Source: Kordia sp. (GTDB lineage: Bacteria > Bacteroidota > Bacteroidia > Flavobacteriales > Flavobacteriaceae). Taken from it: a stretch of DNA of 64,000 nt. The translations under genes and the position numbers were made by a program. This document shows positions 1-64,000 of the stretch, piece by piece. The DNA is taken from assembly GCF_022447245.1 (NCBI RefSeq), contig NZ_JAKVBC010000011.1, positions 62,001 to 126,000 on the forward strand. The letters are read 5' to 3'. Position 1 is the first letter of the stretch. Every line of letters begins with the position of its first letter. The notes below the pieces were generated by a model, which was given only the letters and a program-made list of their open reading frames with translations, did not search any database and was not told the origin of the DNA.

Positions 1-183
1 ACTTACATCTAAATCAGTAATACCATTTATATTTACAGTGGGGACATTATTATCCAACGTTCCTGAATCATAGCCTAAATCAATTAGGGCTTGTTCAAAA
101 TTATCATCAGGGACAAACGTATTTTGGGAAAAAAGTAGGGTTGGTAAAACTGTAATAGCTAAAAGTATTTTTTTTATCATCAT
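1..183 (-). CDS. N-terminus of a secreted leucine-rich-repeat protein (partial)
   Basis: Only the first 61 codons are in the window; the gene runs off its left edge. Two adjacent ATG codons (183 and 180) open a signal peptide (MIKKILLAITVLPTLLFSQ). The mature start, VPDDNFEQALIDLGYDSG, followed by an INGITDLDVS-type strand, is typical of the N-terminal region of flavobacterial leucine-rich-repeat proteins exported by the Sec and type IX systems. I infer an extracellular, probably surface-attached, adhesive or binding protein. It lies downstream of and in the same direction as the LytTR regulator, with 108 bases between them that hold a tandem-repeat site (256..284). The C-terminal sorting domain cannot be checked because it is outside the window. 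Confidence 0.75.
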   Translation of the reverse strand, partial: MMIKKILLAITVLPTLLFSQNTFVPDDNFEQALIDLGYDSGTLDNNVPTVNINGITDLDVS

Positions 184-255
184 GCAAAGTTTAGTAAATT
201 GTGATGCTCAAAAATATTCAGCAACAATGCAAAAACTCAGTTATTCATTGGGTTT

Positions 256-284
256 GTGACAAAGGATATCAAAATAGTGACGAA
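256..284 (-). promoter_or_regulatory. Putative LytTR-type tandem operator C
   Basis: On the minus strand TTCGTCAC (277..284) is followed by TTTGTCAC (256..263). The two octamers are in direct repeat with starts 21 bp apart, i.e. a 13-base spacer. LytTR-domain proteins such as AgrA and AlgR bind direct repeats with 12-13 base spacers. The site lies 73 bases upstream of the leucine-rich-repeat gene. Two more copies sit on the other side of the LytTR gene. Binding is inferred. Confidence 0.55.
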
Positions 285-291
285 AGGAAGT

Positions 292-2820
292 TTACAATTT
301 TATGTTCTTAAGCTCTGCTAAGTACGTTTTTCCTACTCCAATATTTTCTTCATTGATTACTACCCAATTTCTTCCTTTTGCTGACACTTGATCTATTCTA
401 ATAATATAAGATTTGTGAATTCTCAAATACTCTAACGGGTCAGGAGTTTTATTTACAAAATCACTTATCTTACAGCGTATAGTAAATGTTTGATCTTTTG
501 TTACGATATCTAAATAATTACCTTGTGATTTTACATATAGTATTTTGTGGGTACCTATTTTAATATCCTGACCATTAGAGCGTACTAAGAGATTTTTTTC
601 ATTGCGTTTTAGATATTTTATCATCAAACGAATTAGTTCTCTTGTAACATCTTTATTGTAGGTTAAAACTCTTATTTTAAAGAAAATATATACCAAACCA
701 ATACACAACAAAACACAAATAAGATAAAACCAACTTGTTTGCCAAAATGGAGGAATAATGATAAATTCTTTTGTTATAACTTTATCATTACAATTATTAA
801 ATAAACAAGCTTTAGCTTCAAAAGTGTATCGTCCTGGTTCTAAAGAAGGAAATGTAATGGTTCTATTTTTAGTTTCTTTCCAACTTTGATCAATCTCTTT
901 CAATCGATATTTATACACTACATCTTCAGAATGTTTAAAGGATATAGCTTGCAAACGAAAGCTAATATCATTTTCCCCATAGGAAAGCCTTAATCGATTG
1001 TTGCTATCTTTTCGTTTTCCTTTCACGCTTAATGAGTTTAAACTTATATAGTCTACTCCCATTACTTCTTTTTGTTCAACTATTCTGCTTGGAAAAAAGC
1101 AGAGTCCTTTAGCTGTTCCTATCCAAATAGTATCGGACACTATTTCGACATCTTCTATTTCATTACTTACTAAACCATCATCCTTTGTAAGTGTTATAAT
1201 AGAGCTTGTAGCATCTTTATGAAATATTATTTTGTTTAATCCTGAATTGGTACAAGCCCAAACTACAGAATCATTTTCCACATATACTTCGTTAATTGAA
1301 TTCGATGTAAGTCCATTCTTTTTTGAAATATTAAAAATCGTATCGCTGTACACTATCACTCCTAAACCTTGTGAAGCTATATAGGCTGTGTTAGTTTTTT
1401 CATTAACAGCGATATTGTCTAATCGAACATTAAGCTTTTCTGATTCACTTTTAATTTTGAGTATTGAATCTTGTTTTTTTACAAATAAACCTTCAGAAGT
1501 GGCCAATAACATTTTATCTTTAAACCAGACTAAATCTTGAATAGAAGGAACAATATTTACTGGTATTTCAGTACTATCATGAATATTGAATATTACTGAT
1601 CGATTAAACGCAAATGCCCTTTTGTGTTTAGTAAAAGATAAATTATTAGCATATAATGCTACAAAAACCTCTTTTGTTAATACATCCATTATTTTATTAT
1701 CCGAGAGTCCATAAACTCTATCTGTATTCATATCATATTCTACCGCAGTAGATGGGAACTTTAATTTTGAGGTGTATAAGTTTTCAATTATATGATGTTT
1801 TTTTCTTGCGATATTTCCATTATAAAAACCAATAAATAAGTCGTTATCCTTATTCTTTGTCAATGAAGTTATTTTTGAAGTTGTATAATTTTTAATTCCA
1901 ATATTCTTAACATAAAATACCCCTGAATTGATCGTCGTAAACCAATAGCCACCTTCATGGTCTATTAAAAAATTTGAAACAGATTTATTGGGTAAGAACG
2001 TATTTAACAAGTTGCCTTGAAAATCATATAATTTAGCTCCCCCATGTCGATAGCCAACAAATAAACTCCCTTGCTTTGTTTGTTTAATACCAATGGGACT
2101 TTTCTTTGTTTTTATCAAATAATTAGTTTGATTATTCTGTATATAAACTTCATGATTTGCCATGAATACATGTATATGATCATTGACTAAAAAACCATGT
2201 ATATTATGGGCTGGTAATATTCTTTTTATAGAATGTAAATCTGTGTCCGTAAGAAGGTATTGTGTACTAAAAAAGGTGCCTTTTTCTATACCGAATGTTT
2301 TGATGGGTTTTACATCTGTTCCTACATACTTACTATTTAAATTACCATTTTTATCAATAACAATTAACCCATTTACTCTATATCCACCTATATGTAGTTT
2401 GCCTTCTGTGATCCTAACACTTTTGATAATACTTGACTTGTAAAGTTGTTTTTTTAAAATATCATTATGTTCATAAGAATAAAACCCATCAAATATTTCA
2501 TTAAAATAAAACAACTTTTGTGAGTGAAAATCATAACACCAAACCTGTCCATTCTTCTGAGGATAGAATTTCAATATTGTATTTCCAGGTAAGCCATCTT
2601 CCACGGTATAATTTTTAAACTCATATCCATTGTAACGTGAAAGACCTTTGTCCGTGGCAAACCATACATATCCTAATTTATCTTGATATACGTCGTATAC
2701 TTCAGAACTAGGCAATCCATCATCTATAGAAAAATTTTGGTATACATACGATTGTGCTTTGCTTAAAAAACAGTAAAAAATTAGTAGCAATACCAAACAA
2801 AAATTTTTGTGAAACAACAT
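292..2820 (-). CDS. Membrane-bound propeller sensor with cytoplasmic LytTR DNA-binding domain
   Basis: The 842-residue protein has a signal peptide (residues 1-22, ending SKAQ), a long region of reg_prop-type beta-propeller blades (GLPSSEVYDVYQD, GYVWFATDKGLSRYNG and repeats to about 600), a Y_Y_Y domain (about 625-690), one membrane helix (about 697-717) and a C-terminal LytTR domain (about 745-842, with ILYVKSQGNYLDI and LRIHKSYIIRID). There is no histidine kinase or receiver, so the periplasmic sensor is joined directly to the DNA-binding domain through the membrane, as in other one-component hybrid regulators of Bacteroidota. Three matching tandem sites surround the gene: one 73 bases upstream of its own start and one in front of each neighbour. 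I infer that it regulates itself, the leucine-rich-repeat gene and the LamG lipoprotein. The ligand is unknown. Confidence 0.88.
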   Translation of the reverse strand: MLFHKNFCLVLLLIFYCFLSKAQSYVYQNFSIDDGLPSSEVYDVYQDKLGYVWFATDKGLSRYNGYEFKNYTVEDGLPGNTILKFYPQKNGQVWCYDFHSQKLFYFNEIFDGFYSYEHNDILKKQLYKSSIIKSVRITEGKLHIGGYRVNGLIVIDKNGNLNSKYVGTDVKPIKTFGIEKGTFFSTQYLLTDTDLHSIKRILPAHNIHGFLVNDHIHVFMANHEVYIQNNQTNYLIKTKKSPIGIKQTKQGSLFVGYRHGGAKLYDFQGNLLNTFLPNKSVSNFLIDHEGGYWFTTINSGVFYVKNIGIKNYTTSKITSLTKNKDNDLFIGFYNGNIARKKHHIIENLYTSKLKFPSTAVEYDMNTDRVYGLSDNKIMDVLTKEVFVALYANNLSFTKHKRAFAFNRSVIFNIHDSTEIPVNIVPSIQDLVWFKDKMLLATSEGLFVKKQDSILKIKSESEKLNVRLDNIAVNEKTNTAYIASQGLGVIVYSDTIFNISKKNGLTSNSINEVYVENDSVVWACTNSGLNKIIFHKDATSSIITLTKDDGLVSNEIEDVEIVSDTIWIGTAKGLCFFPSRIVEQKEVMGVDYISLNSLSVKGKRKDSNNRLRLSYGENDISFRLQAISFKHSEDVVYKYRLKEIDQSWKETKNRTITFPSLEPGRYTFEAKACLFNNCNDKVITKEFIIIPPFWQTSWFYLICVLLCIGLVYIFFKIRVLTYNKDVTRELIRLMIKYLKRNEKNLLVRSNGQDIKIGTHKILYVKSQGNYLDIVTKDQTFTIRCKISDFVNKTPDPLEYLRIHKSYIIRIDQVSAKGRNWVVINEENIGVGKTYLAELKNIKL

Positions 2821-2893
2821 ATATAAAAATTATATAACAAAAGTATTATTATTAAGAACAACATAAAATAATATAACACTCAAGCTTTTTCCG

Positions 2894-2922
2894 TTCGTCA
2901 CTATTTTAAATACGTTTATCAC
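2894..2922 (+). promoter_or_regulatory. Putative LytTR-type tandem operator A
   Basis: TTCGTCAC (2894..2901) and TTTATCAC (2915..2922) form a direct repeat with starts 21 bp apart. The spacer TATTTTAAATACG resembles the spacers of the other two sites. It lies 73 bases upstream of the LytTR gene start, which suggests autoregulation (inference). Confidence 0.55.
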
Positions 2923-3104
2923 TTTTAGCCGTATTAACTGCGATTGAAGACAAATCAAAACAAGAAATTATACAATATTTGAATTTTATTATCCTTATTA
3001 TTTTTTCGCATTATTCTTTAAAAAATAATATCATATACTATAAAACACCTCAAACTTCACAATTGTTTCTTTAAAGAAAATTTTTGAGGTGACAAAAATA
3101 CCTT

Positions 3105-3133
3105 TTCATCACTAAAATTAATACGTTCATCAC
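3105..3133 (+). promoter_or_regulatory. Putative LytTR-type tandem operator B
   Basis: Two identical octamers TTCATCAC (3105..3112 and 3126..3133) lie in direct repeat with starts 21 bp apart and spacer TAAAATTAATACG. The site lies 167 bases upstream of the LamG lipoprotein and has the same geometry as sites A and C. Confidence 0.55.
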
Positions 3134-3300
3134 ATCGCGTTGCGCTTTTATAAAAGGTCATTCATAGTATTTTATTTTTTGTGAGTTATTAGATTTCTTT
3201 GAACCATCATTTTGTCTAAAAGTTACAAATCAACCAAACCAAAAAAGCATTCACTTTTAGAAATCATATCATTCACAAAATCAAAACTAAAACTGTAATT

Positions 3301-4098
3301 ATGAAATTGTTCTTTTTTAAAATTTTAATCATAATCATCTTCTATACATTATCGAGTTTTTCTTGCGATGACAATACTGAGAATTCACAAAATGAAATGT
3401 TAAATACGATACCACCTGAAGGGCTTTTATTTTCGTTTGAATTCAATGGAAATCTATTTAGTAATCACGGAGAAAATATAAATCATACTAGTCAAGGCGG
3501 TATTATGTATACAACTGATAGGTTTGTAAGTAATCATGCAATTATGCTTGATGGAACTGAAGACACGATGCTAATCTTTGAAAATTCAGACGCAATAAAT
3601 ATCGGTTTTAATAATATGTCCTATTCTATTGTCATTTGTTATAAAACGACGACTCCTTTTAGTATATTTACCTCTGCACAACTTATTGAAAAGAGGAATG
3701 GAATTGGTAGTGAAGCATATCCATTTTCTTTAATTGTACAAGATTCAAATATTGTTGGTGTTGTTTATGATGGCACTACGAATAATAGTATTGAAACTTC
3801 TTTAAACTCAAATGATTCTTGGACACAAGTTCCCTTTCTTTACAATGCTGATACTCAAAAAACATTACTTTACACCAATGCTTCACTGACATCAGAGTTA
3901 GATGTAAGAACTTTAAGAAGTATTCACAACAATGCTAATTTTTATATTGGGAACTCAAAAAATGGTATACGTCCCTTCTCAGGAGGAATAGATGATATTT
4001 ATATCTATGAAAAAGCATTATCTACAGAAGAAATCAGTCAAATTTTTTCACCTACAAATTATGACTATACAAATGTTACTAGTTTATCAATAATTTAA
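3301..4098 (+). CDS. LamG/concanavalin-like lipoprotein
   Basis: A 265-residue protein with a lipoprotein signal peptide: a hydrophobic stretch then SSFS before Cys22, followed by DDN, the acidic motif typical of surface-exposed lipoproteins in Bacteroidota. The rest is one LamG/pentraxin-like jelly-roll domain: LLFSFEFNGNLFSNHG at the start, an RFVSNHAIMLDGTED strand, and the hallmark end GGIDDIYIYEKALSTEEI. Such domains bind glycans or mediate adhesion; the substrate cannot be told. It is divergent from the LytTR regulator and has a tandem site in its upstream region, so it is probably part of that regulon. The last 15 residues after the LamG fold show no known motif. Confidence 0.8.
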   Translation: MKLFFFKILIIIIFYTLSSFSCDDNTENSQNEMLNTIPPEGLLFSFEFNGNLFSNHGENINHTSQGGIMYTTDRFVSNHAIMLDGTEDTMLIFENSDAINIGFNNMSYSIVICYKTTTPFSIFTSAQLIEKRNGIGSEAYPFSLIVQDSNIVGVVYDGTTNNSIETSLNSNDSWTQVPFLYNADTQKTLLYTNASLTSELDVRTLRSIHNNANFYIGNSKNGIRPFSGGIDDIYIYEKALSTEEISQIFSPTNYDYTNVTSLSII

Positions 4099-4261
4099 TT
4101 GCGAAACAGGTATTTCTTCAATTTTACTTTTTAAAAAAACACATACTAGCTTTACATCAGTATTTTGATTCCTATGTCCTTACACTTTATATCAACATCT
4201 GTGCTTGTATAACAACAAGTACAAATTCAATTTTCTATTATTAATTTAAAACCAAAAAGTT

Positions 4262-4432
4262 ATGAAACTTAAAACATTGAAAGTATTCCAAATGAACCAT
4301 CATTTAGAAAGAAAACTATTAGGAGGTACTACAAAAACAGAAAGGAAAACCACTTGAGAAACTCCAATTACAGATCCTTATGTAGGTTCTAAAAATCTTG
4401 AAGAAGAAAACATGAATTCAAGTAATTATTAA
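4262..4432 (+). pseudogene. GG-leader peptide gene interrupted by in-frame TGA
   Basis: The frame opens MKLKTLKVFQMNHHLERKLL then GGTTKTERKTT, stops at TGA 4355..4357, and continues in the same frame as ETPITDPYVGSKNLEEEN to a TAA at 4430..4432. The gene just downstream (4457..4615) has the same layout with NRETPITDPNEE, where AGA occupies the position of this TGA. The upstream copy therefore appears to have lost its core by a single A-to-T change. The product would have been a short ribosomal peptide with a GG cleavage site. Readthrough cannot be excluded, but no selenocysteine machinery is visible here. Confidence 0.7.
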
Positions 4433-4456
4433 TATTAACTAAAAAAATATAAGAAA

Positions 4457-4615
4457 ATGAAATTCAAAACATTAAAGTTAACTAAAATAGATAACAATTT
4501 ACAAGAAAGAATCTGTGGAGGAACTACATCTACAGAAAATGAAGCCAATAGAGAAACTCCAATTACTGACCCAAATGAAGAAGCTAGTTTTTTAGAAGAG
4601 TTGTATAGCAAATAG
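4457..4615 (+). CDS. GG-leader natural-product precursor peptide
   Basis: A 52-residue peptide, too short for most gene callers. The leader MKFKTLKLTKIDNNLQERIC ends in GG (21-22). The core, starting TTSTENEANRETPITDP, is rich in Thr, Ser, Glu and Asp and has a single Cys just before the GG. Leaders of the form MK(L/F)KTLKL...GG are common in Bacteroidota natural-product precursors that are exported and trimmed by C39-type ABC transporters. It follows a broken paralogue by 24 bases. No maturase or transporter is encoded in this window, so the modification class is unknown; the acidic, Thr-rich core contains no Cys-based ring pattern. Confidence 0.7.
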   Translation: MKFKTLKLTKIDNNLQERICGGTTSTENEANRETPITDPNEEASFLEELYSK

Positions 4616-4798
4616 ATTGAAAAATGAAGTGTGTTAAATTTTCATATTGCTCTCATATATAATCACAGTAATATCTGAAAAGAAACTTTATTTTCATTTC
4701 TTCTCTAAGATTATATAGCAAGCTAGAAAGTAATACATTTAAAAATCAGTCTTTGATAAGATTACCTCAAATTCAAATTAATTATCAAATCATAAATT

Positions 4799-5002
4799 AT
4801 GAAAAAACAAATTTTAAAATCATTAACATTAAAAAAGAAAACAATTTCAAACTTTGAAATTACTGAAATCAATGGAGGAATTTCTGGTGGACCATGTGGT
4901 TCTCACGGTAATTCAATGTGTTGTGCAAAAACATACAACCAAAATTGTAGATATACAGACCGTAGAACATGTACAGGCTCAGTTATACATTGCGCAGAAT
5001 AA
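4799..5002 (+). CDS. Cys-rich GG-leader peptide, lanthipeptide-like precursor
   Basis: A 67-residue peptide. The leader MKKQILKSLTLKKKTISNFE...INGG has the LxLxKKxISNxxxxxxxGG signature of precursors annotated in flavobacteria as class I lanthipeptides. The core after GG27 has six Cys (33, 41, 42, 50, 58, 65) and many Ser/Thr residues. Either lanthionine rings or disulfides are possible. No LanB, LanC or LanT homologue occurs in the window, so the machinery must be elsewhere or absent. It lies in an accessory strip with two other GG-leader genes upstream. Confidence 0.75.
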   Translation: MKKQILKSLTLKKKTISNFEITEINGGISGGPCGSHGNSMCCAKTYNQNCRYTDRRTCTGSVIHCAE

Positions 5003-5022
5003 GCTTTAAATACCAATTTTTA

Positions 5023-5060
5023 ATTAATCATGGTTGGAAGAAATTTCAATCATGATTAAT
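5023..5060. terminator. Inverted repeat after the Cys-rich peptide gene
   Basis: ATTAATCATGGTTG pairs with CAATCATGATTAAT across a short loop, 20 bases after the stop of the peptide gene. No T-run follows, so it could be a weak terminator or an mRNA-end stabiliser. Confidence 0.4.
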
Positions 5061-5088
5061 ATTAAGTTCTGTATCAAACCCTTCGTAA

Positions 5089-5289
5089 CGATATGCATTC
5101 CCTTTCCGCATTTGGACAAATGAACGAAACTATCAAGTTGGTTTAATGGATGTTTCAGAATGTCAATGGTCTGACGCTGAAATATTGGACGTTATGCTAG
5201 ATCGAAAAGACAGCTTGAATCATCCATGGATAAAAGAAGTATTTCATATAACAGATCATATCGTTGCAGAAGACCAAACGGTTATTTAA
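5089..5289 (+). pseudogene. C-terminal remnant of an unidentified gene
   Basis: A 66-codon open stretch begins directly after an in-frame TAA and ends at TAA 5287..5289. It reads like real protein: AFPFRIWTNERNYQVGLMDV followed by SECQWSDAEILDVMLDRKDS and a WIKEVFHITDHIVAEDQ end. The only ATG (5146) would give 47 residues and would cut off the well-formed N-terminal part. I do not recognise the family. It looks like the surviving 3' end of a larger gene in a strip with much decay. Confidence 0.4.
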
Positions 5290-5460
5290 TATTTACATAA
5301 TTCTTGCTAAATTATTAAAACTCTTTCTTTTTTTCGGAAAACCGCATTGTATGTTTATAATCTTTGTTTTACTTTTAAAAATAAACGGAAATCTTTGAGA
5401 ATACACATTGCCATTTTTGTTGAAATGTATGCTGAGTAAAAATATAAAATGTAAAAAATC

Positions 5461-5667
5461 ATGAATCTACAAACGAAACAATTATTGCTATATGGTGTGA
5501 TTTCTGGAATTATTTTCGCCGTAATGATGGCTGGATTCGATTATTTTAATGGAGAAGAATTCAGTGGATTGAAATTTATAATACACGCTTCACTTTTTGG
5601 TTTTTTTATGGCTATCACAGATAAATATATATTGAACAAAAAAAAGAAAGGTGTCGAAAAAGAATAA
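5461..5667 (+). CDS. Small two-helix membrane protein
   Basis: A 68-residue protein with two predicted membrane helices (about 8-27 and 38-57), a short polar link FNGEEFSG and a basic C-terminal tail (KKKKGVEKE). I recognise no family. It ends three bases before the ATG of the next gene, so the two are probably co-transcribed. It may be a membrane partner of the downstream Cys-containing protein; that is only positional inference. Confidence 0.55.
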   Translation: MNLQTKQLLLYGVISGIIFAVMMAGFDYFNGEEFSGLKFIIHASLFGFFMAITDKYILNKKKKGVEKE

Positions 5668-5670
5668 CGC

Positions 5671-6054
5671 ATGAATTCAAACTGCACACCTGCACCACAA
5701 AATAAGAAAGAATTTATTACTGATGTTGGAAAAATTCTTGTAGCGGAACATGGAAAACAAAAATATTACAAGCCTGAAGAAGTAAAAAAAGCTTCTAAAA
5801 AGTCGAAATACTACGATGCTATGCATTGCTGGGCAATGTGTATCTTTTCTTCACATTCTGACTTTGACAGCTGTCATCAAGCTAGAAGAAAAGTGTGCGA
5901 TTATGTAGCTATGAAAACAGAAATGTTAGATGGGTTGACCACAAGTGCCGCTAATGTTGATTGGTTAGAAATTCCAAACTTAGACATAGACGCTTCTTGG
6001 CTAGACTTAGGAGATATTTTTGGAGGAATTCTTGAAGGTATTGGAGACTTTTAG
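5671..6054 (+). CDS. Unknown Cys-containing protein with a glycine-rich tail, probably frameshifted near its end
   Basis: A 127-residue cytosolic-looking protein with no signal peptide. The middle has four Cys and two His in a helical-looking stretch (DAMHCWAMCIFSSHSDFDSC, then HQARRKVCDY). The tail is a GG-rich amphipathic run (LGDIFGGILEGIGDF) that stops at TAG 6052..6054. One more T in the T4 run 6049..6052 would continue the pattern as LGGIFDGF and end at 6077, so the last eight residues seem to have been lost by a one-base deletion. I recognise no family. Together with the preceding small membrane protein and the following toxin-like gene it could be part of a secreted-effector strip. 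Confidence 0.55.
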   Translation: MNSNCTPAPQNKKEFITDVGKILVAEHGKQKYYKPEEVKKASKKSKYYDAMHCWAMCIFSSHSDFDSCHQARRKVCDYVAMKTEMLDGLTTSAANVDWLEIPNLDIDASWLDLGDIFGGILEGIGDF

Positions 6055-6287
6055 GCGGTATTTTTGATGGGTTTTAAAACAACTATACAAGTTCTCAATA
6101 CAGAAATATATGTTTTTGAAAACGTATAAAATCATTCGCATTTTTTAGTTTTAAAATGCAAGAAACCTCTTTTTTTATGTTTAAGATTATTCTATATTTA
6201 TAAAGAATAACGAAGACGTTGCTATAAAAATCAGCTTTTCCTATTTGTATTTTACAAATAACTGACCTAAACCTTAGAGACTAACCT

Positions 6288-6701
6288 ATGAAAACGCATG
6301 CTAAAAAAACACCAAAGAATAAAAGCCAATCGGCTGCAAACACAACTTCTCAAAAGCAAAAAGAAAGTAAACCTACTTTTCAGTTTGTTGACAATCGACC
6401 TGAGGCAATTACACAAAGAAAACTACAAGACAACATAACTAAAAACTCTTCACAACAACCTGTCCTTCAAATGGCTGGTGGCGGAAATGCGTTTCTAGCT
6501 GGACAAGGAGCTTACTGGCATGTACATTACGATCATGTTAAATTTGGCACAAATAACCAAACCCGAGTAGATTTTGGTGGTCGTACAAGAAAACAGATTC
6601 GTAAAAAATTAAAAGAAGTAAAAGGTTTGGCTGCTATTTCACCACAAGGAAGACTTACCTATCATCAGTGTATCAACTATATTGATAAACATATTCAATA
6701 A
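6288..6701 (+). CDS. Small polymorphic-toxin/eCIS-cargo-like protein
   Basis: A 137-residue basic protein with no signal peptide. Residues 31-47 contain FVDNRPEA and QRKLQ, a short motif I know from the N-terminal regions of large predicted toxins linked to extracellular contractile injection systems and polymorphic-toxin loci. Residues 1-30 are low-complexity (Lys, Ser, Gln). The C-terminal 70 residues form a compact region with a His cluster (WHVHYDH, His78/80/83), FGGRTRKQ and TYHQCINYIDKH, which may be a catalytic tip, for example a nuclease; this is a guess. No injection-system structural genes are in the window, so the delivery route is unknown. No immunity gene is obvious. Confidence 0.6.
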   Translation: MKTHAKKTPKNKSQSAANTTSQKQKESKPTFQFVDNRPEAITQRKLQDNITKNSSQQPVLQMAGGGNAFLAGQGAYWHVHYDHVKFGTNNQTRVDFGGRTRKQIRKKLKEVKGLAAISPQGRLTYHQCINYIDKHIQ

Positions 6702-6868
6702 AAAGAACATAGGTTTTAGAAGCTTTCTCTTTTTTAGTTGTCTTTAAAAGCTTTTGAATACACTCCTAGTCAATTCATTGGATATTATCTGAGTAATGGA
6801 AAAGAAAATCACTAACTTTAAACCTGCCTACCATAGACAATTAAAACAAGCTTTTCGCATAGAAAAAA

Positions 6869-7429
6869 ATGAAAGAAATAATTCAGTCGCACATAGCGTT
6901 TTCAGATGAAAGTTATAACCTCTTGATAAACATTGCAACTGAAAGAGAAGTAAGAAAGAATCGATTAATATTCCATCCAAGTAAACCGACAAATAAGATT
7001 TTGTTCTTAAAAAAAGGACTTCTTCGGGGATATAAAATTATCGATGGCAAAGAACATACCCATCATTTCTATTTTGCCGATTGGTTTGCAACAGACTTCA
7101 ACAGTTTTTTAACAAAAGAACCAAGCCAAATCTATATTAAGACAATAGAGGATACTGTTTATCTTGAATTTCAAAAGAAAGACCTTTTGAACCTTTACTA
7201 CAAATCACATCAATTAGAAGCATTAGGCAGAATCATTGCAGAGAAAGCTTATCTAGCTACTGTAGAGAAGTTAGCGAATATGCAATTATACAACTTGGCT
7301 GAAAAATATCAACTATTGATGAAAACAAGTCCTAGTATTATTCAAAGAGTACCCCAAAAGTACATTGCCTCATACTTGGGAGTTTCAGAGCAAAGTTTAA
7401 GTAGAATCAAAAAACAAGTCATTTCTTAA
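6869..7429 (+). CDS. Crp/Fnr-family transcriptional regulator
   Basis: A 186-residue protein with an N-terminal cyclic-nucleotide-binding-like jelly roll (about 20-115; NKILFLKKGLLRGYKI, HFYFADWFATDF) and a short C-terminal winged helix (QKYIASYLGVSEQSLSRIKK, about 163-183). It lacks a clear cyclic-AMP pocket and Fnr iron-sulfur cysteines, as is usual for the many Crp-like regulators of Bacteroidota, whose ligands are unknown. It lies 69 bases upstream of the S33 hydrolase in the same direction and may be co-transcribed with it or control it. Confidence 0.85.
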   Translation: MKEIIQSHIAFSDESYNLLINIATEREVRKNRLIFHPSKPTNKILFLKKGLLRGYKIIDGKEHTHHFYFADWFATDFNSFLTKEPSQIYIKTIEDTVYLEFQKKDLLNLYYKSHQLEALGRIIAEKAYLATVEKLANMQLYNLAEKYQLLMKTSPSIIQRVPQKYIASYLGVSEQSLSRIKKQVIS

Positions 7430-7498
7430 CAAATGTGAATGTTTAAATCATTTATCAGTATTTACTTTGTAAAGTAGTTCAACCTAATAAAGTTTTGT

Positions 7499-8983
7499 AT
7501 GCAGCATATAATCACAACCTTTTTTATTTATAGTTATTTTTTTTCTCTTTCGAATACTATTCCTAAAACAGATTTCACACCAACTTTTACAGAGTCTAAA
7601 GAGACTACTCATAACATTCCGAAGGATCAGGACTATGTTTTTGGATATTTAGAAGTGCTTGAGAATAGAGACAAACCTAATGGTAATAAAATAAAATTAC
7701 CTGTATATATATTTAAAAGTCGAAGTAAAAATCCAAAACCTGACCCGATTTTATATACTGTTGGCGGTCCTGGTTATACTTCTATGCGCGCATCAAAGTA
7801 TATGAAATACTACAAATACCTTGATGATAGAGATTTTATTTTATTTGAGCAAAGAGGAACACAATATGCTAAGCCAAGTTTAGATTGTCCTGAATGGGCA
7901 AAAGCCGTTTACCAATCCAATCTTCCGAATTTTGACGTAACCAAAACCGATAGCCTTTTTCAAAATGCGGTTACAACTTGTAAAGAAAAATTAGAAAAAA
8001 GCGGAATTGACTTAAATAGTTACACAACAAACCAAATTGCAGCTGATATCAACGACTTAATAAATGTATTAGGAATTGAAAAGTATAATTTACTTACGCT
8101 ATCTTACAGTACTAAAATCGGGCAGGTTTTAATGCGCGATTATCCTAATAAAATCAGAAGTGTAGTAATGGATTCTCCACTTCCACTAGAAGTTAATTAT
8201 GATGAAGAAAGTGTGAACAACCTTTTAGTGTCTTTAGACAAACTACTTGTCGATTGCGAAATCGATCCTGATTGTAATAATGCCTTTCCAAATATTAAAA
8301 GCCGCTTCCTCTCATATTTGGAAGAGAAAACAACCAATCCAATTAAAGTAAAAGTGGAAAACCCAGAAAATGGGAAATTAGAAACTTTTTATCTTAAAGG
8401 AAAAGACTTGATAAATGTATTCTCTTCAGCTTCTACGGGAAGTGTACCTAATATCCCTTTTGAAATACATAAAATACTCAATAATGATTTGTCATCAGTA
8501 AAAAAACAATTACAATATTTATTCCAAAAACCTGGAGATGGAATTGGGAAAGGGATGCGTCTATCGGTATGGTGTGCAGAAGAAAACCCATTTAATTCTC
8601 AAGAAAAAATCGCTACAGAAACAAATAAGTATAGAACAGTCAAGGGATTATCTCCAGCGGTTTTTGACAAAGAAATTTGTGAAATTTGGAGCGTTAAAAA
8701 GGTAACTGAAGTTGAGAATCAGGCTGTAAGAAGCGATATACCTGTTCTTTTAATAAGTGGAGAGTATGATGAATTAACACCTGTCAAATGGGCTGATTCA
8801 ATGACTAATAATCTGACAAATTCCTACCATCTGATTTTTAAAGGTTGGAAACACGGCCCAACTACTAATTGGAGTAATCCGTGTGCTATGCAAGCTGCTA
8901 ATGATTTCTTTAACAATCCAACCAAGAAACCTAATCCAAACTGTTTTGAGCAAATTAAAAGACCACAATTTAAAACGGAATAA
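7499..8983 (+). CDS. Exported alpha/beta hydrolase of the S33/TAP family
   Basis: A 494-residue protein with a hydrophobic N-terminus that looks like a signal sequence (about 1-20). The oxyanion motif GGPGYTS (89-95) and FEQRGTQYAKPSLDC match tripeptidyl/proline iminopeptidase-type hydrolases; the C-terminal part has the TAP-like end with GEYDELTP (acid residue) and GWKHGPT (His). The nucleophile elbow is unusual: residues 200-204 read TLSYS around Ser202, where the family normally has G-x-S-Y-G. Both small glycines are replaced, so activity may be altered. Role: likely cleavage of short peptides or of an amide/ester substrate in the periplasm. Confidence 0.8.
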   Translation: MQHIITTFFIYSYFFSLSNTIPKTDFTPTFTESKETTHNIPKDQDYVFGYLEVLENRDKPNGNKIKLPVYIFKSRSKNPKPDPILYTVGGPGYTSMRASKYMKYYKYLDDRDFILFEQRGTQYAKPSLDCPEWAKAVYQSNLPNFDVTKTDSLFQNAVTTCKEKLEKSGIDLNSYTTNQIAADINDLINVLGIEKYNLLTLSYSTKIGQVLMRDYPNKIRSVVMDSPLPLEVNYDEESVNNLLVSLDKLLVDCEIDPDCNNAFPNIKSRFLSYLEEKTTNPIKVKVENPENGKLETFYLKGKDLINVFSSASTGSVPNIPFEIHKILNNDLSSVKKQLQYLFQKPGDGIGKGMRLSVWCAEENPFNSQEKIATETNKYRTVKGLSPAVFDKEICEIWSVKKVTEVENQAVRSDIPVLLISGEYDELTPVKWADSMTNNLTNSYHLIFKGWKHGPTTNWSNPCAMQAANDFFNNPTKKPNPNCFEQIKRPQFKTE

Positions 8984-9028
8984 ATAACTGCTCACAATAA
9001 CGTTTATTAGCTATACCATAGAAAACAA

Positions 9029-9058
9029 AAAAATCCCACTCTACAAAGCAGGATTTTA
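9029..9058. terminator. Bidirectional hairpin between convergent genes
   Basis: AAAATCC (9030..9036) pairs with GGATTTT (9051..9057) across a loop of about 14 bases, with an A-run before it, so it could end the minus-strand glgC transcript or the plus-strand hydrolase transcript. Confidence 0.4.
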
Positions 9059-9077
9059 ATACTATTTTATAAATGAT

Positions 9078-9155
9078 GTCAAACTGAACTTGATTTAGAA
9101 TCTCATTAAAATGATTTTTACTTGTGATAAGAAACAGAATCAAGTTCAGAATGAC
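9078..9155. repeat. REP-like interspersed inverted repeat
   Basis: GTCAAACTGAACTTGATT (9078..9095) and its near-complement AATCAAGTTCAGAATGAC (9138..9155) bracket an AATCTCATTAAAATGATT centre. The arms match at 16 of 18 positions. This sequence type (CTGAACTTGATT...AATCTCAT) is a common intergenic repeat in flavobacterial genomes. A half-copy is visible at 44286..44310. Confidence 0.65.
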
Positions 9156-9176
9156 GTTTGTATCAACTTCTGGATT

Positions 9177-10445
9177 CTATTGAATAATAGTCCCTTTTGG
9201 AATCACCGCATCTTTTTTAATCACCACAATGCCATCTTTGATAAAATAGGTATCTGTTTCTTCATCGGCTAAATCAGGCCCACCGTGAATTTTGACATCA
9301 TCGCCTATGCGACAGTTTTTATCAATGATTGCATTTTTAATATAGCAACGCTCTCCTACACCTACAAGAATATCAATTTTCTTTTCTTCAATTTCTTCCA
9401 AGGATTCATAGGTATCGCTTCCCATCATATATGTGTTTACAATAACAGTATCGTTACCAATACGCGAACGAATTCCAATCACAGAACGTTCTATTTTGGA
9501 TGCCTGAATGATACAACCATCAGAAATAACGGTATTATTCAGCGTAGTTCCTGAGATTTTGGAAGTCGCCAAGATACGTGCGTTGGTATAGATACGCTGC
9601 TTTTGATCGTATAAGTTAAATTTCGGAATATCATCTGTCAAACCTAAATTTGCTTCAAAGAACGAATCAATATTTCCAATGTCTGTCCAATAACCTTCGT
9701 ATTGATAACTTACCGTTTTATGCTTGTCAATGCTTTGCGGAATAATTTCTTTTCCAAAATCGACTGTATCTGGATTGTCCATGAGTTTGATTAACAAGTC
9801 TCTGTTAAAAATATAAATTCCCATCGACGCCAAATACAAACGTTTTTCCTTCTTCATTTCCTTACTTACATCCGATTTCCATTCTGGCAATACATCTGCC
9901 GCTGGTTTTTCAATAAACGATGTAATCACGTTTTCTTCATTTGTTTTCATGATTCCAAACGAAGTAGCATCTTTTGCATTTACAGGATAGGTTGCAATGG
10001 AAATTTCTGCACCCGATTGTTCATGCTTTTTGATCATTTCATTAAAATCCATCTGATATAATTGATCTCCCGAAAGGATGAGCGCATATTCAAAATCATT
10101 TTTTAGAAAGTGATGCATGCTTTGTCGTACCGCGTCTGCTGTTCCCTGAAACCATTTGTCACTCGAAATCGTTTGTTCTGCTGCTAGGACATCCACAAAA
10201 GCTGAGCTAAAGAAACTAAAGTGGTAGGTATTAGATATGTGCTTATTCAAGGAAGCCGAATTGAACTGCGTCAATACATACATACGTTTGATATCCGAAT
10301 TGATACAATTGGAAATTGGAATATCAACCAATCTATATTTTCCAGCAATCGGAACTGCTGGTTTTGAACGTGCTTCTGTTAATGGATAGAGTCTTGAACC
10401 TTGTCCGCCTCCGAGAATGATACTTAGTACTTTATTGTTAATCAT
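9177..10445 (-). CDS. glgC: Glucose-1-phosphate adenylyltransferase
   Basis: A 422-residue enzyme that makes ADP-glucose from ATP and glucose-1-phosphate, the committed step of bacterial glycogen synthesis. The N-terminal nucleotidyltransferase signature IILGGGQGSRLYPLTEARSK and KPAVPIAGKYRLVDIPISNC are intact, as are ALILSGDQLYQMD and the sugar-binding FIEKP motif. The C-terminal 120 residues form a left-handed beta-helix (ISGTTLNNTVISDGCII, RSVIGIRSRIG). The length is normal for GlgC. It starts 8 bases after glgA ends, so the two form one transcript. Allosteric control cannot be judged from sequence. Confidence 0.97.
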   Translation of the reverse strand: MINNKVLSIILGGGQGSRLYPLTEARSKPAVPIAGKYRLVDIPISNCINSDIKRMYVLTQFNSASLNKHISNTYHFSFFSSAFVDVLAAEQTISSDKWFQGTADAVRQSMHHFLKNDFEYALILSGDQLYQMDFNEMIKKHEQSGAEISIATYPVNAKDATSFGIMKTNEENVITSFIEKPAADVLPEWKSDVSKEMKKEKRLYLASMGIYIFNRDLLIKLMDNPDTVDFGKEIIPQSIDKHKTVSYQYEGYWTDIGNIDSFFEANLGLTDDIPKFNLYDQKQRIYTNARILATSKISGTTLNNTVISDGCIIQASKIERSVIGIRSRIGNDTVIVNTYMMGSDTYESLEEIEEKKIDILVGVGERCYIKNAIIDKNCRIGDDVKIHGGPDLADEETDTYFIKDGIVVIKKDAVIPKGTIIQ

Positions 10446-10453
10446 GGTGGTAA

Positions 10454-11656
10454 TTATATGATAGATTTATATAGGTTTTCAGTTTGTTTTGCAATGGCTT
10501 TCCAGTCAAAAAAGTCTTCTACGCGTTTTCTGCCTGCGATTTCCATCTGTGCTCGTAATGCTTCGTCATTGACAACTTTGTTGATACCATCAGCTAAATC
10601 TTTGGCAAATCTTTCAGGATCTACAGGTTCAAAAGGTGCTGCATTTTGTTGCTCCACTTCTATTAAAATTCCTGTTTCGTTTGGAATCACAACTTCTTTG
10701 ATTCCACCAACTGCACTGGCTACAACGGCTGTTTTGCAAGCCATCGCTTCTATATTTATGATTCCGAAAGGTTCATAGATAGATGGACAACAGAAAACCG
10801 TTGCGTGTGAATACAATTCAATAATTTCTTCTTTCGGCAACATTTCTTCAATCCAAAATACATTGTTGCGTGTTTCTTTCACTGCTGCCACACTTTCTTG
10901 CATTTCTTTGGCAATTTCTTCGGTATCTGGCGCACCAGCACACAGCACAATTTGCGTATTTGTATCAATATGTTTGATGGCATTGACCAAATGAATGATT
11001 CCTTTTTGACGTGTAATACGTCCCACAAATAACACATACGGTTTTGAAGGATCAATATTGAATTTTTCTAGTGTTGCTGTCGTTTCCGTATATTGATACT
11101 GCTGTAGATTGATTCCGTTGTAAATCACCTTTATTTTGTGTTCATTTACATTGAAGTGCGTTTGCACATCTACTTTGGTTTCCTCTGAAACGGCAATAAT
11201 GGCATCTGCCATTTCGATGGCTGTCTTTTCAATCCAAGAAGACGCATCGTATCCGCGACCTAATTGTTCGCGTTTCCAAGGACGTAACGGTTCTAGTGAA
11301 TGTGTAGTAATTACTAAAGGCTTGCCGTAACATAGTTTTGCCATAATTCCTGCAAATTGTGCATACCATGTATGACAATGTACTACATCCGCATCAACTC
11401 CAGTTGCGTTCATCTGTAAATTTGTTTGCATAGTATTAAAGATGGTTTGCAACTTTTTTTCCGTAGATTCATAATGTTGATGATTTCCTAAAAATCCCGT
11501 AACATTCAAATTTTCTGCAGTGATTTTTTGATCGCCAAAACTTCGTACATCAACTTCCATTAATTGCTTTAGTTCATCTGCTAAATATTCAACATGAACT
11601 CCTGCTCCTCCGTACACATAAGGCGGAAATTCTTTCGTAAAAAAAAGTACTTTCAT
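10454..11656 (-). CDS. glgA: Glycogen synthase, GT4 type
   Basis: A 400-residue glycosyltransferase with GT-B fold. The N-terminus MKVLFFTKEFPPYVYGGAGV has the GGAG loop; the C-terminal domain contains PYVLFVGRITRQKGI, and the donor-site motif PSIYEPFGIINIEAMA (E-x7-E type of GT4). It resembles the short glycogen synthases found in Actinobacteria and Bacteroidota rather than the GT5 E. coli GlgA. With glgC directly downstream on the same strand it makes a two-gene glycogen operon; the branching enzyme and phosphorylase are not in the window. Whether the donor goes to glycogen or to maltose-1-phosphate (GlgM-type) is not resolved by sequence alone. Confidence 0.92.
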   Translation of the reverse strand: MKVLFFTKEFPPYVYGGAGVHVEYLADELKQLMEVDVRSFGDQKITAENLNVTGFLGNHQHYESTEKKLQTIFNTMQTNLQMNATGVDADVVHCHTWYAQFAGIMAKLCYGKPLVITTHSLEPLRPWKREQLGRGYDASSWIEKTAIEMADAIIAVSEETKVDVQTHFNVNEHKIKVIYNGINLQQYQYTETTATLEKFNIDPSKPYVLFVGRITRQKGIIHLVNAIKHIDTNTQIVLCAGAPDTEEIAKEMQESVAAVKETRNNVFWIEEMLPKEEIIELYSHATVFCCPSIYEPFGIINIEAMACKTAVVASAVGGIKEVVIPNETGILIEVEQQNAAPFEPVDPERFAKDLADGINKVVNDEALRAQMEIAGRKRVEDFFDWKAIAKQTENLYKSII

Positions 11657-11872
11657 AGTTAATTTTTAACTCTTTTTCTTGTTTATTTTTCGGTAACGAG
11701 TTTAAAGCTAATTAATTAATATGGAATAATTGCAAAAATTTTGCAACAGTTAACTTAATATTAAAACGAAAACATTTTCGTAATGATTTATTTTTTCTTA
11801 CGACAGAGTATTTATGTAAAAAACCGTATTTTTAAGGTATAAAATTGGCTTTGAAAATTTAAAAAATTATAG

Positions 11873-12361
11873 ATGAAAAAGATTTTTTTAGTAGCCCTCA
11901 TGGGCATGTTATTTAGTTGTAATACTTCAGCACAAAAACAGACAGCAGAAAATACCAAAAAGGAAACTTTTAAGGTAACAAAATCGGAAGATGAATGGCG
12001 CAAAATTTTAAGTCCAAAAGCATTTTATGTATTAAGAGAAGCTGGAACAGAACGTTCATTTACGAGTCCACTAAATAAAAATTACAAAAAAGGAACGTAT
12101 CATTGTGCTGGTTGCAATACGCCACTGTTTAAAAGTGAGTATAAATTTGACTCTGGAACAGGTTGGCCAAGTTTTGATCGTGAGATTAAAGGAAATGTAT
12201 CGTATAGCACAGATTATAATATTGGATATGCACGAACAGAAGAACATTGTGCCACTTGTGGTGGTCATTTAGGACATGTATTTAATGATGGACCAAGACA
12301 AACTACAGGGAAAAGACATTGTATCAATGGTGTTGCATTGAAGTTTGTACCTGAGAAATAG
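11873..12361 (+). CDS. msrB: Peptide-methionine (R)-S-oxide reductase, lipoprotein form
   Basis: A 162-residue protein with a lipobox (MLFSC, Cys16), so it is probably anchored in the cell envelope. It reduces methionine-R-sulfoxide in oxidised proteins. Zinc-binding pairs are Cys78/Cys81 (CAGC) and Cys126/Cys129 (CATC); the catalytic Cys150 lies in RHCINGVALKF; GTGWPSF is also conserved. No msrA domain is fused. The gene stands alone between the leftward glg operon and the broken glycosylase gene, with a 216-base upstream region. Confidence 0.96.
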   Translation: MKKIFLVALMGMLFSCNTSAQKQTAENTKKETFKVTKSEDEWRKILSPKAFYVLREAGTERSFTSPLNKNYKKGTYHCAGCNTPLFKSEYKFDSGTGWPSFDREIKGNVSYSTDYNIGYARTEEHCATCGGHLGHVFNDGPRQTTGKRHCINGVALKFVPEK

Positions 12362-12399
12362 CATTTCATGTATTTAGACTTGCTTAGATAATTAGATAG

Positions 12400-12975
12400 A
12401 TGGAAAATTTATTAGAAGAGATATTGGGTTGTACTATTTGTAAAGCACATTTGCTACTTGGTGTCAACCCAATTTTAGCTGCACACAAATCGTCAAAGAT
12501 TATCTTGATTGGGCAAGCACCTGGATGAAAAGTGCACCAAAACGGTATTCCATGGAATGATATGAGTGGAAAACGCTTGCGAAATTGGCTTGGTGTTACT
12601 GATGAAGCATTTTATAATGCTAAAAATATTGCCTTGAGTCCGATGGGATTTTGTTATCCAGGAAAAGGAAAGTCTGGCGATTTACCTCCGCGAAAGGAAT
12701 GTGCAGAAGCGTGGCATGAACAATTGATGTCTAAAATGCAAGAAGCTAAATTGGTCTTACTAGTTGGTCAATACGCACAGAAATATTACTTACAAGAAAA
12801 GGCAAAGAAGACACTTACCGAAACGGTTTCTAATTACGAAAGTTATTTACCAAAATACTTCCCGTTACCACATCCTCAACCGAGAAATCGTTTTTGGCTG
12901 AGCAAAAACCCTTGGTTTGAAGAAGAAGTACTTCCAAAATTGAAAGCGGAAGTTTCTAGATTGTTAGGCAGTTAG
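12400..12975 (+). pseudogene. Uracil-DNA glycosylase-family gene with in-frame TGA in the active-site motif
   Basis: The frame from ATG 12400 reads ENLLEEILGCTICKAHLLLG, then KIILIGQAPG, is stopped by TGA at 12526..12528, and continues in frame as KVHQNGIPWNDMSGKRLRNW to TAG at 12973..12975 (191 residues in all). GQAPG-x-KVH...GIPWND is the catalytic motif of small uracil-DNA glycosylase-like proteins, and PHPQPRN near the end is the second motif. The stop replaces one variable residue within motif 1. A restart at GTG 12532 or ATG 12562 would lack the catalytic loop. It is either a recently inactivated repair gene or a sequencing error. Confidence 0.8.
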
Positions 12976-13167
12976 GCTATACTTTAACTTCTCTCTTTGT
13001 ATGGTGAAAAATTACTTTGGAGTTCAATTTTTAAACGTCATTGCTTCCTCGAAAAGATGAAGTAATCTTTCTGTTCAAATAACAGGTATATTTTAAAACT
13101 ACCAAACTAACGTATCATTTTAGTCCTTGTAGTTACGTTTCATATTAGTTTTATTATCTTTACTTAC

Positions 13168-13638
13168 ATGGAAAAAAGGTATTTTGTTTTAAAAAAAGGG
13201 TATTTAAATATTAATGAAAAATTCTTCTATTTTAACGATCATGGGAATTGGCAAACTTGTGAAATTTTAGAGGAAACGGAAACCCCAAAATTGACTTTTT
13301 TTTATGCTTCAAATTATATTATCAATGTTATATATACCTGTCTTGTCCTAATTTTTGCTTTTCTGATTACAAAAAATGAGATAAGTTTTTCATTTATTCC
13401 GTTATTGGTATTAGCTGTAATTCATCTTTTAAATCGTAAGTATAAATTAAAACATTTTAAAATACCGCTACATAAAATTGAGTATATTATCCTTAGAAAT
13501 CAAGATTTGACTGTTAAATTTGCTAGCGTTAAAAATCATCCAATAAGCTATACTGTAACGCTTGATGATGAAAGAGAAGCAAAAGATATTCAACTTTTTT
13601 TAAAAGAACATATCCAACCTAAACTTAGCATCGCATGA
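13168..13638 (+). CDS. Two-helix membrane protein with a PH-like soluble end
   Basis: A 156-residue protein. Two adjacent membrane helices (about 49-67 and 72-89) sit between an N-terminal beta-rich part (LKKGYLNINEKFFYFNDHG) and a C-terminal strand-rich part (FKIPLHKIEYIILRNQDLTV). This arrangement resembles the small PH-like membrane proteins of Bacteroidota. Its function is unknown. The C-terminal half is similar in layout to the short gene at 46136..46342. The stop codon overlaps the start of the next gene by four bases (ATGA), so they are translationally coupled. Confidence 0.6.
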   Translation: MEKRYFVLKKGYLNINEKFFYFNDHGNWQTCEILEETETPKLTFFYASNYIINVIYTCLVLIFAFLITKNEISFSFIPLLVLAVIHLLNRKYKLKHFKIPLHKIEYIILRNQDLTVKFASVKNHPISYTVTLDDEREAKDIQLFLKEHIQPKLSIA

Positions 13639-14198
13639 GTTCAGTTTCCGAAAATTATTTAGACAGTACTAAAAAACAATTCGCTTATTATAAAAGTTTG
13701 GGCGATAAAACCTTTGCCCAATTAACTGACGAAGAAATTCATTGGCAACAAAACGCAGATAGCAATAGTGTTTCTATAATTGTTAAACATATTGTTGGGA
13801 ATATGCTGAGTCGTTGGACCAATTTCCTTACGGAAGATGGCGAGAAAACTTGGCGCCATCGCGATACCGAATTTGAAGACACATATACCACAAAGGTAGA
13901 AATGATTGCTGCTTGGGAAAAAGGTTGGCAATATTTATTTGATGCGATCAATCCATTACAAGCTGAAGATGTTTCTCGAATTATTTATATCCGAAATCAA
14001 GGACATACCGTTTTGGAAGCGATTACACGTCAATTGTGTCATTATCCGTATCATATTGGACAATTGGTCTATATTGGCAAATTGATTCGCTCTGACGAAT
14101 GGAAATCCTTGTCTATTCCAAAAGGACAATCTTCAACATATAACAAGGAAAAGTTTAGCAAAACAAAAAGTAAAAAGCATTTTACGGATGACTTGTAA
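13635..14198 (+). CDS. DinB-like protein of the DUF1572 type
   Basis: A 187-residue four-helix-bundle protein. Conserved features are an N-terminal YLDSTKKQFAYYKSLGDKTF, the His in SIIVKHIVGNMLSRWTNFLT, and CHYPYHIGQLVYIGKLI near the C-terminus; the three His residues are the expected metal ligands of the DinB/YfiT superfamily. These proteins are putative metal-dependent transferases or hydrolases that act on small thiols; the substrate is unknown. It overlaps the preceding membrane-protein gene by four bases. The C-terminal tail is Lys-rich and variable. Confidence 0.85.
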   Translation: MSSVSENYLDSTKKQFAYYKSLGDKTFAQLTDEEIHWQQNADSNSVSIIVKHIVGNMLSRWTNFLTEDGEKTWRHRDTEFEDTYTTKVEMIAAWEKGWQYLFDAINPLQAEDVSRIIYIRNQGHTVLEAITRQLCHYPYHIGQLVYIGKLIRSDEWKSLSIPKGQSSTYNKEKFSKTKSKKHFTDDL

Positions 14199-14202
14199 AG
14201 TT

Positions 14203-15174
14203 TTACCAATACGTAATTTCTCTTGTTTCTAATAAATATAGTTTGAAATCTTCTTCCAATTCAGGGTTTCTGTTGATGTAAGTTGTTTTTTTGATCCAGT
14301 TTCCTTGTGTGTCAAACTCATATTCATAATTGAATACTGTTTTTAATACTCCATTTTCGTAATTACTGACTTTTGTAATATTTTCGTTGGCATCATAATT
14401 TGTAGTTCTGTCTAAAAACACTTTCCCACTCAATGGAATAGAATAATATTTTGCTTCAGCTCGTTTTCCATTTTCATACGTAAATTCGTTTCTAAACTTT
14501 AAGCTTCCAATGTTTGCTTCATGTTTTATAAGATTTCCTGAATCATCATATACATTTGATTGTATATTTTTGATATTGTCTTTATCAGAAGTTTCTATGA
14601 TTTTAATGACACGATCTTGATCATCTAAGAAGTTTTCTGTAGTCTTGAAAATAACATTCGTTCCATGTATAATTTTACTTTCAACAATATTTTTTTCTGT
14701 ATCGTAAACCATATACACCTCATACTGTACTCTTTCATTTTGGAACGTTTTTTTATGTGTTAATTGGTTCTCATCATTGTACGTATTTAACTCTCGTATT
14801 TCGGTATTTTCGTTTTCTAAAAAATCTTTTGTTTCAAATTCAGCAACTAATCCTGCTTCGTTGTAACGATATACATTATGTGAATCTAGCTTACCAAAAT
14901 CATTAAAGAATTGCATTTTATTATAGTTTCCAGCTTCATTAAAAATATAGTATGCTGACGTTTTTAATTCTTGAAATTCCGTTTGCGAATCCCCTAATGG
15001 ATATGCTTGCTTTAATAAAAATTCTTTTACATTTCCTTGAAGGTTTTCAACTTGTAAATGATTTTGCTCATCTTTATCAGATGCTTTTTGAGAGACTGAT
15101 TTTTTGTTATGGCAGTTAGTAAAGATCAGTAAAAGACAGATAGTAAATACTATTTTTTTCATAGACATTTTCAA
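14203..15174 (-). CDS. YD-repeat-like lipoprotein
   Basis: A 323-residue lipoprotein (hydrophobic start, lipobox LIFTNC at about residue 21). The mature part repeats beta-hairpin units of the form YNEAGLVAEFETKD, NTYNDENQLTHKKT, YDDSGNLIKHEA and YDANENITKVSN, resembling YD/RHS or MORN-like repeats of short hairpins. The C-terminus reads YEFDTQGNWIKKTTYIN then REITYW. A frameshifted paralogue lies at 21044..22035 with the same ending. The role is unknown; by architecture it is a surface or periplasmic beta-structured protein. It converges with the DUF1572 gene with only four bases between the stops. Confidence 0.7.
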   Translation of the reverse strand: MKMSMKKIVFTICLLLIFTNCHNKKSVSQKASDKDEQNHLQVENLQGNVKEFLLKQAYPLGDSQTEFQELKTSAYYIFNEAGNYNKMQFFNDFGKLDSHNVYRYNEAGLVAEFETKDFLENENTEIRELNTYNDENQLTHKKTFQNERVQYEVYMVYDTEKNIVESKIIHGTNVIFKTTENFLDDQDRVIKIIETSDKDNIKNIQSNVYDDSGNLIKHEANIGSLKFRNEFTYENGKRAEAKYYSIPLSGKVFLDRTTNYDANENITKVSNYENGVLKTVFNYEYEFDTQGNWIKKTTYINRNPELEEDFKLYLLETREITYW

Positions 15175-15268
15175 ATTTAATAATAATCGGTTTTAATGTA
15201 AATATATATGAAATAGGTAGCATTTTTTATCATTTCGTTTCAAAAACAGCACAAAAGTTTACAAAAAG

Positions 15269-16915
15269 CTACTTTTTTCGCACAAAACGCACATTATGAA
15301 TACGTCCAGAAGTCACTAATATTTCGTGGATGTTTCCGTTGTTATCTTTTTCAAAGAACAAGTTGTACCCATCTACAAGCATTTCGTTTTCTGTAAGCAA
15401 TAATCCTTTCATTGTATCTTCTCCCATGATGATTTCATAGTTTTCCTTTTCGATATTTTTGATCGTAAACGAAACATTGGTTTCTGAGTTTTGAAAAGAA
15501 CCGTTTAATGCCGTAAAATCAAACGTACTTAAATCACTTTCTATTTTGGTCAACGTGAATGGTTTTACACTTGGATAATATGCTGTAATTTGCATGATCC
15601 CATCTTCGTTTCTGGTAAATTCTTGTTTGAAAGCTGCATCATTCCACTGATAAAAAATATTATCCGCTTCACGCAATAGTTTAATGTCATTTCTTCCAGA
15701 ACGTATCATGTATATATTACCTTCGCGTTGTTCGAACTTCATGATATATCCACTTTTGGCACGATAAATCCCTAAAATATCTTCATTGCTTACCTTCGCT
15801 CCTATTTTTGCAGGAACAATTGGAAAGGTTTCCTTTGTAGTGGTTTTGTCCAATAAAACATCTGCCATTTGCAAGGTTTGCATCATAGGATCTATTTTTC
15901 CGCTGTTAATCATTGTTACGATAGCAAAATCTCCTGAATTAAATCGTGCTGTAATCGCCTTCCATGCGCCTGTTGATCCGCCATGAAAACGATATTTTTC
16001 ATCTTTATGTTTGCCAAATTCTACACCGTAACCGTAGTTTTCAATATTGGTATTGGCAATTAATTCCTGACTTTTAGCTAAAATTTCCTTGGAAAACACC
16101 TTACTGTTTTTAGTTTGCAATAGCTTTTCCCATTGCAATTGATCTTCCAACGTAGAGAATAAATTTCCATCTCCGTGTATATTGCAAGTCCATTCATAAG
16201 TTTTCCATGTATTGAAGTTAAAATATGATTTTGCAATCGGCGCTGCAATGTTTTTATAATCATTTACAAAAGAGGTATTGGGCATGCCCAAATCTGCAAA
16301 CATTTGATTTGTATACTCCACAAATGTTTTTCCAGTAACTTTTTCTATAACCTGTGTCAATAAGATATAGTTTGAATTGCTGTATGAATGTTTTGTACCT
16401 ACTTTAAAATTGAAGTCTTTTTGCTTTGCTAACAGTTTCATGGCATCTGTGTTGCTAAATTGTTGTTTCCACCATGTATACCCTTGTAAACTCCATAAAT
16501 CATATACATCACGAATACCGCTAGAATGATTTAGTAAATGTTTTATTTTAATTGGTTCTTGAATGTTTTTATAGAGATTTGGAAGATACTTTCTGAAATC
16601 ATCTTCTAGACTTAACTTTCTGTTTTCTTCCAACATCAAAATGGCGAAAGCGGTAAATTGTTTTCCATTAGAAGCCATATTAAATCGTGACGATTTTCCA
16701 ATCTGAATACTATCTTTTAAGTTGGCATATCCTGCATAATTTGTATAGATAATTTTACCATTTCTTACAATTCCAGTAGCAACTCCTGGTGCAGATTTGG
16801 GCACATCTTGTGTGGTGATTTTGTCTAATTGCTGAAGTTGTGAATTGGTCAGTTCTTGTCCAATTGTGAGTATCCAAGATAAAAGAAAAGCGATAAGTAC
16901 CATGTCAGATTTCAT
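15269..16915 (-). CDS. Exported serine beta-lactamase-like hydrolase
   Basis: A 548-residue protein with a signal peptide (about 1-20, ending TIGQ). The N-terminal 350 residues are a beta-lactamase/penicillin-binding (S12) domain: S-x-x-K as Ser82-N-G-Lys85, Y-x-N as YSN in KHSYSNSNYILL, and HGGSTGAW in place of the K-T-G box. The C-terminal 200 residues are a lipocalin-like beta domain often attached to such hydrolases. It is likely an esterase or D-aminopeptidase acting on periplasmic material; beta-lactam resistance should not be assumed. An AraC regulator lies upstream on the same strand, 87 bases away, and may control it. Confidence 0.88.
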   Translation of the reverse strand: MKSDMVLIAFLLSWILTIGQELTNSQLQQLDKITTQDVPKSAPGVATGIVRNGKIIYTNYAGYANLKDSIQIGKSSRFNMASNGKQFTAFAILMLEENRKLSLEDDFRKYLPNLYKNIQEPIKIKHLLNHSSGIRDVYDLWSLQGYTWWKQQFSNTDAMKLLAKQKDFNFKVGTKHSYSNSNYILLTQVIEKVTGKTFVEYTNQMFADLGMPNTSFVNDYKNIAAPIAKSYFNFNTWKTYEWTCNIHGDGNLFSTLEDQLQWEKLLQTKNSKVFSKEILAKSQELIANTNIENYGYGVEFGKHKDEKYRFHGGSTGAWKAITARFNSGDFAIVTMINSGKIDPMMQTLQMADVLLDKTTTKETFPIVPAKIGAKVSNEDILGIYRAKSGYIMKFEQREGNIYMIRSGRNDIKLLREADNIFYQWNDAAFKQEFTRNEDGIMQITAYYPSVKPFTLTKIESDLSTFDFTALNGSFQNSETNVSFTIKNIEKENYEIIMGEDTMKGLLLTENEMLVDGYNLFFEKDNNGNIHEILVTSGRIHNVRFVRKK

Positions 16916-17002
16916 AAGAATATGTTTAATGTTTTTTGATGGTACAAATCTTGATTTATTACCAATGTAAAGCGCGCCAAATCGTGATTTGACACTTCTT
17001 TT

Positions 17003-18193
17003 TTAATTTTTTTGACTAAAATATTCTTTTGGTGTTTGTTTCGTTTGCTTTTTAAAAGCTCTGTTAAACGTTGATTTTGAATTAAATCCAGAATCCAATG
17101 CAATTCCTAGCAAGGTTTTGGAAGCATTTTCGTTAGATGTAACTTTTTTGATCACTTCTTGCGTTCTGTAGGTATTTACAAAATCATTAAAGTTCATTTT
17201 AAAACCTTTGTTAATGATATATGACACCTTTTTTGGATGTGTATTGAGTTTTAAAGCCACATCAAACAAGGTCAAATTTGGATTTGTAAATAACTTCTCA
17301 GACTCCATAAAATATTCCAACTGTTTTTGAAATATTTTGTCTTCTTCTGTGATGGAAACTTCTACTTCTTCAGTAACTTTTGAGGAGTCATTTTTTTCTT
17401 CCGCTTCCGCGAGAAAATCCATTGTTTCAGAAGATGATAACTGTGGTAAAAAAGGCAAATTCATTTTAATACTATGCATATATCCGCTTAAAGCGATATA
17501 GTAGAACAAGATCGAAAACGCAAGATAGTACCAATACTTATTCCCGAAGTTTGCCCATTCTGGATTTAGGATAAAGAATAAAACACGAATGATCAATAAT
17601 CCAATGAATGCTATTAAAAAACGTTGCATCCATACGTATAAGATGGAATCTGCAAAACTTACCGTTTCATAGGTTTTCTTTTTGTACTCCGCATATAATT
17701 TTAAAGAAGCAAATAAATACAACATCATCATTATAAATCCTACTATTTGGTACCAAAGCGCAAAGTCTTTGTCTTGTTCATTTGCATAGAAATAATATTC
17801 ATCTAAGACGATTTTATCAGTAATCCAAACGATCAAACTGTATATACCATATAGTATGGCTGGCACAAAATGGAGCCAATCTTTCCGTTTAAAAACAAAT
17901 TCAGTATTTAATGAACTCTTTATATAGAAGTATAATATTGGTGGTACTAAAAACAACTGTTGAAATGGCACAAAAAATAGAATTGCCCGATACGGATCTT
18001 CTCCGTACCAACCTGCATATCCCAACATAAAAGGCGTAATATACATTGTACATAAAAAGATAAATGCTGCCAACCATACGCTAGATTTATTTTCGTTTCG
18101 AATGCCTTTGTAAAGTAACAGCATTGTAAATATCAATCCATGTAGAAAAAATATGAGTAACGTTGAGCGTTTGAATCCGAAACCGAAGAGCAT
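17003..18193 (-). CDS. Membrane-anchored AraC-family regulator
   Basis: A 396-residue protein with about seven N-terminal membrane helices (residues 10-235, including FFLHGLIFTMLLLY and YYLAFSILFYYIALSGY) and a C-terminal AraC-type helix-turn-helix (about 290-396: LFDVALKLNTHPKKVSYIIN, GIALDSGFNSKSTFNRAFKK, PKEYF). This is the 7TM-HTH_18 layout common in flavobacteria. The membrane part is presumed to sense a signal. A second gene of the same type is at 47586..48746. Likely targets are neighbours on the same strand, including the serine hydrolase directly downstream (inference). Confidence 0.88.
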   Translation of the reverse strand: MLFGFGFKRSTLLIFFLHGLIFTMLLLYKGIRNENKSSVWLAAFIFLCTMYITPFMLGYAGWYGEDPYRAILFFVPFQQLFLVPPILYFYIKSSLNTEFVFKRKDWLHFVPAILYGIYSLIVWITDKIVLDEYYFYANEQDKDFALWYQIVGFIMMMLYLFASLKLYAEYKKKTYETVSFADSILYVWMQRFLIAFIGLLIIRVLFFILNPEWANFGNKYWYYLAFSILFYYIALSGYMHSIKMNLPFLPQLSSSETMDFLAEAEEKNDSSKVTEEVEVSITEEDKIFQKQLEYFMESEKLFTNPNLTLFDVALKLNTHPKKVSYIINKGFKMNFNDFVNTYRTQEVIKKVTSNENASKTLLGIALDSGFNSKSTFNRAFKKQTKQTPKEYFSQKN

Positions 18194-18227
18194 GTTGTTT
18201 GTGGTGGTGGGGTTTAGGTGTTGGGTT

Positions 18228-18725
18228 TTAGGTTAAATGTTTTCGAACATCTTTTAACCAGTATTGTATTAAAAATAAAATCGCTGGCACTAAAAAGAAC
18301 GTTAATATTACTGAAGATAAATTTTCATCTTTAGTAGAATACACGAATGCTGAAAATGTGGCAGTAATAATATAAAGAAACTGAAAAACAGTATAAATAT
18401 ACAATCCTTTGCGCTGTTTGAGAAACATAAATGCAGCTCCAACAATAGTTCCTACAGAAGCTATTACATATATGGCGGCTCTGATGCGAATACCGTCATT
18501 GCTTGTTGCAGATCCAAATAATTCATATAACAGTGCGCGACCTATACCAAAAAGAGAGCCGCAAATGGTTAAAACAGCTAAGACTACTATGATCGTTGGA
18601 GGTTTGGCCTGTGCTTCTTGTGCTATTGTATCTTGAATGTTTGGTATTGGTTGTTTTGTGCCGCACTGAGTGCAGAATTTAACGTCATCTGCTATTGGTT
18701 CATTATATGCGATATAGTTTTTCAT
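18228..18725 (-). CDS. Four-helix membrane protein with half-lost zinc ribbon
   Basis: A 165-residue protein. Its N-terminus, MKNYIAYNEPIADDVKFCTQ then CGTKQ, aligns with the two-knuckle zinc ribbon C-x2-C...C-x2-C common in prokaryotic membrane proteins, but the first pair is Tyr4/Tyr7 (TAT and TAT) while Cys18/Cys21 remain. Four membrane helices follow (about 44-160) and the C-terminus is LIQYWLKDVRKHLT. The gene at 20550..21026 is a paralogue without the ribbon (LALYWSKDIRDYLT). The role is unknown. It is in a co-directional run of envelope genes that begins at 23723. Confidence 0.6.
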   Translation of the reverse strand: MKNYIAYNEPIADDVKFCTQCGTKQPIPNIQDTIAQEAQAKPPTIIVVLAVLTICGSLFGIGRALLYELFGSATSNDGIRIRAAIYVIASVGTIVGAAFMFLKQRKGLYIYTVFQFLYIITATFSAFVYSTKDENLSSVILTFFLVPAILFLIQYWLKDVRKHLT

Positions 18726-18759
18726 ACAATCTACTTTTTCTAAATATAACTAATATATA

Positions 18760-19518
18760 TTAAAGTAGGTCTGGAAGATTTCGATCATAACGTGTTAGAT
18801 AATCTAATCTATTGAAACTAAAAATTTCTAAAAGTTGATCTATAGTAATTCTTATATCTAATAAACTGAATGACTGAACACCTCCGCTGATAGTTCCTAA
18901 GATTAAATCATAATATCCTTTTTCTCCTGGTACATATATGATGCGAAAATCAACAATATCATGCCAAAATATTCTTGTTCCTTTTACGATCAATCCTTTC
19001 GAATCAGTACTAAAACCCACTTTTGCTGGCGTATGTGTTTCTATCACTAATCGTATCACTACAAAAACAAACGCTATAAAAATTAGGAAACCAAACAATA
19101 GTTTGTAGGTATTGCTTTCAGTAACAAATATTGCTATGATAGATGCAAATAAAACCATAGAAGAAATGGTAGTCCAAACATTTTCATCCTTAGGTCCTTT
19201 TATCTTAATTTTCTGAGTATTTTCCTTGGAATAGTATTTAGAATAGAATGGTCGATTTGGTAATATGTAATGTTCCTTTTTTAAATAAAATAAGTTGTAT
19301 TTTTTACGTATGTGGTCAAGGATTGCATTGTGAAGATCTATTTCTTGTCCTTCTACTTCTTCAAAATCAATTCGCATAGAAGGGCATTCACTTTCAAAAT
19401 CGGCAACATTTTTTGTCAACGCACATGTAATTCCTTTTATGTTGTCAAAATCTCTGTACTCACAAATTTTACAATATGCAAGTTGATTTTTTCGTTTATT
19501 GGAAATGTGCTTCATCAA
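18760..19518 (-). CDS. Cys-knuckle protein with two membrane helices
   Basis: A 252-residue protein. The N-terminal 50 residues carry a Bacteroidota motif of four spaced cysteines (CKICEYRDFDNIKGITC, then LTKNVADFESEC), likely metal-binding. Two membrane helices lie at about 115-157. The remainder is a beta-rich PH-like domain (VGFSTDSKGLIVKGTRIFWH, then DIVDFRIIYV). I know the N-terminal motif from many uncharacterised flavobacterial proteins; no function is established. Its start ATG overlaps the stop of the upstream gene by four bases (ATGA), so translation is coupled. Confidence 0.65.
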   Translation of the reverse strand: MMKHISNKRKNQLAYCKICEYRDFDNIKGITCALTKNVADFESECPSMRIDFEEVEGQEIDLHNAILDHIRKKYNLFYLKKEHYILPNRPFYSKYYSKENTQKIKIKGPKDENVWTTISSMVLFASIIAIFVTESNTYKLLFGFLIFIAFVFVVIRLVIETHTPAKVGFSTDSKGLIVKGTRIFWHDIVDFRIIYVPGEKGYYDLILGTISGGVQSFSLLDIRITIDQLLEIFSFNRLDYLTRYDRNLPDLL

Positions 19519-19910
19519 AATATTATTAAGAATAGTACTGCGGAAATTCCCCTAAACCACATAGAATTACTTATATTTTCAATTCTCAACAATTGTGTAA
19601 ACATAAATAGTAATAATGGTCTCCAGAGTATTAAAAACCAAAGATGGAGTGCAAACTCACCTGAATTAGGACGTATTCCTAATGCAATCATAATACCTTC
19701 ATGATACGCAAAGCAGACTCCAATAACAGTAATGATATATAAAATTCCGAGTAAAGAGATTAGGTTACAAATTTGACGATCTATTTTAAAAAAATTTGAT
19801 TTTATAGCATTCGTAAGTTTTAAAATAATCAATAGTAAAGAATAGTAAAAAAAGACGGGCATTAATATGCTATCAAAAATGTTTGTACTATTTTCAAAGA
19901 CAGTATACAT
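19515..19910 (-). CDS. Four-helix membrane protein of unknown function
   Basis: A 131-residue protein made of about four hydrophobic helices (FYYSLLLIILKL, LISLLGILYIITVIGVC, LWFLILWRPLLLFMF, GISAVLFLIIF). No motif allows assignment. It sits three bases after the broken lipoprotein gene and overlaps the next gene by four bases, so it belongs to the same transcription unit. Confidence 0.55.
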   Translation of the reverse strand: MYTVFENSTNIFDSILMPVFFYYSLLLIILKLTNAIKSNFFKIDRQICNLISLLGILYIITVIGVCFAYHEGIMIALGIRPNSGEFALHLWFLILWRPLLLFMFTQLLRIENISNSMWFRGISAVLFLIIF

Positions 19911-19913
19911 ATC

Positions 19914-20540
19914 TTATTTTCTGAATTGAGAGTCAAATAATGCTTTGAGCATTTCTTTTTTATACTTCTTATTATTGTAATTGATATTGACACCAAAAGA
20001 ATGTCCATTGATCAACTTTGCATACATCAACTGATTCAATACTACGGTTCCATTGGGTGCTTTTAATGTGAATTCAAAACATTCAAAATCCAGTCCATCG
20101 ATACGTACTATGGTGGTTGCGGTAGTATCTATATCAAGCCCCTTGCTCTTGTATATGTCATACATGTAATATTTTAATTCCGCATTATCTTCTGACCATT
20201 AGCCTTCATAGGTTTCTTTATAGTGCTCTGAGTTAGACATAAATGCATTGAATATATTTTTTTGAAAACTAATTAAATCATTTACCTCAGAATCATCGAT
20301 TTCTACTCCATAAACATCTTTAGCTGCAGCTTTTCCCTTTTGAGTAAATTTATCACTTTGTGCTTTGGTAATAATTTTCCAACCGTTAGGAATTAATATA
20401 CTCCATCCAATTTCTTTACTTGTGTATACTCCATTACTCACATGTCCTTCATCAATTTACTTGTACGGGTCAACTTCCTTACATGAAAAAACTATTAGTA
20501 ACATACTTAGGAAGTATAAAACTTGTCTTAACTTCATCAT
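19914..20540 (-). pseudogene. Lipoprotein gene with two in-frame TAA codons
   Basis: From ATG 20540 the frame encodes a lipoprotein signal (LLIVFSC, Cys at about 20), then KEVDPYK, a TAA at 20457..20459, IDEGHVSNGVYTSKEIGWSI and a PsbP/MOG1-like alpha-beta stretch (ILIPNGWKIITKAQSDKF), a second TAA at 20199..20201, and DGLDFECFEFTLKAPNG through to the end (GHSFGVNINYNN, FDSQFRK). All three pieces are in one frame and together give 208 codons. GWSILIPNGWKII is typical of small lipoproteins that bind or process ligands in the PsbP-like fold. Two clean substitutions in one reading frame point to inactivation rather than a misread start. Confidence 0.8.
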
Positions 20541-20549
20541 CTTAATCTT

Positions 20550-21026
20550 TTATTTCGTCAAATAATCTCTGATGTCTTTAGACCAATACAACGCTAAGAA
20601 AATCAAGGCTGGTAATGCTACTAACATAGTATAACTTGTAGAATAATACGTTGTTCCTGATGGAATTCTGCTCAATACAAACATGGCAACAAAAATTACT
20701 TGACATGCAGAATAAATATACAATCCGTTTTTCTTTTTAGATAACATCATAATGGCTCCAAACATGGTTCCTACACAAGTAGCGGCATATATCCAATAGG
20801 TATAACTTCCGCCAAAACCAAAATAAGATTCAACCGTATCATAGAAAAGTGACTTTCCCATAGAAAATAAGGATCCTATGATTGTAAATATTACAAGAAT
20901 CGTCAGCATGGTTGGTGCTCCTGTTCGTTCTACATATACCACTTCTCTCTCTTGATTGTTGTTTTCGTGAGGCGGAAATTGAATATCGTCTATGTTATTA
21001 TTTCTCGGTTTTAATGAATTGTTCAT
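20550..21026 (-). CDS. Four-helix membrane protein, paralogue of 18228..18725
   Basis: A 158-residue protein. After a polar 35-residue N-terminus it has four membrane helices: TMLTILVIFTIIGSLFSMGK, WIYAATCVGTMFGAIMML, GLYIYSACQVIFVAMFVLS and TMLVALPALIFLALYW, then SKDIRDYLTK. Motifs IxGSLFxxGxxLxY, GTxxGAxxM and KxGLYIY are shared with the gene at 18228..18725, so the two come from one duplication; this copy has no zinc-ribbon end. No function is known. It lies between two broken lipoprotein genes on the same strand. Confidence 0.6.
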   Translation of the reverse strand: MNNSLKPRNNNIDDIQFPPHENNNQEREVVYVERTGAPTMLTILVIFTIIGSLFSMGKSLFYDTVESYFGFGGSYTYWIYAATCVGTMFGAIMMLSKKKNGLYIYSACQVIFVAMFVLSRIPSGTTYYSTSYTMLVALPALIFLALYWSKDIRDYLTK

Positions 21027-21043
21027 AGGTTGTTTTCTGTTTT

Positions 21044-22035
21044 TTATTCATCGTAATATGTAATATCTCTCAATATAACACTAGTTCTTGTAAAATTGCC
21101 AGCTTTGTCAAGGAATGACTTATAATATTTTGTTTTCTTTATCCAATTCCCATTTGTGTCATATTCATACTCAAATTTATCTTCTGTTACAGTTTTTTTG
21201 TTGTCAAATGACTTATATATTGGATGATAGTATTCATTAAACTTTTGTATTGAAATATCGTAAGCGTCTCCTGCTTTGTTAACACGATATGTTTTTTGTT
21301 GTACCAACATATCTCCTTCATACGTATACTCTTCTTTGTATTGAGTAAAACTAAGATACATAGTTTCTTCAACAAGTCGTTTTTTATCATCGTATACAAA
21401 TTTACTCAGCGTATCATCTGATTTGGCTTCCTGAATTTTAAGTCGTAAAGCTAGTTTATTATCGTGAACATATATGTTTTTAACGTTTCTTCTAAAGTTG
21501 TTTCCTTATGGGATCTTATGGCTCTTTTTACATTGTCGTGTTCGTCATCAAAATACGTCATTGTATATTCCAAAACACTGTCTATAAATACTTCGTATGT
21601 TCTAGATCGTTGATCTTTGCTTTCCGCGATACGTAAAAGCATTTCCGTTTCTGTTTTAAATATCTCATCTCCTGGGCTGACAACATGCTTTTTCGTCAAC
21701 TTATTTTCATCATCATAATCATATACTGTCTTTTTATCTAATTCTCCTTTGTAATCATACACTTCAGAATTTAGTAAAAAACCATCTGCTGAAAACTCTT
21801 GTACTTTAGCTAGTATTGCAGGTTCCAATTTGTCACTTGAAGAACTTTCAAAATCTGCATTTTTCATCACTACTTTTTTTACTTTCCCTTGAAATTTAAA
21901 TGTTTCTAAATCATTTTTAAAATCTTCGTATACAACACCTTCTGCTGGTTTTTGTGTGCAACTCGTCAAAATGATGATTGTTGGAAAATAGTAAAAAAAC
22001 TTATTCGTTGTAACTGGTTTTAAGAGTGAGATCAT
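21044..22035 (-). pseudogene. Frameshifted YD-repeat-like lipoprotein gene
   Basis: The first frame (22035 down to 21451) starts with a lipobox (IILTSCTQ) and hairpin repeats (FLLNSEVYDYKGELDKKTVY, YDDENKLTKKHV). Near 21485 the meaningful frame moves: a second frame reads VKNIYVHDNKLALRLKIQEA, YDDKKRLVEETMYLSFTQY and ends YEYDTNGNWIKKTKY ... RDITYYDE at 21044. One added base in the AC/A-rich stretch encoding LEETLK would restore a protein of about 330 residues. It is a paralogue of 14203..15174, sharing the YDxxGNWIKKT ending. It is either decayed or misread by one base. Confidence 0.75.
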
Positions 22036-22113
22036 CTAATATTTTTATTATTTTTTTGAAATGCAAACATATTTGATTTCATTAAATTGATGAGAATCCT
22101 TTTTTTAACGTTC

Positions 22114-23142
22114 TTAAAATTTCACCAAACCTTCTTTATTATTGATAGGCTTATCTTTTTTGACTTCAAATTCTGCTGTATATTTTAATTTCAATCCTCC
22201 ACTCGTAATCCCTGTAACACACATTCTCCAAAAGATTTTTACATCTTTGACTTCCATTGTCGCATAACTCAAATTCGATGGATATGGAAATGTGAATGCT
22301 GTATTCTTTTTAAACTTAGTCAGTTCTTTTCGAAACGATGCATACAATCTTTGCCTATTTGTACTCGATTTTGTTCCTCTATTATCTACAACTTCTTCAA
22401 TGACCTCATAATATACATGTTGCTCTTTTAAATTGAACTTTCTTGTTTTTTCAATTGTACAACGAAAGTTTTCTTCGTCTTCATCTGCTAACTCCATTAC
22501 CAATCTTCCAAAAGCATCTTCAAGATACATGTGGATTACATACGTAATTACAATCAGAAGTACAACGCCCAAAATCGCAAAAGTAAGGTTGAACTCTGGA
22601 AGCAAAATGATATAAATCAAAAATAAAATGACTGCAATAATGATAGGTAGCTTATAATTAAGCTTCAATTTGAAATCATATTTTCCTTCCTTCACATTAT
22701 AAGTATGATAATAATTACTGACTTCAAATTGTTTTTGCGCTCGTAATCGTTTATCAGAAGTAACAAATGATTTCACTGTTGCCAAAAAGTTCAATCCCAA
22801 TTTTTTAAAATCGCTATCATCTACATGCATCATAACTTCGCAGGTATACGTAAAGCTTGCGTTTTTCCCTTCATAACTTTCTATAAGATCATCTATTTCG
22901 AACGAAAATGGAATGAAATTTTCCTCTCCTGCCTTTATAAGTGTTGGCTCTGTAATGACTGGAAATGAGATTACTGTGTTTTTGTAACCACGCATTTTTC
23001 CACGCGCTTCAAAATATATCTTGGCAGTAATTTCATCCATCAGAATATCTTCTGAAGATACAATATCCAAATATCCAGTAGATATAGTTCCATCGTTTTC
23101 TTCATCTATAAATACTTCTGCTTGTAATGTTGAACTGCTCAT
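22114..23142 (-). CDS. Arrestin-like protein with a membrane hairpin
   Basis: A 342-residue protein. The N-terminal 130 residues resemble the arrestin/Spo0M-like fold (LQAEVFIDEENDGTISTGYL, SFPVITEPTLIKAGEENFIP, FSFEIDDLIESYEGKNASFT). Two membrane helices lie at about 167-208 (LPIIIAVILFLIYIILLP). A beta-rich C-terminal domain follows. Its start overlaps the stop of the P-loop ATPase gene by four bases, so the two are translationally coupled and probably work together. Arrestin-like folds scaffold membrane cargo in eukaryotes; the bacterial function is unknown, so only structural kinship is claimed. Confidence 0.6.
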   Translation of the reverse strand: MSSSTLQAEVFIDEENDGTISTGYLDIVSSEDILMDEITAKIYFEARGKMRGYKNTVISFPVITEPTLIKAGEENFIPFSFEIDDLIESYEGKNASFTYTCEVMMHVDDSDFKKLGLNFLATVKSFVTSDKRLRAQKQFEVSNYYHTYNVKEGKYDFKLKLNYKLPIIIAVILFLIYIILLPEFNLTFAILGVVLLIVITYVIHMYLEDAFGRLVMELADEDEENFRCTIEKTRKFNLKEQHVYYEVIEEVVDNRGTKSSTNRQRLYASFRKELTKFKKNTAFTFPYPSNLSYATMEVKDVKIFWRMCVTGITSGGLKLKYTAEFEVKKDKPINNKEGLVKF

Positions 23143-23723
23143 TGATAGTTTTCGTATAGTTTGTTAATAATTCCACGGTAATTATCTCCGTATTTTTTTA
23201 TCATATCTTTTAGTTCGCTTTCGTTGAAAGTTGCCTGCTGTACCTGTGCACCATTTTGCGCCAATAATAACCTATTATCTATAATTTTACGTAATATTTT
23301 GGTATCAATTCCTTTGAAGCGAATGACTTTCATTTTTTTCTGTGTCAACACACAAGAAAGTTTTCGCGTGTAATGCGTGGTGTATATAACGACTCGTTTT
23401 GTTTTAAATAGTTGTATCCGTTCTTTGAAACTTAAGTGGTGAATACTATCCACCAAAACTACTTCTGCATCGTGTTCTAAAATTTCTTTGACGTTTGAAT
23501 TTTTATCTAATTGAAAGATTGGATATTTTGACAATTGCTGTTGCAACCAAATCAGATGTGTTGTTTTTCCACGTCCTTGTTTGCCAATAAATTCTATAGC
23601 TAATGAATCATTATTTGCTATGTATGAAACCATCTCAGAAATGGAAAATCTCGGAACAATTGTATGATTGATTTCCTGATCTAAAACACCTGCGAATGGA
23701 TTAAAATGATAGTTTTTTTTCAA
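23139..23723 (-). CDS. Small P-loop ATPase
   Basis: A 194-residue protein with a Walker A motif (GKQGRGKTTH, Lys53) and a Walker B-like strand (AEVVLVDSIHHL, about 87-98). FKTKRVVIYTTHYTR resembles the sensor-1 strand (the polar residue after strand 4), and a small helical C-terminus follows (KDMIKKYGDNYRGIINKLYE). It is shorter than ordinary AAA+ proteins and lacks a second domain. It is the first gene of the co-directional run to 18228, coupled to the arrestin-like membrane protein by a four-base overlap. It probably powers or gates the activity of that membrane protein. Confidence 0.75.
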   Translation of the reverse strand: MKKNYHFNPFAGVLDQEINHTIVPRFSISEMVSYIANNDSLAIEFIGKQGRGKTTHLIWLQQQLSKYPIFQLDKNSNVKEILEHDAEVVLVDSIHHLSFKERIQLFKTKRVVIYTTHYTRKLSCVLTQKKMKVIRFKGIDTKILRKIIDNRLLLAQNGAQVQQATFNESELKDMIKKYGDNYRGIINKLYENYQ

Positions 23724-24125
23724 TAATTAGATTGACTTTTAGTAGTGATTGCTATTTTGTTCTCAAAAGATACAATTATATGTAGCAGTATATACAGAAG
23801 TGTTACAAATTACTTCATGATACTCCTTCGTAAGGATATTTTAATAAAGATTTAAAACCGCATCAATCGTTACTTCGAGTGATTTTTTACAGAAAAATTG
23901 TATTTCGACTACGCTCAAATTCACAAAAACCAAATTGACGAATAAACAAAAAAAGTCTAAAAGCGAAGCAATCTAACAGCTAACAGCAACAGCGGTCTGA
24001 AGCGTAGCGTTTCCAACAAAACTAGTCATGAGCCTATCAAAGCAAAAACAACTACATAAAATTTAAAGTTCGAGTAATATTCCGTAAATTTGCATTTCGA
24101 AAAACAGACAACAAAATTTTAAGAT
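23724..24125. other. Intergenic stretch upstream of lpdA with repeat-like sequence
   Basis: The 402 bases between the divergent ATPase gene and lpdA hold no plausible gene. About 23873..23942 (CTTCGAGTGATTTTTTACAG ... TTCGACTACGCTCAAATTC) looks like a degenerate interspersed repeat with partly complementary ends, a type common between flavobacterial genes. The lpdA promoter box lies at the right end. Confidence 0.4.
24085..24092 (+). promoter_or_regulatory. Bacteroidota -7 box upstream of lpdA
   Basis: TAAATTTG matches the TAnnTTTG -7 element of the Bacteroidota primary sigma factor. It lies 33 bases before the lpdA start codon, giving a leader of about 30 bases. No clear -33 TTTG is seen. 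Confidence 0.5.
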
Positions 24126-25517
24126 ATGAGTACATACGATATCATCGTTTTAGGAAGTGGTCCTGGTGGATATGTAACTGCCATTAGAGCTTCTCAATTA
24201 GGGTTTAAAACCGCAGTAGTTGAGAAAGAAAATTTAGGTGGTGTTTGCTTAAATTGGGGATGTATTCCAACGAAAGCTTTATTGAAATCAGCACAGGTTT
24301 TTGAATACTTGAAACATGCTGGAGATTACGGATTATCAGTGAAAGAATACGATAAGGATTTTGACGCTGTAGTAAAACGTAGTCGTGGTGTAGCTGATGG
24401 AATGAGCAAAGGTGTACAGTTCTTAATGAAGAAGAATAAGATTGACGTTATTGAAGGTTTTGGAAAATTAAAAGCTGGAAAGAAACTAGATGTAACAGAT
24501 AAAGACGGAAAAATAACCGAATATACTGCAAAGCATATTGTGATTGCTACAGGAGCACGTTCGCGCGAATTACCAAGTTTACCACAAGACGGTAAGAAAG
24601 TAATTGGATACCGTGAAGCAATGACTTTACCTGAGCAACCAAAGAAAATGATCGTAGTAGGTTCTGGAGCTATTGGAGTGGAGTTTGCATACTTTTATAA
24701 CTCTATGGGAACTGAAGTTACGATTGTAGAATATATGCCGAAAATCGTTCCTGTAGAAGATGCTGATGTTTCAAAGCAGTTAGAGCGTTCATTCAAGAAA
24801 AGCGGAATCAAGATTATGACGTCTGCCGAAGTAACTTCAGTAGATACATCTGGTGATGGTGTAAAAGCTACGGTAAAAACGAAAAAAGGTGAGCAAGTAT
24901 TAGAAGCTGACATCGTGTTATCTGCAGTTGGGATTAAAACAAATATTGAAAACATCGGATTGGAAGCTGTTGGAATTGCTACTGACAGAGATAAAATCTT
25001 AGTAAACGATTATTACCAAACAAATATCCCTGGATATTACGCAATTGGTGATGTAACTCCTGGACAAGCTTTAGCACACGTTGCTTCTGCGGAAGGTATT
25101 TTATGTGTAGAGAAAATTGCTGGAATGCATGTTGAAGCTTTAGATTACGGAAACATTCCTGGATGTACGTACTGTTCTCCTGAAGTTGCTTCAGTTGGTT
25201 TGACAGAAGTACAAGCAAAAGAGCAAGGATATGATATCAAAGTTGGTAAGTTCCCATTCTCAGCATCTGGAAAAGCAAGTGCTGGAGGAAACAAAGAAGG
25301 TTTTGTAAAAGTAATTTTTGATGCTAAGTACGGAGAATGGTTAGGTTGCCACATGATTGGTGCTGGTGTAACTGACATGATCGCCGAAGCCGTATTAGGT
25401 AGAAAATTAGAAACCACTGGACACGAAGTATTAAAAGCGGTCCATCCGCATCCAACTATGAGTGAAGCTGTAATGGAAGCCGTTGCAGATGCCTATGATG
25501 AAGTCATTCACATTTAA
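24126..25517 (+). CDS. lpdA: Dihydrolipoyl dehydrogenase
   Basis: A 463-residue flavoprotein (E3) that re-oxidises dihydrolipoamide in the pyruvate, 2-oxoglutarate or branched-chain dehydrogenase complexes and in glycine cleavage, passing electrons to NAD+. The FAD motif GSGPGGYVTAIRASQ, the redox disulfide Cys41/Cys46 in GGVCLNWGCIPTK, the NAD motif VVGSGAIGVEFA, the FAD-binding GYYAIGDV and the C-terminal active-site HPHPTMSE are all present. It is monocistronic by appearance, with a hairpin terminator 13 bases downstream. The genes for the E1/E2 subunits are not in the window, which is common for shared lpdA. Confidence 0.98.
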   Translation: MSTYDIIVLGSGPGGYVTAIRASQLGFKTAVVEKENLGGVCLNWGCIPTKALLKSAQVFEYLKHAGDYGLSVKEYDKDFDAVVKRSRGVADGMSKGVQFLMKKNKIDVIEGFGKLKAGKKLDVTDKDGKITEYTAKHIVIATGARSRELPSLPQDGKKVIGYREAMTLPEQPKKMIVVGSGAIGVEFAYFYNSMGTEVTIVEYMPKIVPVEDADVSKQLERSFKKSGIKIMTSAEVTSVDTSGDGVKATVKTKKGEQVLEADIVLSAVGIKTNIENIGLEAVGIATDRDKILVNDYYQTNIPGYYAIGDVTPGQALAHVASAEGILCVEKIAGMHVEALDYGNIPGCTYCSPEVASVGLTEVQAKEQGYDIKVGKFPFSASGKASAGGNKEGFVKVIFDAKYGEWLGCHMIGAGVTDMIAEAVLGRKLETTGHEVLKAVHPHPTMSEAVMEAVADAYDEVIHI

Positions 25518-25530
25518 TAATATATTTATG

Positions 25531-25558
25531 AAAAGCTGCTCTTTGAGCGGCTTTTTTT
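25531..25558 (+). terminator. Rho-independent terminator of lpdA
   Basis: AAAAGCTGCTC, loop TTT, GAGCGGCTTTT and a seven-base T-run form a strong hairpin just after the lpdA stop codon. Confidence 0.85.
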
Positions 25559-25570
25559 ATACGAAATTAT

Positions 25571-26194
25571 ATGAAGAATTTGTTTTTTATCCTTTTGGGA
25601 ATTGTGATGATTTCCTGCGGAAGTAGTAAAAACAAAACGAAACCGAAGTTACCACCAGTTGTGACCTGTGCTGAAAATGCTAAAATTTATGATCAGGATA
25701 GCAAATTTGAGCTCAACAAATTAATTACATTAGAAAACTTAGCATATTCAACTACATATACCCGTTTATTCAATCAAACAGATTCTTTAGAAAAGAATGA
25801 AATACGACACAAGCTGGCAAAAACCTCTGAACGTTTTTTCAAAAAAATATTTCCTGAAGGAACAAATCTTGATGCTTCAAGATTATTAGCTGAAGATTAC
25901 AAAACCATTTTGTTTTCCACTAATAGAGTCAGAAAAGGAGTCGCTGACGCTATGTACTTTGAAAACTTAATTATTCCAAATAACAAAAGTAACCTACAAC
26001 TTTTTGTCTATGTCGTAGGCGGTATCAGAGATAAAAAATTTACCACTAGTTTTAACATTTATGTGTTTAATACTTCTAACAATACAGTATTGTACTACGA
26101 TTACATAAAAAATATGTGTGATCCAAGAGACGAAGTTATGTTTATGAAAACACTGTATTACGGAATGAACAAATTGAAAAATAGCATTAATTAA
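25571..26194 (+). CDS. Lipoprotein of unknown function
   Basis: A 207-residue protein with a lipobox ending ISC (Cys16) followed by GSSKNKTKPK. The mature part has an alpha-beta look with conserved-looking stretches (LENLAYSTTYTRLFNQT, TILFSTNRVRKGVADAMYFE) but I recognise no family. Cys34 and Cys191 could pair. It is two bases from the next gene (stop 26194, start 26197), so the pair is likely an operon. The spacing to lpdA is 53 bases with a terminator between them, so it probably has its own start. Confidence 0.55.
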   Translation: MKNLFFILLGIVMISCGSSKNKTKPKLPPVVTCAENAKIYDQDSKFELNKLITLENLAYSTTYTRLFNQTDSLEKNEIRHKLAKTSERFFKKIFPEGTNLDASRLLAEDYKTILFSTNRVRKGVADAMYFENLIIPNNKSNLQLFVYVVGGIRDKKFTTSFNIYVFNTSNNTVLYYDYIKNMCDPRDEVMFMKTLYYGMNKLKNSIN

Positions 26195-26196
26195 TT

Positions 26197-26502
26197 ATGA
26201 TAGATCCGATTCAAAAAGAAACAAAAACACTCAGTATGTTTCGATTGATTGCAATTTTAGAAGGGATTTCCTATATCGCTTTTTTTATTACAATGCCTTT
26301 AAAGTATATGATGGAAATTATGATGCCAAATAAGATTGTTGGAATAGCACATGGACTTTTGTTTGTAATCTATGTAATATATGCATATTTAGTTACTGAG
26401 GAACAAAAATGGACAATGAAACGTTTTGCCATTTTATTTATTGCTTCCTTGGTTCCTTTTGCAACATTTTATGTAGAAAAGAAATATTTACGTACTAAAT
26501 AA
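26197..26502 (+). CDS. DUF3817-family small membrane protein
   Basis: A 101-residue protein with three predicted helices: FRLIAILEGISYIAFFITMP, GIAHGLLFVIYVIYAYL and FAILFIASLVPFATFYV. The EGxSYxxFFxTMPLKY core, the central GxAHGxLF motif and the C-terminal PFxTFYxEKKY are the DUF3817 signature, seen in many bacteria and often near transport or metabolism genes. The biochemical role is not established. It probably shares a transcript with the upstream lipoprotein. Confidence 0.8.
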   Translation: MIDPIQKETKTLSMFRLIAILEGISYIAFFITMPLKYMMEIMMPNKIVGIAHGLLFVIYVIYAYLVTEEQKWTMKRFAILFIASLVPFATFYVEKKYLRTK

Positions 26503-26655
26503 TTAGCAGACTTCAGTTTGATTGTTTATCGTTACAATATCTAAAAATACGTGTACTTAAAAAGGATTATCTCTTTTTAATATTAGTGTTTACATACTAC
26601 TTTAAAGTTCTTTTTTTCAAGAATTTAGCACTTATTAATTTTAAATTTTTAAGTC

Positions 26656-26849
26656 ATAAAAAAAAGAAATTCAAACAGTTGACATTAAACAAAAGAGCCA
26701 TTTCAAATCTGAAAGGCGGTGCACAAGCTAAAGATTCAGATTTATGCGATTATTCATTAACCTGCGCAACTTACTGTGGCACCTGTTACAACGTATGTGG
26801 TCTATGTACTATTGATCATACATTTACGCCATTAGTGAATTTTCCATGA
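26656..26849 (+). pseudogene. Lanthipeptide-like GG-leader peptide with a damaged start codon
   Basis: The frame reads KKKKFKQLTLNKRAISNLKG then GAQAKDSDLCDYSLTCATYC, GTCYNVCGLCTIDHT and ends at 26849. The leader has the expected LxLNKRAISNLKGG form and the core has seven Cys. No ATG precedes it: at 26656 the sequence is AT followed directly by eight A and a G, where ATG plus eight A and a G (MKKKKF) would be expected. A single missing G would explain the loss. An upstream GTG at 26586 keeps the frame open but would add 23 untypical residues. The gene may be silent, or the sequence may have an error. Confidence 0.6.
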
Positions 26850-26877
26850 TACTAGTAACAACTACAATACTTTAGTT

Positions 26878-26901
26878 AAAAGCGGACTTTAGTTCGCTTT
26901 T
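26878..26901 (+). terminator. Terminator after the Cys-rich peptide gene
   Basis: AAAAGCGGAC, loop TTTA, GTTCGCTTTT with one G-T pair, 28 bases after the stop at 26849. Its AGTTCGCTTTT right half recurs near 27403, suggesting duplication of a peptide-plus-terminator unit. Confidence 0.75.
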
Positions 26902-26950
26902 CTGTTTATATGACTTTAAAAGGATTACTATTTTAAAATTGTCATTGTAA

Positions 26951-27093
26951 AAAAAGAATTCTTTAGGTCTACGTCTAAACAAAAAAGCTATTTTTAACTT
27001 TTCTGTATCAAAAATTAAAGGAAGAAGTATTACAACGAACATCCTTGCGATTGCTCAGCTGCATGGGTAACATTTATGTTCTTCATGAACTAA
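26951..27093 (+). pseudogene. Decayed GG-leader peptide gene
   Basis: The frame reads KKNSLGLRLNKKAIFNFSVS then KIKGRS, which is a leader (LxLNKKAISNFxxxKIKGG) with G-to-R at the cleavage site and S-to-F in the ISN motif. There is no start codon (TTG-TAA precedes it). After the leader another frame gives EHPCDCSAAWVTFMFFMN ending at TAA 27091..27093, so a frameshift is also likely. It is an older remnant of the same peptide family as its neighbours at 26656 and 27122. Confidence 0.5.
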
Positions 27094-27121
27094 AGGGTAT
27101 TAACATAAAGTCATTTTAAAT

Positions 27122-27370
27122 ATGAAGAAAAAGAGTTTTAAAAGCTTAGCGCTTAACAAAACGCAAGTTTCCAATTTCAACGCCTTACTTAGAAAGTAAA
27201 TTCCTATATATTCCAGAAATTGCTCAACAGTTATCGTAGATGTATGTTTATCACAACAAACCCATTGTACACAATGCGAACCTCACACAATTGAAACTGT
27301 TTGTGATGGAAAATCACACAAACCAACAGGTTGTTGGTATTCATCAGATGATACTTTTAACGTTTGCTGA
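27122..27370 (+). pseudogene. Cys-rich lanthipeptide-like precursor with in-frame TAA
   Basis: ATG 27122 opens MKKKSFKSLALNKTQVSNFN then ALLRK, and TAA at 27197..27199 stops it. The same frame continues for 56 residues (IPIYSRNCSTVIVDVC, THCTQCEPHTIETVC, PTGCWYSSDDTFNVC) and ends at TGA 27368..27370. The continuation has seven Cys with many Ser/Thr, as expected for the core of a class I lanthipeptide-like precursor. The leader end is also non-standard, since no GG is left. One substitution has therefore probably inactivated the gene. Confidence 0.65.
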
Positions 27371-27389
27371 CAAACGTAATTGATAAATG

Positions 27390-27413
27390 AAGTGAACTTC
27401 GGTTCGCTTTTTT
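27390..27413 (+). terminator. Terminator after the broken peptide gene
   Basis: AAGTGAAC, loop TTCG, GTTCGCTT and a T-run. It follows the peptide frame by 19 bases. Confidence 0.75.
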
Positions 27414-27592
27414 ATTTCAACATTATTCATATGCTAGGTTCCAAAAACACCTAAACACATCATTTACTTATGTTTACAAAAACAAATTCAGTTATAACTT
27501 CATGTCTTAAATTATCCAATTTAAGGTAGCAACCTTTTATTTAATGAAAAAATTCTTCTTCATTTGATACATATTTAACCAAAATTAATATC

Positions 27593-27778
27593 ATGAAAAA
27601 AAACATTTTAAACCTAGAAGGAGTAAAAGAAATCAACAAAACAGAACAAGCTGCAATTAATGGAGGCATTACAGGAATGCAATGTTACAATCATAGTGAT
27701 TGTCAAATTTTGAACTCATTGCCAGGAATGGAACATGAACGTTTCTTCTGTTTTTGGGGATATTGTCAAATAGCGTAA
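27593..27778 (+). CDS. GG-leader bacteriocin-like peptide
   Basis: A 61-residue peptide. The leader MKKNILNLEGVKEINKTEQA then AINGG (Gly24-Gly25) is the double-glycine type seen in flavobacterial bacteriocin-like precursors (KILNLxGxxxLxKxxQxxINGG). The mature part has four Cys (31, 37, 53, 58), which would allow two disulfides. It differs from the lanthipeptide-like leaders upstream. It is followed by a strong terminator. Export would need a C39-peptidase ABC transporter, which is not in this window. A second peptide with the same leader type is at 32686..32856. Confidence 0.7.
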   Translation: MKKNILNLEGVKEINKTEQAAINGGITGMQCYNHSDCQILNSLPGMEHERFFCFWGYCQIA

Positions 27779-27804
27779 AAACCAAGGTTTATAATTGAAT
27801 GAGG

Positions 27805-27832
27805 GTCGGAAGATTGTTCTTCCGACTTTTTT
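27805..27832 (+). terminator. Strong terminator after the GG-leader peptide
   Basis: A perfect nine-base stem GTCGGAAGA / TCTTCCGAC with a four-base loop and a T6 run, 26 bases after the stop codon. Confidence 0.88.
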
Positions 27833-27868
27833 ATTGTACGCCTTCCATATTTATTTGTATACTTGCTT

Positions 27869-28000
27869 ATGGACAAAAAACAAAAAAGATGGTTGTGGAT
27901 CGTTATGGTATTAGCAGTTATTGCTTCTATTGTTTATACTGCTATCAAATGGTTAGTGCCTATTGCAGTAATCGTATATTTTAAAGAGATTTTTATGTAA
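27869..28000 (+). CDS. Very small single-helix membrane protein
   Basis: A 43-residue protein: a basic start MDKKQKRWLW, a long hydrophobic stretch (IVMVLAVIASIVYTAIKWLV and PIAVIVYF) and a short KEIFM end. It is chosen over the overlapping frame at 27799..27984 because it has the clean basic-hydrophobic-basic layout of a small membrane protein and starts after the terminator at 27805..27832. It may be an immunity-type or envelope peptide next to a GG-leader gene; that is positional inference only. Confidence 0.5.
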   Translation: MDKKQKRWLWIVMVLAVIASIVYTAIKWLVPIAVIVYFKEIFM

Positions 28001-28207
28001 TTTATATAAACGTAAAAAGCCATTCAATCTCACTTGAATGACTTTTCCCTCAACCAACCTAATAACTGATATCCCACCTTCAGCTATGAAAAAATTGCTG
28101 TGAAACTTCGTTTTGTTTCACATTCAAATATAGCTTAGATGTGTCTTAATTTGTTCTTAAGTAACTGCTAAAGTTTGATTAAAATTCTTCGAAAAAAGTT
28201 AATTTAT

Positions 28208-28741
28208 CTAAAACTTTAACCCTATCCCCAGTCGTAATGTATTTCTACCAAAAGTTTCAGAGTTACCGTTTGTAATTAATTCGTTGGAAAGTCCTAAACC
28301 ATAACGCCCTTCCACGAAAAAGTGCCTGGAAATATTATACTGTACACCAAGAGAGAACGAAACAGATAAAGGTACGTATAAAGCACCTTCAATGGATTTA
28401 TTAGCAACTACATCTAGTTTTGGTCCTGCCATAAACGCCAATTTATCATTTAAGTGATATTTAAATAATAATGGAATTTCCAAAAAATTTATATCATCCG
28501 TGTACGAATACAGTAATTCATACTGAAAGCTCCATTTTTTACTCAAACTGGTTTCTGCAAAAAATCCAGCGTAGAGTTCTAGTCCTTCATAACCGTTATC
28601 AGATGAAGTATTTAAATAACTTTGATTCAATCCAGCTTTAAAGCCAAAAGTTGTCTGTCCTTTTTGTGGATCATTAGATTCTTGTGCATTTACAAAGGAA
28701 ATGCATAAAATGCATACAATGGTAAGTAAATGTTTTTTCAT
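28208..28741 (-). CDS. PorT-like outer-membrane beta-barrel protein
   Basis: A 177-residue protein with a signal peptide (1-19, ending FVNAQ) and eight or so alternating strands ending in LRLGIGLKF, with the C-terminal aromatic residue expected of an outer-membrane barrel. KWSFQYELLYSY and HFFVEGRYGLGLS are barrel strands. The group is called porin family or outer-membrane beta-barrel protein in Bacteroidota; PorT itself is part of T9SS, but this gene need not be. Related genes are at 30181 and 30909. Confidence 0.75.
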   Translation of the reverse strand: MKKHLLTIVCILCISFVNAQESNDPQKGQTTFGFKAGLNQSYLNTSSDNGYEGLELYAGFFAETSLSKKWSFQYELLYSYTDDINFLEIPLLFKYHLNDKLAFMAGPKLDVVANKSIEGALYVPLSVSFSLGVQYNISRHFFVEGRYGLGLSNELITNGNSETFGRNTLRLGIGLKF

Positions 28742-28862
28742 AATAATTGGATTTTAAATTAATGTTTAAATCTAAAAGCATCAATTGTTAATAAATCACA
28801 ATTCTATCATAATAGAAGTCTAAATATTTTATAGTAAAAAGTTAATTTTTAAGAGATTTTGT

Positions 28863-29585
28863 CTATTTCGGAATCAAATCACAGTACCAAAAAGCGCGAT
28901 CCCAACTAGAATTGTCTGAGCCACAAGTATTTTCCTCCTTTTTAGATGGTACATAGCTTTTTAACACTTTTTCGCCAATAGTAAAGTCAATTGGAGATGA
29001 AAAAATAGGTCCGTCAAAAGTAAATGTATGAAATTCTCCATTTTCACCACACGGATCTACAGTGTCGGGTAAGTCGTTGATAAAATCTTCATCCAAAATT
29101 CTCCCAACAAACGATTCATCTAATAATTTTGCGTTGACACAAACTGTAATTGCTTTAAAACCTAATGAAATAAATTCTTTTAATAAAGCTTTGGTGTCTT
29201 GTTTCCACAATGGAAAAACGCCTGTAATACCGAGTTCTTGCAATTTTTCTTCACGATATTTTCGTAAATCTTCCAGAAAGATATCTCCAAAAATTCCATA
29301 TTGAAAATCTTTTTCTATCAACTTTTGAGTTGCTTTTCGCATAGCTTCGTCATAATCTGACATCGTGACTTCGGCAGGAAAGTATATTTTTTCTAAAGGC
29401 AATTGCAGGCGTTCCACTTGCGCATCTAACAAAGCTTCTCGCAAACCGTGCATAGAAACACGTTCATAATCTTTATTTACAGTAGTCACTAATTGTGTTA
29501 CGCTATACTCTTTTTGCTGTAAAATATGATATAAAGCCAGTGAAGAATCTTTTCCTGTACTCCAATTAAAGTATGCTTTTTTCAA
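28863..29585 (-). CDS. Dph6-type ATP pyrophosphatase
   Basis: A 240-residue N-type ATP pyrophosphatase of the diphthine-ammonia ligase superfamily. The N-terminal PP-loop (FNWSTGKDSSLALYHIL) binds ATP; the middle has GIFGDIFLEDLRKYREEK and the C-terminus has DPCGENGEFHTFTFDGP, the conserved Dph6 motif. Bacteria do not make diphthamide, so it must adenylate and amidate another substrate; the true reaction is unknown. The length is close to that of other bacterial members. It is followed by 93 bases and then aroQ on the same strand, which reads separately. Confidence 0.85.
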   Translation of the reverse strand: MKKAYFNWSTGKDSSLALYHILQQKEYSVTQLVTTVNKDYERVSMHGLREALLDAQVERLQLPLEKIYFPAEVTMSDYDEAMRKATQKLIEKDFQYGIFGDIFLEDLRKYREEKLQELGITGVFPLWKQDTKALLKEFISLGFKAITVCVNAKLLDESFVGRILDEDFINDLPDTVDPCGENGEFHTFTFDGPIFSSPIDFTIGEKVLKSYVPSKKEENTCGSDNSSWDRAFWYCDLIPK

Positions 29586-29678
29586 TTGTGAATTTTTATT
29601 TTATTTTTTGATCAGATGGAATTTGTAAACAAACACTTTAGTAAATGAAGATAGAAAGCTATCGTTCATTTCATAAAA

Positions 29679-30095
29679 TTATGCTAAGAAACTCTGAATT
29701 GCTAATTGATAACTTTGCATGCCAAAACCTAAAATGACACCTTTGGCATTGGGCGAAACATATGATTGATGTCGAAATGACTCTCTTCCAAATGTATTAG
29801 AAATGTGTACTTCTACCACGGGCGTTACTATACCTTTAATAGCATCACCAATTCCTATTGATGTGTGTGTATAGGCGCCTGCGTTTAAGATGATTCCATC
29901 GTAATCGAAACCTACTTCATGTAGTTTATTGATCAATTCGCCTTCTACATTTGATTGGTAATAACTTAAGTTTACTGTTGAAAATTGTGATTGAAGAGTT
30001 TCAAAATAATCTTCAAACGTAGCACTTCCATAAATTTCGGGCTCACGCTTTCCCAGTAGATTTAAATTTGGTCCATTGATAATAATGATATTCAT
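29679..30095 (-). CDS. aroQ: 3-dehydroquinate dehydratase, type II
   Basis: A 138-residue enzyme that removes water from 3-dehydroquinate in the shikimate pathway. I start it at ATG 30095 (MNIIIINGPNLNLLGKREPE), because the frame before it encodes an untypical extension. GPNLNLLG, the Tyr of the flexible loop (PEIYG), ILNAGAYTHTS, EVHISN and the His/Arg stretch at FGRESFRHQSYVSP are all conserved. It assembles as a dodecamer in other bacteria. The gene lies between leftward genes with no strong sign of co-transcription. Confidence 0.97.
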   Translation of the reverse strand: MNIIIINGPNLNLLGKREPEIYGSATFEDYFETLQSQFSTVNLSYYQSNVEGELINKLHEVGFDYDGIILNAGAYTHTSIGIGDAIKGIVTPVVEVHISNTFGRESFRHQSYVSPNAKGVILGFGMQSYQLAIQSFLA

Positions 30096-30180
30096 AGGAA
30101 TTGTTTTGGTAAAAATACGAATTTCAATGCACAAAAAAAGAAGCATAAAGCTTCCTTTTTATGATTTGTATCTGTTGACT

Positions 30181-30783
30181 CTATTTTCTTAAAAAATAAC
30201 CTATAGACAGCTGTACAACACCATATCTATTTTCGTCTAAAAAACCAGTTACATCATTTATATTGGTGAGTCCTGCATTGTAACGCAATCCAAAACTTAG
30301 TCCATTTGAAAATTTGTACGCTATGCCAAAATTCACTTCAAAATCTATACTTTTTAAACGATCTTTTACATCAATATTTTGCACTTCATTTTCCTGTTCT
30401 GCAGAAAGTAAAAAACCTATTTGTGGTCCTAATTCTATGCTTAATCCTTTTAAAACATAATATTTTGCCATTATAGGAATATTTAAAAAATTATAACGAG
30501 CTTCCAACTTGTCATCTGCTAAAGGAAAATTATCGAATATAAATATTGCGTTTTGTTTTGCGCCTTGTTATGAATACATGATTTCTGGTTGAATTGAAAA
30601 TGAATTTGTTAATGCTAATTCTCCCATAGCGCCTAAATGAAATCCATGACGCATTTGAAATCCGTTAGCATTGTCTCCTTGTATACCTGCTAAATTATAT
30701 CCGCCTTAAAATCCAAAAGAAAAATTTTGTGCGTTACTAAAATACCCAATAAGTAGTACGAAAGCTAATATGCCTTTTTTCAT
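30181..30783 (-). pseudogene. Outer-membrane barrel gene with two in-frame TAA codons
   Basis: ATG 30783 opens a signal peptide (GILAFVLLIGYFSNAQ), then NFSFGF, TAA at 30706..30708, GGYNLAGIQGDNANGFQMRH through SIQPEIMYS, a second TAA at 30568..30570, and QGAKQNAIFIFDNFPLADDK to the end with barrel strands (SFGLRYNAGLTNI, YGVVQLSIGYFLRK). All three pieces share one frame. The first stop replaces Lys in the FGFKGGYN motif seen in the neighbour at 28208 (FGFKAGLN); the second probably replaces Gln or a similar residue. A restart at 30507 could only make the last 108 residues. Confidence 0.85.
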
Positions 30784-30858
30784 TAGTAATATATCGTTTT
30801 TAAGTAGTTGTTAATGTATAACGAATGTATTAATAATTCATGAAAGTTTTAAGCATAA

Positions 30859-30886
30859 AAAAGGGAAACAAAATTGTTTCCCTTTT
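30859..30886 (-). terminator. Terminator of the outer-membrane barrel gene at 30909
   Basis: A perfect 13-base stem AAAAGGGAAACAA / TTGTTTCCCTTTT with a two-base loop; a T-run follows on the minus strand. Confidence 0.85.
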
Positions 30887-30908
30887 CTTCTATAACGATG
30901 TTCTTTTA

Positions 30909-31448
30909 TTATAGGAAAATGTTGAATCCAATATTGATTCCGAATACATTAAGGTCTCCGTCACCAGCATCGTCATTCAATCCAAGTCCGTAACGTAATC
31001 CTGGTTCAATGCTTACATTGTCAGCTACAAACCAAGCGTAACCTGCTTGAATTCCTAACCATAATGGAGAAACATTATTTCCAGTTGATCCATTTAAGTC
31101 TAATGCTACAGGAAATTGACTAGCTACATAGTACTTACCTCCAACTTTCCAGTTGAATCTACCATCTTCTCCACTTACTCCAGAGTCAAAATAACCAACA
31201 CCCGCTTTTACAGCTAAATCATTCATTACAAAGTATCCACCTTCAGCACCTACTCCCCAAGAAGTATTTCCGTCGATAGAACGTAAAGAGAAAGCTGTGT
31301 TTGATGTTGATGCTTCTCCAAAACCTGTGTTGATTTCAACTAACCATTTTCCTTCAGTTGTCTGCCCTGTTGCTTTGTCTTTATCTTGCGCACTTGCTGT
31401 AAAAGCAAACCCAAAAACAGCTACAGCTGCTAAAATAATTTTTTTCAT
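30909..31448 (-). CDS. Outer-membrane beta-barrel protein, OmpW/Opa-like size
   Basis: A 179-residue protein started at ATG 31448 (MKKIILAAVAVFGFAFTASA), since the upstream extension of the frame is not signal-like. The signal peptide ends at about 21. Eight short strands follow (WLVEINTGFGEAS, WGVGAEGGYFVMNDLAVKAG, FNWKVGGKYYVA, LWLGIQAGYAWFVADNVS, PGLRYGLGLND) and the protein ends VFGINIGFNIFL. It is probably an abundant small outer-membrane protein. It has a perfect terminator downstream. Confidence 0.82.
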   Translation of the reverse strand: MKKIILAAVAVFGFAFTASAQDKDKATGQTTEGKWLVEINTGFGEASTSNTAFSLRSIDGNTSWGVGAEGGYFVMNDLAVKAGVGYFDSGVSGEDGRFNWKVGGKYYVASQFPVALDLNGSTGNNVSPLWLGIQAGYAWFVADNVSIEPGLRYGLGLNDDAGDGDLNVFGINIGFNIFL

Positions 31449-31716
31449 ATTAAGTTGTTTATTAATTAATTCAAAACAAATATATATACGATATTGCAAA
31501 TTACAAAAGGGGAAAAATCCCCTTTTTTAGCGCTTATTACTGCGATTGACAGCATTTTACTAAAGTAAAAACTCTAAAAAATCAACATCAATTACTTAAT
31601 ACTAAAAGTGTTATATTTTTAGTCAAAACCTCTTTTTTATGTATGTCACATATTGATACTTGTCCGTAAAACTCTTCAATTTTAATATTTCTTTAACTAT
31701 TTTCCATGTTTCTTAC

Positions 31717-31724
31717 TACATTTG
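31717..31724 (+). promoter_or_regulatory. -7 box immediately upstream of xerD
   Basis: TACATTTG matches TAnnTTTG and ends three bases before the xerD ATG, so the mRNA may be nearly leaderless. This reading also favours ATG 31728 over the upstream TTG at 31722, which lies inside the box. Confidence 0.45.
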
Positions 31725-31727
31725 AAC

Positions 31728-32624
31728 ATGAAATGGACGCATACACTTGAAGATTTTAAACACTTCTTAAAGATTGAACGTGGTTTGTCTGACAATACAA
31801 TCGTTAACTATTCCCATGATTTAGAAAAGCTGATTCGATACATTGAGCATAATGAAATTAAGCATTCTCCTCTGTCTATTGATGAAGAAGCGGTACAACA
31901 ATTCATTTACGAAATTGCCAAAGTATTAAATGCTCGATCACAAACGCGTATTATTTCTGGTTTAAAAAGTTTCTTTAATTATTTGGTGTTTGAAGATTAT
32001 CGAAAAGATAATCCTATGGAAATGATTGAAGCTCCAAAAATCGGGAGAAAGTTACCTGATACCTTAGCGCTTGAAGATATTGAGAAGTTAATCGCTGCTA
32101 TTGATTTGAGTTCAGCAGAAGGACATCGCAATAAAGCCATTATAGAAACCTTATACGGTTGCGGTTTACGCGTCAGCGAATTGGTAAATTTAAAGTTATC
32201 TGATTTATTTTTTGATGAAGGCTTTATCCGTGTGACAGGAAAAGGAGATAAACAACGCTTTGTACCTATAGGTCCTATCACGCAAAAATACATTAATATT
32301 TATGTAAACGAATCACGCCCCTTTGTAAAAGAAGTGCCAGCGTTTAGTGATACTGTTTTTTTAAATAGACGCGGAAAACAATTGACACGTGTAATGATTT
32401 TTACCATCATTAAGCGTTTGGTAGCAAAAATAGGACTGAAAAAGAATGTTTCCCCACATACCTTTCGACATTCATTTGCAACGCATTTATTGGAAAACGG
32501 AGCCGATTTACGCGCTATTCAGTTGATGTTAGGACACGAAAGTATTACTACTACTGAAATTTACATGCATGTTGATCGTAAGCATTTGGCAGCTATCATG
32601 GAAGAATTTCACCCTAGAAGATAA
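31728..32624 (+). CDS. xerD: Site-specific tyrosine recombinase XerD
   Basis: A 298-residue recombinase that, with XerC, resolves chromosome dimers at dif. The N-terminal SAM-like domain (TLEDFKHFLKIERGLSDNTI) and the catalytic domain are complete: Arg in GCGLRVSELVNL, Lys in VTGKGDKQRFVP, HxxR in SPHTFRHSFATH, and the nucleophile Tyr in TTEIYMHVD. The length is typical for XerD rather than a phage integrase, and no attachment sites or phage genes are nearby. A bidirectional hairpin follows. Confidence 0.95.
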   Translation: MKWTHTLEDFKHFLKIERGLSDNTIVNYSHDLEKLIRYIEHNEIKHSPLSIDEEAVQQFIYEIAKVLNARSQTRIISGLKSFFNYLVFEDYRKDNPMEMIEAPKIGRKLPDTLALEDIEKLIAAIDLSSAEGHRNKAIIETLYGCGLRVSELVNLKLSDLFFDEGFIRVTGKGDKQRFVPIGPITQKYINIYVNESRPFVKEVPAFSDTVFLNRRGKQLTRVMIFTIIKRLVAKIGLKKNVSPHTFRHSFATHLLENGADLRAIQLMLGHESITTTEIYMHVDRKHLAAIMEEFHPRR

Positions 32625-32661
32625 AAAAAGCAGAAATCTTTTCTTAAGACTTCTGCTTTTT
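32625..32661. terminator. Bidirectional terminator between xerD and a GG-leader gene
   Basis: AAAAAGCAGAA (32625..32635) pairs with TTCTGCTTTTT (32651..32661), with inner pairing of TCTT and AAGA. A- and T-runs on both sides allow it to serve both convergent genes. Confidence 0.8.
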
Positions 32662-32685
32662 CCTCTTTTTGTAGTATTACTGATT

Positions 32686-32856
32686 TCAACAAGACTTCCA
32701 ACAATCTTTTACGGATCTTTTTTCTCCTATAAAAATACTGTTGCAGTAACACATAAAAGAAGATGCTATGGAGGCGTCTTTTCCTCCATTGGCTTGCACT
32801 TGCTGTATTTTAGTAAGTGCATCAACGCCAGTTAGATTTAAGATTTTCTTTAACAT
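32686..32856 (-). CDS. GG-leader bacteriocin-like peptide
   Basis: A 56-residue peptide missed by length filters. The leader MLKKILNLTGVDALTKIQQV then QANGG (Gly24-Gly25) is the same type as at 27593 (KILNLxG, then a Gln-rich helix and GG). The mature part, starting KDASIASSFMCYCNSIF, has four Cys (36, 38, 52, 56) and ends KDCWKSC. It lies alone between xerD and rny with hairpins on both sides, so it is a single-gene unit. Export and processing proteins are not in the window. Confidence 0.7.
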   Translation of the reverse strand: MLKKILNLTGVDALTKIQQVQANGGKDASIASSFMCYCNSIFIGEKRSVKDCWKSC

Positions 32857-32931
32857 GCTAGGTTCTTATTTTGGTTATACCTAAAGATATTCATAAAAAA
32901 ATCGAACCGCCAAAGGTTTGCCATAAACAAT

Positions 32932-32975
32932 AAACGTGAATACCGTAGTTTCAAAAAACCATGGTATTCACGTTT
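32932..32975. repeat. Inverted repeat downstream of rny
   Basis: AAACGTGAATACC (32932..32944) and GGTATTCACGTTT (32963..32975) are perfectly complementary 13-base arms. It lies 29 bases after the rny stop codon and probably acts as a terminator, although no long T-run follows on the minus strand. Confidence 0.65.
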
Positions 32976-33004
32976 TGTGAGTATATTTTTAAAAATTTGA
33001 CTAT

Positions 33005-34579
33005 TTACTTGGCAATATTCACAGCTCTTGTTTCACGAATTACAGTAATTTTCACTTGTCCTGGATACGTCATATCCGTTTGGATTTTTTGTGAAATATT
33101 GAATGACAATTCTGCTGCTTTTGCATCGTCTACTTTTTCACTTTCAACAATGACACGTAATTCTCTACCAGCTTGTATTGCGTAGGCTTTCTTTACTCCT
33201 GTAAATCCGAAGGCAATATCTTCTAGGTCTTTTAAACGTTGAATATAACTGTCTAATACTTGACGGCGTGCGCCTGGTCTTGCTCCAGAAATTGCATCAC
33301 ATACCTGAACGATTGGCGATAGTAATGAATTCATTTCAATTTCGTCGTGGTGTGCTCCAATAGCGTTGCATACTTCTGCTTTCTCACCATATTTTTCAGC
33401 CCATTGCATTCCTAAGATTGCGTGTGGCACTTCTGTTTCTGTATCAGGCACTTTTCCAATATCGTGTAGTAATCCTGCTCTTTTTGCCAGTTTCGGATTC
33501 AATCCTAATTCAGCTGCCATCACACCACAAAGCTTTGCTACTTCACGCGAGTGTTGCAATAAGTTTTGTCCATATGAAGAACGATATTTCATACGACCAA
33601 CCGTTTTAATCAATTCTGGATGTAATCCGTGAATTCCTAAATCGATTACCGTACGCTTCCCTACTTCAATAATTTCTTCATCGATTTGCTTACGAGTTTT
33701 CTTTACTACCTCTTCGATACGTGCAGGGTGAATACGTCCGTCCGTGACTAATCTGTGTAATGATAAACGTGCAATTTCTCTACGAACCGAATCAAAGCAT
33801 GATAAAATGATTGCTTCTGGTGTATCATCCACAATAATTTCAACTCCAGTTGCCGCTTCTAAAGCTCTAATATTTCGTCCTTCTCTACCAATAATACGAC
33901 CTTTTACATCATCTGATTCTATATTGAATACAGAAACGCAATTTTCTACGGCTTCTTCTGTACCGATACGTTGAATGGTATTGATGATTACTTTCTTTGC
34001 TTCTTGTTGTGCTGTCAATTTTGCTTCTTCCAATTTTCCTTGGATATAGCTCATTGCATCGCTTTTGGCTTCTTCTTTTAACGATTCTACCAACTGCTCT
34101 TTAGCTTCATCTGCAGACAATCCGGAGATTACTTCTAATTGTTCTACTTGACTTTTGTGTAAACGATCAATTTCTGATTTCTTCTTATCGATGAAATCTA
34201 ATCTGTAATTGTAATCTTTTACTTTTGATTCTAACTCTTGGTTGAGTTTTTTATTCTTTGATAATTCACTAGAAATTTGAGACTCTTTATCACGTGTACG
34301 CTTCTCTGCATCTGCCATTTTCTTATCTTTTGATAAGATAAATTTTTCGTGTTCAGCTTTAAGTTCTAGGAATTTTTCTTTGGCTTGAAGAATCTTGTCT
34401 TTCTTCACATTTTCAGCATCAGCTTTGGCTTCTTTTAGCAAGGAAGAAGCTTCTTTTTTTGCTTCTTCTATCATTTTTGAAGCTTGTTTTTTCTCCAAAC
34501 TTTTAGCTATGACAAAGCCTATGATTATACCAATCGCGCCAACGGCGACTGCAATTATGATTGTTGTGCTATCCATCAT
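33005..34579 (-). CDS. rny: Ribonuclease Y
   Basis: A 524-residue endoribonuclease that starts mRNA decay. It has an N-terminal membrane helix (about 5-25, [20 protein letters not shown]), a long charged coiled coil (30-200), a KH domain (about 210-275; [20 protein letters not shown]) and an HD domain with the metal-binding HD in [13 protein letters not shown]. The length is normal. In Bacteroidota it is commonly found near zapA; here zapA and a 6S-like RNA gene lie immediately upstream on the same strand. Confidence 0.97.
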
Positions 34580-34781
34580 CTATCGATCTTGATTATGTAT
34601 TTAGTTATTAAGGCTTGCGCCTTAGTTTTCCATTTTTCAATGGAGTTGGTTCAACTTTACGTTGGTTTCCCAAACAAAAGTGTGATTTGTTAGGTTTTAA
34701 TTGAATTTTCAGGGTTTTATGTATGTCATATGCATTCTATTCTGACACACTACAGATATTGAAATTTACATCAAAAAAAAA

Positions 34782-34961
34782 GCCTACATTGATTAGAGTT
34801 TTGTATAAACTCCAAAAAACAAGTTTAGAGCTAACAGATTGATCAAGGATCTGTCCAAATACAAACGTGAATTTGTACTGACAGCTTGCTTTTACAACCA
34901 TGACTCACTCTTTTTAATTAAATTAACGTTGAGTTTATCAAAAATAAAAACCAATGTAGGC
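34782..34961 (-). ncRNA. ssrS: 6S-like RNA between zapA and rny
   Basis: About 180 bases. GCCTACATTG at the 5' end (34961 downward) pairs with CAATGTAGGC at the 3' end (34782 upward), a perfect ten-base closing stem, and a nine-T run follows directly. The centre is largely unpaired with a purine-rich stretch, as expected for the 6S bulge that mimics an open promoter. In other bacteria ssrS lies next to zapA, and the 6S-Flavo family is known from flavobacteria. It would bind RNA polymerase holoenzyme in stationary phase. A covariance search against the 6S-Flavo model would decide. Confidence 0.75.
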
Positions 34962-34987
34962 AGTAACCTATTTATATTTTAAAGAAC

Positions 34988-35281
34988 TTATGAACTAAGC
35001 TGCGCTTTCAGTAAATCGTCGAGCGCTTTTAGCTTCTCTTCTAATGCTGTTTGATTTGCGTCTTTATCTATAGCTTTTTGTTCTACTTGAGCTGCAAATT
35101 GTAAAGCACACATTGCCAAAACATCTTGCTTATCTCTTACAGCGTAGCTTTGCTCAAATTGTTTAATCATTGCTTCTATTCTTTTAGCCGCTTTCCGCAA
35201 TCCTTCTTCTTGGCCTGCCGAAATGGTTAAAGGATAGACTCTATCCGCAATAGAAAGCTTTATTTTGAGCTTGTTATCCAT
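34988..35281 (-). CDS. zapA: Cell division protein ZapA
   Basis: A 97-residue protein that binds and bundles FtsZ protofilaments at midcell. It starts with a short beta region (MDNKLKIKLSIADRVYPLTI), then EEGLRKAAKRIEAMIKQFEQ and a C-terminal coiled coil (about 45-95), the layout of ZapA. The length is typical. It is followed on the same strand by the 6S-like RNA, the same neighbourhood as in Proteobacteria, and preceded by a coiled-coil gene 21 bases away, so the two proteins are probably co-expressed. Confidence 0.92.
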   Translation of the reverse strand: MDNKLKIKLSIADRVYPLTISAGQEEGLRKAAKRIEAMIKQFEQSYAVRDKQDVLAMCALQFAAQVEQKAIDKDANQTALEEKLKALDDLLKAQLSS

Positions 35282-35302
35282 AGTTGTAAAGAACTGTCTT
35301 AT

Positions 35303-35593
35303 TTATTCAGCCAATTGTGCAATACAATGGTCAATTTGCCGAATTAATGTATTTATTTTAAGCTTAGCTTCTTTTTTGTTGTTATCACTGCCAAGCATTG
35401 AATTTGCAATTTTTAACGTGTTATACTTTTCTTCCCATTGAGAGATTTCTTGGTGTAAACGTTGTGTTTCTTCCTTTGAATTCGCTAATTCCTGATGCAA
35501 TTGTTGATTTTTTTGCTCCAAAACTTCAAGTCTGTGAAGCATTTTACTCACTCTATTCTCAAGAGAATCAACGATTTTCAAAGTACTGCTCAT
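35303..35593 (-). CDS. Small coiled-coil protein upstream of zapA
   Basis: A 96-residue protein, started at ATG 35593 (MSSTLKIVDSLENRVSKMLH) because the 13 codons before it are untypical. It is almost entirely a coiled coil (RLEVLEQKNQQLHQELANSK, and LHQEISQWEEKYNTLKI), ending in a helix (KINTLIRQIDHCIAQLAE). The position and shape suggest a ZapB-like division partner, but no family match is certain. It shares the strand and probably the transcript with zapA. Confidence 0.65.
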   Translation of the reverse strand: MSSTLKIVDSLENRVSKMLHRLEVLEQKNQQLHQELANSKEETQRLHQEISQWEEKYNTLKIANSMLGSDNNKKEAKLKINTLIRQIDHCIAQLAE

Positions 35594-35779
35594 TACATTT
35601 TTATTCAATGCGTATGGATACAAATTTAACATTCATAAAATTAGTTCGCAAGGGTTTTGACTATTATTTAAAGTAATACTTTAAGATTCCTACTTTTTTT
35701 TGGTGCAGTTTTTGAATTTAAACATTCCAAATTAACTAAGTATTAGCTATTTTAGCTTTTCGAAACGCATTTTTGATTT

Positions 35780-37479
35780 ATGTACAGACTATTTTATATT
35801 TTTTTATTTTTCTTTTCCTTAGGCTTTTCACAAAACAAAATTATCAACACCGATTTTAGATCGCCACTTGATATTCCTATTATTTTATCGGGAACTTTTG
35901 GTGAATTGAGAAGCAATCATTTTCATTCTGGAATCGACATTAAAACAAAACAGAAAGAAGGTTTTGAAGTTTTTGCGATTGGCGATGGCCATATTTCTCG
36001 TATTAAAATTCAACATTGGGGATTTGGTAACGCATTGTATATTACACATTCAAATGCATATACGTCTGTGTATGCACATTTAAAAAATTGTCTCCAAAGC
36101 TTGAAGCATATTTAAAAAAACAACAATACAACAAAGAAAGTTATGCCATTCAACTGTATCCAAAACCTACGGAATTGGTTGTAAAGAAAGGAGAAGTGAT
36201 TGCTTATTCTGGAAATAGTGGTTCTTCTGGCGGACCGCATTTGCACTTTGAAATTCGCGATGCAGCTTCCAAACCAATGAATCCGATGCTATTTGGAATT
36301 GAAGTGAAAGATTCACACAATCCTACTGTAAATGGTGTATACGCGTATGCACTCTCTAAAGATGCTCAGGTAAATGCTTCTAATAAAATTGTACAGTTAC
36401 AATTGAAAAAAGGAAAAGAGAAAAATTCGTATACTGCATCCAAAATATATGCTTCTGGAGAAATTGGCTTAGGAATCAACTCGTATGACCGACAAGATTT
36501 AGCATTTAATAAAAATGGTGTATATAAAGTGGAAACTTATGTAAATGGAGCAAAGAATTTTAGTTATACCTTTAATAAGTTCTCTTTTGGAGAATCAAGA
36601 TATATCAATACATTGATTGATTATGCTCGTTTTAAAACACTAAAACAACGTGTACAACGCTGTTTTGTAACGCCTGCTAATCAACTAAGTATCTATGACA
36701 ATGAGATTGACAACGGACGTATTCTTATCGAAGAAGGAAAAGAATATACGGTGGTTTTAAAAGTGAAAGATTTTAAGGACAATGTTACTACGATTACGGT
36801 TCCAATTGTCGGTAAAAAACAAAAAATCACACAAAAGCGAAAAGAGAATATCACCAAACATTTGGTAACACGTAACGCAGAACATTCCTTCAAAGAAGGT
36901 GATGTTAGCATATATATTCCTAAAAGTACTTTTTATGAAGATTTTTATTTCGATTTATCAAAAGATAAAAAAGGACGTTACAACATTCATAATGATAAAG
37001 TCCCTGCACACAAAAACTTCACAATTTCGTTTGATGTTTCCAAGTATTCCGCAAAAGAGCGCAAACAGTTATTTATTGCAAGTCTGAATCGAAAGAAGAA
37101 ACCTTCATACAGTAAAACAAAAAAGAAAGGTACAAAGTTTACCACAAGCACTAAAAGTTTAGGTACTTATTTCCTTTCTAAAGATTCTGTTCCACCAAAA
37201 GTGAAACCGATCAATTTTTCAAAAGATAAATGGATTTCCAGCAAAAAATACTTAAAGGTAAAAGTTAGTGACGATCTTTCTGGCGTTCGCAGTTTTCGTG
37301 GAACCATTAACGGAAAGTGGATTTTATTTGAATATGATCCTAAAAAAGGCATGCTTACCTACGATTTTAACGATATTAAATTTGCTGAAGCAAAACATAA
37401 TTTAAAGTTGATCGTTACCGATAATGTTGGAAATAATACTACTTTTACCAGCACATTTTATAGAAAAACTAAAAACTGA
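35780..37479 (+). pseudogene. M23-family metallopeptidase gene with a one-base frameshift
   Basis: The first frame (35780..36115) has a signal peptide (LGFSQ) and the N-terminal part of a LytM/M23 domain: SNHFHSGIDIKTKQKEGFEV and SVYAHLK, with His and Asp zinc ligands. It runs out at the A6 run 36082..36087. The second frame takes over as KLSPKLEAYLKKQQYNK and contains GNSGSSGGPHLHFEIRD (the HxH motif) and a beta-rich C-terminus to 37479. Adding one A gives AHLKKLSPKLEAYL and a continuous protein of about 566 residues. M23 peptidases cut peptidoglycan crosslinks. A homopolymer miscount or true slippage are both possible. The next gene starts five bases later. Confidence 0.85.
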
Positions 37480-37484
37480 TACTA

Positions 37485-39956
37485 TTGAAACCCAAACGTT
37501 GTATACTTTTCTTGAGTTTTTTACTGTTCGCAAGCGTTATGTTGGCGCAAACAGGAACCGTTAGAGGAGTTATTTTAGATGATAATAAACAACCGATTGA
37601 CGCGGTAAATATTAAAGCTTCTACAGGAACAGGAACACAAACCAATAAGAATGGTTTTTTTAAAATTACAATTCCTGCTAATGAAAAGGTTACCTTAACA
37701 TTTACACATATTGCTCACAAACCCATTATTATAACAGTTGCGCTGAAAAACGGTGAAGATTATGATTTCTTTCCCGTAATGTCTACTACTGCTGAACAAA
37801 TTGGTGAGATTGTTTTAGACTCGCGTAAACGAAAAGCCGTACAAGGTATCGAAACGCTTTCTGCCGAGACAGTTCGTTTGATTCCTGGGGCAACTCCTGG
37901 TGTGGAAAATTTATTGAAATCGCTTCCTGGTGTCAGTGGTAATAATGAGTTAAGTACTCAGTATTCAGTTCGTGGTGGAAACTATGATGAAAACTTGGTG
38001 TATGTAAATGAAATTGAAGTATATCGTCCGTTTTTGATTCGTTCAGGACAACAAGAAGGTTTGAGTTTTGTGAATACTGATTTGGTTCAGAATGTAGATT
38101 TTTCTGCAGGTGGATTTCAAGCCAAATTTGGTGACAAATTATCTTCTGTTTTAGATATTACTTATAAAAGACCATCTCGCTTTGGTGGAAGAGTCAATTT
38201 GAGTCTCCTTGGAGGAAGCGCTTCTATTGAAACCGCAAGCAATGATAGTAAGTTTACAACGATTTCTGGAATTCGTTACCGTGATAATAGTTTATTAGTA
38301 AATAGTAAACAAACTGAAACGAATTTTAGACCGCGATTTACAGATTTTCAAACTTATATGACCTATAAGTTTTCAGATAAGTTCCATTTGAGCTTTTTAG
38401 GAAATGTTTCTTTTAATGACTACGATTATCAACCATTAACACGTCAAACGAATTTTGGAACATTACAAGACCCTATTGCCTTGTTGATTTTTTATCAAGG
38501 GCAAGAAGAAGATCGTTTCCGTACGTATTTTGGAGCGTTTAAAGCAAATTATTTCTTGAATGATGATGTTACGTTGAAATTTATCGCTTCTACCTATCAT
38601 ACTACAGAACAAGAACATTTTGACATTTTTGCACAGTATCGATTAGGAGAAGTAAACACGAATATTGGTGATGAAAATCTAGGAGATGTTGAATTTAGTG
38701 AAGGAATTGGTTCGCAATTGAATCATGGGCGAAATGATTTAGATGCCTTAATTGTAAATGTAGAGCATAAAGGAACCTATGAAATTGAAGAAAACGAAAA
38801 TCAAGTAGATTGGGGATTGAAATATACACGTGAAGATATTCGTGACCGGTTGATTGAATGGGAAGTAATAGATTCTGCAGGTTTTTCAATTCGTCCTCCA
38901 CGACCTGATTTTATAAACAATCAGCCGTATGATGCTTTTGAAGGTCCATTAGAACCTTTCCAATCAATTCGTGCTCGTAACAATACACAAATCGATCGTA
39001 TTTCAGGATATGCACAATGGAGTAAGCAGTCTATGATTGGTGAACATGAGTTGTATACCAATATTGGTGTTCGTGCACATAGTTGGACAGTAAATGGTGA
39101 CGGAATCCAAAGCAAAACACAAGCTGTGGTAAGCCCAAGAGCACAAATTGCTCTTAAACCAAAATGGGAACAAGATATGTTGTTCCGTTTATCAGGAGGC
39201 TTTTATCATCAACCACCTTTTTACAGAGAATTGCGTGGACCAGATGGCGTAGTAAATCCGAATGTAAAGGCACAACAATCTATTCATGTTGTTTTAGGAA
39301 ATGATTATAGTTTTAAGTTATGGGACAGACCATTTAAGTTAACTACAGAAGCTTATTATAAAAACTTATCTGATGTAAATGCGTATACAATTGAAAACGT
39401 ACGTATTCGATACAGAGCGGATAATAATGCCAAAGCTTTTGCTTATGGATTGGATATGCGTTTGAATGGAGAGTTTGTACCTGGAACTGAAAGTTGGGTA
39501 AGTTTTGGGTATTTAAAAACAGAAGAAAACATCAATAATCGTGGTTTTATCAGAAGACCAACGGATCAACGTTTAAAATTTGCAGTTTTATTTCAAGATT
39601 ATATGCGTAAGATTCCAAATTTGAAATTATACCTTAATTTAACATACAATACAGGATTACCTGGTGGATCGCCAAGTTATTCTGATCCATATTTATTCCA
39701 AAGTGTGTTACCAGATTATAAGCGTGCTGACGTAGGATTCTCGTATGTTTTAGTTGATAAAGACAGACAATTTGAAAGTGGTTGGCTATCTGCATTCAAA
39801 GAATTGAATGTTGGTTTTGAGATTTTCAACGTGTTTGATGCACAAAACTCGATTACAAATACTTGGGTCCGAGATGTATATACCAAGCGTCAATTTGGAA
39901 TACCGAATTTCTTAACGGGTCGTGTGTTTAATGTTAAAATGGGGATGCGATTCTAG
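37485..39956 (+). CDS. TonB-dependent receptor with carboxypeptidase-like domain
   Basis: An 823-residue outer-membrane receptor. Start: TTG 37485 gives MKPKRCILFLSFLLFASVML then AQ, a good signal peptide; no ATG is available before it. The mature N-terminus is the beta-sandwich common in Bacteroidota receptors (GTVRGVILDDNKQPIDAVNI), followed by a plug (GVENLLKSLPGVSGNNELST, YSVRGGNYDENLVYVNEIEV) and the barrel ending GRVFNVKMGMRF. No SusC signature is seen and no SusD follows, so the substrate is unknown. The start is five bases after the M23 gene, so they form an operon. Confidence 0.92.
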   Translation: MKPKRCILFLSFLLFASVMLAQTGTVRGVILDDNKQPIDAVNIKASTGTGTQTNKNGFFKITIPANEKVTLTFTHIAHKPIIITVALKNGEDYDFFPVMSTTAEQIGEIVLDSRKRKAVQGIETLSAETVRLIPGATPGVENLLKSLPGVSGNNELSTQYSVRGGNYDENLVYVNEIEVYRPFLIRSGQQEGLSFVNTDLVQNVDFSAGGFQAKFGDKLSSVLDITYKRPSRFGGRVNLSLLGGSASIETASNDSKFTTISGIRYRDNSLLVNSKQTETNFRPRFTDFQTYMTYKFSDKFHLSFLGNVSFNDYDYQPLTRQTNFGTLQDPIALLIFYQGQEEDRFRTYFGAFKANYFLNDDVTLKFIASTYHTTEQEHFDIFAQYRLGEVNTNIGDENLGDVEFSEGIGSQLNHGRNDLDALIVNVEHKGTYEIEENENQVDWGLKYTREDIRDRLIEWEVIDSAGFSIRPPRPDFINNQPYDAFEGPLEPFQSIRARNNTQIDRISGYAQWSKQSMIGEHELYTNIGVRAHSWTVNGDGIQSKTQAVVSPRAQIALKPKWEQDMLFRLSGGFYHQPPFYRELRGPDGVVNPNVKAQQSIHVVLGNDYSFKLWDRPFKLTTEAYYKNLSDVNAYTIENVRIRYRADNNAKAFAYGLDMRLNGEFVPGTESWVSFGYLKTEENINNRGFIRRPTDQRLKFAVLFQDYMRKIPNLKLYLNLTYNTGLPGGSPSYSDPYLFQSVLPDYKRADVGFSYVLVDKDRQFESGWLSAFKELNVGFEIFNVFDAQNSITNTWVRDVYTKRQFGIPNFLTGRVFNVKMGMRF

Positions 39957-40045
39957 GTATAGGGATTAGGTATTGGGTTTTAGGTGTTGGGTGTTAGTGC
40001 TCATTCATTACCAAGATATCATTGTAATTTGAAAAAGAATTGATT

Positions 40046-40693
40046 GTGAAAAAGATTGTTATTGTATTACTATTATGTTGTTTTGGGATTCAACAAAGCA
40101 ATGGACAGAAAAAGATTTATGTAAGTGATAAGTTTGAAACACTTTCAAAAGATCACAAAATCATTGCAATTCTTCCTTTTCAAACGACTCTAAATCTGAA
40201 GTCAAAAGATAAAACTTATACCAAAGCACAAATTCAAGAATTGGAAGAACGCGAAGGTGTTGCTGTACAAGGAGCCTTGGAAAGTTACTTTTTGAATAGA
40301 AAACGTAAGAAGAAGTTAAAAATTGAATTCCAAGATATCAATACAACCAATCGTCTGCTACGAAAAGCTGATGTTACTGCCGAAGATATGGATATCTATT
40401 CACCGCAAGAATTGTGTAAGATTTTAAAAGTAGATGCTGTTATTAGTGGTTCATTAACCTCTCGCCTAGTACTTTCAAAAGATATCGATACTTCATTCGA
40501 TTTGATTACCTATTTAAAAGGAAAGTCTGATTACGGGAAAATCATTATTAAATTAAGTGATAAAACTACGGGGAAATTATTGTGGCGTTACGAGAAAACC
40601 ATCAACCGTAAATCTGGAAAAAACACGCAAAATATCATTAGTAGAATGATGCGAAAAGCTAGTAGAAAGTTTCCGTATGAGGAGAAGCGATAA
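40046..40693 (+). CDS. LpoB/CsgG-like periplasmic protein
   Basis: A 215-residue protein started at GTG 40046 (MKKIVIVLLLCCFGIQQSNG); an in-frame TTG six bases upstream is less likely. The signal peptide ends at about 20. KIIAILPFQTTLNLKSKDKT, VDAVISGSLTSRLVLS and the final GKLLWRYEKTINRKSG fit the CsgG/LpoB-type fold (cell-wall synthase activators and secretion-pore proteins). It lacks a lipobox, so it is probably soluble in the periplasm. It follows the TonB receptor by 89 bases on the same strand. The assignment to a fold class is moderate; function is inferred. Confidence 0.6.
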   Translation: MKKIVIVLLLCCFGIQQSNGQKKIYVSDKFETLSKDHKIIAILPFQTTLNLKSKDKTYTKAQIQELEEREGVAVQGALESYFLNRKRKKKLKIEFQDINTTNRLLRKADVTAEDMDIYSPQELCKILKVDAVISGSLTSRLVLSKDIDTSFDLITYLKGKSDYGKIIIKLSDKTTGKLLWRYEKTINRKSGKNTQNIISRMMRKASRKFPYEEKR

Positions 40694-40816
40694 ACTGCTA
40701 CTTCATCCGAAATAAGAACTTCTTTTAAAGGACTCCTTTTCATTCTTTAGCAGCTGCACTAAATATAGTAAAAATTAAAATAACCGAAATTCCTATATTT
40801 GAGCGTTGAAATCACT

Positions 40817-40846
40817 TGACGTAAAGATGTCGTTATTATGACGTAA
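40817..40846 (+). promoter_or_regulatory. Candidate operator of the XRE regulator
   Basis: TGACGTAA occurs twice in direct repeat (40817..40824 and 40839..40846), with starts 22 bp apart, about two helical turns. It lies 54 bases upstream of the regulator start at 40900, a natural place for autoregulation. Binding is inferred. Confidence 0.4.
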
Positions 40847-40899
40847 TCAGTAATTATGATTCCTATATACATTTGCTGAAACCAAAAACATCATTCAAA

Positions 40900-41565
40900 A
40901 TGGAAACAAAAGATTTAGCAAAAAGAGTAAAAGAATTAAGAGCTTTACGAGGAATGTCTCAAGAATATTTGGCAGAAGAATCACGCGTAAGCTTACGTAC
41001 CATCCAAAGAATTGAAAACAACGAATCTGTACCAACTGGCGAAACCATTAAAAGAATTGCCAATGCTTTAGATGTGCAATTATCGGAACTTACAGGTACC
41101 AGTTATATTCTTGAAACAAATGATTTAAAAGCAACTATTATCTATCTTAAAAAGCAACTTTCTAAAACCAATAAAAAAGCAGAAATCAAAACTTTTGAAA
41201 AGTTTATATCATTGTTAGAAAAATTAAAGGAAAGAGAATTAAGTAGCGAACAAAAAGAAGGTATTGAAAGTTATATTCAGTATTTGGAACTTGAAAAAAT
41301 TCCATCGTTTAGTAACGACCTATACAAGCAGAAATTGACAAAATTCAAAAAGTATCTAAAAAACAACTTAGGCTTTTTACCTGCTAATTTTTATACAACT
41401 TGGATTGCAAGTTTTGCTATTTCATTTGCAATTGCTTTTGCTGTGCAGAAAAATATAGACCTATATATCAAAATTGGTATTATTTCGGCTGCTATACTAC
41501 TGATTGGAATTGGAATACTAATCGATTTAAAAATGAAACGGCAAAAACGTTCTTTCAATTTTTGA
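40900..41565 (+). CDS. XRE-family regulator with membrane helices
   Basis: A 221-residue protein started at ATG 40900 (METKDLAKRVKELRALRGMS), which gives a clean N-terminal helix-turn-helix (7-62: SQEYLAEESRVSLRTIQRIE, NNESVPTGETIKRIANALDV). A helical linker (80-150, Lys/Glu-rich) follows and then two membrane helices (about 163-181 and 187-208), with a basic tail (KMKRQKRSFNF). DNA-binding at one end and membrane anchoring at the other suggest a membrane-tethered repressor. A tandem TGACGTAA pair lies upstream. The signal is unknown. Confidence 0.82.
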   Translation: METKDLAKRVKELRALRGMSQEYLAEESRVSLRTIQRIENNESVPTGETIKRIANALDVQLSELTGTSYILETNDLKATIIYLKKQLSKTNKKAEIKTFEKFISLLEKLKERELSSEQKEGIESYIQYLELEKIPSFSNDLYKQKLTKFKKYLKNNLGFLPANFYTTWIASFAISFAIAFAVQKNIDLYIKIGIISAAILLIGIGILIDLKMKRQKRSFNF

Positions 41566-41587
41566 TTGCAACTAATCACATTTGGAC

Positions 41588-42313
41588 TTAATTCATTCGG
41601 AACAAGCCATATTTTAAAATACAATAGATCGCTCGGACACCATCTTTCCAACCGATTTTTTTCCCTTCGTTATAACGTCTGCTTTCATACGAAATAGAGA
41701 CTTCTTGTAAACGAATTCCTTTGATTCTTGAAATTTTTGCAGTAATCTCTGGTTCTAAGCCAAAACGTTTTTCCGTTATACGAATAGATTGCACCATTTG
41801 AGTATTGAGCAACTTGTAACAGGTTTCCATGTCTGTAAGTTTCAAACCTGAAAACAAATTTGAGAGAAACGTTAAAAACTTATTTGCATTGTAATGCCAA
41901 AAATAAGACGTGCGTTTCTCTTGCTTGTTTAGAAAACGGGAACCATAGACAATATCTGCGACATCATCCAAAATAGGTTGTAAAAGTAGATTGTATTCTT
42001 CTGGATTGTATTCTAAATCTGCATCTTGAATAATCAAATATTCACCTGTAGCTTTAAAAATTCCTGTTGCTATAGAAGCGCCTTTTCCTTGGTTTTTTCC
42101 ATGTTCAAAGAATTGTATGTCTAAGGAAGGATTTTCATTCATAAACGCATGTACCAACTCTTTTGAATCATCTTGCGAGCCATCATCTACAATAACAAAC
42201 TCTTTTTTGATATTTTCAATCAACTGTACAGCTTTGATTCTGTCTAAAATGAAGCGAACTGTAGCAGCTTCATTATACACAGGAATAATGATAGAGAGTT
42301 TAGTTAGCTTCAT
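41588..42313 (-). CDS. Family 2 glycosyltransferase
   Basis: A 241-residue glycosyltransferase. The GT-A fold motifs are present: LSIIIPVYNEAATVRFILDR, EFVIVDDGSQDDSKELVHAF, GKNQGKGASIATGIFKATGE and the DxD (IIQDADLEYNPEEY). It has no clear C-terminal membrane domain, as in short dolichol-phosphate-mannose synthase-like enzymes; it probably makes a lipid-phosphate sugar donor. The gene overlaps the upstream GT39-like gene by 14 bases, which implies a donor/acceptor pair: this enzyme loads the lipid and the membrane enzyme transfers the sugar. Confidence 0.9.
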   Translation of the reverse strand: MKLTKLSIIIPVYNEAATVRFILDRIKAVQLIENIKKEFVIVDDGSQDDSKELVHAFMNENPSLDIQFFEHGKNQGKGASIATGIFKATGEYLIIQDADLEYNPEEYNLLLQPILDDVADIVYGSRFLNKQEKRTSYFWHYNANKFLTFLSNLFSGLKLTDMETCYKLLNTQMVQSIRITEKRFGLEPEITAKISRIKGIRLQEVSISYESRRYNEGKKIGWKDGVRAIYCILKYGLFRMN

Positions 42314-44132
42314 TGATCTCTTCTATTTTTTTATTGTTCCTGTAGATACTTTTTTCAATGATGGTTCCATTTCTATCTTTTTTCACCACTTCTCCATTCA
42401 ACTTTCCATTTTCCCAAATACCTTTTAAGCTTTCACCATTGTTAAAAAATACAGCTCCTTCACCATGTCTGACATCATTTTTCCATTGCCCAATATATTT
42501 TTGTCCATCTTCCCAAACATAAGTTCCCAAACCATTTCGTTTTTCATTTTTCCAATCGCCCCAATAGCCTAATTCTGGCGTAAATTTCATTAAATAGGTA
42601 TTTGGATTTGGCAACTGTAAGACTGTTTTAAATTTATTCGGATACCGATCTATTACCGGCACTAAATATTTACTTGTAGATGAATATCCTAATTGTTCAA
42701 CTACTACATAAGCTACTTTTTTTTGTTTTAAATATTCTATTTGCGCTTCTTTATCAAGTGTTTTTTGATAACTAGTTACATTCTTTTTTGAAAAGAGATA
42801 AAATAATCCTTCTTTTCGCACTACTGTAATTGCATCTTTATCAGCATTCTTATTGATCCATTCTGCCAAAGCGAAATAGTTTTTATAATTATCCGCATAT
42901 TCTAAAGTTGCTTTTTCGTTCAATTTAGAAATAGAGGCATCACCATAGATAATAGCCCAAATACTTAGTATTAGTACGCTTATTGAAATTAATACAACCT
43001 TTGATTGCTTTTTTAATAGGATTGCTTGAAACAATATTACAACTTCTATCAGACTAAAAATTAGCAGAAAAATACACAACGGAATAAGTGGTACAAAAAA
43101 ACGCGTTCCATCCCATACACTTGGCCATATCATGAGCAAACCGAAAAACGCTAACATGTAAAAAAATATAAAAGTTCTGAAGTTTTTTAATCTATAAACT
43201 CCAAACATAATTCCTCCTAAAATTAAAATTCCTAATAACCACTCTGTCATAAAAGAAGTAGTATCTGAGTACATAATTTTTTTGACAGAAACCAAGCCTG
43301 AAGGAATTTCTTTAGTTATGTAACGTTCAATATTTATAAAAACTCGGTGGCATATATCTATAAAATCTGCTTGTCCAAGTTCAGGTTGATATGGGTTTTT
43401 TAACGATAATTGTGATACATACGTGTTTCCAACCGCGTTCATGTTTCTTATCATCCATGGCAGATAAAATAGGATAAATCCACCTGCCAAAGTAAGGGCA
43501 TAACGCCAGTGTTTTTTGGAACCTAAATAACAAATTATACTTATCAATAATGCCAATCCAACAGAACGTATATAGAATGAAAATACCACACAAATCAACA
43601 GTAAGAAGAAATGTCTGTTTTTTAAAATAGGTTTTGAAAAATCTATTTTTGAGAAGAGCCATATACACAATAAAGAGAAAAATAGAAACGGAATTTCACT
43701 CATCATTATGGTAGAATAACTTAAAATATGATAATTCAATAATGTAATGATACTTGTCGCAAAAGCTATGTGATCGTTTTGGGAGAGTCGTTTTACAATA
43801 AAGAACAAAAGTAAAATAGCGCCTAACAGAAATACTCCATTTAGTATTTTAACGGCTACAATGTCACTTGAAAATAGTTTAACTATACCAGCAATAAGTA
43901 CTGGATAACCCGGTGGATAATGATAATGTGCTTCTTTTTGAAAATGTTGAATATTGGTATATCCTTCTCCTTTAGCAAGTGCATTTCCTAAAATGTAGTA
44001 ATTAGCATTATCGCCTCCCAAACTCACTTTTTCATCAAAAATAGTACTGTAAATCGCAAAAAAAGCAATGATCAACGTAAGAACGTATATAATTCTAATG
44101 CGTTGTGGATGAGATGCAAAGGATTTGATCAT
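42300..44132 (-). CDS. GT39-like membrane glycosyltransferase with C-terminal MORN repeats
   Basis: A 610-residue protein. The N-terminal 400 residues are a multi-helix membrane domain of the ArnT/PMT type (FASHPQRIRIIYVLTLIIAF; the catalytic acidic residue in LGGDNANYYILGNALAKGEG; HYHYPPGYPVLIAGIVKLFS). A soluble region follows, and residues 527-595 contain MORN-like repeats: GYWGDWKNEKRNGLGTYVW, GQKYIGQWKNDVRHGEGAVF and GESLKGIWENGKLNGEVV. MORN repeats usually bind lipids or proteins, and this fusion is not one I know from standard GT39 enzymes. It overlaps the short GT2 gene by 14 bases. Confidence 0.82.
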   Translation of the reverse strand: MIKSFASHPQRIRIIYVLTLIIAFFAIYSTIFDEKVSLGGDNANYYILGNALAKGEGYTNIQHFQKEAHYHYPPGYPVLIAGIVKLFSSDIVAVKILNGVFLLGAILLLFFIVKRLSQNDHIAFATSIITLLNYHILSYSTIMMSEIPFLFFSLLCIWLFSKIDFSKPILKNRHFFLLLICVVFSFYIRSVGLALLISIICYLGSKKHWRYALTLAGGFILFYLPWMIRNMNAVGNTYVSQLSLKNPYQPELGQADFIDICHRVFINIERYITKEIPSGLVSVKKIMYSDTTSFMTEWLLGILILGGIMFGVYRLKNFRTFIFFYMLAFFGLLMIWPSVWDGTRFFVPLIPLCIFLLIFSLIEVVILFQAILLKKQSKVVLISISVLILSIWAIIYGDASISKLNEKATLEYADNYKNYFALAEWINKNADKDAITVVRKEGLFYLFSKKNVTSYQKTLDKEAQIEYLKQKKVAYVVVEQLGYSSTSKYLVPVIDRYPNKFKTVLQLPNPNTYLMKFTPELGYWGDWKNEKRNGLGTYVWEDGQKYIGQWKNDVRHGEGAVFFNNGESLKGIWENGKLNGEVVKKDRNGTIIEKSIYRNNKKIEEINEAN

Positions 44133-44233
44133 ATTGGTTTTGACGTTTCAAACGCATTGTCTTGATTGGTGCTTCAATATAAAGATATTATTAAAATTAA
44201 CCGTGAGAGTTAGCCTTAAATATGAATACAAAA

Positions 44234-44263
44234 AAAAGCGAAGCCATTTCTGAACTCGCTTTT
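44234..44263 (-). terminator. Terminator of the cysteine desulfurase gene
   Basis: On the minus strand AAAAGCGA pairs with TCGCTTTT across a 14-base loop, followed by a T-rich run, about 50 bases after the stop codon. Confidence 0.65.
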
Positions 44264-44285
44264 CTTTTAGTTTTTTATGAGGAGC

Positions 44286-44310
44286 TGAATCAAGTTTCGA
44301 TTGACGTTTT
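44286..44310. repeat. Half-copy of the REP-like element
   Basis: GAATCAAGTTTCGATTGACG is close to one arm of the inverted repeat at 9078..9155 (AATCAAGTTCAGAATGACG). Only one arm is present. Confidence 0.4.
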
Positions 44311-44313
44311 ATT

Positions 44314-45462
44314 TTAGGAGTTTGCGTATTCGTGCAATGTTTGCACTACGTAGTCAATTTCTTCTTTAGTATTGAATTTTGAGAAAGAAAAACGCAATGA
44401 AGGCTTTTCTAAATCTTCATCACTCAAAATAGCTCTTAATACATGTGAACCTTTGCTACTACCGGATTGACAAGCACTTCCTTTAGAGCAAGCAATTCCT
44501 TTTAAGTCCATATGAAATAACAACATCAAGGCTTTTTGCTGGTCAAATGGCAAACATACGTTCACCAAAGTATAAGTACTTTTAGTAGTTTCGTGACAGT
44601 TTCCATTGAATTTTACTTCTGGCAATACTTTCTTAAGTGCTGACATGAAGTAAGACTTCAATTCTTCTACATAACTCTTTTCTTCTTCCAAGTTGTCATA
44701 AGCCAAGCGAAATGCTTCTTCTAAACCTACAACATTGTGCACAGCTTCCGTTCCTGCGCGGAATCCACGTTCTTGTGATCCTCCAAAAATTAAAGGTTTT
44801 AATCCTGAATCTTTTCTAATGAATGCAAAACCAATTCCTTTTGGTCCGTGAAATTTATGTGCTGCAGCAGCCATAAAATCTACGGAAGTTTTTTGTACAT
44901 CCCATTCAAAATGTCCGATAGACTGTACTGTATCTGAATGAAACAAAGCACCATATTCTTTACAAATAGCAGCTACTTTATCTACATCTAAAAGATTTCC
45001 TATTTCATTATTTACATGCATTAAACTCACTAATTTTTTAGAGCTATCTGCTTTTAGTAATGCTTCTAAATCTTCATAATCTGGTGTTCCGCACGATTGT
45101 AATTTTACATAGGCTACTTTTATATCGCTTTCTACACGCAATTGTTCTACCGTATGTAAAACGGCATGATGCTCAATTGGGGAAGTAATAATTGTAGTTA
45201 CACCTAAATCTCTTACCGAACAACGTAGCGCCATATTATCAGCTTCCGTTCCTCCTGAAGTAAAAATAATTTCTTGCGGAGAAGCGTTTAAATATTTAGC
45301 AATGGTTTTACGTGCCGTTTCAATAAGCGTCTTAGAGGAACGCCCAAAACTATGTGTTGAGGATGGGTTTCCAAAATTTTCTTCTAGCGATTTCTTGATA
45401 CGATCTACAACCTCTGGTCGAATTTGTGTCGTTGCTGCGCTATCAAAATATACGTTTTTCAT
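44314..45462 (-). CDS. Cysteine desulfurase
   Basis: A 382-residue PLP enzyme of the NifS/IscS class that converts cysteine to alanine and a bound persulfide for iron-sulfur clusters or other thio-compounds. Motifs: VYFDSAATTQIRPEV, TSGGTEADNMALR, SHMHVNNEIGN-type (VSLMHVNNEIGNLLDVDKV), the PLP lysine in AAHKFHGPKGIGF and the active Cys in GIACSKGSACQSGSSKGSHV. Its flexible loop is of the short group I type. No iscU or suf genes are adjacent, so it may supply tRNA thiolation or other pathways. Confidence 0.94.
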   Translation of the reverse strand: MKNVYFDSAATTQIRPEVVDRIKKSLEENFGNPSSTHSFGRSSKTLIETARKTIAKYLNASPQEIIFTSGGTEADNMALRCSVRDLGVTTIITSPIEHHAVLHTVEQLRVESDIKVAYVKLQSCGTPDYEDLEALLKADSSKKLVSLMHVNNEIGNLLDVDKVAAICKEYGALFHSDTVQSIGHFEWDVQKTSVDFMAAAAHKFHGPKGIGFAFIRKDSGLKPLIFGGSQERGFRAGTEAVHNVVGLEEAFRLAYDNLEEEKSYVEELKSYFMSALKKVLPEVKFNGNCHETTKSTYTLVNVCLPFDQQKALMLLFHMDLKGIACSKGSACQSGSSKGSHVLRAILSDEDLEKPSLRFSFSKFNTKEEIDYVVQTLHEYANS

Positions 45463-45610
45463 TTAGTTATGTTTGTAAATTGGGTTGGTTGGCTTAAAAG
45501 ATCAACAAAAATAGGGGAAATAAAATTATTAACAAGAAGTTTGGATATAAATAGAGTTTTCTTAATACATTTGTTTACGAATTTGATAGAAAATATAATT
45601 GTACCTTTTT

Positions 45611-46132
45611 ATGAAAAAAATAGTGCTGCTTTTTGTACTCGCGTTTACATTTTTTAGTTGTGATGATGGAGATTTAACTTTGGAAGAAATTGATTTAACA
45701 ACTGGTTCTACTGTTGATGCGTGTTCAGATCAATCGGGAGTTACATTATTGTTTAAAATTAATGGTGCAGAAACATTAATTCTGGAAGTTCCAAATGATA
45801 TAATTATCAATGAAGTTACCGAAGATTCAGACACGCCACGAACTGCCACTCTAAGTGGTGATGCTTCTAGTTTCTACCGCAGCTTTGAAAGCAATATTAG
45901 TAATAGTTATTTTTGCGATCAATTGCCTTCTGACACTCCCATTACTTTAGAATATACCGCACAATCAGGAAGTGTGGAAGTCATTACCGTAGAAGCTTTT
46001 AATGAAGAAAATGTTTTAATAGGATATGATCATACAATCCTCTTAACCAATGTTGTATACACAGGAACTAACGGACAAGATATTCGTTATGGAGAATTTC
46101 CGTATGGAACTTTTAGAACGGCTTTACCGTAA
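45611..46132 (+). CDS. Small lipoprotein of unknown function
   Basis: A 173-residue protein started at ATG 45611 (MKKIVLLFVLAFTFFSCDDG); the frame is open further upstream but untypical. The lipobox is FFSC (Cys17) followed by DDGD, the acidic surface-export signal of Bacteroidota lipoproteins. The mature part is acidic and beta-rich, with two more Cys (about 38 and 104) that may form a disulfide. I recognise no domain. It is divergent from the cysteine desulfurase gene. Confidence 0.65.
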   Translation: MKKIVLLFVLAFTFFSCDDGDLTLEEIDLTTGSTVDACSDQSGVTLLFKINGAETLILEVPNDIIINEVTEDSDTPRTATLSGDASSFYRSFESNISNSYFCDQLPSDTPITLEYTAQSGSVEVITVEAFNEENVLIGYDHTILLTNVVYTGTNGQDIRYGEFPYGTFRTALP

Positions 46133-46135
46133 CTA

Positions 46136-46342
46136 TTAAGTCAGAATTCTTATATTTTCCAATAAACCTAAAAATTGAGAAACCTCAACATCTGTTTTAC
46201 AACTAATGATATTTCTGTTTTTTCCATTCGTCAATACCAACGCATAGCGTTTTTTACCAAATACCTTCTTTGTTTTGAGTCTTTTGATTTTATGAACAGG
46301 TATTTCTTTAGTAAATGATTGCTTAAAACAGAATAATAACAT
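46136..46342 (-). CDS. Short PH-like protein, possibly truncated
   Basis: A 68-residue protein (MLLFCFKQSFTKEIPVHKIK, then a strand-rich part with KRYALVLTNGKNRNIISCKT and VSQFLGLLENIRIL). The IPVHKIKRLK stretch and the C-terminal strands resemble the C-terminal half of the protein at 13168..13638 (IPLHKIEYII). The frame continues upstream to an in-frame TAG with a hydrophobic IAVISIVA run, as if it once had membrane helices. It may be a truncated member of that family. It converges with the lipoprotein gene at three bases. Confidence 0.45.
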   Translation of the reverse strand: MLLFCFKQSFTKEIPVHKIKRLKTKKVFGKKRYALVLTNGKNRNIISCKTDVEVSQFLGLLENIRILT

Positions 46343-46552
46343 CGCTACTATAGAAATAACTGCTATATCTATCTACAGGTAATCAAGTTGTCTATATGTA
46401 GAGATTAATCGTTTTGTTAATTGAGTAATGGCATTAAAAAGATTCAAAACCATAGCGAAATACACTAACATATGCTGGTATTTAAGTCCATCATTTATTT
46501 ATAGTGACTGATTATTTTCGTTGTATTTGACACTCATTTTTATTTTTAAACA

Positions 46553-46966
46553 TTAGTCAATTTTCACCCCATTTTCATTTAGATACTTATGCTTTTCTTG
46601 TATACTTTGAACATTCGTATTTAAATCTAAAAAGACATTATCATATAATTCTCGTGGAATTTTTAATTTTTGGGCTTTCATTGCAAATTCTTTTGATTTT
46701 TCATTGATCTGCTTCCTAAGTTTATCAAGCTTAGGACCAATAAATTTCTGAATTTTAATTGGAGCTACACCTGCCTTTAATAACCTGACACCTTTATTAT
46801 AAAAATGTATAGAAGAATCCATGAGTTGTTCTATTTCAGCTTTAAAATCATCAATTTTTGCTTGTTTACCAGTTTTGGATTCTGTACATGAGAACTGTAC
46901 AATACATGCTAGTAATAGGATGAAAATATTTTTTTTCACAGTGATAGGTAACAATTTAATAATCAT
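46553..46966 (-). CDS. Small helical lipoprotein
   Basis: A 137-residue lipoprotein (lipobox VQFSC, Cys27). The mature part is mostly helical and basic (QLMDSSIHFYNKGVRLLKAG, FIGPKLDKLRKQINEKSKEF). The start ATG 46966 overlaps the TGA of the Smr-domain gene by four bases (ATGA); a GTG at 46942 in front of KKNIFILLLACIV is an alternative. The operon partner suggests co-expression but not shared function. No family is recognised. Confidence 0.6.
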   Translation of the reverse strand: MIIKLLPITVKKNIFILLLACIVQFSCTESKTGKQAKIDDFKAEIEQLMDSSIHFYNKGVRLLKAGVAPIKIQKFIGPKLDKLRKQINEKSKEFAMKAQKLKIPRELYDNVFLDLNTNVQSIQEKHKYLNENGVKID

Positions 46967-47517
46967 TTAGGATTCTGGTAAATATACACTTCTGTTGCTC
47001 CCGAACCATATTTTTGATAGTTGGCATCATAGTATTTTACATTGTCGTAACGACCAAACAAGTATTCCAACTCTTGTCGCAATACACCAGCACCAACTCC
47101 GTGAATAAAAACTACTTTCGGAATGCGTTTTCTAATGGCAAATTCCAGTTGCCGTTTTGCAGTGTCAGTCTGCAAAGTAAGCATATCATAATTGCTCATG
47201 CCTTTGTTCGATTTAGTAAGTTGATGTATGTGCAAATCGACTTCCAAAATTGTTTCTATACGTTCTTTTCTAGTTTTTTCTATAGTTCGTTTTGGCTTTT
47301 TTGCGGCTTCTTTTTCTTGTAATGCGTTGTATATTTTTTGATTGGACAATTCGCGTGAAATTTCATCCAAAGATACTTTTACCAATTCAGAGGCTTCAAA
47401 ATTTAATGGAAAACCTTCATTTGTCTCTATGGTAACTGTATTACCGTTAACAGCTTGCACAACTCCTGCAATGACATCATCAATTGCCTCTACCTTATCT
47501 CCTACTTGAAAACTCAT
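46963..47517 (-). CDS. Smr-domain protein (MutS2 C-terminal-like)
   Basis: A 184-residue protein. An N-terminal beta domain (FQVGDKVEAIDDVIAGVVQA, VNGNTVTIETNEGFPLNF) is joined by a basic helix (AAKKPKRTIEKTRKERIETI) to a C-terminal Smr domain (about 92-184) with DLHIHQL and VVFIHGVGAGVLRQELEYLF. Smr domains are nicking endonucleases that act on DNA or RNA; in E. coli SmrB cleaves mRNA on collided ribosomes. It is a stand-alone version without MutS ATPase. It is coupled to the downstream lipoprotein by a four-base overlap. Confidence 0.9.
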   Translation of the reverse strand: MSFQVGDKVEAIDDVIAGVVQAVNGNTVTIETNEGFPLNFEASELVKVSLDEISRELSNQKIYNALQEKEAAKKPKRTIEKTRKERIETILEVDLHIHQLTKSNKGMSNYDMLTLQTDTAKRQLEFAIRKRIPKVVFIHGVGAGVLRQELEYLFGRYDNVKYYDANYQKYGSGATEVYIYQNPK

Positions 47518-47585
47518 GATTCTTACTTTAGAATTGCCTTTGTATCAGCAATAATTTATTTACAAAAATAACACGAGAAAGTACA

Positions 47586-48746
47586 TTATCCAACCATTAC
47601 GTCCTCATCTACTTTCTGTTTTTTTCGATAAACAGATGGAGTCATGCCTGCAATATTTTTAAACGCATTGTTAAAGGCTGATTTTGATTTAAAACCTACT
47701 TTTTCACTTATGGCTTCAATAGTGTAATTTTTATATTGATTTGATACTAAAAGTTTCTTAGATTTTTCTACTCTAAAAGAATTTACGTAAGATGAAAAGT
47801 TTTGTCCAAATTCAGAATTCAAAATTTGAGAGACATATTTACTATTAGAATTTACCATTTTCGAAAATTCATAAATGGTTAATGTATTATTTAAATAAGC
47901 CTCTTCTACTTCCATTGCGATTGAAATGTCATTAATAAGGGTTTCGTTTTTTTGCACTTTTTGCATCTTTTTTTTGCCCACAGGGTCTTGCTGATTTACT
48001 TTAGAATTCTCTTCAAGTGCGAGTAGTTTTGCCTTCTTTTGTCGCATTCCACGTATACCTACAAATAACAAATAACTCATTAGGAAAACAATGAATGGTA
48101 TATACTTAACTTTTCCTGAAATACTATTTATAACATAAGTTGACAAAATAAAAATGATGTATCCTATTACAAAATGTAGAATCCAGCGAATGCTAATACC
48201 ATCGTAATAGGAATAAATTTCTTTGGAACGTTTTGTATAATACGAGTACGCTTTAAATATACTGTAGATGTAGTAAATATTAATCAATGGAAATATAAAT
48301 AATATTGCTACATAATTACTGTAATTCATAACTACGACTGAAACTTCAAAACTAAAGCTTTCTTGATCTTGACTAAATGTAAGGTAGAAAAAACACAATG
48401 TGTTGATAACAAATAAAATTAAAGGAAGGAAAAAATGAATTATAGGTTTCTCTTTTGCTTTATAATTCAAATCAGATAGGCTAAGTACATATAAATAAAT
48501 GATTGGCGGTACTGCTAATAGCCCTACATAAAACATCAATGATAAATAGTTAATTAGAGAAATCAAAAATTGATTTTCAAAATCATCTGCCACAAAAACC
48601 ATTGTTAGTAACAACAAAATAAATATTCCAAAATAACTGCCCAATAATAGGGAAGATTTTGTTTTTTTTTGTATATTTTGTATGTTAAATCTTATAAAAA
48701 AGTAACTCGCAATACAAATGGGTATGATTAAAAGGGCTCTAAACAT
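47586..48746 (-). CDS. Membrane-anchored AraC-family regulator
   Basis: A 386-residue protein with about seven N-terminal helices (2-240; LLIIPICIASYFFIRF, GLLAVPPIIYLYVLSL) and a C-terminal AraC helix-turn-helix (about 280-380; TIYEFSKMVNSNSKYVSQIL, SEKVGFKSKSAFNNAFKNIA, PSVYRKKQK). This is the same type as 17003..18193. The neighbouring S74-type gene is divergent and 176 bases away, so it is the natural target. Confidence 0.88.
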   Translation of the reverse strand: MFRALLIIPICIASYFFIRFNIQNIQKKTKSSLLLGSYFGIFILLLLTMVFVADDFENQFLISLINYLSLMFYVGLLAVPPIIYLYVLSLSDLNYKAKEKPIIHFFLPLILFVINTLCFFYLTFSQDQESFSFEVSVVVMNYSNYVAILFIFPLINIYYIYSIFKAYSYYTKRSKEIYSYYDGISIRWILHFVIGYIIFILSTYVINSISGKVKYIPFIVFLMSYLLFVGIRGMRQKKAKLLALEENSKVNQQDPVGKKKMQKVQKNETLINDISIAMEVEEAYLNNTLTIYEFSKMVNSNSKYVSQILNSEFGQNFSSYVNSFRVEKSKKLLVSNQYKNYTIEAISEKVGFKSKSAFNNAFKNIAGMTPSVYRKKQKVDEDVMVG

Positions 48747-48922
48747 TTTTTAAGTAATATGTTAATAAATTAAATATTTTATGTATAAAGTCAAAAAAAA
48801 TAACAAAAAAATAACAAAAAATGTAGCGATTCACGGAATCAATGTATATTAAACCGAAATCAGTACATCGTTATTTTAGGTTCAAAACTATATTCGCAGC
48901 ATAATTTTTTTCCCAACAAACA

Positions 48923-50923
48923 ATGAAATCTCTATTTACAAAACTAGCCTTTTTTATTTTTACTTTTTCATTGCATGCACAAGTTGGAATAGGAACAACT
49001 TCCCCTGATGCAAGTGCTGCTTTAGACATTTCTGCTACGGACGCTGGAATACTCATCCCTAGAATGACACAATCTCAACGAGATGGAATTTCAAGTCCCG
49101 CAACTGGTTTATTAATTTATCAATCAGACAACATTACTGGCTTTTATTATTTTAATGGAAGCACATGGGTTTCTCTCAGTGGTGGCGGAACTGACAATGA
49201 CTGGACAATCGCAGGAAACGATATATACAACGCAAATTCTGGAAATATTGGTATCGGAAATGCTGCGCCTTCTGCGAAATTTCATTTAACAGGAACAACA
49301 ATCCCTGGCAGTTCTGGCGGATCTATCGATTTACTAAATGAAGACTTCTCATCTTATAGTGTCAACCAAAATTATACTCCTGATGCAGATTGCTCCACAA
49401 ATGGTTGGGAAGTTACAAGCACCGGAGATTCAAATAGTAATTGTGCAAACTGTACAGGTGACTTTTTATTTATTGATACAGAAAATTTCAATTGCGCTCA
49501 AAATGCTACTGCTATTATTACTTTTTCTAGTGCTCCTGCCACAACATCTGTTACTATAAATTTTGACTACAGATTCAATAGCTATACAAGTGACTCATTC
49601 AGAGCATATTTGTATAACGACACAACATCTTCACAAGTTGGTGCAGATTTAGTCAATGCAACAACGGATGTAAATACATCATACTCAAATACAGCTACAG
49701 TAAATGCCGGAGATACTTACTCTTTACGATTTGAATACATTGGAGATTTTGATTACGGTGCTACTGTAGACAACATAATAGTTAGTGAAACAGCCCCTGC
49801 CACCTCAGGCACATATATTTTAAGGCTAGAGGATGGTCAACAGCAAAACGGATACATTCTTACCTCTGACGCTAATGGCAATGCAACTTGGATGGCCCCA
49901 TCCGGAGGTGGAGCAGATGACCAAACAATTGATTTGTTTAATTTATCTGGAAATGTCCTAAGTCTATCTTTGGAGAACGACGGACAAGCACCGCTTACTG
50001 TTGACTTATCAAGCTTGAGTGGCGGCGGGGGAAGTTATTCCTTCGAAAACGGACTTACAGAGAGTAGTGGTACAGTCCGTTTAGGAGGGACTCTAACACA
50101 AAATACCACTATTGATTTAAATACCAATGATTTTGCTTTAGATGGTGATTCTAAACGAATGATGACAGCTAGCTCTGATGTTGATTTTGTCTCTTTTGGA
50201 AATAGTACAGCAAACCCTGATACAGATTTTGACAATCAAACCTTTACAATCGATGGTGATTCTTATACCTTAGATGTTGTTTTAGGATATCATAGAGGTG
50301 CTAGTGGTGGCAGTAGCTTTAAAATGGGATCTGTGGAATATATGGTTGATGGTGGCGCCGAATTATTTTTAGACGGAGCAAGTGCTTTGAGCCCTTTTTA
50401 TGACGCCTTTTCATTTGCTGATTTAGGAACAACAGATAATATAACCAACTTTAGTGGTACAAGTACCGGAGAATGGGAAGATATTTATGTTCAAAATACC
50501 GTGACTGTTTCCGATAGAAAAACAAAAGATAACATCTCAGAGTTAAACTATGGTTTAAAAGAAATTCTAGCATTACAACCGGTTTCTTTTGATTATAAGA
50601 AACAAATAGAAAAACAAAACAAATACAACGTTCCTTCACATTTACGAAAAAAGAAATTGGGATTTGTAGCACAAGAAGTCTTAGAAATCCTACCCGAAGT
50701 TGTAAAAACTCATGATTGGAAAGTAACAAATGAAGCTTCTAAAACTGTCGCTCTTAAAGAAAATAATATTTACGGAATTATGTATGCTGATATTGTTCCT
50801 GTACTTGTAAATGCAATACAAGAGCAGCAAAAAACAATTGAGCAACAACAAGACGATTATGAAACTTTAAAACGCAGAATAGAAAAACTGGAGGAAGATT
50901 TTAAAAAGCTTTCTAAGAGGTAA
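48923..50923 (+). CDS. Secreted protein with S74 tail-fibre chaperone domain
   Basis: A 666-residue protein with a signal peptide (1-19) and the motif QVGIGTTSPDASAALDISAT and GILIPRMTQSQRDGI that is common in flavobacterial secreted fibre-like proteins. The middle is a beta-rich region (Ser/Thr/Gly), with a carbohydrate-binding-like section near 145-300 (CSTNGWEVTSTG, DYRFNSYTS). The C-terminus is a peptidase_S74 intramolecular chaperone (TVSDRKTKDNISELNYGLKE, ILALQPVSFDYKKQ) with a final coiled coil. In phages S74 domains trimerise tail spikes and then cut themselves off; here it is likely a surface fibre. It runs 18 bases ahead of a T9SS gene. Confidence 0.88.
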   Translation: MKSLFTKLAFFIFTFSLHAQVGIGTTSPDASAALDISATDAGILIPRMTQSQRDGISSPATGLLIYQSDNITGFYYFNGSTWVSLSGGGTDNDWTIAGNDIYNANSGNIGIGNAAPSAKFHLTGTTIPGSSGGSIDLLNEDFSSYSVNQNYTPDADCSTNGWEVTSTGDSNSNCANCTGDFLFIDTENFNCAQNATAIITFSSAPATTSVTINFDYRFNSYTSDSFRAYLYNDTTSSQVGADLVNATTDVNTSYSNTATVNAGDTYSLRFEYIGDFDYGATVDNIIVSETAPATSGTYILRLEDGQQQNGYILTSDANGNATWMAPSGGGADDQTIDLFNLSGNVLSLSLENDGQAPLTVDLSSLSGGGGSYSFENGLTESSGTVRLGGTLTQNTTIDLNTNDFALDGDSKRMMTASSDVDFVSFGNSTANPDTDFDNQTFTIDGDSYTLDVVLGYHRGASGGSSFKMGSVEYMVDGGAELFLDGASALSPFYDAFSFADLGTTDNITNFSGTSTGEWEDIYVQNTVTVSDRKTKDNISELNYGLKEILALQPVSFDYKKQIEKQNKYNVPSHLRKKKLGFVAQEVLEILPEVVKTHDWKVTNEASKTVALKENNIYGIMYADIVPVLVNAIQEQQKTIEQQQDDYETLKRRIEKLEEDFKKLSKR

Positions 50924-50941
50924 TAATTATAACTGATAGCA

Positions 50942-52675
50942 ATGAAAACAAAAGTATTAATATTTCTACTACTGCTGCATTACAGTTTTAGTTTTGGTCA
51001 ATTACATATTGAAAACAACAATACACTCTATGTACAAAATCAAGTCGTTTTTGTAGAAAATAATGTAGATATTGAAAGTGGAAGTGCTATATCTTTGCGA
51101 GATGAAGCCCAACTTATACAGGGAAATTCAGGAACCTCTACAAACTTAGGATCTGGATATTTATCAGTTTTTCAAGAAGGAATAAATTCTCCTTATCATT
51201 ATAATTATTGGTGCGCTCCTGTAGGAGACTTTAGTACAAATAGTTCAGGAAATCAGAATTTTAGCGTAAACATGATGAGAGATGAATTTGGTACTTCTGC
51301 CCTATTTACCAATTCGTATGAAGGAGTAAGTTCTCCGCTTACCATTTCTAGTCAATGGCTATACACTTACGACAATGGAACCGTTTATGCTGATTGGGAT
51401 GCAATTAACGAAAGTACCAACATAAACCCAGGAGTAGGTTTTACCATGAAAGGCACAAATGCGGTAACTAACCAACGATATGAGTATAGAGGAAAACCTA
51501 ATAACGGAACAATCAACCTAAGTGTGTTAGCCAATCAAAATAGACTTATTGGAAATCCGTATCCTTCTGCTTTAGATGCTGATCAATTCATTTTGGACAA
51601 TGCCGCTACGATAACAGGAGAACTATTTTTCTGGGATCAATGGGGAACTGGTTCTCATTACCTAAGTGATTATGAAGGTAATTATGCAACTTATACATCC
51701 TCTGGATTAGGCATGGGAACTGGCATTGCTGCAACTACACCTACAACAGATTACGGAGCTGGCGGAATCAACTCAACAAATACAGATATAAAAACTCCAA
51801 AACGCTACATCCCTATAGCACAAGGATTCATGGTTGAAGGGAATGCTACAGGAGGAACTGTGGTAATACAAAATTCTCAAAGACCAAAATTACCTGAAAC
51901 TTTCCAGAGTGATTATAAAGAAAATGCAGGTGATTCAGATTTCTTTAGTCCTTCAAACAATATAAATTATTATTTAGGAAAAGCTTTTCGCTTTCCTACC
52001 TTCATATTTAAAATCAGTGTAGAAGATACTTATGATCGTAGATTAATGTTAGTACTGCGTGATGATGCAAATTCTAGTGCTGAATATGGTAAAGACGCAA
52101 AAGCCTCTGAAACACTTACTTCTGATGTTACTTGGCTGATAGAGAATGAATCGTTCATTATCCAATCTGATAAATTTAGTATTGATAAGAAATTGCCCTT
52201 AGTATTTGATATTGGGATTTTGAACGATTTTTCATTCTCGCTTGAAGCGACAGAATTCACTGACAATCTAGATATTCGAGTATTTTTACATGACAAGGAA
52301 ACTGGACAATATTATGAATTTACATCTTTTGATGATAAATTTGATTTTACTCTTCCTGCTGGACGCATAAGTGAGCGTTTTGAAATCACTTTTTCTGAGG
52401 AAGTTTTATCTGTAGATGATACTAAGATTCAAAGTCTCACTATCTTTCAAAATAACGCCTCACAGATACTTAACATACTAAACCCAAACCGTATGGAATT
52501 AAAATCAGTGACTATGCACGATATTTTAGGAAAAAAACTTTGGACAAAGAAAATTTCTGGCAACCAAGAAACGATCAGTATGGACACAAGTACACTGAGT
52601 GATGGTATATATATAGTTTCTGTGCTCAGTCAAGAAAATCAAGTACTAACAAAAAAAGTTACGGTTACAAATTAA
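50942..52675 (+). CDS. Secreted protein with C-terminal T9SS type A sorting domain
   Basis: A 577-residue protein with a signal peptide (about 1-19) and a C-terminal type IX secretion sorting domain (about 495-577: QSLTIFQNNASQILNILNPN, MHDILGKKLWTKKISG, DGIYIVSVLSQENQVLTKKV). The body is beta-rich and Asn/Ser/Gly-rich (GNPYPSALDADQFILDNA, a common motif in flavobacterial surface proteins). It is probably anchored outside the cell. It follows the S74 gene by 18 bases, so the two are co-transcribed and may form one surface structure. Confidence 0.9.
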   Translation: MKTKVLIFLLLLHYSFSFGQLHIENNNTLYVQNQVVFVENNVDIESGSAISLRDEAQLIQGNSGTSTNLGSGYLSVFQEGINSPYHYNYWCAPVGDFSTNSSGNQNFSVNMMRDEFGTSALFTNSYEGVSSPLTISSQWLYTYDNGTVYADWDAINESTNINPGVGFTMKGTNAVTNQRYEYRGKPNNGTINLSVLANQNRLIGNPYPSALDADQFILDNAATITGELFFWDQWGTGSHYLSDYEGNYATYTSSGLGMGTGIAATTPTTDYGAGGINSTNTDIKTPKRYIPIAQGFMVEGNATGGTVVIQNSQRPKLPETFQSDYKENAGDSDFFSPSNNINYYLGKAFRFPTFIFKISVEDTYDRRLMLVLRDDANSSAEYGKDAKASETLTSDVTWLIENESFIIQSDKFSIDKKLPLVFDIGILNDFSFSLEATEFTDNLDIRVFLHDKETGQYYEFTSFDDKFDFTLPAGRISERFEITFSEEVLSVDDTKIQSLTIFQNNASQILNILNPNRMELKSVTMHDILGKKLWTKKISGNQETISMDTSTLSDGIYIVSVLSQENQVLTKKVTVTN

Positions 52676-52697
52676 CTCTTTTGAGTATTAGTGTAGT

Positions 52698-52946
52698 TTA
52701 CTCTTCTTCTAATTCTTCTTGTTGTGAATATTTTTCTCGGTTAAAATATTCTTGATTTTGATATTCTTTATGTGGATTTGACATTAGACGAGAAGTCACT
52801 TTATACAAACCAAACATCATTATGCAAACAGCAATGACCGTAACTACTATTTGTGTTTCACCTTTTATGTCTTCTCGAAAGAGCAATACTCCTCCACCGA
52901 GAAATACCATAATGAAATAAATTGCTGTTTTGTATTTAGAAATCAC
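52698..52946 (-). CDS. Small membrane protein with acidic tail
   Basis: An 82-residue protein with two helices (about 7-24 and 31-50; AIYFIMVFLGGGVLLF, TQIVVTVIAVCIMMFGLYKV) and a polar tail ending QEELEEE. No family is recognised. It converges with the T9SS gene (22 bases). Confidence 0.55.
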   Translation of the reverse strand: MISKYKTAIYFIMVFLGGGVLLFREDIKGETQIVVTVIAVCIMMFGLYKVTSRLMSNPHKEYQNQEYFNREKYSQQEELEEE

Positions 52947-53036
52947 TCTATATTAATTTTTGGGTACAAAAATAGTAACTTTCTTTGGAAGCAAATTCAT
53001 TTTGTGGTAAAACTAATGTGTATCCTTGAAAACAAG

Positions 53037-53492
53037 TTAGCTATTGCTGAGTAGCACTAAGAATAAAATTGTTAGAATAGCAGCTGCAATCACACAAAAA
53101 ATAGCCAAAGTAAGAAACTTGAAGTATAGTTTTAGCTTTGAGAATGCTTTGGTCAAATCGTCCGTATCTTTTTCTAATAATGCCGTTTTCATTCGTCTTG
53201 AAAAACTGTATAAATATAATGCAGGAAAGAAACTTACAACAGCAATGAGCATATATATAATGGAATATGCATACGGAGGTAATTCACTCAAATTTGATAA
53301 AACCGTTGCGGCATCATTGAAGAATATTAGTGAAAAAATACCGACAAATAACAAGAAGCCTGAGAGTACAAACCCTATCATAGAAAGCACGAAAGCCCAT
53401 TGAGAAGTTTCGCGAAGGAACTTCTTTGAGCTTTCGTTTAATCGTAATTCGAAGTTATCGAATACACTACTATCTTGTTTGCGTATCGGCAC
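53037..53492 (-). CDS. DUF5362-like membrane protein
   Basis: A 151-residue protein with an N-terminal helix (KKFLRETSQWAFVLSMIGFV) and three to four membrane helices (about 38-58, 72-95, 122-148). The WAFVLSMIGFVLSGF start and the YSFSRRMKTALLEKDTDDLT loop (TDDLTKAFSKLKLYFKFL) are typical of the DUF5362 family of flavobacteria. The function is unknown. Its start codon shares one base with the end of the rocD gene at 53492, so it is probably co-transcribed with rocD. Confidence 0.75.
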   Translation of the reverse strand: MPIRKQDSSVFDNFELRLNESSKKFLRETSQWAFVLSMIGFVLSGFLLFVGIFSLIFFNDAATVLSNLSELPPYAYSIIYMLIAVVSFFPALYLYSFSRRMKTALLEKDTDDLTKAFSKLKLYFKFLTLAIFCVIAAAILTILFLVLLSNS

Positions 53493-54730
53493 TATTCAAA
53501 TTGTTTAAGTGTTTTAGTGATGATAGACACGCATTCTAATAACTGTTCTTCATTCATTACTAGTGGCGGTGCAAAACGGATGATATTTCCATGTGTTGGT
53601 TTTGCTAATAAACCATTATCACGTAATGCCATACAAATATTCCATGCCGTATCACTCTCTTCTTTATCGTTAATTACTATGGCGTTTAACAATCCTTTTC
53701 CACGCACTAGCCTCACAATATTACTTGTTTCAATATAACTATTTATTTCAGCTCTAAAAATATGGCCAAGTCGTTCCGCATTTTCTGCCAAATTTTCTTC
53801 TTTAACAACTTCTAATGCTGCTATTGCCACACGACATGCTAAAGGATTTCCTCCAAAAGTGGATCCATGCTCTCCTGGTTTGATAGTCATCATAACTTCA
53901 TCATCAGCCAATACAGCTGATACTGGAAATACACCACCTGACAATGCTTTACCCAAAATAAGAATATCTGGTCGGAAACCGTGATGCTCACAGCAAGTCA
54001 TTTTTCCAGTTCGTGCAATTCCTGTTTGTACTTCATCAGCGATAAATAGTACATTTTTAGACTTACATAAATCATAAGCAGCTTTTAAGTAGCCATCATC
54101 TGGAACCATTACTCCTGCTTCTCCTTGAATCGGTTCTACCATAAATCCTGCCACATTAGGGTCTTCTAAAGCTTTTTCTAGAGCTTCCAAATTGTTGTAA
54201 TCTACAATCTCAAAACCTGGCAAATATGGTCCATAATCACTGTATGCACTTGGGTCTGTTGAAGAAGATACTGCAGCTAAAGTTCTTCCCCAGAAATTAT
54301 TTTTAGCAAAGAGAATTTTCGCTTTGTTCTGTTCTATCCCTTTGACCAAGTACGCCCATTTCCTGCAGAGTTTCAAAGCGGTTTCTCCACCTTCCACACC
54401 TGTATTCATTGGTAAAATTTTGTCGAATCCAAATAATTCTGTTGCATACTTTTCATATTGCCCAAGCACATCATTATGAAATGCTCTTGATGTCAATGTG
54501 AGAATATCCGCTTGTTCTTTTAATGCTCCAACAATTTTTGGGTGACAATGTCCTTGGTTCACTGCAGAATATGCAGATAAAAAATCGTAGTATTTTTTTC
54601 CTTCTACGTCCCAAACATATACGCCTTCTCCTCTACTCAATACTACTGGTAATGGATGGTAGTTGTGCGCTCCATACTTGTCTTCTAATTCAATTGCTTG
54701 CTGAGATGTTAATTGTTCTAAAACAGCCAT
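53492..54730 (-). CDS. rocD: Ornithine-oxo-acid transaminase
   Basis: A 412-residue PLP enzyme that converts ornithine and 2-oxoglutarate into glutamate semialdehyde and glutamate, linking arginine breakdown to proline. The signature [54 protein letters not shown] and the PLP lysine in [19 protein letters not shown] are intact. The GVEGGETA motif separates it from acetylornithine transaminases. No arginase or proC is nearby in this window. The DUF5362-like gene follows directly on the same strand. Confidence 0.96.
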
Positions 54731-54869
54731 TTTAATAAATTTTTTAAGTGAATAAAATAACCATTCCTACTGTACCTTTATCCTTTCGAAGAATTCGAAA
54801 ATTCAGCGTGGGAGAGAAATCATCCCTAGAGGCTTGCAAATTACTAAATATTCATCTTGTAATAAAATC

Positions 54870-55253
54870 TTATTCTGATATTTTAGACGCTAGGGATGAA
54901 ACTTGTAATTCCAAACGTTTCATTTCTCTTAAAATGGCACGTTTGTCCATTTGCATCCATGCATATAATTTAATCATTGCATTAAACATAAAGCTGATTA
55001 AAATTCCTAATCCCCATTTAAGCATTTCGTTGGTTTCTGTAACTTTAAAAAATTGTATTAAACAGTATACCAACATACCAAATGCCACTAAATTTATGAT
55101 GTTTATAATAAGAACTAACCAACCTAACTTTCCGTTAAAAATGCTACCAATTGATCCCCAAAGTCCTTGTTCGTCTAATTCGTCATAAAACTTTGACTCT
55201 TCTTCTGTAAGTGTTTCTTTGATTAATTTATCGATGTCTTCCATTGTGCTCAT
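54870..55253 (-). CDS. Membrane protein co-transcribed with an ECF sigma factor
   Basis: A 127-residue protein. N-terminal acidic region (EDIDKLIKETLTEEESKFYD), two membrane helices (about 43-66 and 78-97) and a C-terminal coiled helix (MKRLELQVSSLASKISE). It is located five bases after the sigma factor gene. This pairing is regular in flavobacteria (a DUF6768-type protein, by memory). It may be a membrane-bound anti-sigma factor, but it lacks the zinc-binding HxxxCxxC motif of classical ones. Role inferred from position. Confidence 0.6.
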   Translation of the reverse strand: MSTMEDIDKLIKETLTEEESKFYDELDEQGLWGSIGSIFNGKLGWLVLIINIINLVAFGMLVYCLIQFFKVTETNEMLKWGLGILISFMFNAMIKLYAWMQMDKRAILREMKRLELQVSSLASKISE

Positions 55254-55258
55254 AATTT

Positions 55259-55807
55259 CTATTTTTTTAATTGTTTTTTGATGTGTTCTCTTGCATGATA
55301 CAGACGTGATTTGGCAGTTCCTACTGAGATTCCTAATGTTTTAGCAATATCTTTTAAGCTCAGTTCATGTACATAAAATAATCGTACTACTTGCTGTTGT
55401 GAACTCGAGAGCTTTGCTATAGCTTCCTTGAGTTGCTGCTTTAATTGCGATGAATCAGTTAACGGAATGTCACGAATAGATTCAGTGACGTTGTAATCGT
55501 TTTGTTGTTGTTTTTGCTTTGCAATTGTACGTGTCCAATCAATGGATTTTCTGTGTACAATGCGCAACGCCCAACTTTTAAAACGTTCAGGATTTTGAAG
55601 TGTTTCTACTTTATCTATAATCAACTTCCAACTGTCTTGCGCAATGTCTTTTGCCACATCTGCATCTTTGACAATCCAATACGCATGATTACAAAATGTT
55701 TTGTGAAACCGTTTCACCAATACTGCTAAGGCTTTTTGATTACCTTCAACATATTGTGTTACCAATTCGCCATCTGATATGTGATCTTTCTTATACATAA
55801 AAAACAT
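55259..55807 (-). CDS. ECF-type RNA polymerase sigma factor
   Basis: A 182-residue sigma-70 family protein. Region 2 (about 10-78: LVTQYVEGNQKALAVLVKRF, DVAKDIAQDSWKLIIDKVE, RFKSWALRIVHRKSIDW) and region 4 (about 120-175: LSSSQQQVVRLFYVHELSLK, DIAKTLGISVGTAKSRLYHA, REHIKKQLKK) are both complete. It directs RNA polymerase to specific promoters. The next gene, a two-helix membrane protein, is the likely anti-sigma partner. A hairpin at 55914 lies upstream of it, after the aceA gene. Confidence 0.93.
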   Translation of the reverse strand: MFFMYKKDHISDGELVTQYVEGNQKALAVLVKRFHKTFCNHAYWIVKDADVAKDIAQDSWKLIIDKVETLQNPERFKSWALRIVHRKSIDWTRTIAKQKQQQNDYNVTESIRDIPLTDSSQLKQQLKEAIAKLSSSQQQVVRLFYVHELSLKDIAKTLGISVGTAKSRLYHAREHIKKQLKK

Positions 55808-55913
55808 TCCGTTTACACTACAGACGGAGAAAAATTGGAAAGGTTCATTTTTTTTGAAAAGATTTTGTTTTTTTTTTAAGATATAAAGAAAGTATCATAT
55901 CTGTAGCAACAGA

Positions 55914-55939
55914 AAAAGCTTCTGTTTCCAGAAGCTTTT
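55914..55939. terminator. Hairpin between aceA and the sigma factor gene
   Basis: AAAAGCTTCTG (55914..55924) pairs perfectly with CAGAAGCTTTT (55929..55939) across a four-base loop. It lies 131 bases downstream of the aceA stop and probably ends the aceB-aceA transcript on the minus strand. Confidence 0.75.
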
Positions 55940-56069
55940 ATCATGATCATGTCATATCTATCTATTATCTATGAGATTGTAATTACATCCACTTAGCTAC
56001 AAACTTTCCATATTTATCTGACATCTTGATCAACTAACTCAAAAAGTTTTTTACAAACTAATTGATATT

Positions 56070-57347
56070 TTAAAACTGCGCTACTTCAGTACTATCTTTC
56101 ATAGCAACTGTACTTGCTGCACCTGCAGTTACTGTATTTTGAACCGCATCAAAATAGGTTGTCCCCACAAAACCTTGATGTTTTACAGCATTGAATCCTT
56201 CTTTTTGTAATGCAAATTCGCGTTCTTGCAATTCAGAATAGCCTGCCATTCCTCTTTCTTTGTATGCTTTAGACAATTCAAACATGCTTGTATTTAGCGC
56301 GTGGAAACCTGCTAAGGTGATGAACTGGAATTTATAGCCCATTGCTGCCAATTCTTCTCTGAATGTTTCCATTTCTGCGACACTTAGTTTTGCTGCCCAA
56401 TTGAAAGATGGCGAACAGTTATACGCCAACATTTTCCCTGGATATTGCGCATGAATGGCTTTTGCAAATTCTCTTGCATAATCTAAATCAGGATTTGAAG
56501 TTTCCATCCAAACTAAGTCTGCATAAGGTGCATAACTCAATCCACGAGCAATTCCTTGTTTGATTCCATTATTTACATGAAAGAAACCTTCATGTGTACG
56601 TTCTCCTGTAATGAATTGTCCATCTCTTTCATCTATATCACTTGTTAACAAGTTGGCAGCATCTGCATCTGTTCGTGCAATGATAAGCGTTGGAACCCCC
56701 ATGACATCCGTTGCCAAACGCGCTGCTACTAATTTATTGATCGCTTCTTGCGTTGGCACTAACACTTTTCCTCCTAAGTGACCACATTTTTTAGCCGAAC
56801 TTAATTGATCCTCAAAATGAACTCCAGAAGCTCCAGCTTCTATCATTGCTTTCATTAATTCAAAAGCATTCAAATTCCCACCAAAACCAGCTTCTGCATC
56901 TGCAACAATTGGCACTAAGTAATCCAATTTATTTTCTGCTTCATTCACACATTGAATTTGATCGCGACGCAATAAGGCATTGTTGATACGTTTTACTACT
57001 TGCGGAACACTGTTCGCAGGATATAAGGATTGATCTGGATACATTTCACCAGCCAAATTTGCATCTGCAGCTACTTGCCATCCACTTAAATAAATAGCTT
57101 CCAAACCAGCTTCTACTTCTTGTACCGCTTGATTTCCTGTTAAAGCTCCTAAACCAGCTACAAAATCTTGGCTGTTTAACTTTGCCCATAATTTTTCAGC
57201 ACCCAAACGTGCAATACTGTGATCTAACTTGTATGAACCTTGCAATTTTACCACTTCTTCAGCTGTATAAGGTCGTTCTACACCTTTCCAACGCGGATTT
57301 GTTGTCCAATCTGTAATTAATGCTTGAATTCTGTCTTGAGTTTTCAT
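56070..57347 (-). CDS. aceA: Isocitrate lyase
   Basis: A 425-residue enzyme that splits isocitrate into glyoxylate and succinate, the first step of the glyoxylate shunt. The active-site signature [20 protein letters not shown], the metal-binding region [29 protein letters not shown] and [19 protein letters not shown] are intact, and the length is that of short-form bacterial enzymes. It follows aceB on the same strand (75 bases), so the two form one operon. The divergent regulator at 59137 and the palindrome at 59061 are the likely control. Confidence 0.97.
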
Positions 57348-57421
57348 AAATTTGTAATAGATTATTATAATTGATAATTAGATCCTGTTGATTGTTGCCG
57401 CAATCGCAGGATTGTTTTTTT

Positions 57422-59020
57422 TTAGATATGTAAATAAGCAGGAAGCGTCAAAAATTCTTCAAATTCATTTGCTGTGACTAATTTTTTGAATAGTAAAATT
57501 GCCAAGTTGAATTTTGTTTTTGGCAATGAATCTTCTCCTACTTCTGTGATGATTTTTTCAACTTCATCGTCAAAAATATCTTGAAATAACGCATTGTCAA
57601 ACGTACGTCCGTCTTCCAATGTAACTTCATTTTTTAACCATTGCCAAACTTGTGTACGAGAGATTTCCGCAGTAGCGGCGTCTTCCATTAAATTGTATAG
57701 CGCAACCGCTCCATAACCACGTAACCAAGCTTCTATGTATAAGATGCCGACATTTATATTTTTTCGAATTCCGCTTTCAGTAACCGTTCCTGTTGGTAAG
57801 GCAACCAAATCTTTTTCTGTGATGTTGATATCATTTCTAGATATGTGTAGTTGGTTTTCCATTGGCATATATTTATTGAATTCGTTCATCGCCACTTCAA
57901 CCAATGCAGGATGTGCTACCCAAGTTCCGTCATGCCCGTTTTTTACTTCGCGTTCCTTGTCTTTTCGCACTTTTTCCAGCGCAAGATCGTTGGCATGTTT
58001 GTTATTTTTGATCGGAATTTGTGCTGCCATTCCACCAATAGCCAGAATTCCTCGCTTGTGACAACGCTGAATTACCAATTTTGAATACGCATCCATAAAT
58101 GGTGTTGTCATCGTTACTTGATCTCTGTTTGGCACCACAAAATTTGAATGGTTTCTGAATTTTTTGATGAAAGAGAAAATATAATCCCAACGCCCGCAGT
58201 TTAAGCCAACAATATGCTCTTTGAGTTCATAAATGATTTCGTCTAATTGAAAACTTGCCGTAATGGTTTCTACCAAAACCGTTGCTTTGAATGTTCCTTG
58301 GGCAACTTTAAGATATTCTTGTGCAAACTCGAAGACTTCATTCCACCAACGTGCTTCTAAGTAATGTTCTAATTTTGGTAAGTAAAAATATGGTGCTGTA
58401 TTATTTTTTAGCATGATTTTGGTATTGTGAAATACGTACAAACCAAAATCGACCAAACTTCCAGAAGCTTCTTTACCTTCTATCAAAATATGTCGTTCAT
58501 TCAAATGTAAACCTCTTGGGCGTACTAATAAAACTGCTGTTTCATCATTTAACTCATATGATTTATTACGTTTACTATCATGAAGTGCAATTGTTTTTTT
58601 GTTGGCATCGAGTAGATTTTGTTGTCCTTCAATCGTATTTTTCCAACTTGGCGCATTGCTATCTTCCAAGTCAGCCATAAATGTTTTAGCGCCAGAATTC
58701 AAAGCATTGATAATCATTTTTCGATCAACTGGACCTGTGATTTCCACGCGCCTATCTTGTAAATCATGTGGAATTGCACTTGCTTTCCACTCACCTTCTC
58801 TAATTGCTTTCGTTTCTCTTGGAAATTCGGGAAACTTTCCTGTATCAAACACGTCTTGTTGTTTTTTCCGCCTTTCTAACAATGCAATACGTTTGGCGTT
58901 GAACTTCTCATGCAAGGCTGTAATAAATGCAAAAGCTTCATCATTTAAAATTTCTGGATAGTAATTCTTCACTTCTTTAGCGAACTGAATTTTAGACTGT
59001 TGTAATAAAGTTTCTTCCAT
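57422..59020 (-). CDS. aceB: Malate synthase A
   Basis: A 532-residue enzyme that condenses glyoxylate with acetyl-CoA to malate. The MSA signature is present: KTFMADLEDSNAPSWKNTIE, VRPRGLHLNERHILIEGKEA, VLVETITASFQLDEIIYELK, GLNCGRWDYIFSFIKKFRNH and GMAAQIPIKNN. Together with aceA it lets the cell grow on acetate, fatty acids or other C2 compounds. The start ATG 59020 is 40 bases from the 24-bp palindrome (59061..59084), so repressor binding there could block this operon. Confidence 0.97.
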   Translation of the reverse strand: MEETLLQQSKIQFAKEVKNYYPEILNDEAFAFITALHEKFNAKRIALLERRKKQQDVFDTGKFPEFPRETKAIREGEWKASAIPHDLQDRRVEITGPVDRKMIINALNSGAKTFMADLEDSNAPSWKNTIEGQQNLLDANKKTIALHDSKRNKSYELNDETAVLLVRPRGLHLNERHILIEGKEASGSLVDFGLYVFHNTKIMLKNNTAPYFYLPKLEHYLEARWWNEVFEFAQEYLKVAQGTFKATVLVETITASFQLDEIIYELKEHIVGLNCGRWDYIFSFIKKFRNHSNFVVPNRDQVTMTTPFMDAYSKLVIQRCHKRGILAIGGMAAQIPIKNNKHANDLALEKVRKDKEREVKNGHDGTWVAHPALVEVAMNEFNKYMPMENQLHISRNDINITEKDLVALPTGTVTESGIRKNINVGILYIEAWLRGYGAVALYNLMEDAATAEISRTQVWQWLKNEVTLEDGRTFDNALFQDIFDDEVEKIITEVGEDSLPKTKFNLAILLFKKLVTANEFEEFLTLPAYLHI

Positions 59021-59060
59021 GACTCATAATTTTATGCAGCAATATTAAAACATTTTTTTC

Positions 59061-59084
59061 AATTTAGCGAACGTTCGCTAAATT
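59061..59084. promoter_or_regulatory. Perfect 24-bp palindrome between aceB and its regulator
   Basis: The core TTTAGCGAACGTTCGCTAAA (59063..59082) is a perfect palindrome and AA/TT extend it to 24 bp. It sits 41 bases upstream of aceB and 53 bases upstream of the regulator gene at 59137. The geometry fits the operator of the divergent RamB/ScfR-like regulator. Half-sites recur at 59092 and 59110. Confidence 0.75.
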
Positions 59085-59091
59085 ATTTTTA

Positions 59092-59117
59092 TTCGCTAAA
59101 AAATAAAAGTTCGCAAA
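59092..59117 (+). promoter_or_regulatory. Additional half-sites of the aceB/regulator operator
   Basis: TTCGCTAAA at 59092..59100 repeats the right half of the palindrome exactly, and TTCGCAAA at 59110..59117 is a one-base variant. The second lies just upstream of the -7 box of the regulator gene, which suggests negative autoregulation. Confidence 0.5.
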
Positions 59118-59123
59118 TTGTAC

Positions 59124-59131
59124 TATATTTG
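59124..59131 (+). promoter_or_regulatory. -7 box of the glyoxylate-shunt regulator gene
   Basis: TATATTTG matches TAnnTTTG and ends five bases before ATG 59137, so the mRNA is probably leaderless or nearly so. Confidence 0.5.
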
Positions 59132-59136
59132 CTTTT

Positions 59137-60612
59137 ATGGAAGAAGAATACATCAAACTTATTTTTGGCTTAAAATTGAAGCAGATTCGTACTGAAAAGA
59201 ATTTGTCTTTGTTTGGCTTATCTAAACTTTCGGGATTGTCAAAATCGTATTTAAACGAGATTGAAAAAGGTAAAAAATTTCCAAAAACGGATAAGATTGT
59301 TGTACTCGCAGAGAAATTAGAAGTTCCGTATGATCATTTGGTTTCGTTGAAGTTGGATAAGAATTTAGCTCCTATTGGTGAAATTTTACAATCTAAAATC
59401 TTAAAAGAAATTCCGCTCGAATTATTTGGCATTCAAGAAAGTACATTGATTGATATTATAGCAAATGCGCCTGTAAAAGTCAACGCATTTATTAGCACCA
59501 TTATTGAGATTGCACAGCATTACAATTTTAGTCGTGAAAACTTTTATTTGGCTTCTGTCCGATCATTTCAAGAAGCAAACAACAATTATTTTGGCAATTT
59601 GGAAGACAATGTTTTACAATTTTCTAAAACCTATCAAGTTGATTTGACACAAAAGATTTCTTCACAAGAACTGGAAGATATTTTGGTGGAAGAGTTTGAT
59701 TATACAATTAATAACGAAGAGTTGACTAAACATCAAGAATTAGGAAATTTACGCTCTATTTTCGTTCCAAAAACAAAAAACCTATTACTTGCTAATCATA
59801 TTGATGATGCGCAACGCACGTTTATTTACGCAAAAGAATTAGCGTATAATTTTCTGGGCATTCAAGATAGATTGTATACTTTTTCTTGGATTAAGTTTGA
59901 AAATTTTGATCAGGTATTGCATAATTTTTACGCTTCTTACTTTGCCGGTGCCTTAATGATTCCAAGAGTTTCTTTGACACAACAGTTGACGACTTTGTTT
60001 GAACAAGAATCGTTTCAAAAAGAAGCATATTTACAATTGATTGATAATTATAATGCTTCCCCAGAATCCTTCTATCAACGTTTGACCAATATTTTACCAA
60101 AAGATTTTAATCTGCAGAATTTATTCTTTTTACGTTTTACACACAAAGCAAATTCCGATCGATTCGATTTAAAGAAAGAATTGCATTTATCACATCAACA
60201 TTCGCCACACGCCAATGAAAACAACCAACATTATTGTCGTCGTTGGGTTTCTTTGAATGTTTTGGAAACCATTTCAGATACTGATAAAGACCATGTGTTT
60301 GACTTGCAAATTTCGCATTACAAAGAAGATAATATGCGTTATTTGGTACTTTCATCAGCGACCAAAGATCCGTTTAAAAAAGGATATTACCGTAGTATTA
60401 GTGTTGGCTTATTGATTAATAAACAGTTGAAACGTAAAGTTTCTTTTTTAGATGATCCTGCAATTAAAACCCAAGAAGTTGGTGTTACTTGTGAGCGTTG
60501 TGCTATTACAGATTGTAAGGTTCGAAAAGCTGCTCCAGTTATTTTAGAGAAACAACAACGTTATATGAAAACGGCTGTTGTTGTGGATGATTTAATGGAG
60601 AAATTTGGGTAG
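59137..60612 (+). CDS. XRE/IrrE-type regulator of the glyoxylate shunt (RamB/ScfR-like)
   Basis: A 491-residue protein with an N-terminal XRE helix-turn-helix (10-65: GLKLKQIRTEKNLSLFGLSK, LSGLSKSYLNEIEKGKKFPK) and a large C-terminal region of the ImmA/IrrE-like and DUF2083 type, ending with a Cys cluster (CERCAITDCKVRKAAPVILE). This is the layout of RamB and ScfR regulators of acetate and short-chain fatty-acid metabolism. It is divergent from aceB-aceA with a shared palindrome in 116 bases. I infer that it controls aceBA and itself, probably sensing an acyl-CoA or propionate signal; the ligand is not visible. Confidence 0.88.
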   Translation: MEEEYIKLIFGLKLKQIRTEKNLSLFGLSKLSGLSKSYLNEIEKGKKFPKTDKIVVLAEKLEVPYDHLVSLKLDKNLAPIGEILQSKILKEIPLELFGIQESTLIDIIANAPVKVNAFISTIIEIAQHYNFSRENFYLASVRSFQEANNNYFGNLEDNVLQFSKTYQVDLTQKISSQELEDILVEEFDYTINNEELTKHQELGNLRSIFVPKTKNLLLANHIDDAQRTFIYAKELAYNFLGIQDRLYTFSWIKFENFDQVLHNFYASYFAGALMIPRVSLTQQLTTLFEQESFQKEAYLQLIDNYNASPESFYQRLTNILPKDFNLQNLFFLRFTHKANSDRFDLKKELHLSHQHSPHANENNQHYCRRWVSLNVLETISDTDKDHVFDLQISHYKEDNMRYLVLSSATKDPFKKGYYRSISVGLLINKQLKRKVSFLDDPAIKTQEVGVTCERCAITDCKVRKAAPVILEKQQRYMKTAVVVDDLMEKFG

Positions 60613-60614
60613 TT

Positions 60615-61067
60615 TTAATAGGTATTCATTTTTTGTTTGTATACCATAAATTCTATCCAAATCAAACCTACAAAAATTCCAATAAAACCTAATAGTGTTA
60701 TAAAATCATTGGCGAATGTGCCAGTAGTTAAGAGTTCATAAGTGTTTGATAACAAAGCCAAACAAAGTATAATTAATAGTAAAAATGTAAAAAGTCCTAG
60801 TTTTACGTTGAACTTTTTATTCTTTTCTATTTCAGGGAATTCTATAATCAATTTTGGTAATAATCGTAATATTGAAATCCTACGGATTCGTGTAATTGAC
60901 AACGCATCTTTCTCGTATTTCCCATAAAAATCTTTATCGTTTGTTGTCATATTTACGGTACTCATAATACTTAAAGTCTTTCCCGTTTTTAAGGTTTTAT
61001 TTTCCAATATCGTTTTAAACTCAGCTTGCTTTTTAGTGGAATCAATGTTGCTTTTAAAAATGGTCAT
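60615..61067 (-). CDS. Membrane protein of unknown function
   Basis: A 150-residue protein with a polar N-terminal half (KTLKTGKTLSIMSTVNMTTN) and two membrane helices (about 90-107 and 117-141). It converges with the regulator at two bases between stops. A later ATG at MSTVNMTTNDKDFYG is possible as a start. No family is recognised. Confidence 0.5.
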   Translation of the reverse strand: MTIFKSNIDSTKKQAEFKTILENKTLKTGKTLSIMSTVNMTTNDKDFYGKYEKDALSITRIRRISILRLLPKLIIEFPEIEKNKKFNVKLGLFTFLLLIILCLALLSNTYELLTTGTFANDFITLLGFIGIFVGLIWIEFMVYKQKMNTY

Positions 61068-61139
61068 TATTGATCTAGTTTATGAAATCGATTTTAAAAA
61101 TAGTCAAATAGCATGGTACTAATCCCTTTTTACAACAAA

Positions 61140-61166
61140 AAAAACCACTTTGTTCTCACAAAATGG
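61140..61166 (-). terminator. Terminator of the hairpin-protein gene at 61194
   Basis: On the minus strand CCATTTTGT, loop GAGA, ACAAAGTGG (one G-U pair) is followed by a T-rich run. Confidence 0.6.
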
Positions 61167-61193
61167 CTTTACTTCGTTTTCCTTACGATGCTA

Positions 61194-61376
61194 TTATACT
61201 ACTTTTTGTGTTTTATACAATTTGTAAAATAATGTTGGTAGAAATCCAAAGTTAAACAGTACAAAACCTAGCATCATTAATATAGCTGCAAAAGGCCAGT
61301 GAAAAAATTCAAACATGATTCCTGTACTTAGCGTAAAAAAGGCTAAAAAGCCTAATACATAAACTGCATTTTTCAT
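61194..61376 (-). CDS. GldL-like helical-hairpin membrane protein
   Basis: A 60-residue protein with two helices separated by a FFHWPFA turn (VYVLGFLAFFTLSTGIMFEF, then FHWPFAAILMMLGFVLFNFG). The K/F-x-F-HWP-x-A motif resembles the transmembrane hairpin of the gliding-motor protein GldL, and it recurs in the neighbour at 61402 (KMFQWPYANI). It may be a subunit or adaptor related to that fold. It sits downstream of the PadR-regulated gene on the same strand. Confidence 0.6.
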   Translation of the reverse strand: MKNAVYVLGFLAFFTLSTGIMFEFFHWPFAAILMMLGFVLFNFGFLPTLFYKLYKTQKVV

Positions 61377-61401
61377 TTTTTGTGGGTGTTAATTGTTCGT
61401 A

Positions 61402-61833
61402 TTAAGATTGATAATTGAATATTGATTGTTTGTATTTTTGGTAAAAGAATAGTGGTGCATATACAAGTAATAATAAAGAAACACCAAGCAATAATGCGAT
61501 ATTGGCATACGGCCATTGAAACATTTTAAAAAGTAGTCCAAGCGAAAATATAATTGTCATAAGTGCACCTATTATGTATTGAATTCTTTTAGTTTTCAAT
61601 AGCATTTTTCCATGAAGTAATTGCTTTGTTTCTTTTTCCAATTGTTTGATGTTGTAGTATCCACCTAATTTCTGAATAGCTTCTTCATATGCAAGGGTAA
61701 AATCAGTATGGTTTGATTCTTCAATTGTCGTACAGATATGATCTATGATGTCATCTTTAATGTTCTTTGTTTGCAATCCGTGAAATTCTAAACTGTTTGA
61801 AATAAATTCAATTTGATTCTGTGTTATATTCAT
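61402..61833 (-). CDS. Permease-prefix-like protein with GldL-like hairpin
   Basis: A 143-residue protein. The N-terminal 75 residues form a helical prefix domain (EFISNSLEFHGLQTKNIKDD, DHICTTIEESNHTDFTLAYE, EAIQKLGG) found in front of membrane permeases and next to PadR regulators. Two membrane helices follow (about 85-105, 110-130) with the FQWPYANIALLLG turn that resembles GldL. Its start overlaps the PadR stop by four bases, so they form a coupled pair. It may sense or transmit envelope stress (inference). Confidence 0.7.
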   Translation of the reverse strand: MNITQNQIEFISNSLEFHGLQTKNIKDDIIDHICTTIEESNHTDFTLAYEEAIQKLGGYYNIKQLEKETKQLLHGKMLLKTKRIQYIIGALMTIIFSLGLLFKMFQWPYANIALLLGVSLLLLVYAPLFFYQKYKQSIFNYQS

Positions 61834-62168
61834 GTTACCAACGATTTAGGATTAAAAATAAGTGATAAGGTTTCAATAAAATCATTGATTTCGGCTGTCT
61901 TTTCCGTGATGACTTTCTTTCCAGAATTTGTAACTTTATAATACTTACGCACACGTTTTCCGATATATACTTTTTCCGTTTCCAGAACACCTTGATGTTC
62001 CAATTTGTGAAGTATAGGATATAAAGCGCCTTCACTGATATCAATTTTTCCTTTGGTCAATTCTCGTACTTTCTGAGAAATCTCGTATCCATACATTTTG
62101 TCTCCTGAACTTAATAGTTTTAAAATGATGGGAAGTAATATTCCTTTTGTTAGTTCTTTACTATACAT
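61830..62168 (-). CDS. PadR-family transcriptional regulator
   Basis: A 112-residue regulator started at ATG 62168 (MYSKELTKGILLPIILKLLS); an extra five-residue upstream start is possible. The winged helix and dimer region are typical (SGDKMYGYEISQKVRELTKG, ISEGALYPILHKLEHQGVLE, YIGKRVRKYYKVTNSGKKVI). PadR proteins usually repress the adjacent gene, here the permease-prefix-like protein with which it overlaps by four bases. The ligand is not predictable. Confidence 0.9.
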   Translation of the reverse strand: MYSKELTKGILLPIILKLLSSGDKMYGYEISQKVRELTKGKIDISEGALYPILHKLEHQGVLETEKVYIGKRVRKYYKVTNSGKKVITEKTAEINDFIETLSLIFNPKSLVT

Positions 62169-62412
62169 AGGGCAAATATACATTTTATATAAATGTATTC
62201 AAATAAAATGTTTGAAATTATTATTACTTACTGATTTTCAAAGCCAGAACAACTCCAAATAAAATTACGTGTTCTTATACGATAGGTTTTTTTCTCCTTT
62301 ATTAGAAGGTTATAACTCTATTAATTTGTAATTTAAGTAGTTTTTATTTATATCGGTGACATCCGAAAAACCTATAACAAACGAGTAGGAAACCTATCAA
62401 AAACCAAAAATT

Positions 62413-62664
62413 ATGAGTAATCAATATAATTCAGTAGTTGTAAACCCTATTAGAAACGGGAACAACCTAAACGTTATGGTCGGAGCGCAATCTGGCACAA
62501 ATCCTGCAATTTTAACATGGATTATTGTACGCCAACAAGGCATTACCCGATTTTTTTATCCATACGATTTCAATATTCGCGGACAATATGTATATCCTAG
62601 ACTTTCGCAATCAAAACTTTTCATTCCAATTTCTCCCCGGGATGTAAAAGTTGAAGTGTATTAG
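62413..62664 (+). CDS. Unknown small beta-rich protein
   Basis: An 83-residue soluble-looking protein (start MSNQYNSVVVNPIRNGNNLN, then ILTWIIVRQQGITRFFYPYD and SKLFIPISPRDVKVEVY). No signal peptide or known motif. It precedes another unknown small gene by 92 bases on the same strand. The promoter region of 229 bases is AT-rich and shows no operator I can name. Confidence 0.45.
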   Translation: MSNQYNSVVVNPIRNGNNLNVMVGAQSGTNPAILTWIIVRQQGITRFFYPYDFNIRGQYVYPRLSQSKLFIPISPRDVKVEVY

Positions 62665-62756
62665 AGTGACTCTAATTGTGTTGCCTCGGCTGGAATTTCC
62701 TAATAATGTATTCTAAAACAATAAGAAATTAAATAATATTTAAAAATACAATCACT

Positions 62757-63059
62757 ATGAGCACACAAAGTAAAATACGTCAGATTTCCTTAAGTCATGA
62801 CGCATTACATATAAAATCTAAATCTGTGGATAAAGCTACAGAAGCTTTTATGGGCAATATACATGAGATTACATTAAAATTGGCTTCTGAAGGTGTACAC
62901 ACTAGTGGTGTACGTATTGTAGAAGCTAGTTATGAAGGAGGTATGTTCCATTTTAAGTTTGAAGACCCTGACAATTTTATTGATCATGTTTCATTACACA
63001 TGAATCAAGCAAATCCGAAAGCAAAAATTGAAGTACATCATACTTCAGCTCGAAGTTAA
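62757..63059 (+). CDS. Unknown small soluble protein
   Basis: A 100-residue protein without a signal peptide (start MSTQSKIRQISLSHDALHIK; ILxxASYEGGMFHFKFEDPD in the middle as RIVEASYEGGMFHFKFEDPD; end KAKIEVHHTSARS). Alternating strands and helices with several His (about 8). No family is recognised. It is probably co-expressed with the gene at 62413, and the two may form a module. Confidence 0.45.
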   Translation: MSTQSKIRQISLSHDALHIKSKSVDKATEAFMGNIHEITLKLASEGVHTSGVRIVEASYEGGMFHFKFEDPDNFIDHVSLHMNQANPKAKIEVHHTSARS

Positions 63060-63140
63060 ATATCAATTGCTAGTTTTTAGTTGTTACATCTCTATTATGC
63101 TCGATGTAGCAGTTACTTACAATTGAGTACTATTTTAAAA

Positions 63141-63688
63141 CTAGTTTAGATTTTCTGTAAAAATCTCAGATTCAATTCCTTTAAATGAAATTCTACTAGT
63201 ATACGTCTTTAAAATGTCATTTAAATTTACTTTGTTGAAGTCATCATTACCTAATGCAATAGATAATTTGCCATTATACATTCTATAAGTCAAATAATGA
63301 AATTCATAATTCTTTGGATCATTTCTATATATAAGATTTATCGCTCCTCCTGATTATTTATCGCTCAATGAAGGCACAGAATATGCTATATTATTCAATT
63401 TCATATTATTCTTCATTGTTTTCTTCAATTTGTTATGAAGACAGGCAAGCATTTCTTTTCCTGTGCTTTAGACATACTACTTATACCTTTACCATATGAT
63501 TGTGCCACACCACTGAATCTAAACATCTCTTTGGTGTAGTTATTATAAAATAACTCACAACCATTATCTAAAATACTATTGAAAAAATTTTAACTTTGAG
63601 TAGCTATAAATTTATTTAATTCATTATCCTTTTTCCCACAAGAACTAATTGTAGTCATTAGCACACATAAAATGAGTAGTTTCTTCAT
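63141..63688 (-). pseudogene. Lipoprotein gene with two stops and a frameshift
   Basis: ATG 63688 opens MKKLLILCVLMTTISSCGKK (lipobox ISSC). TAA at 63590..63592 stops it; the frame goes on as NFFNSILDNGCELFYNNYTK and EMFRFSGVAQSYGKGISS. Near 63456 a one-base loss shifts the reading to another frame, LACLHNKLKKTMKNNMKLNN then SVPSLSDK, a second TAA at 63354..63356, and SGGAINLIYRNDPKNYEFHY to the end TAG 63141..63143. Three lesions in a 180-residue protein make real decay the best reading. Confidence 0.75.
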
Positions 63689-63805
63689 AATTTTATAGTT
63701 TATTTGGTTCGTGAGATAAAACCTACATCACAAATAACAAAAAACTAAATATTTAGATTTCATTTTAAAGTTTTCCTCATTCACAAAAACTATACAACTC
63801 AACTT

Positions 63806-64000
63806 CTAATTAGATTTCTTTATTTGCTGTATTTCGATTTCTCCTTGCATTGAGTAAAGACAAGATAATCCATAAATAATTGGCGACAACAAAAATATAA
63901 GTAACATGAAAACTACAATCACAGGACTAATTGCATATGCTTCTGAGTTGGGAAGAACAACGCTAAAACTAAAGCTTCCTAGCTGATGAATATAAAATAT
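63806..64000 (-). CDS. C-terminus of a membrane protein (partial)
   Basis: The last 64 codons of a gene that enters from the right edge. It has one strong membrane helix (ISPVIVVFMLLIFLLSPIIY) and a polar end (CLYSMQGEIEIQQIKKSN). The rest is outside the window, so no assignment is possible. Confidence 0.5.
   Translation of the reverse strand: MFYIHQLGSFSFSVVLPNSEAYAISPVIVVFMLLIFLLSPIIYGLSCLYSMQGEIEIQQIKKSN

Follow-up and report, generated by a model that had tools for sequence, protein, structure and literature searches.

A membrane-anchored propeller-LytTR protein of Kordia with putative paired operators at fixed distances from flavobacterial promoters

RcoM1 is a soluble haem sensor, and the DNA-binding domains of ToxR and CadC are winged-helix rather than LytTR domains. 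Hybrid two-component systems of the Bacteroidetes, which contain a kinase, a receiver and an AraC-type HTH domain, carry the same Reg_prop propeller and Y_Y_Y modules in their periplasmic sensors as the protein described here. According to the sections of PMC11347149 on which we draw, RcoM1 binds three TTCNNGCA repeats at a spacing of 12-13 bp; three direct repeats are likewise bound by CoxC, a LytTR protein of the membrane. The sections of PMC10269533 used here, which concern transmembrane one-component transcription regulators (TTRs), name LytTR proteins with membrane segments for Caulobacter only, and treat how membrane-tied TTRs find and activate promoters as an open question.

Here we analyzed a window of 64,000 nucleotides from Kordia sp. 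(NZ_JAKVBC010000011.1, positions 62,001 to 126,000), in which the features of Table 1 lie close to the start. Judged from the sequence, this locus very probably comprises a membrane-anchored one-component regulator together with its putative operators and a fixed promoter geometry. In a Pfam scan the regulator, P0002, matched Reg_prop, Y_Y_Y and LytTR alone, the last at residues 753-840 (PF04397, E 2.8e-11, 43.9 bits against a cut-off of 22.6). Its N terminus is hydrophobic and resembles a signal peptide, and its strongest hydrophobic segment (residues 698-716) is followed by a basic stretch. P0002 combines a DNA-binding domain with a transmembrane segment, as is characteristic of a TTR. The same scan found no HisKA, HATPase_c or receiver domain, which sets P0002 apart from hybrid two-component systems and agrees with the first-pass annotation, where it was described as a sensor without a kinase; nor was an MHYT domain found, as there would be in a CoxC-like MHYT-LytTR protein. 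A search of solved structures gave a lone, weak match, to ComE (4cbv, E 0.023). The loci C21 and C67 of this genome each encode a full paralogue of P0002 with the same domains, including LytTR; the genome also has further LytTR proteins and a decayed LytTR fragment with repeats nearby. The paralogue locus at C21 has a similar array of sites. On the other side of site C, the full LRR open reading frame (6974-10183 in L057) matched LRR_4 and Por_Secre_tail; the putative target of this site combines leucine-rich repeats with a T9SS tail.

Table 1. Genes, paired sites and -7 boxes at the start of the window.
Feature	Position	Strand	Remarks
Secreted leucine-rich-repeat (LRR) gene, 5' end	1-183	minus	putative target of site C; runs out of window; 1069 aa full
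-7 box TATTTTTG of LRR gene	209-216	minus	starts 40 bp past 3' end of site C
Site C	256-284	minus	TTCGTCAC-N13-TTTGTCAC; rank 1 genome-wide with profile R1, 24.2 bits
Membrane-anchored regulator P0002, 842 aa	292-2820	minus	signal-like N terminus, Reg_prop propeller, Y_Y_Y, one transmembrane segment, LytTR
-7 box TACTTTTG of regulator gene	2838-2845	minus	49 bp from nearer edge of site A
Site A	2894-2922	plus	TTCGTCAC-N13-TTTATCAC; rank 3 genome-wide with profile R1, 22.2 bits; putative inverted operator of regulator gene
Site B	3105-3133	plus	TTCATCAC-N13-TTCATCAC; rank 5 with profile R1, 15.4 bits, E 0.09; directed toward LamG gene
Imperfect -7 box TATTTTTT	3173-3180	plus	starts 40 bp past site B; final base differs from TAnnTTTG
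LamG-type lipoprotein-like gene, 265 aa	3301-4098	plus	probable target of site B; Laminin_G_3, Pfam E 1.8e-13

The first-pass annotation had reported three tandem pairs of the form TTCRTCAC-N13-TTYRTCAC, and their positions, sequences and 21-bp start spacing all proved exact, each of C, A and B having its half-sites 21 bp apart. No other exact match occurs in the window, and the whole 5,244,617-bp genome contains only these three, all at the regulator locus, where a base-composition model predicts about 0.03. The motif is therefore not equally frequent at unrelated promoters, the outcome that the annotation had named as evidence against itself. When up to two mismatches were allowed, the genome gave 61 matches compared to 50 for the reversed control pattern, so that mismatched matches are uninformative and a search has to rely on exact matches or on a trained profile. 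Sites A and B share one divergent intergenic region and both point toward LamG, the first gene in their direction; site A thus has the opposite orientation to the regulator gene. The LamG start codon lies 167 bp beyond the end of site B, and that of the LRR gene 72 bp beyond the end of site C. As direct repeats separated by roughly two turns of the helix, the pairs do resemble LytTR operators, as had been suggested.

Relatives of the regulator occur in eight of the 11 genus genomes and in 16 of 397 family genomes (E <=1e-60). We found 44 named loci among the genome contigs and used 42, which with three loci of the window genome gave a set of 45; the weak matches L124 and L125 were excluded from all site counts. 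The stretch at L086, the Kordia jejudonensis locus, is also present in one of the genus genomes. Pairs were scored by summing the fit to TTCRTCAC over the two half-sites (maximum 16). Within 400 bp of the regulator, a total of 34.9 kb, there were 47 pairs scoring 15-16, compared to none in the other 552.9 kb, although the loci share ancestry and these counts are not independent events. The 47 were spaced at 21 bp (28 pairs) or 22 bp (19 pairs); spacings of 15-20 and 23-30 gave no pair near the regulator at this score in the 45 loci. At a score of at least 14 there were 68 pairs, at 36 of the 45 loci, and their orientation was nearly uniform: 33 of 35 upstream pairs were directed away from the regulator and all 33 downstream pairs ran in the same direction as the regulator.

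Nine loci lacked a consensus pair (L056, L092, L093, L094, L095, L097, L100, L118, and L123). The flanks of L092, L095, and L100 are truncated, and variant repeats of 21 or 22 bp are present at L093 (TTCGTACC), L097 (CTCGTCCC), L123 (TTCGCACC), and, by eye, L056. At L094 and L118 neither a consensus pair nor a variant repeat was seen in the flanks. A sequence-agnostic repeat scan gave 21 bp as the commonest offset in a first batch of loci (11 of 27 upstream and 14 of 27 downstream, the next other offset reaching 8 and 9) and again in a second (17 of 41 and 15 of 40, with 12 and 11 for the next), where 22 bp was also found downstream in 13 loci; because 21 of the 27 first-batch loci recur in the second, the two scans are not independent. 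A comparison of LytTR residues with operator specificity gave no clear rule.

These comparisons bear on the proposal that the three local genes form a small regulon. The sites were kept together with the regulator in homologous loci, which is the opposite of a conserved gene trio without repeats. The part of the proposal that holds is that the operator stays with the regulator; the trio itself is not conserved, and distant sites exist (see below). On the sequence evidence, what is conserved as a unit is the regulator, a putative operator and some gene for a secreted protein or a small peptide, an arrangement that is also found in other marine bacteria.

For scans beyond the locus, we used a profile (R1) trained on 45 sites, none of them from the window genome. 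Among its matches in that genome were the C21 paralogue array (23.9 bits) and, at rank 4, a match at C53 (17.1 bits) that lies inside a mechanically called ORF and was taken as chance; the three sites of the locus ranked as in Table 1. Across the family, 13 of 397 genomes had an R1 match at E <=2e-4, and 12 of these 13 were among the 16 regulator-bearing genomes, although the training set includes most of the matching family genomes and only part of the R1 results are therefore out-of-sample (the specificity, the window-genome result, L213, L222, and the distant Kordia sites). The thirteenth genome, G002, has no family regulator at E 1e-60; its array precedes genes for GG-leader peptides. Four of the 16 regulator-bearing genomes gave no R1 match (G204, G329, G346, and G371). 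At the looser threshold of E 0.01 matches appeared in 46 of 397 genomes, which means that 34 regulator-free genomes have weak matches; those in L168 and L170-L173 lie partly inside ORFs and were set aside.

An order-wide scan found a regulator relative in nine of 395 genomes (E <=1e-80), and we examined 11 loci besides the two paralogues of the window genome. Six of them end in LytTR-like sequence, as recognized by script or by eye, and pairs scoring at least 13 were found at three of these: L213, L222, and L214, whose genome was already in the earlier sets. The other three LytTR-ended loci (L215, L216, and L217) had no pair at this score, and the five loci without a LytTR end had none. L222 belongs to a different family of the order and shows two perfect half-sites; a -7 box at +41 is present there and at L213.

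The flavobacterial -7 box was described in F. psychrophilum as TAnnTTTG at -12 to -5 (PMC9723704, in the sections used here). To relate the pairs to such boxes we used 48 of the 68 pairs scoring at least 14, including three from the window itself (two target-side and one A-type), with the split into target-side and A-type sites assigned manually from position. The 20 pairs left aside were overlapping array pairs and weak or off-pattern pairs: two each at L055, L099, L101, L104, L106, L120, and L121, and one each at L086, L098, L105, L111, L112, and L115. For target-side sites, a -7 box began 38-42 bp downstream in 17 of 29 cases (22 of 29 when TTYG was allowed); no such box was found at that distance on the target side of the 19 A-type sites. 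In 18 of these 19, the -7 box was instead on the side and strand of the regulator, 38-39 or 48-49 bp away. Among 29 permuted box patterns, the maximum was 3 of 29 for the target-side sites and 5 of 19 for the A-type sites. The longer A-type distance of 48-49 bp was found in the window, L088, L089, L102, and L111, and 38-39 bp in the others. This difference of one helical turn follows the tree, in which the window stands at the base of a fully supported 13-row clade whose members all have an upstream site.

From these distance classes we assign the three sites, with confidence that differs among them. Site C is, by its predicted promoter, the site that serves the LRR gene; site B probably serves LamG, although its weak profile score and imperfect -7 box count against this explanation; and the position of site A points to an operator of the regulator gene itself, in inverted orientation. 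The placement of the pairs at the LRR, regulator and LamG promoters, claimed by the first-pass annotation, is thereby borne out. Another possibility is that an A-type site is a second operator of the divergent gene. We disfavour it compared to autoregulation since the spacing to the regulator -7 box is the tighter one, and since A-type sites are also present at L088, L089, L102, and L111, where the target site is across the regulator. The distance from site A to site B is 211 bp in the window; it is 100-101, 110, 119 or 121 bp in 12 relatives.

Twenty target proteins, a chosen set in which L091 is represented by the third gene after the site, were scanned for domains. BspA-type LRR_5 was found in eight of the 20 and a T9SS sorting domain (E <=0.001) in 13, seven of them above the Pfam cut-off; the other chosen targets were cadherin-like (two), Kelch (one), erythromycin-esterase-like (one), and one without a match. 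At the group-2 Kordia loci (L055, L099, L101, L104, L105, L106, and L120), the array is followed by small peptide genes, mostly with GG leader-like sequences, the first such listed ORF lying 73-102 bp past the array, or 346 bp at L055. Five of ten GG-type peptides matched RiPP leader models, all under cut-off. For the class I lanthipeptide leader NF038153 the best of the ten reached 15.9 bits against a cut-off of 22, which is a resemblance only, and a peptide of the window (4799-5002) scored 13.7 bits with this model, likewise under its 22-bit cut-off.

A strictly local regulon is not consistent with the genus scan. In the family scan, which scored just 16 candidates per genome, the 12 genomes that have a regulator as well as a strong site gave 24 matches at E <=0.01, 23 of them at regulator loci. 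The genus scan, which scored 150, gave matches in ten of 11 genomes, 19 in all, of which nine were at regulator loci and ten elsewhere. These ten are the G002 array and nine in eight stretches that we examined. Seven of the eight distant Kordia sites precede genes for secreted proteins or GG peptides: four lie before GG peptides (69-122 bp), one before a 580-aa protein (75 bp), and two before T9SS proteins (L226 and L225, where an internal ATG was taken as the start codon). The eighth, L232, is inside a gene and was taken as chance. A -7 box at +40 or +41 was present in five of the eight, with a near match in one more. If it binds these distant sites, the regulator would act in trans.

Put together, these data suggest the following mechanism. 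A periplasmic propeller/Y_Y_Y sensor, joined through one transmembrane helix to the cytoplasmic LytTR domain, would respond to a presumed periplasmic signal, and LytTR domains, putatively those of P0002, would bind the two TTCRTCAC half-sites, which are separated by two turns of the helix. At the target genes the operators (C for LRR and B for LamG) would sit just upstream of the promoter and may activate it: assuming that the -7 box occupies -12 to -5, the near end of the operator falls at about -52, a position typical of activators, and it is from this that we infer activation. Site A, which is inverted at the regulator's own promoter and, compared with most relatives, displaced outward by one helical turn, would mediate autoregulation.

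Could the regulator instead be a repressor that keeps the surface genes silent while bound to its operators and lets go on receiving a signal? Repression is described for CoxC, the nearest known counterpart among one-component LytTR regulators of the membrane (PMC11347149, in the sections cited). We consider this model unlikely, however, because in CoxC the operator and the -35 box overlap; the operators studied here stop about 40 bp short of the -7 box, near -52, as is usual for activators. We give still less weight to the idea that the pairs are real operators of a different transcription factor, such as a soluble response regulator of the LytTR type. Further LytTR proteins are encoded in the genome, G002 has an operator array without a family regulator, and binding of P0002 to the sites is a prediction. 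On the other hand, strong sites are almost confined to genomes with the propeller-LytTR fusion (12 of 13 at E <=2e-4 among 397 family genomes), the pairs adjoin the fusion gene (47 near it and none elsewhere), and R1 gave no match of at least 15 bits at the other listed LytTR or propeller genes of the window genome.

Finally, the repeats might be leftovers of a mobile element or of gene duplication without any regulatory role, given the two full paralogues and the decayed LytTR fragment with repeats nearby. This is hardly credible in view of the pattern of conservation. Identity between loci was 0.87/0.85 in the half-sites, 0.57/0.58 in the spacers and 0.38/0.34 in the flanks, so that half-sites are conserved (0.85-0.87) and flanks are not (0.34-0.38), and across many genera the spacing to the -7 box is constant. 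A membrane-anchored activator with its own operators is thus the reading that we prefer. The sites, their family-wide association with the regulator and the fixed promoter geometry were computed directly.

A broader proposal, tentative and on balance slightly less probable than its alternatives, is that the propeller-LytTR proteins are an undescribed family of membrane regulators that work as self-contained sense-and-display modules. An outside signal would turn on neighboring genes for surface proteins (often LRR, T9SS-type) or RiPP-like GG peptides, together with the regulator's own gene, through an inverted LytTR pair at its promoter and with -7-box distances differing in whole turns (38-39 or 48-49 bp); in some Kordia distant promoters would also be reached. 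The family offers a natural experiment, with many species, a readable operator, a fixed geometry, both orientations, and both local and distant targets. Its computable operator could be used to find what Flavobacteriaceae display on their surface under one signal, and the sequences appear to connect a membrane sensor with the RiPP-like peptides of Kordia.

Our search covered the open literature, with subscription papers outside its scope, and found no paper on propeller-LytTR (Reg_prop + LytTR) proteins or on a TTCRTCAC operator. LytTR regulators bound to the membrane are already known, and so are LytTR operators made of direct repeats; what appears new, relative to the literature searched, is the combination of sensor modules, its operator and the two-sided promoter geometry. 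Unlike the hybrid two-component systems of the Bacteroidetes, P0002 has LytTR in place of the HTH domain and no kinase or receiver domains. Like ToxR and CadC, it is a single membrane protein that would couple extracytoplasmic sensing to DNA binding (PMC10269533, as far as cited here). The 8-bp TTCNNGCA of RcoM1, a PAS-LytTR protein of Paraburkholderia xenovorans, at 12-13 bp resembles TTCRTCAC at 13-14 bp (PMC11347149, sections cited); RcoM1 has three repeats as a rule, whereas the Kordia-type operators mostly have two half-sites. The closest likeness is to CoxC of Afipia carboxidovorans, which is also a one-component, membrane-bound regulator with a C-terminal LytTR domain and repeats about two helical turns apart, and which is described in the same sections as a repressor with a seven-helix MHYT sensor for CO and three repeats overlapping the -35 box (PMC11347149). 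In contrast, the Kordia regulator has a large periplasmic propeller, one transmembrane segment, and a putative operator that lies upstream of the promoter and mostly consists of two half-sites.

At four of the nine regulator loci that have no consensus operator pair (L093, L097, L123 and L056), variant half-sites, including TTCGTACC, CTCGTCCC, TTCGCACC and others, were found 3' of the regulator gene. These half-sites keep the 21/22-bp period and suggest that operator specificity has drifted between clades.

An operator array also lies in front of GG peptide genes (small peptides with a GG leader-like motif) in G002, a genome of the genus Kordia (stretch L167), where no regulator of the propeller-LytTR family was detected at E 1e-60. 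This array is either an orphan operator or the operator of a different regulator.

At C21, the locus of a regulator paralogue in the window's genome, there is a 75-aa LytTR piece from which the sensor is absent, followed downstream by repeat-like sequence and GG peptide genes. The piece looks like a decayed second regulator. The window itself holds two adjacent small GG-leader-like ORFs; the first stops at TGA and the second continues through similar sequence at the corresponding place.

The regulator island is flanked on one side by glgB, a maltokinase-like gene and an alpha-amylase-family gene, and on the other by glgC and a glycogen synthase gene, as if it had been inserted into a glycogen cluster.

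Coordinates of the features described
Feature	Stretch and positions	Strand
Genes flanking the regulator island	L057 (stretch with the full leucine-rich-repeat gene) 719-6204 and window 9177-11656	all minus
LytTR fragment at C21	L055 9408-9635 and nearby	
First GG-leader-like ORF	window 4262-4357	
Second GG-leader-like ORF	window 4457-4615
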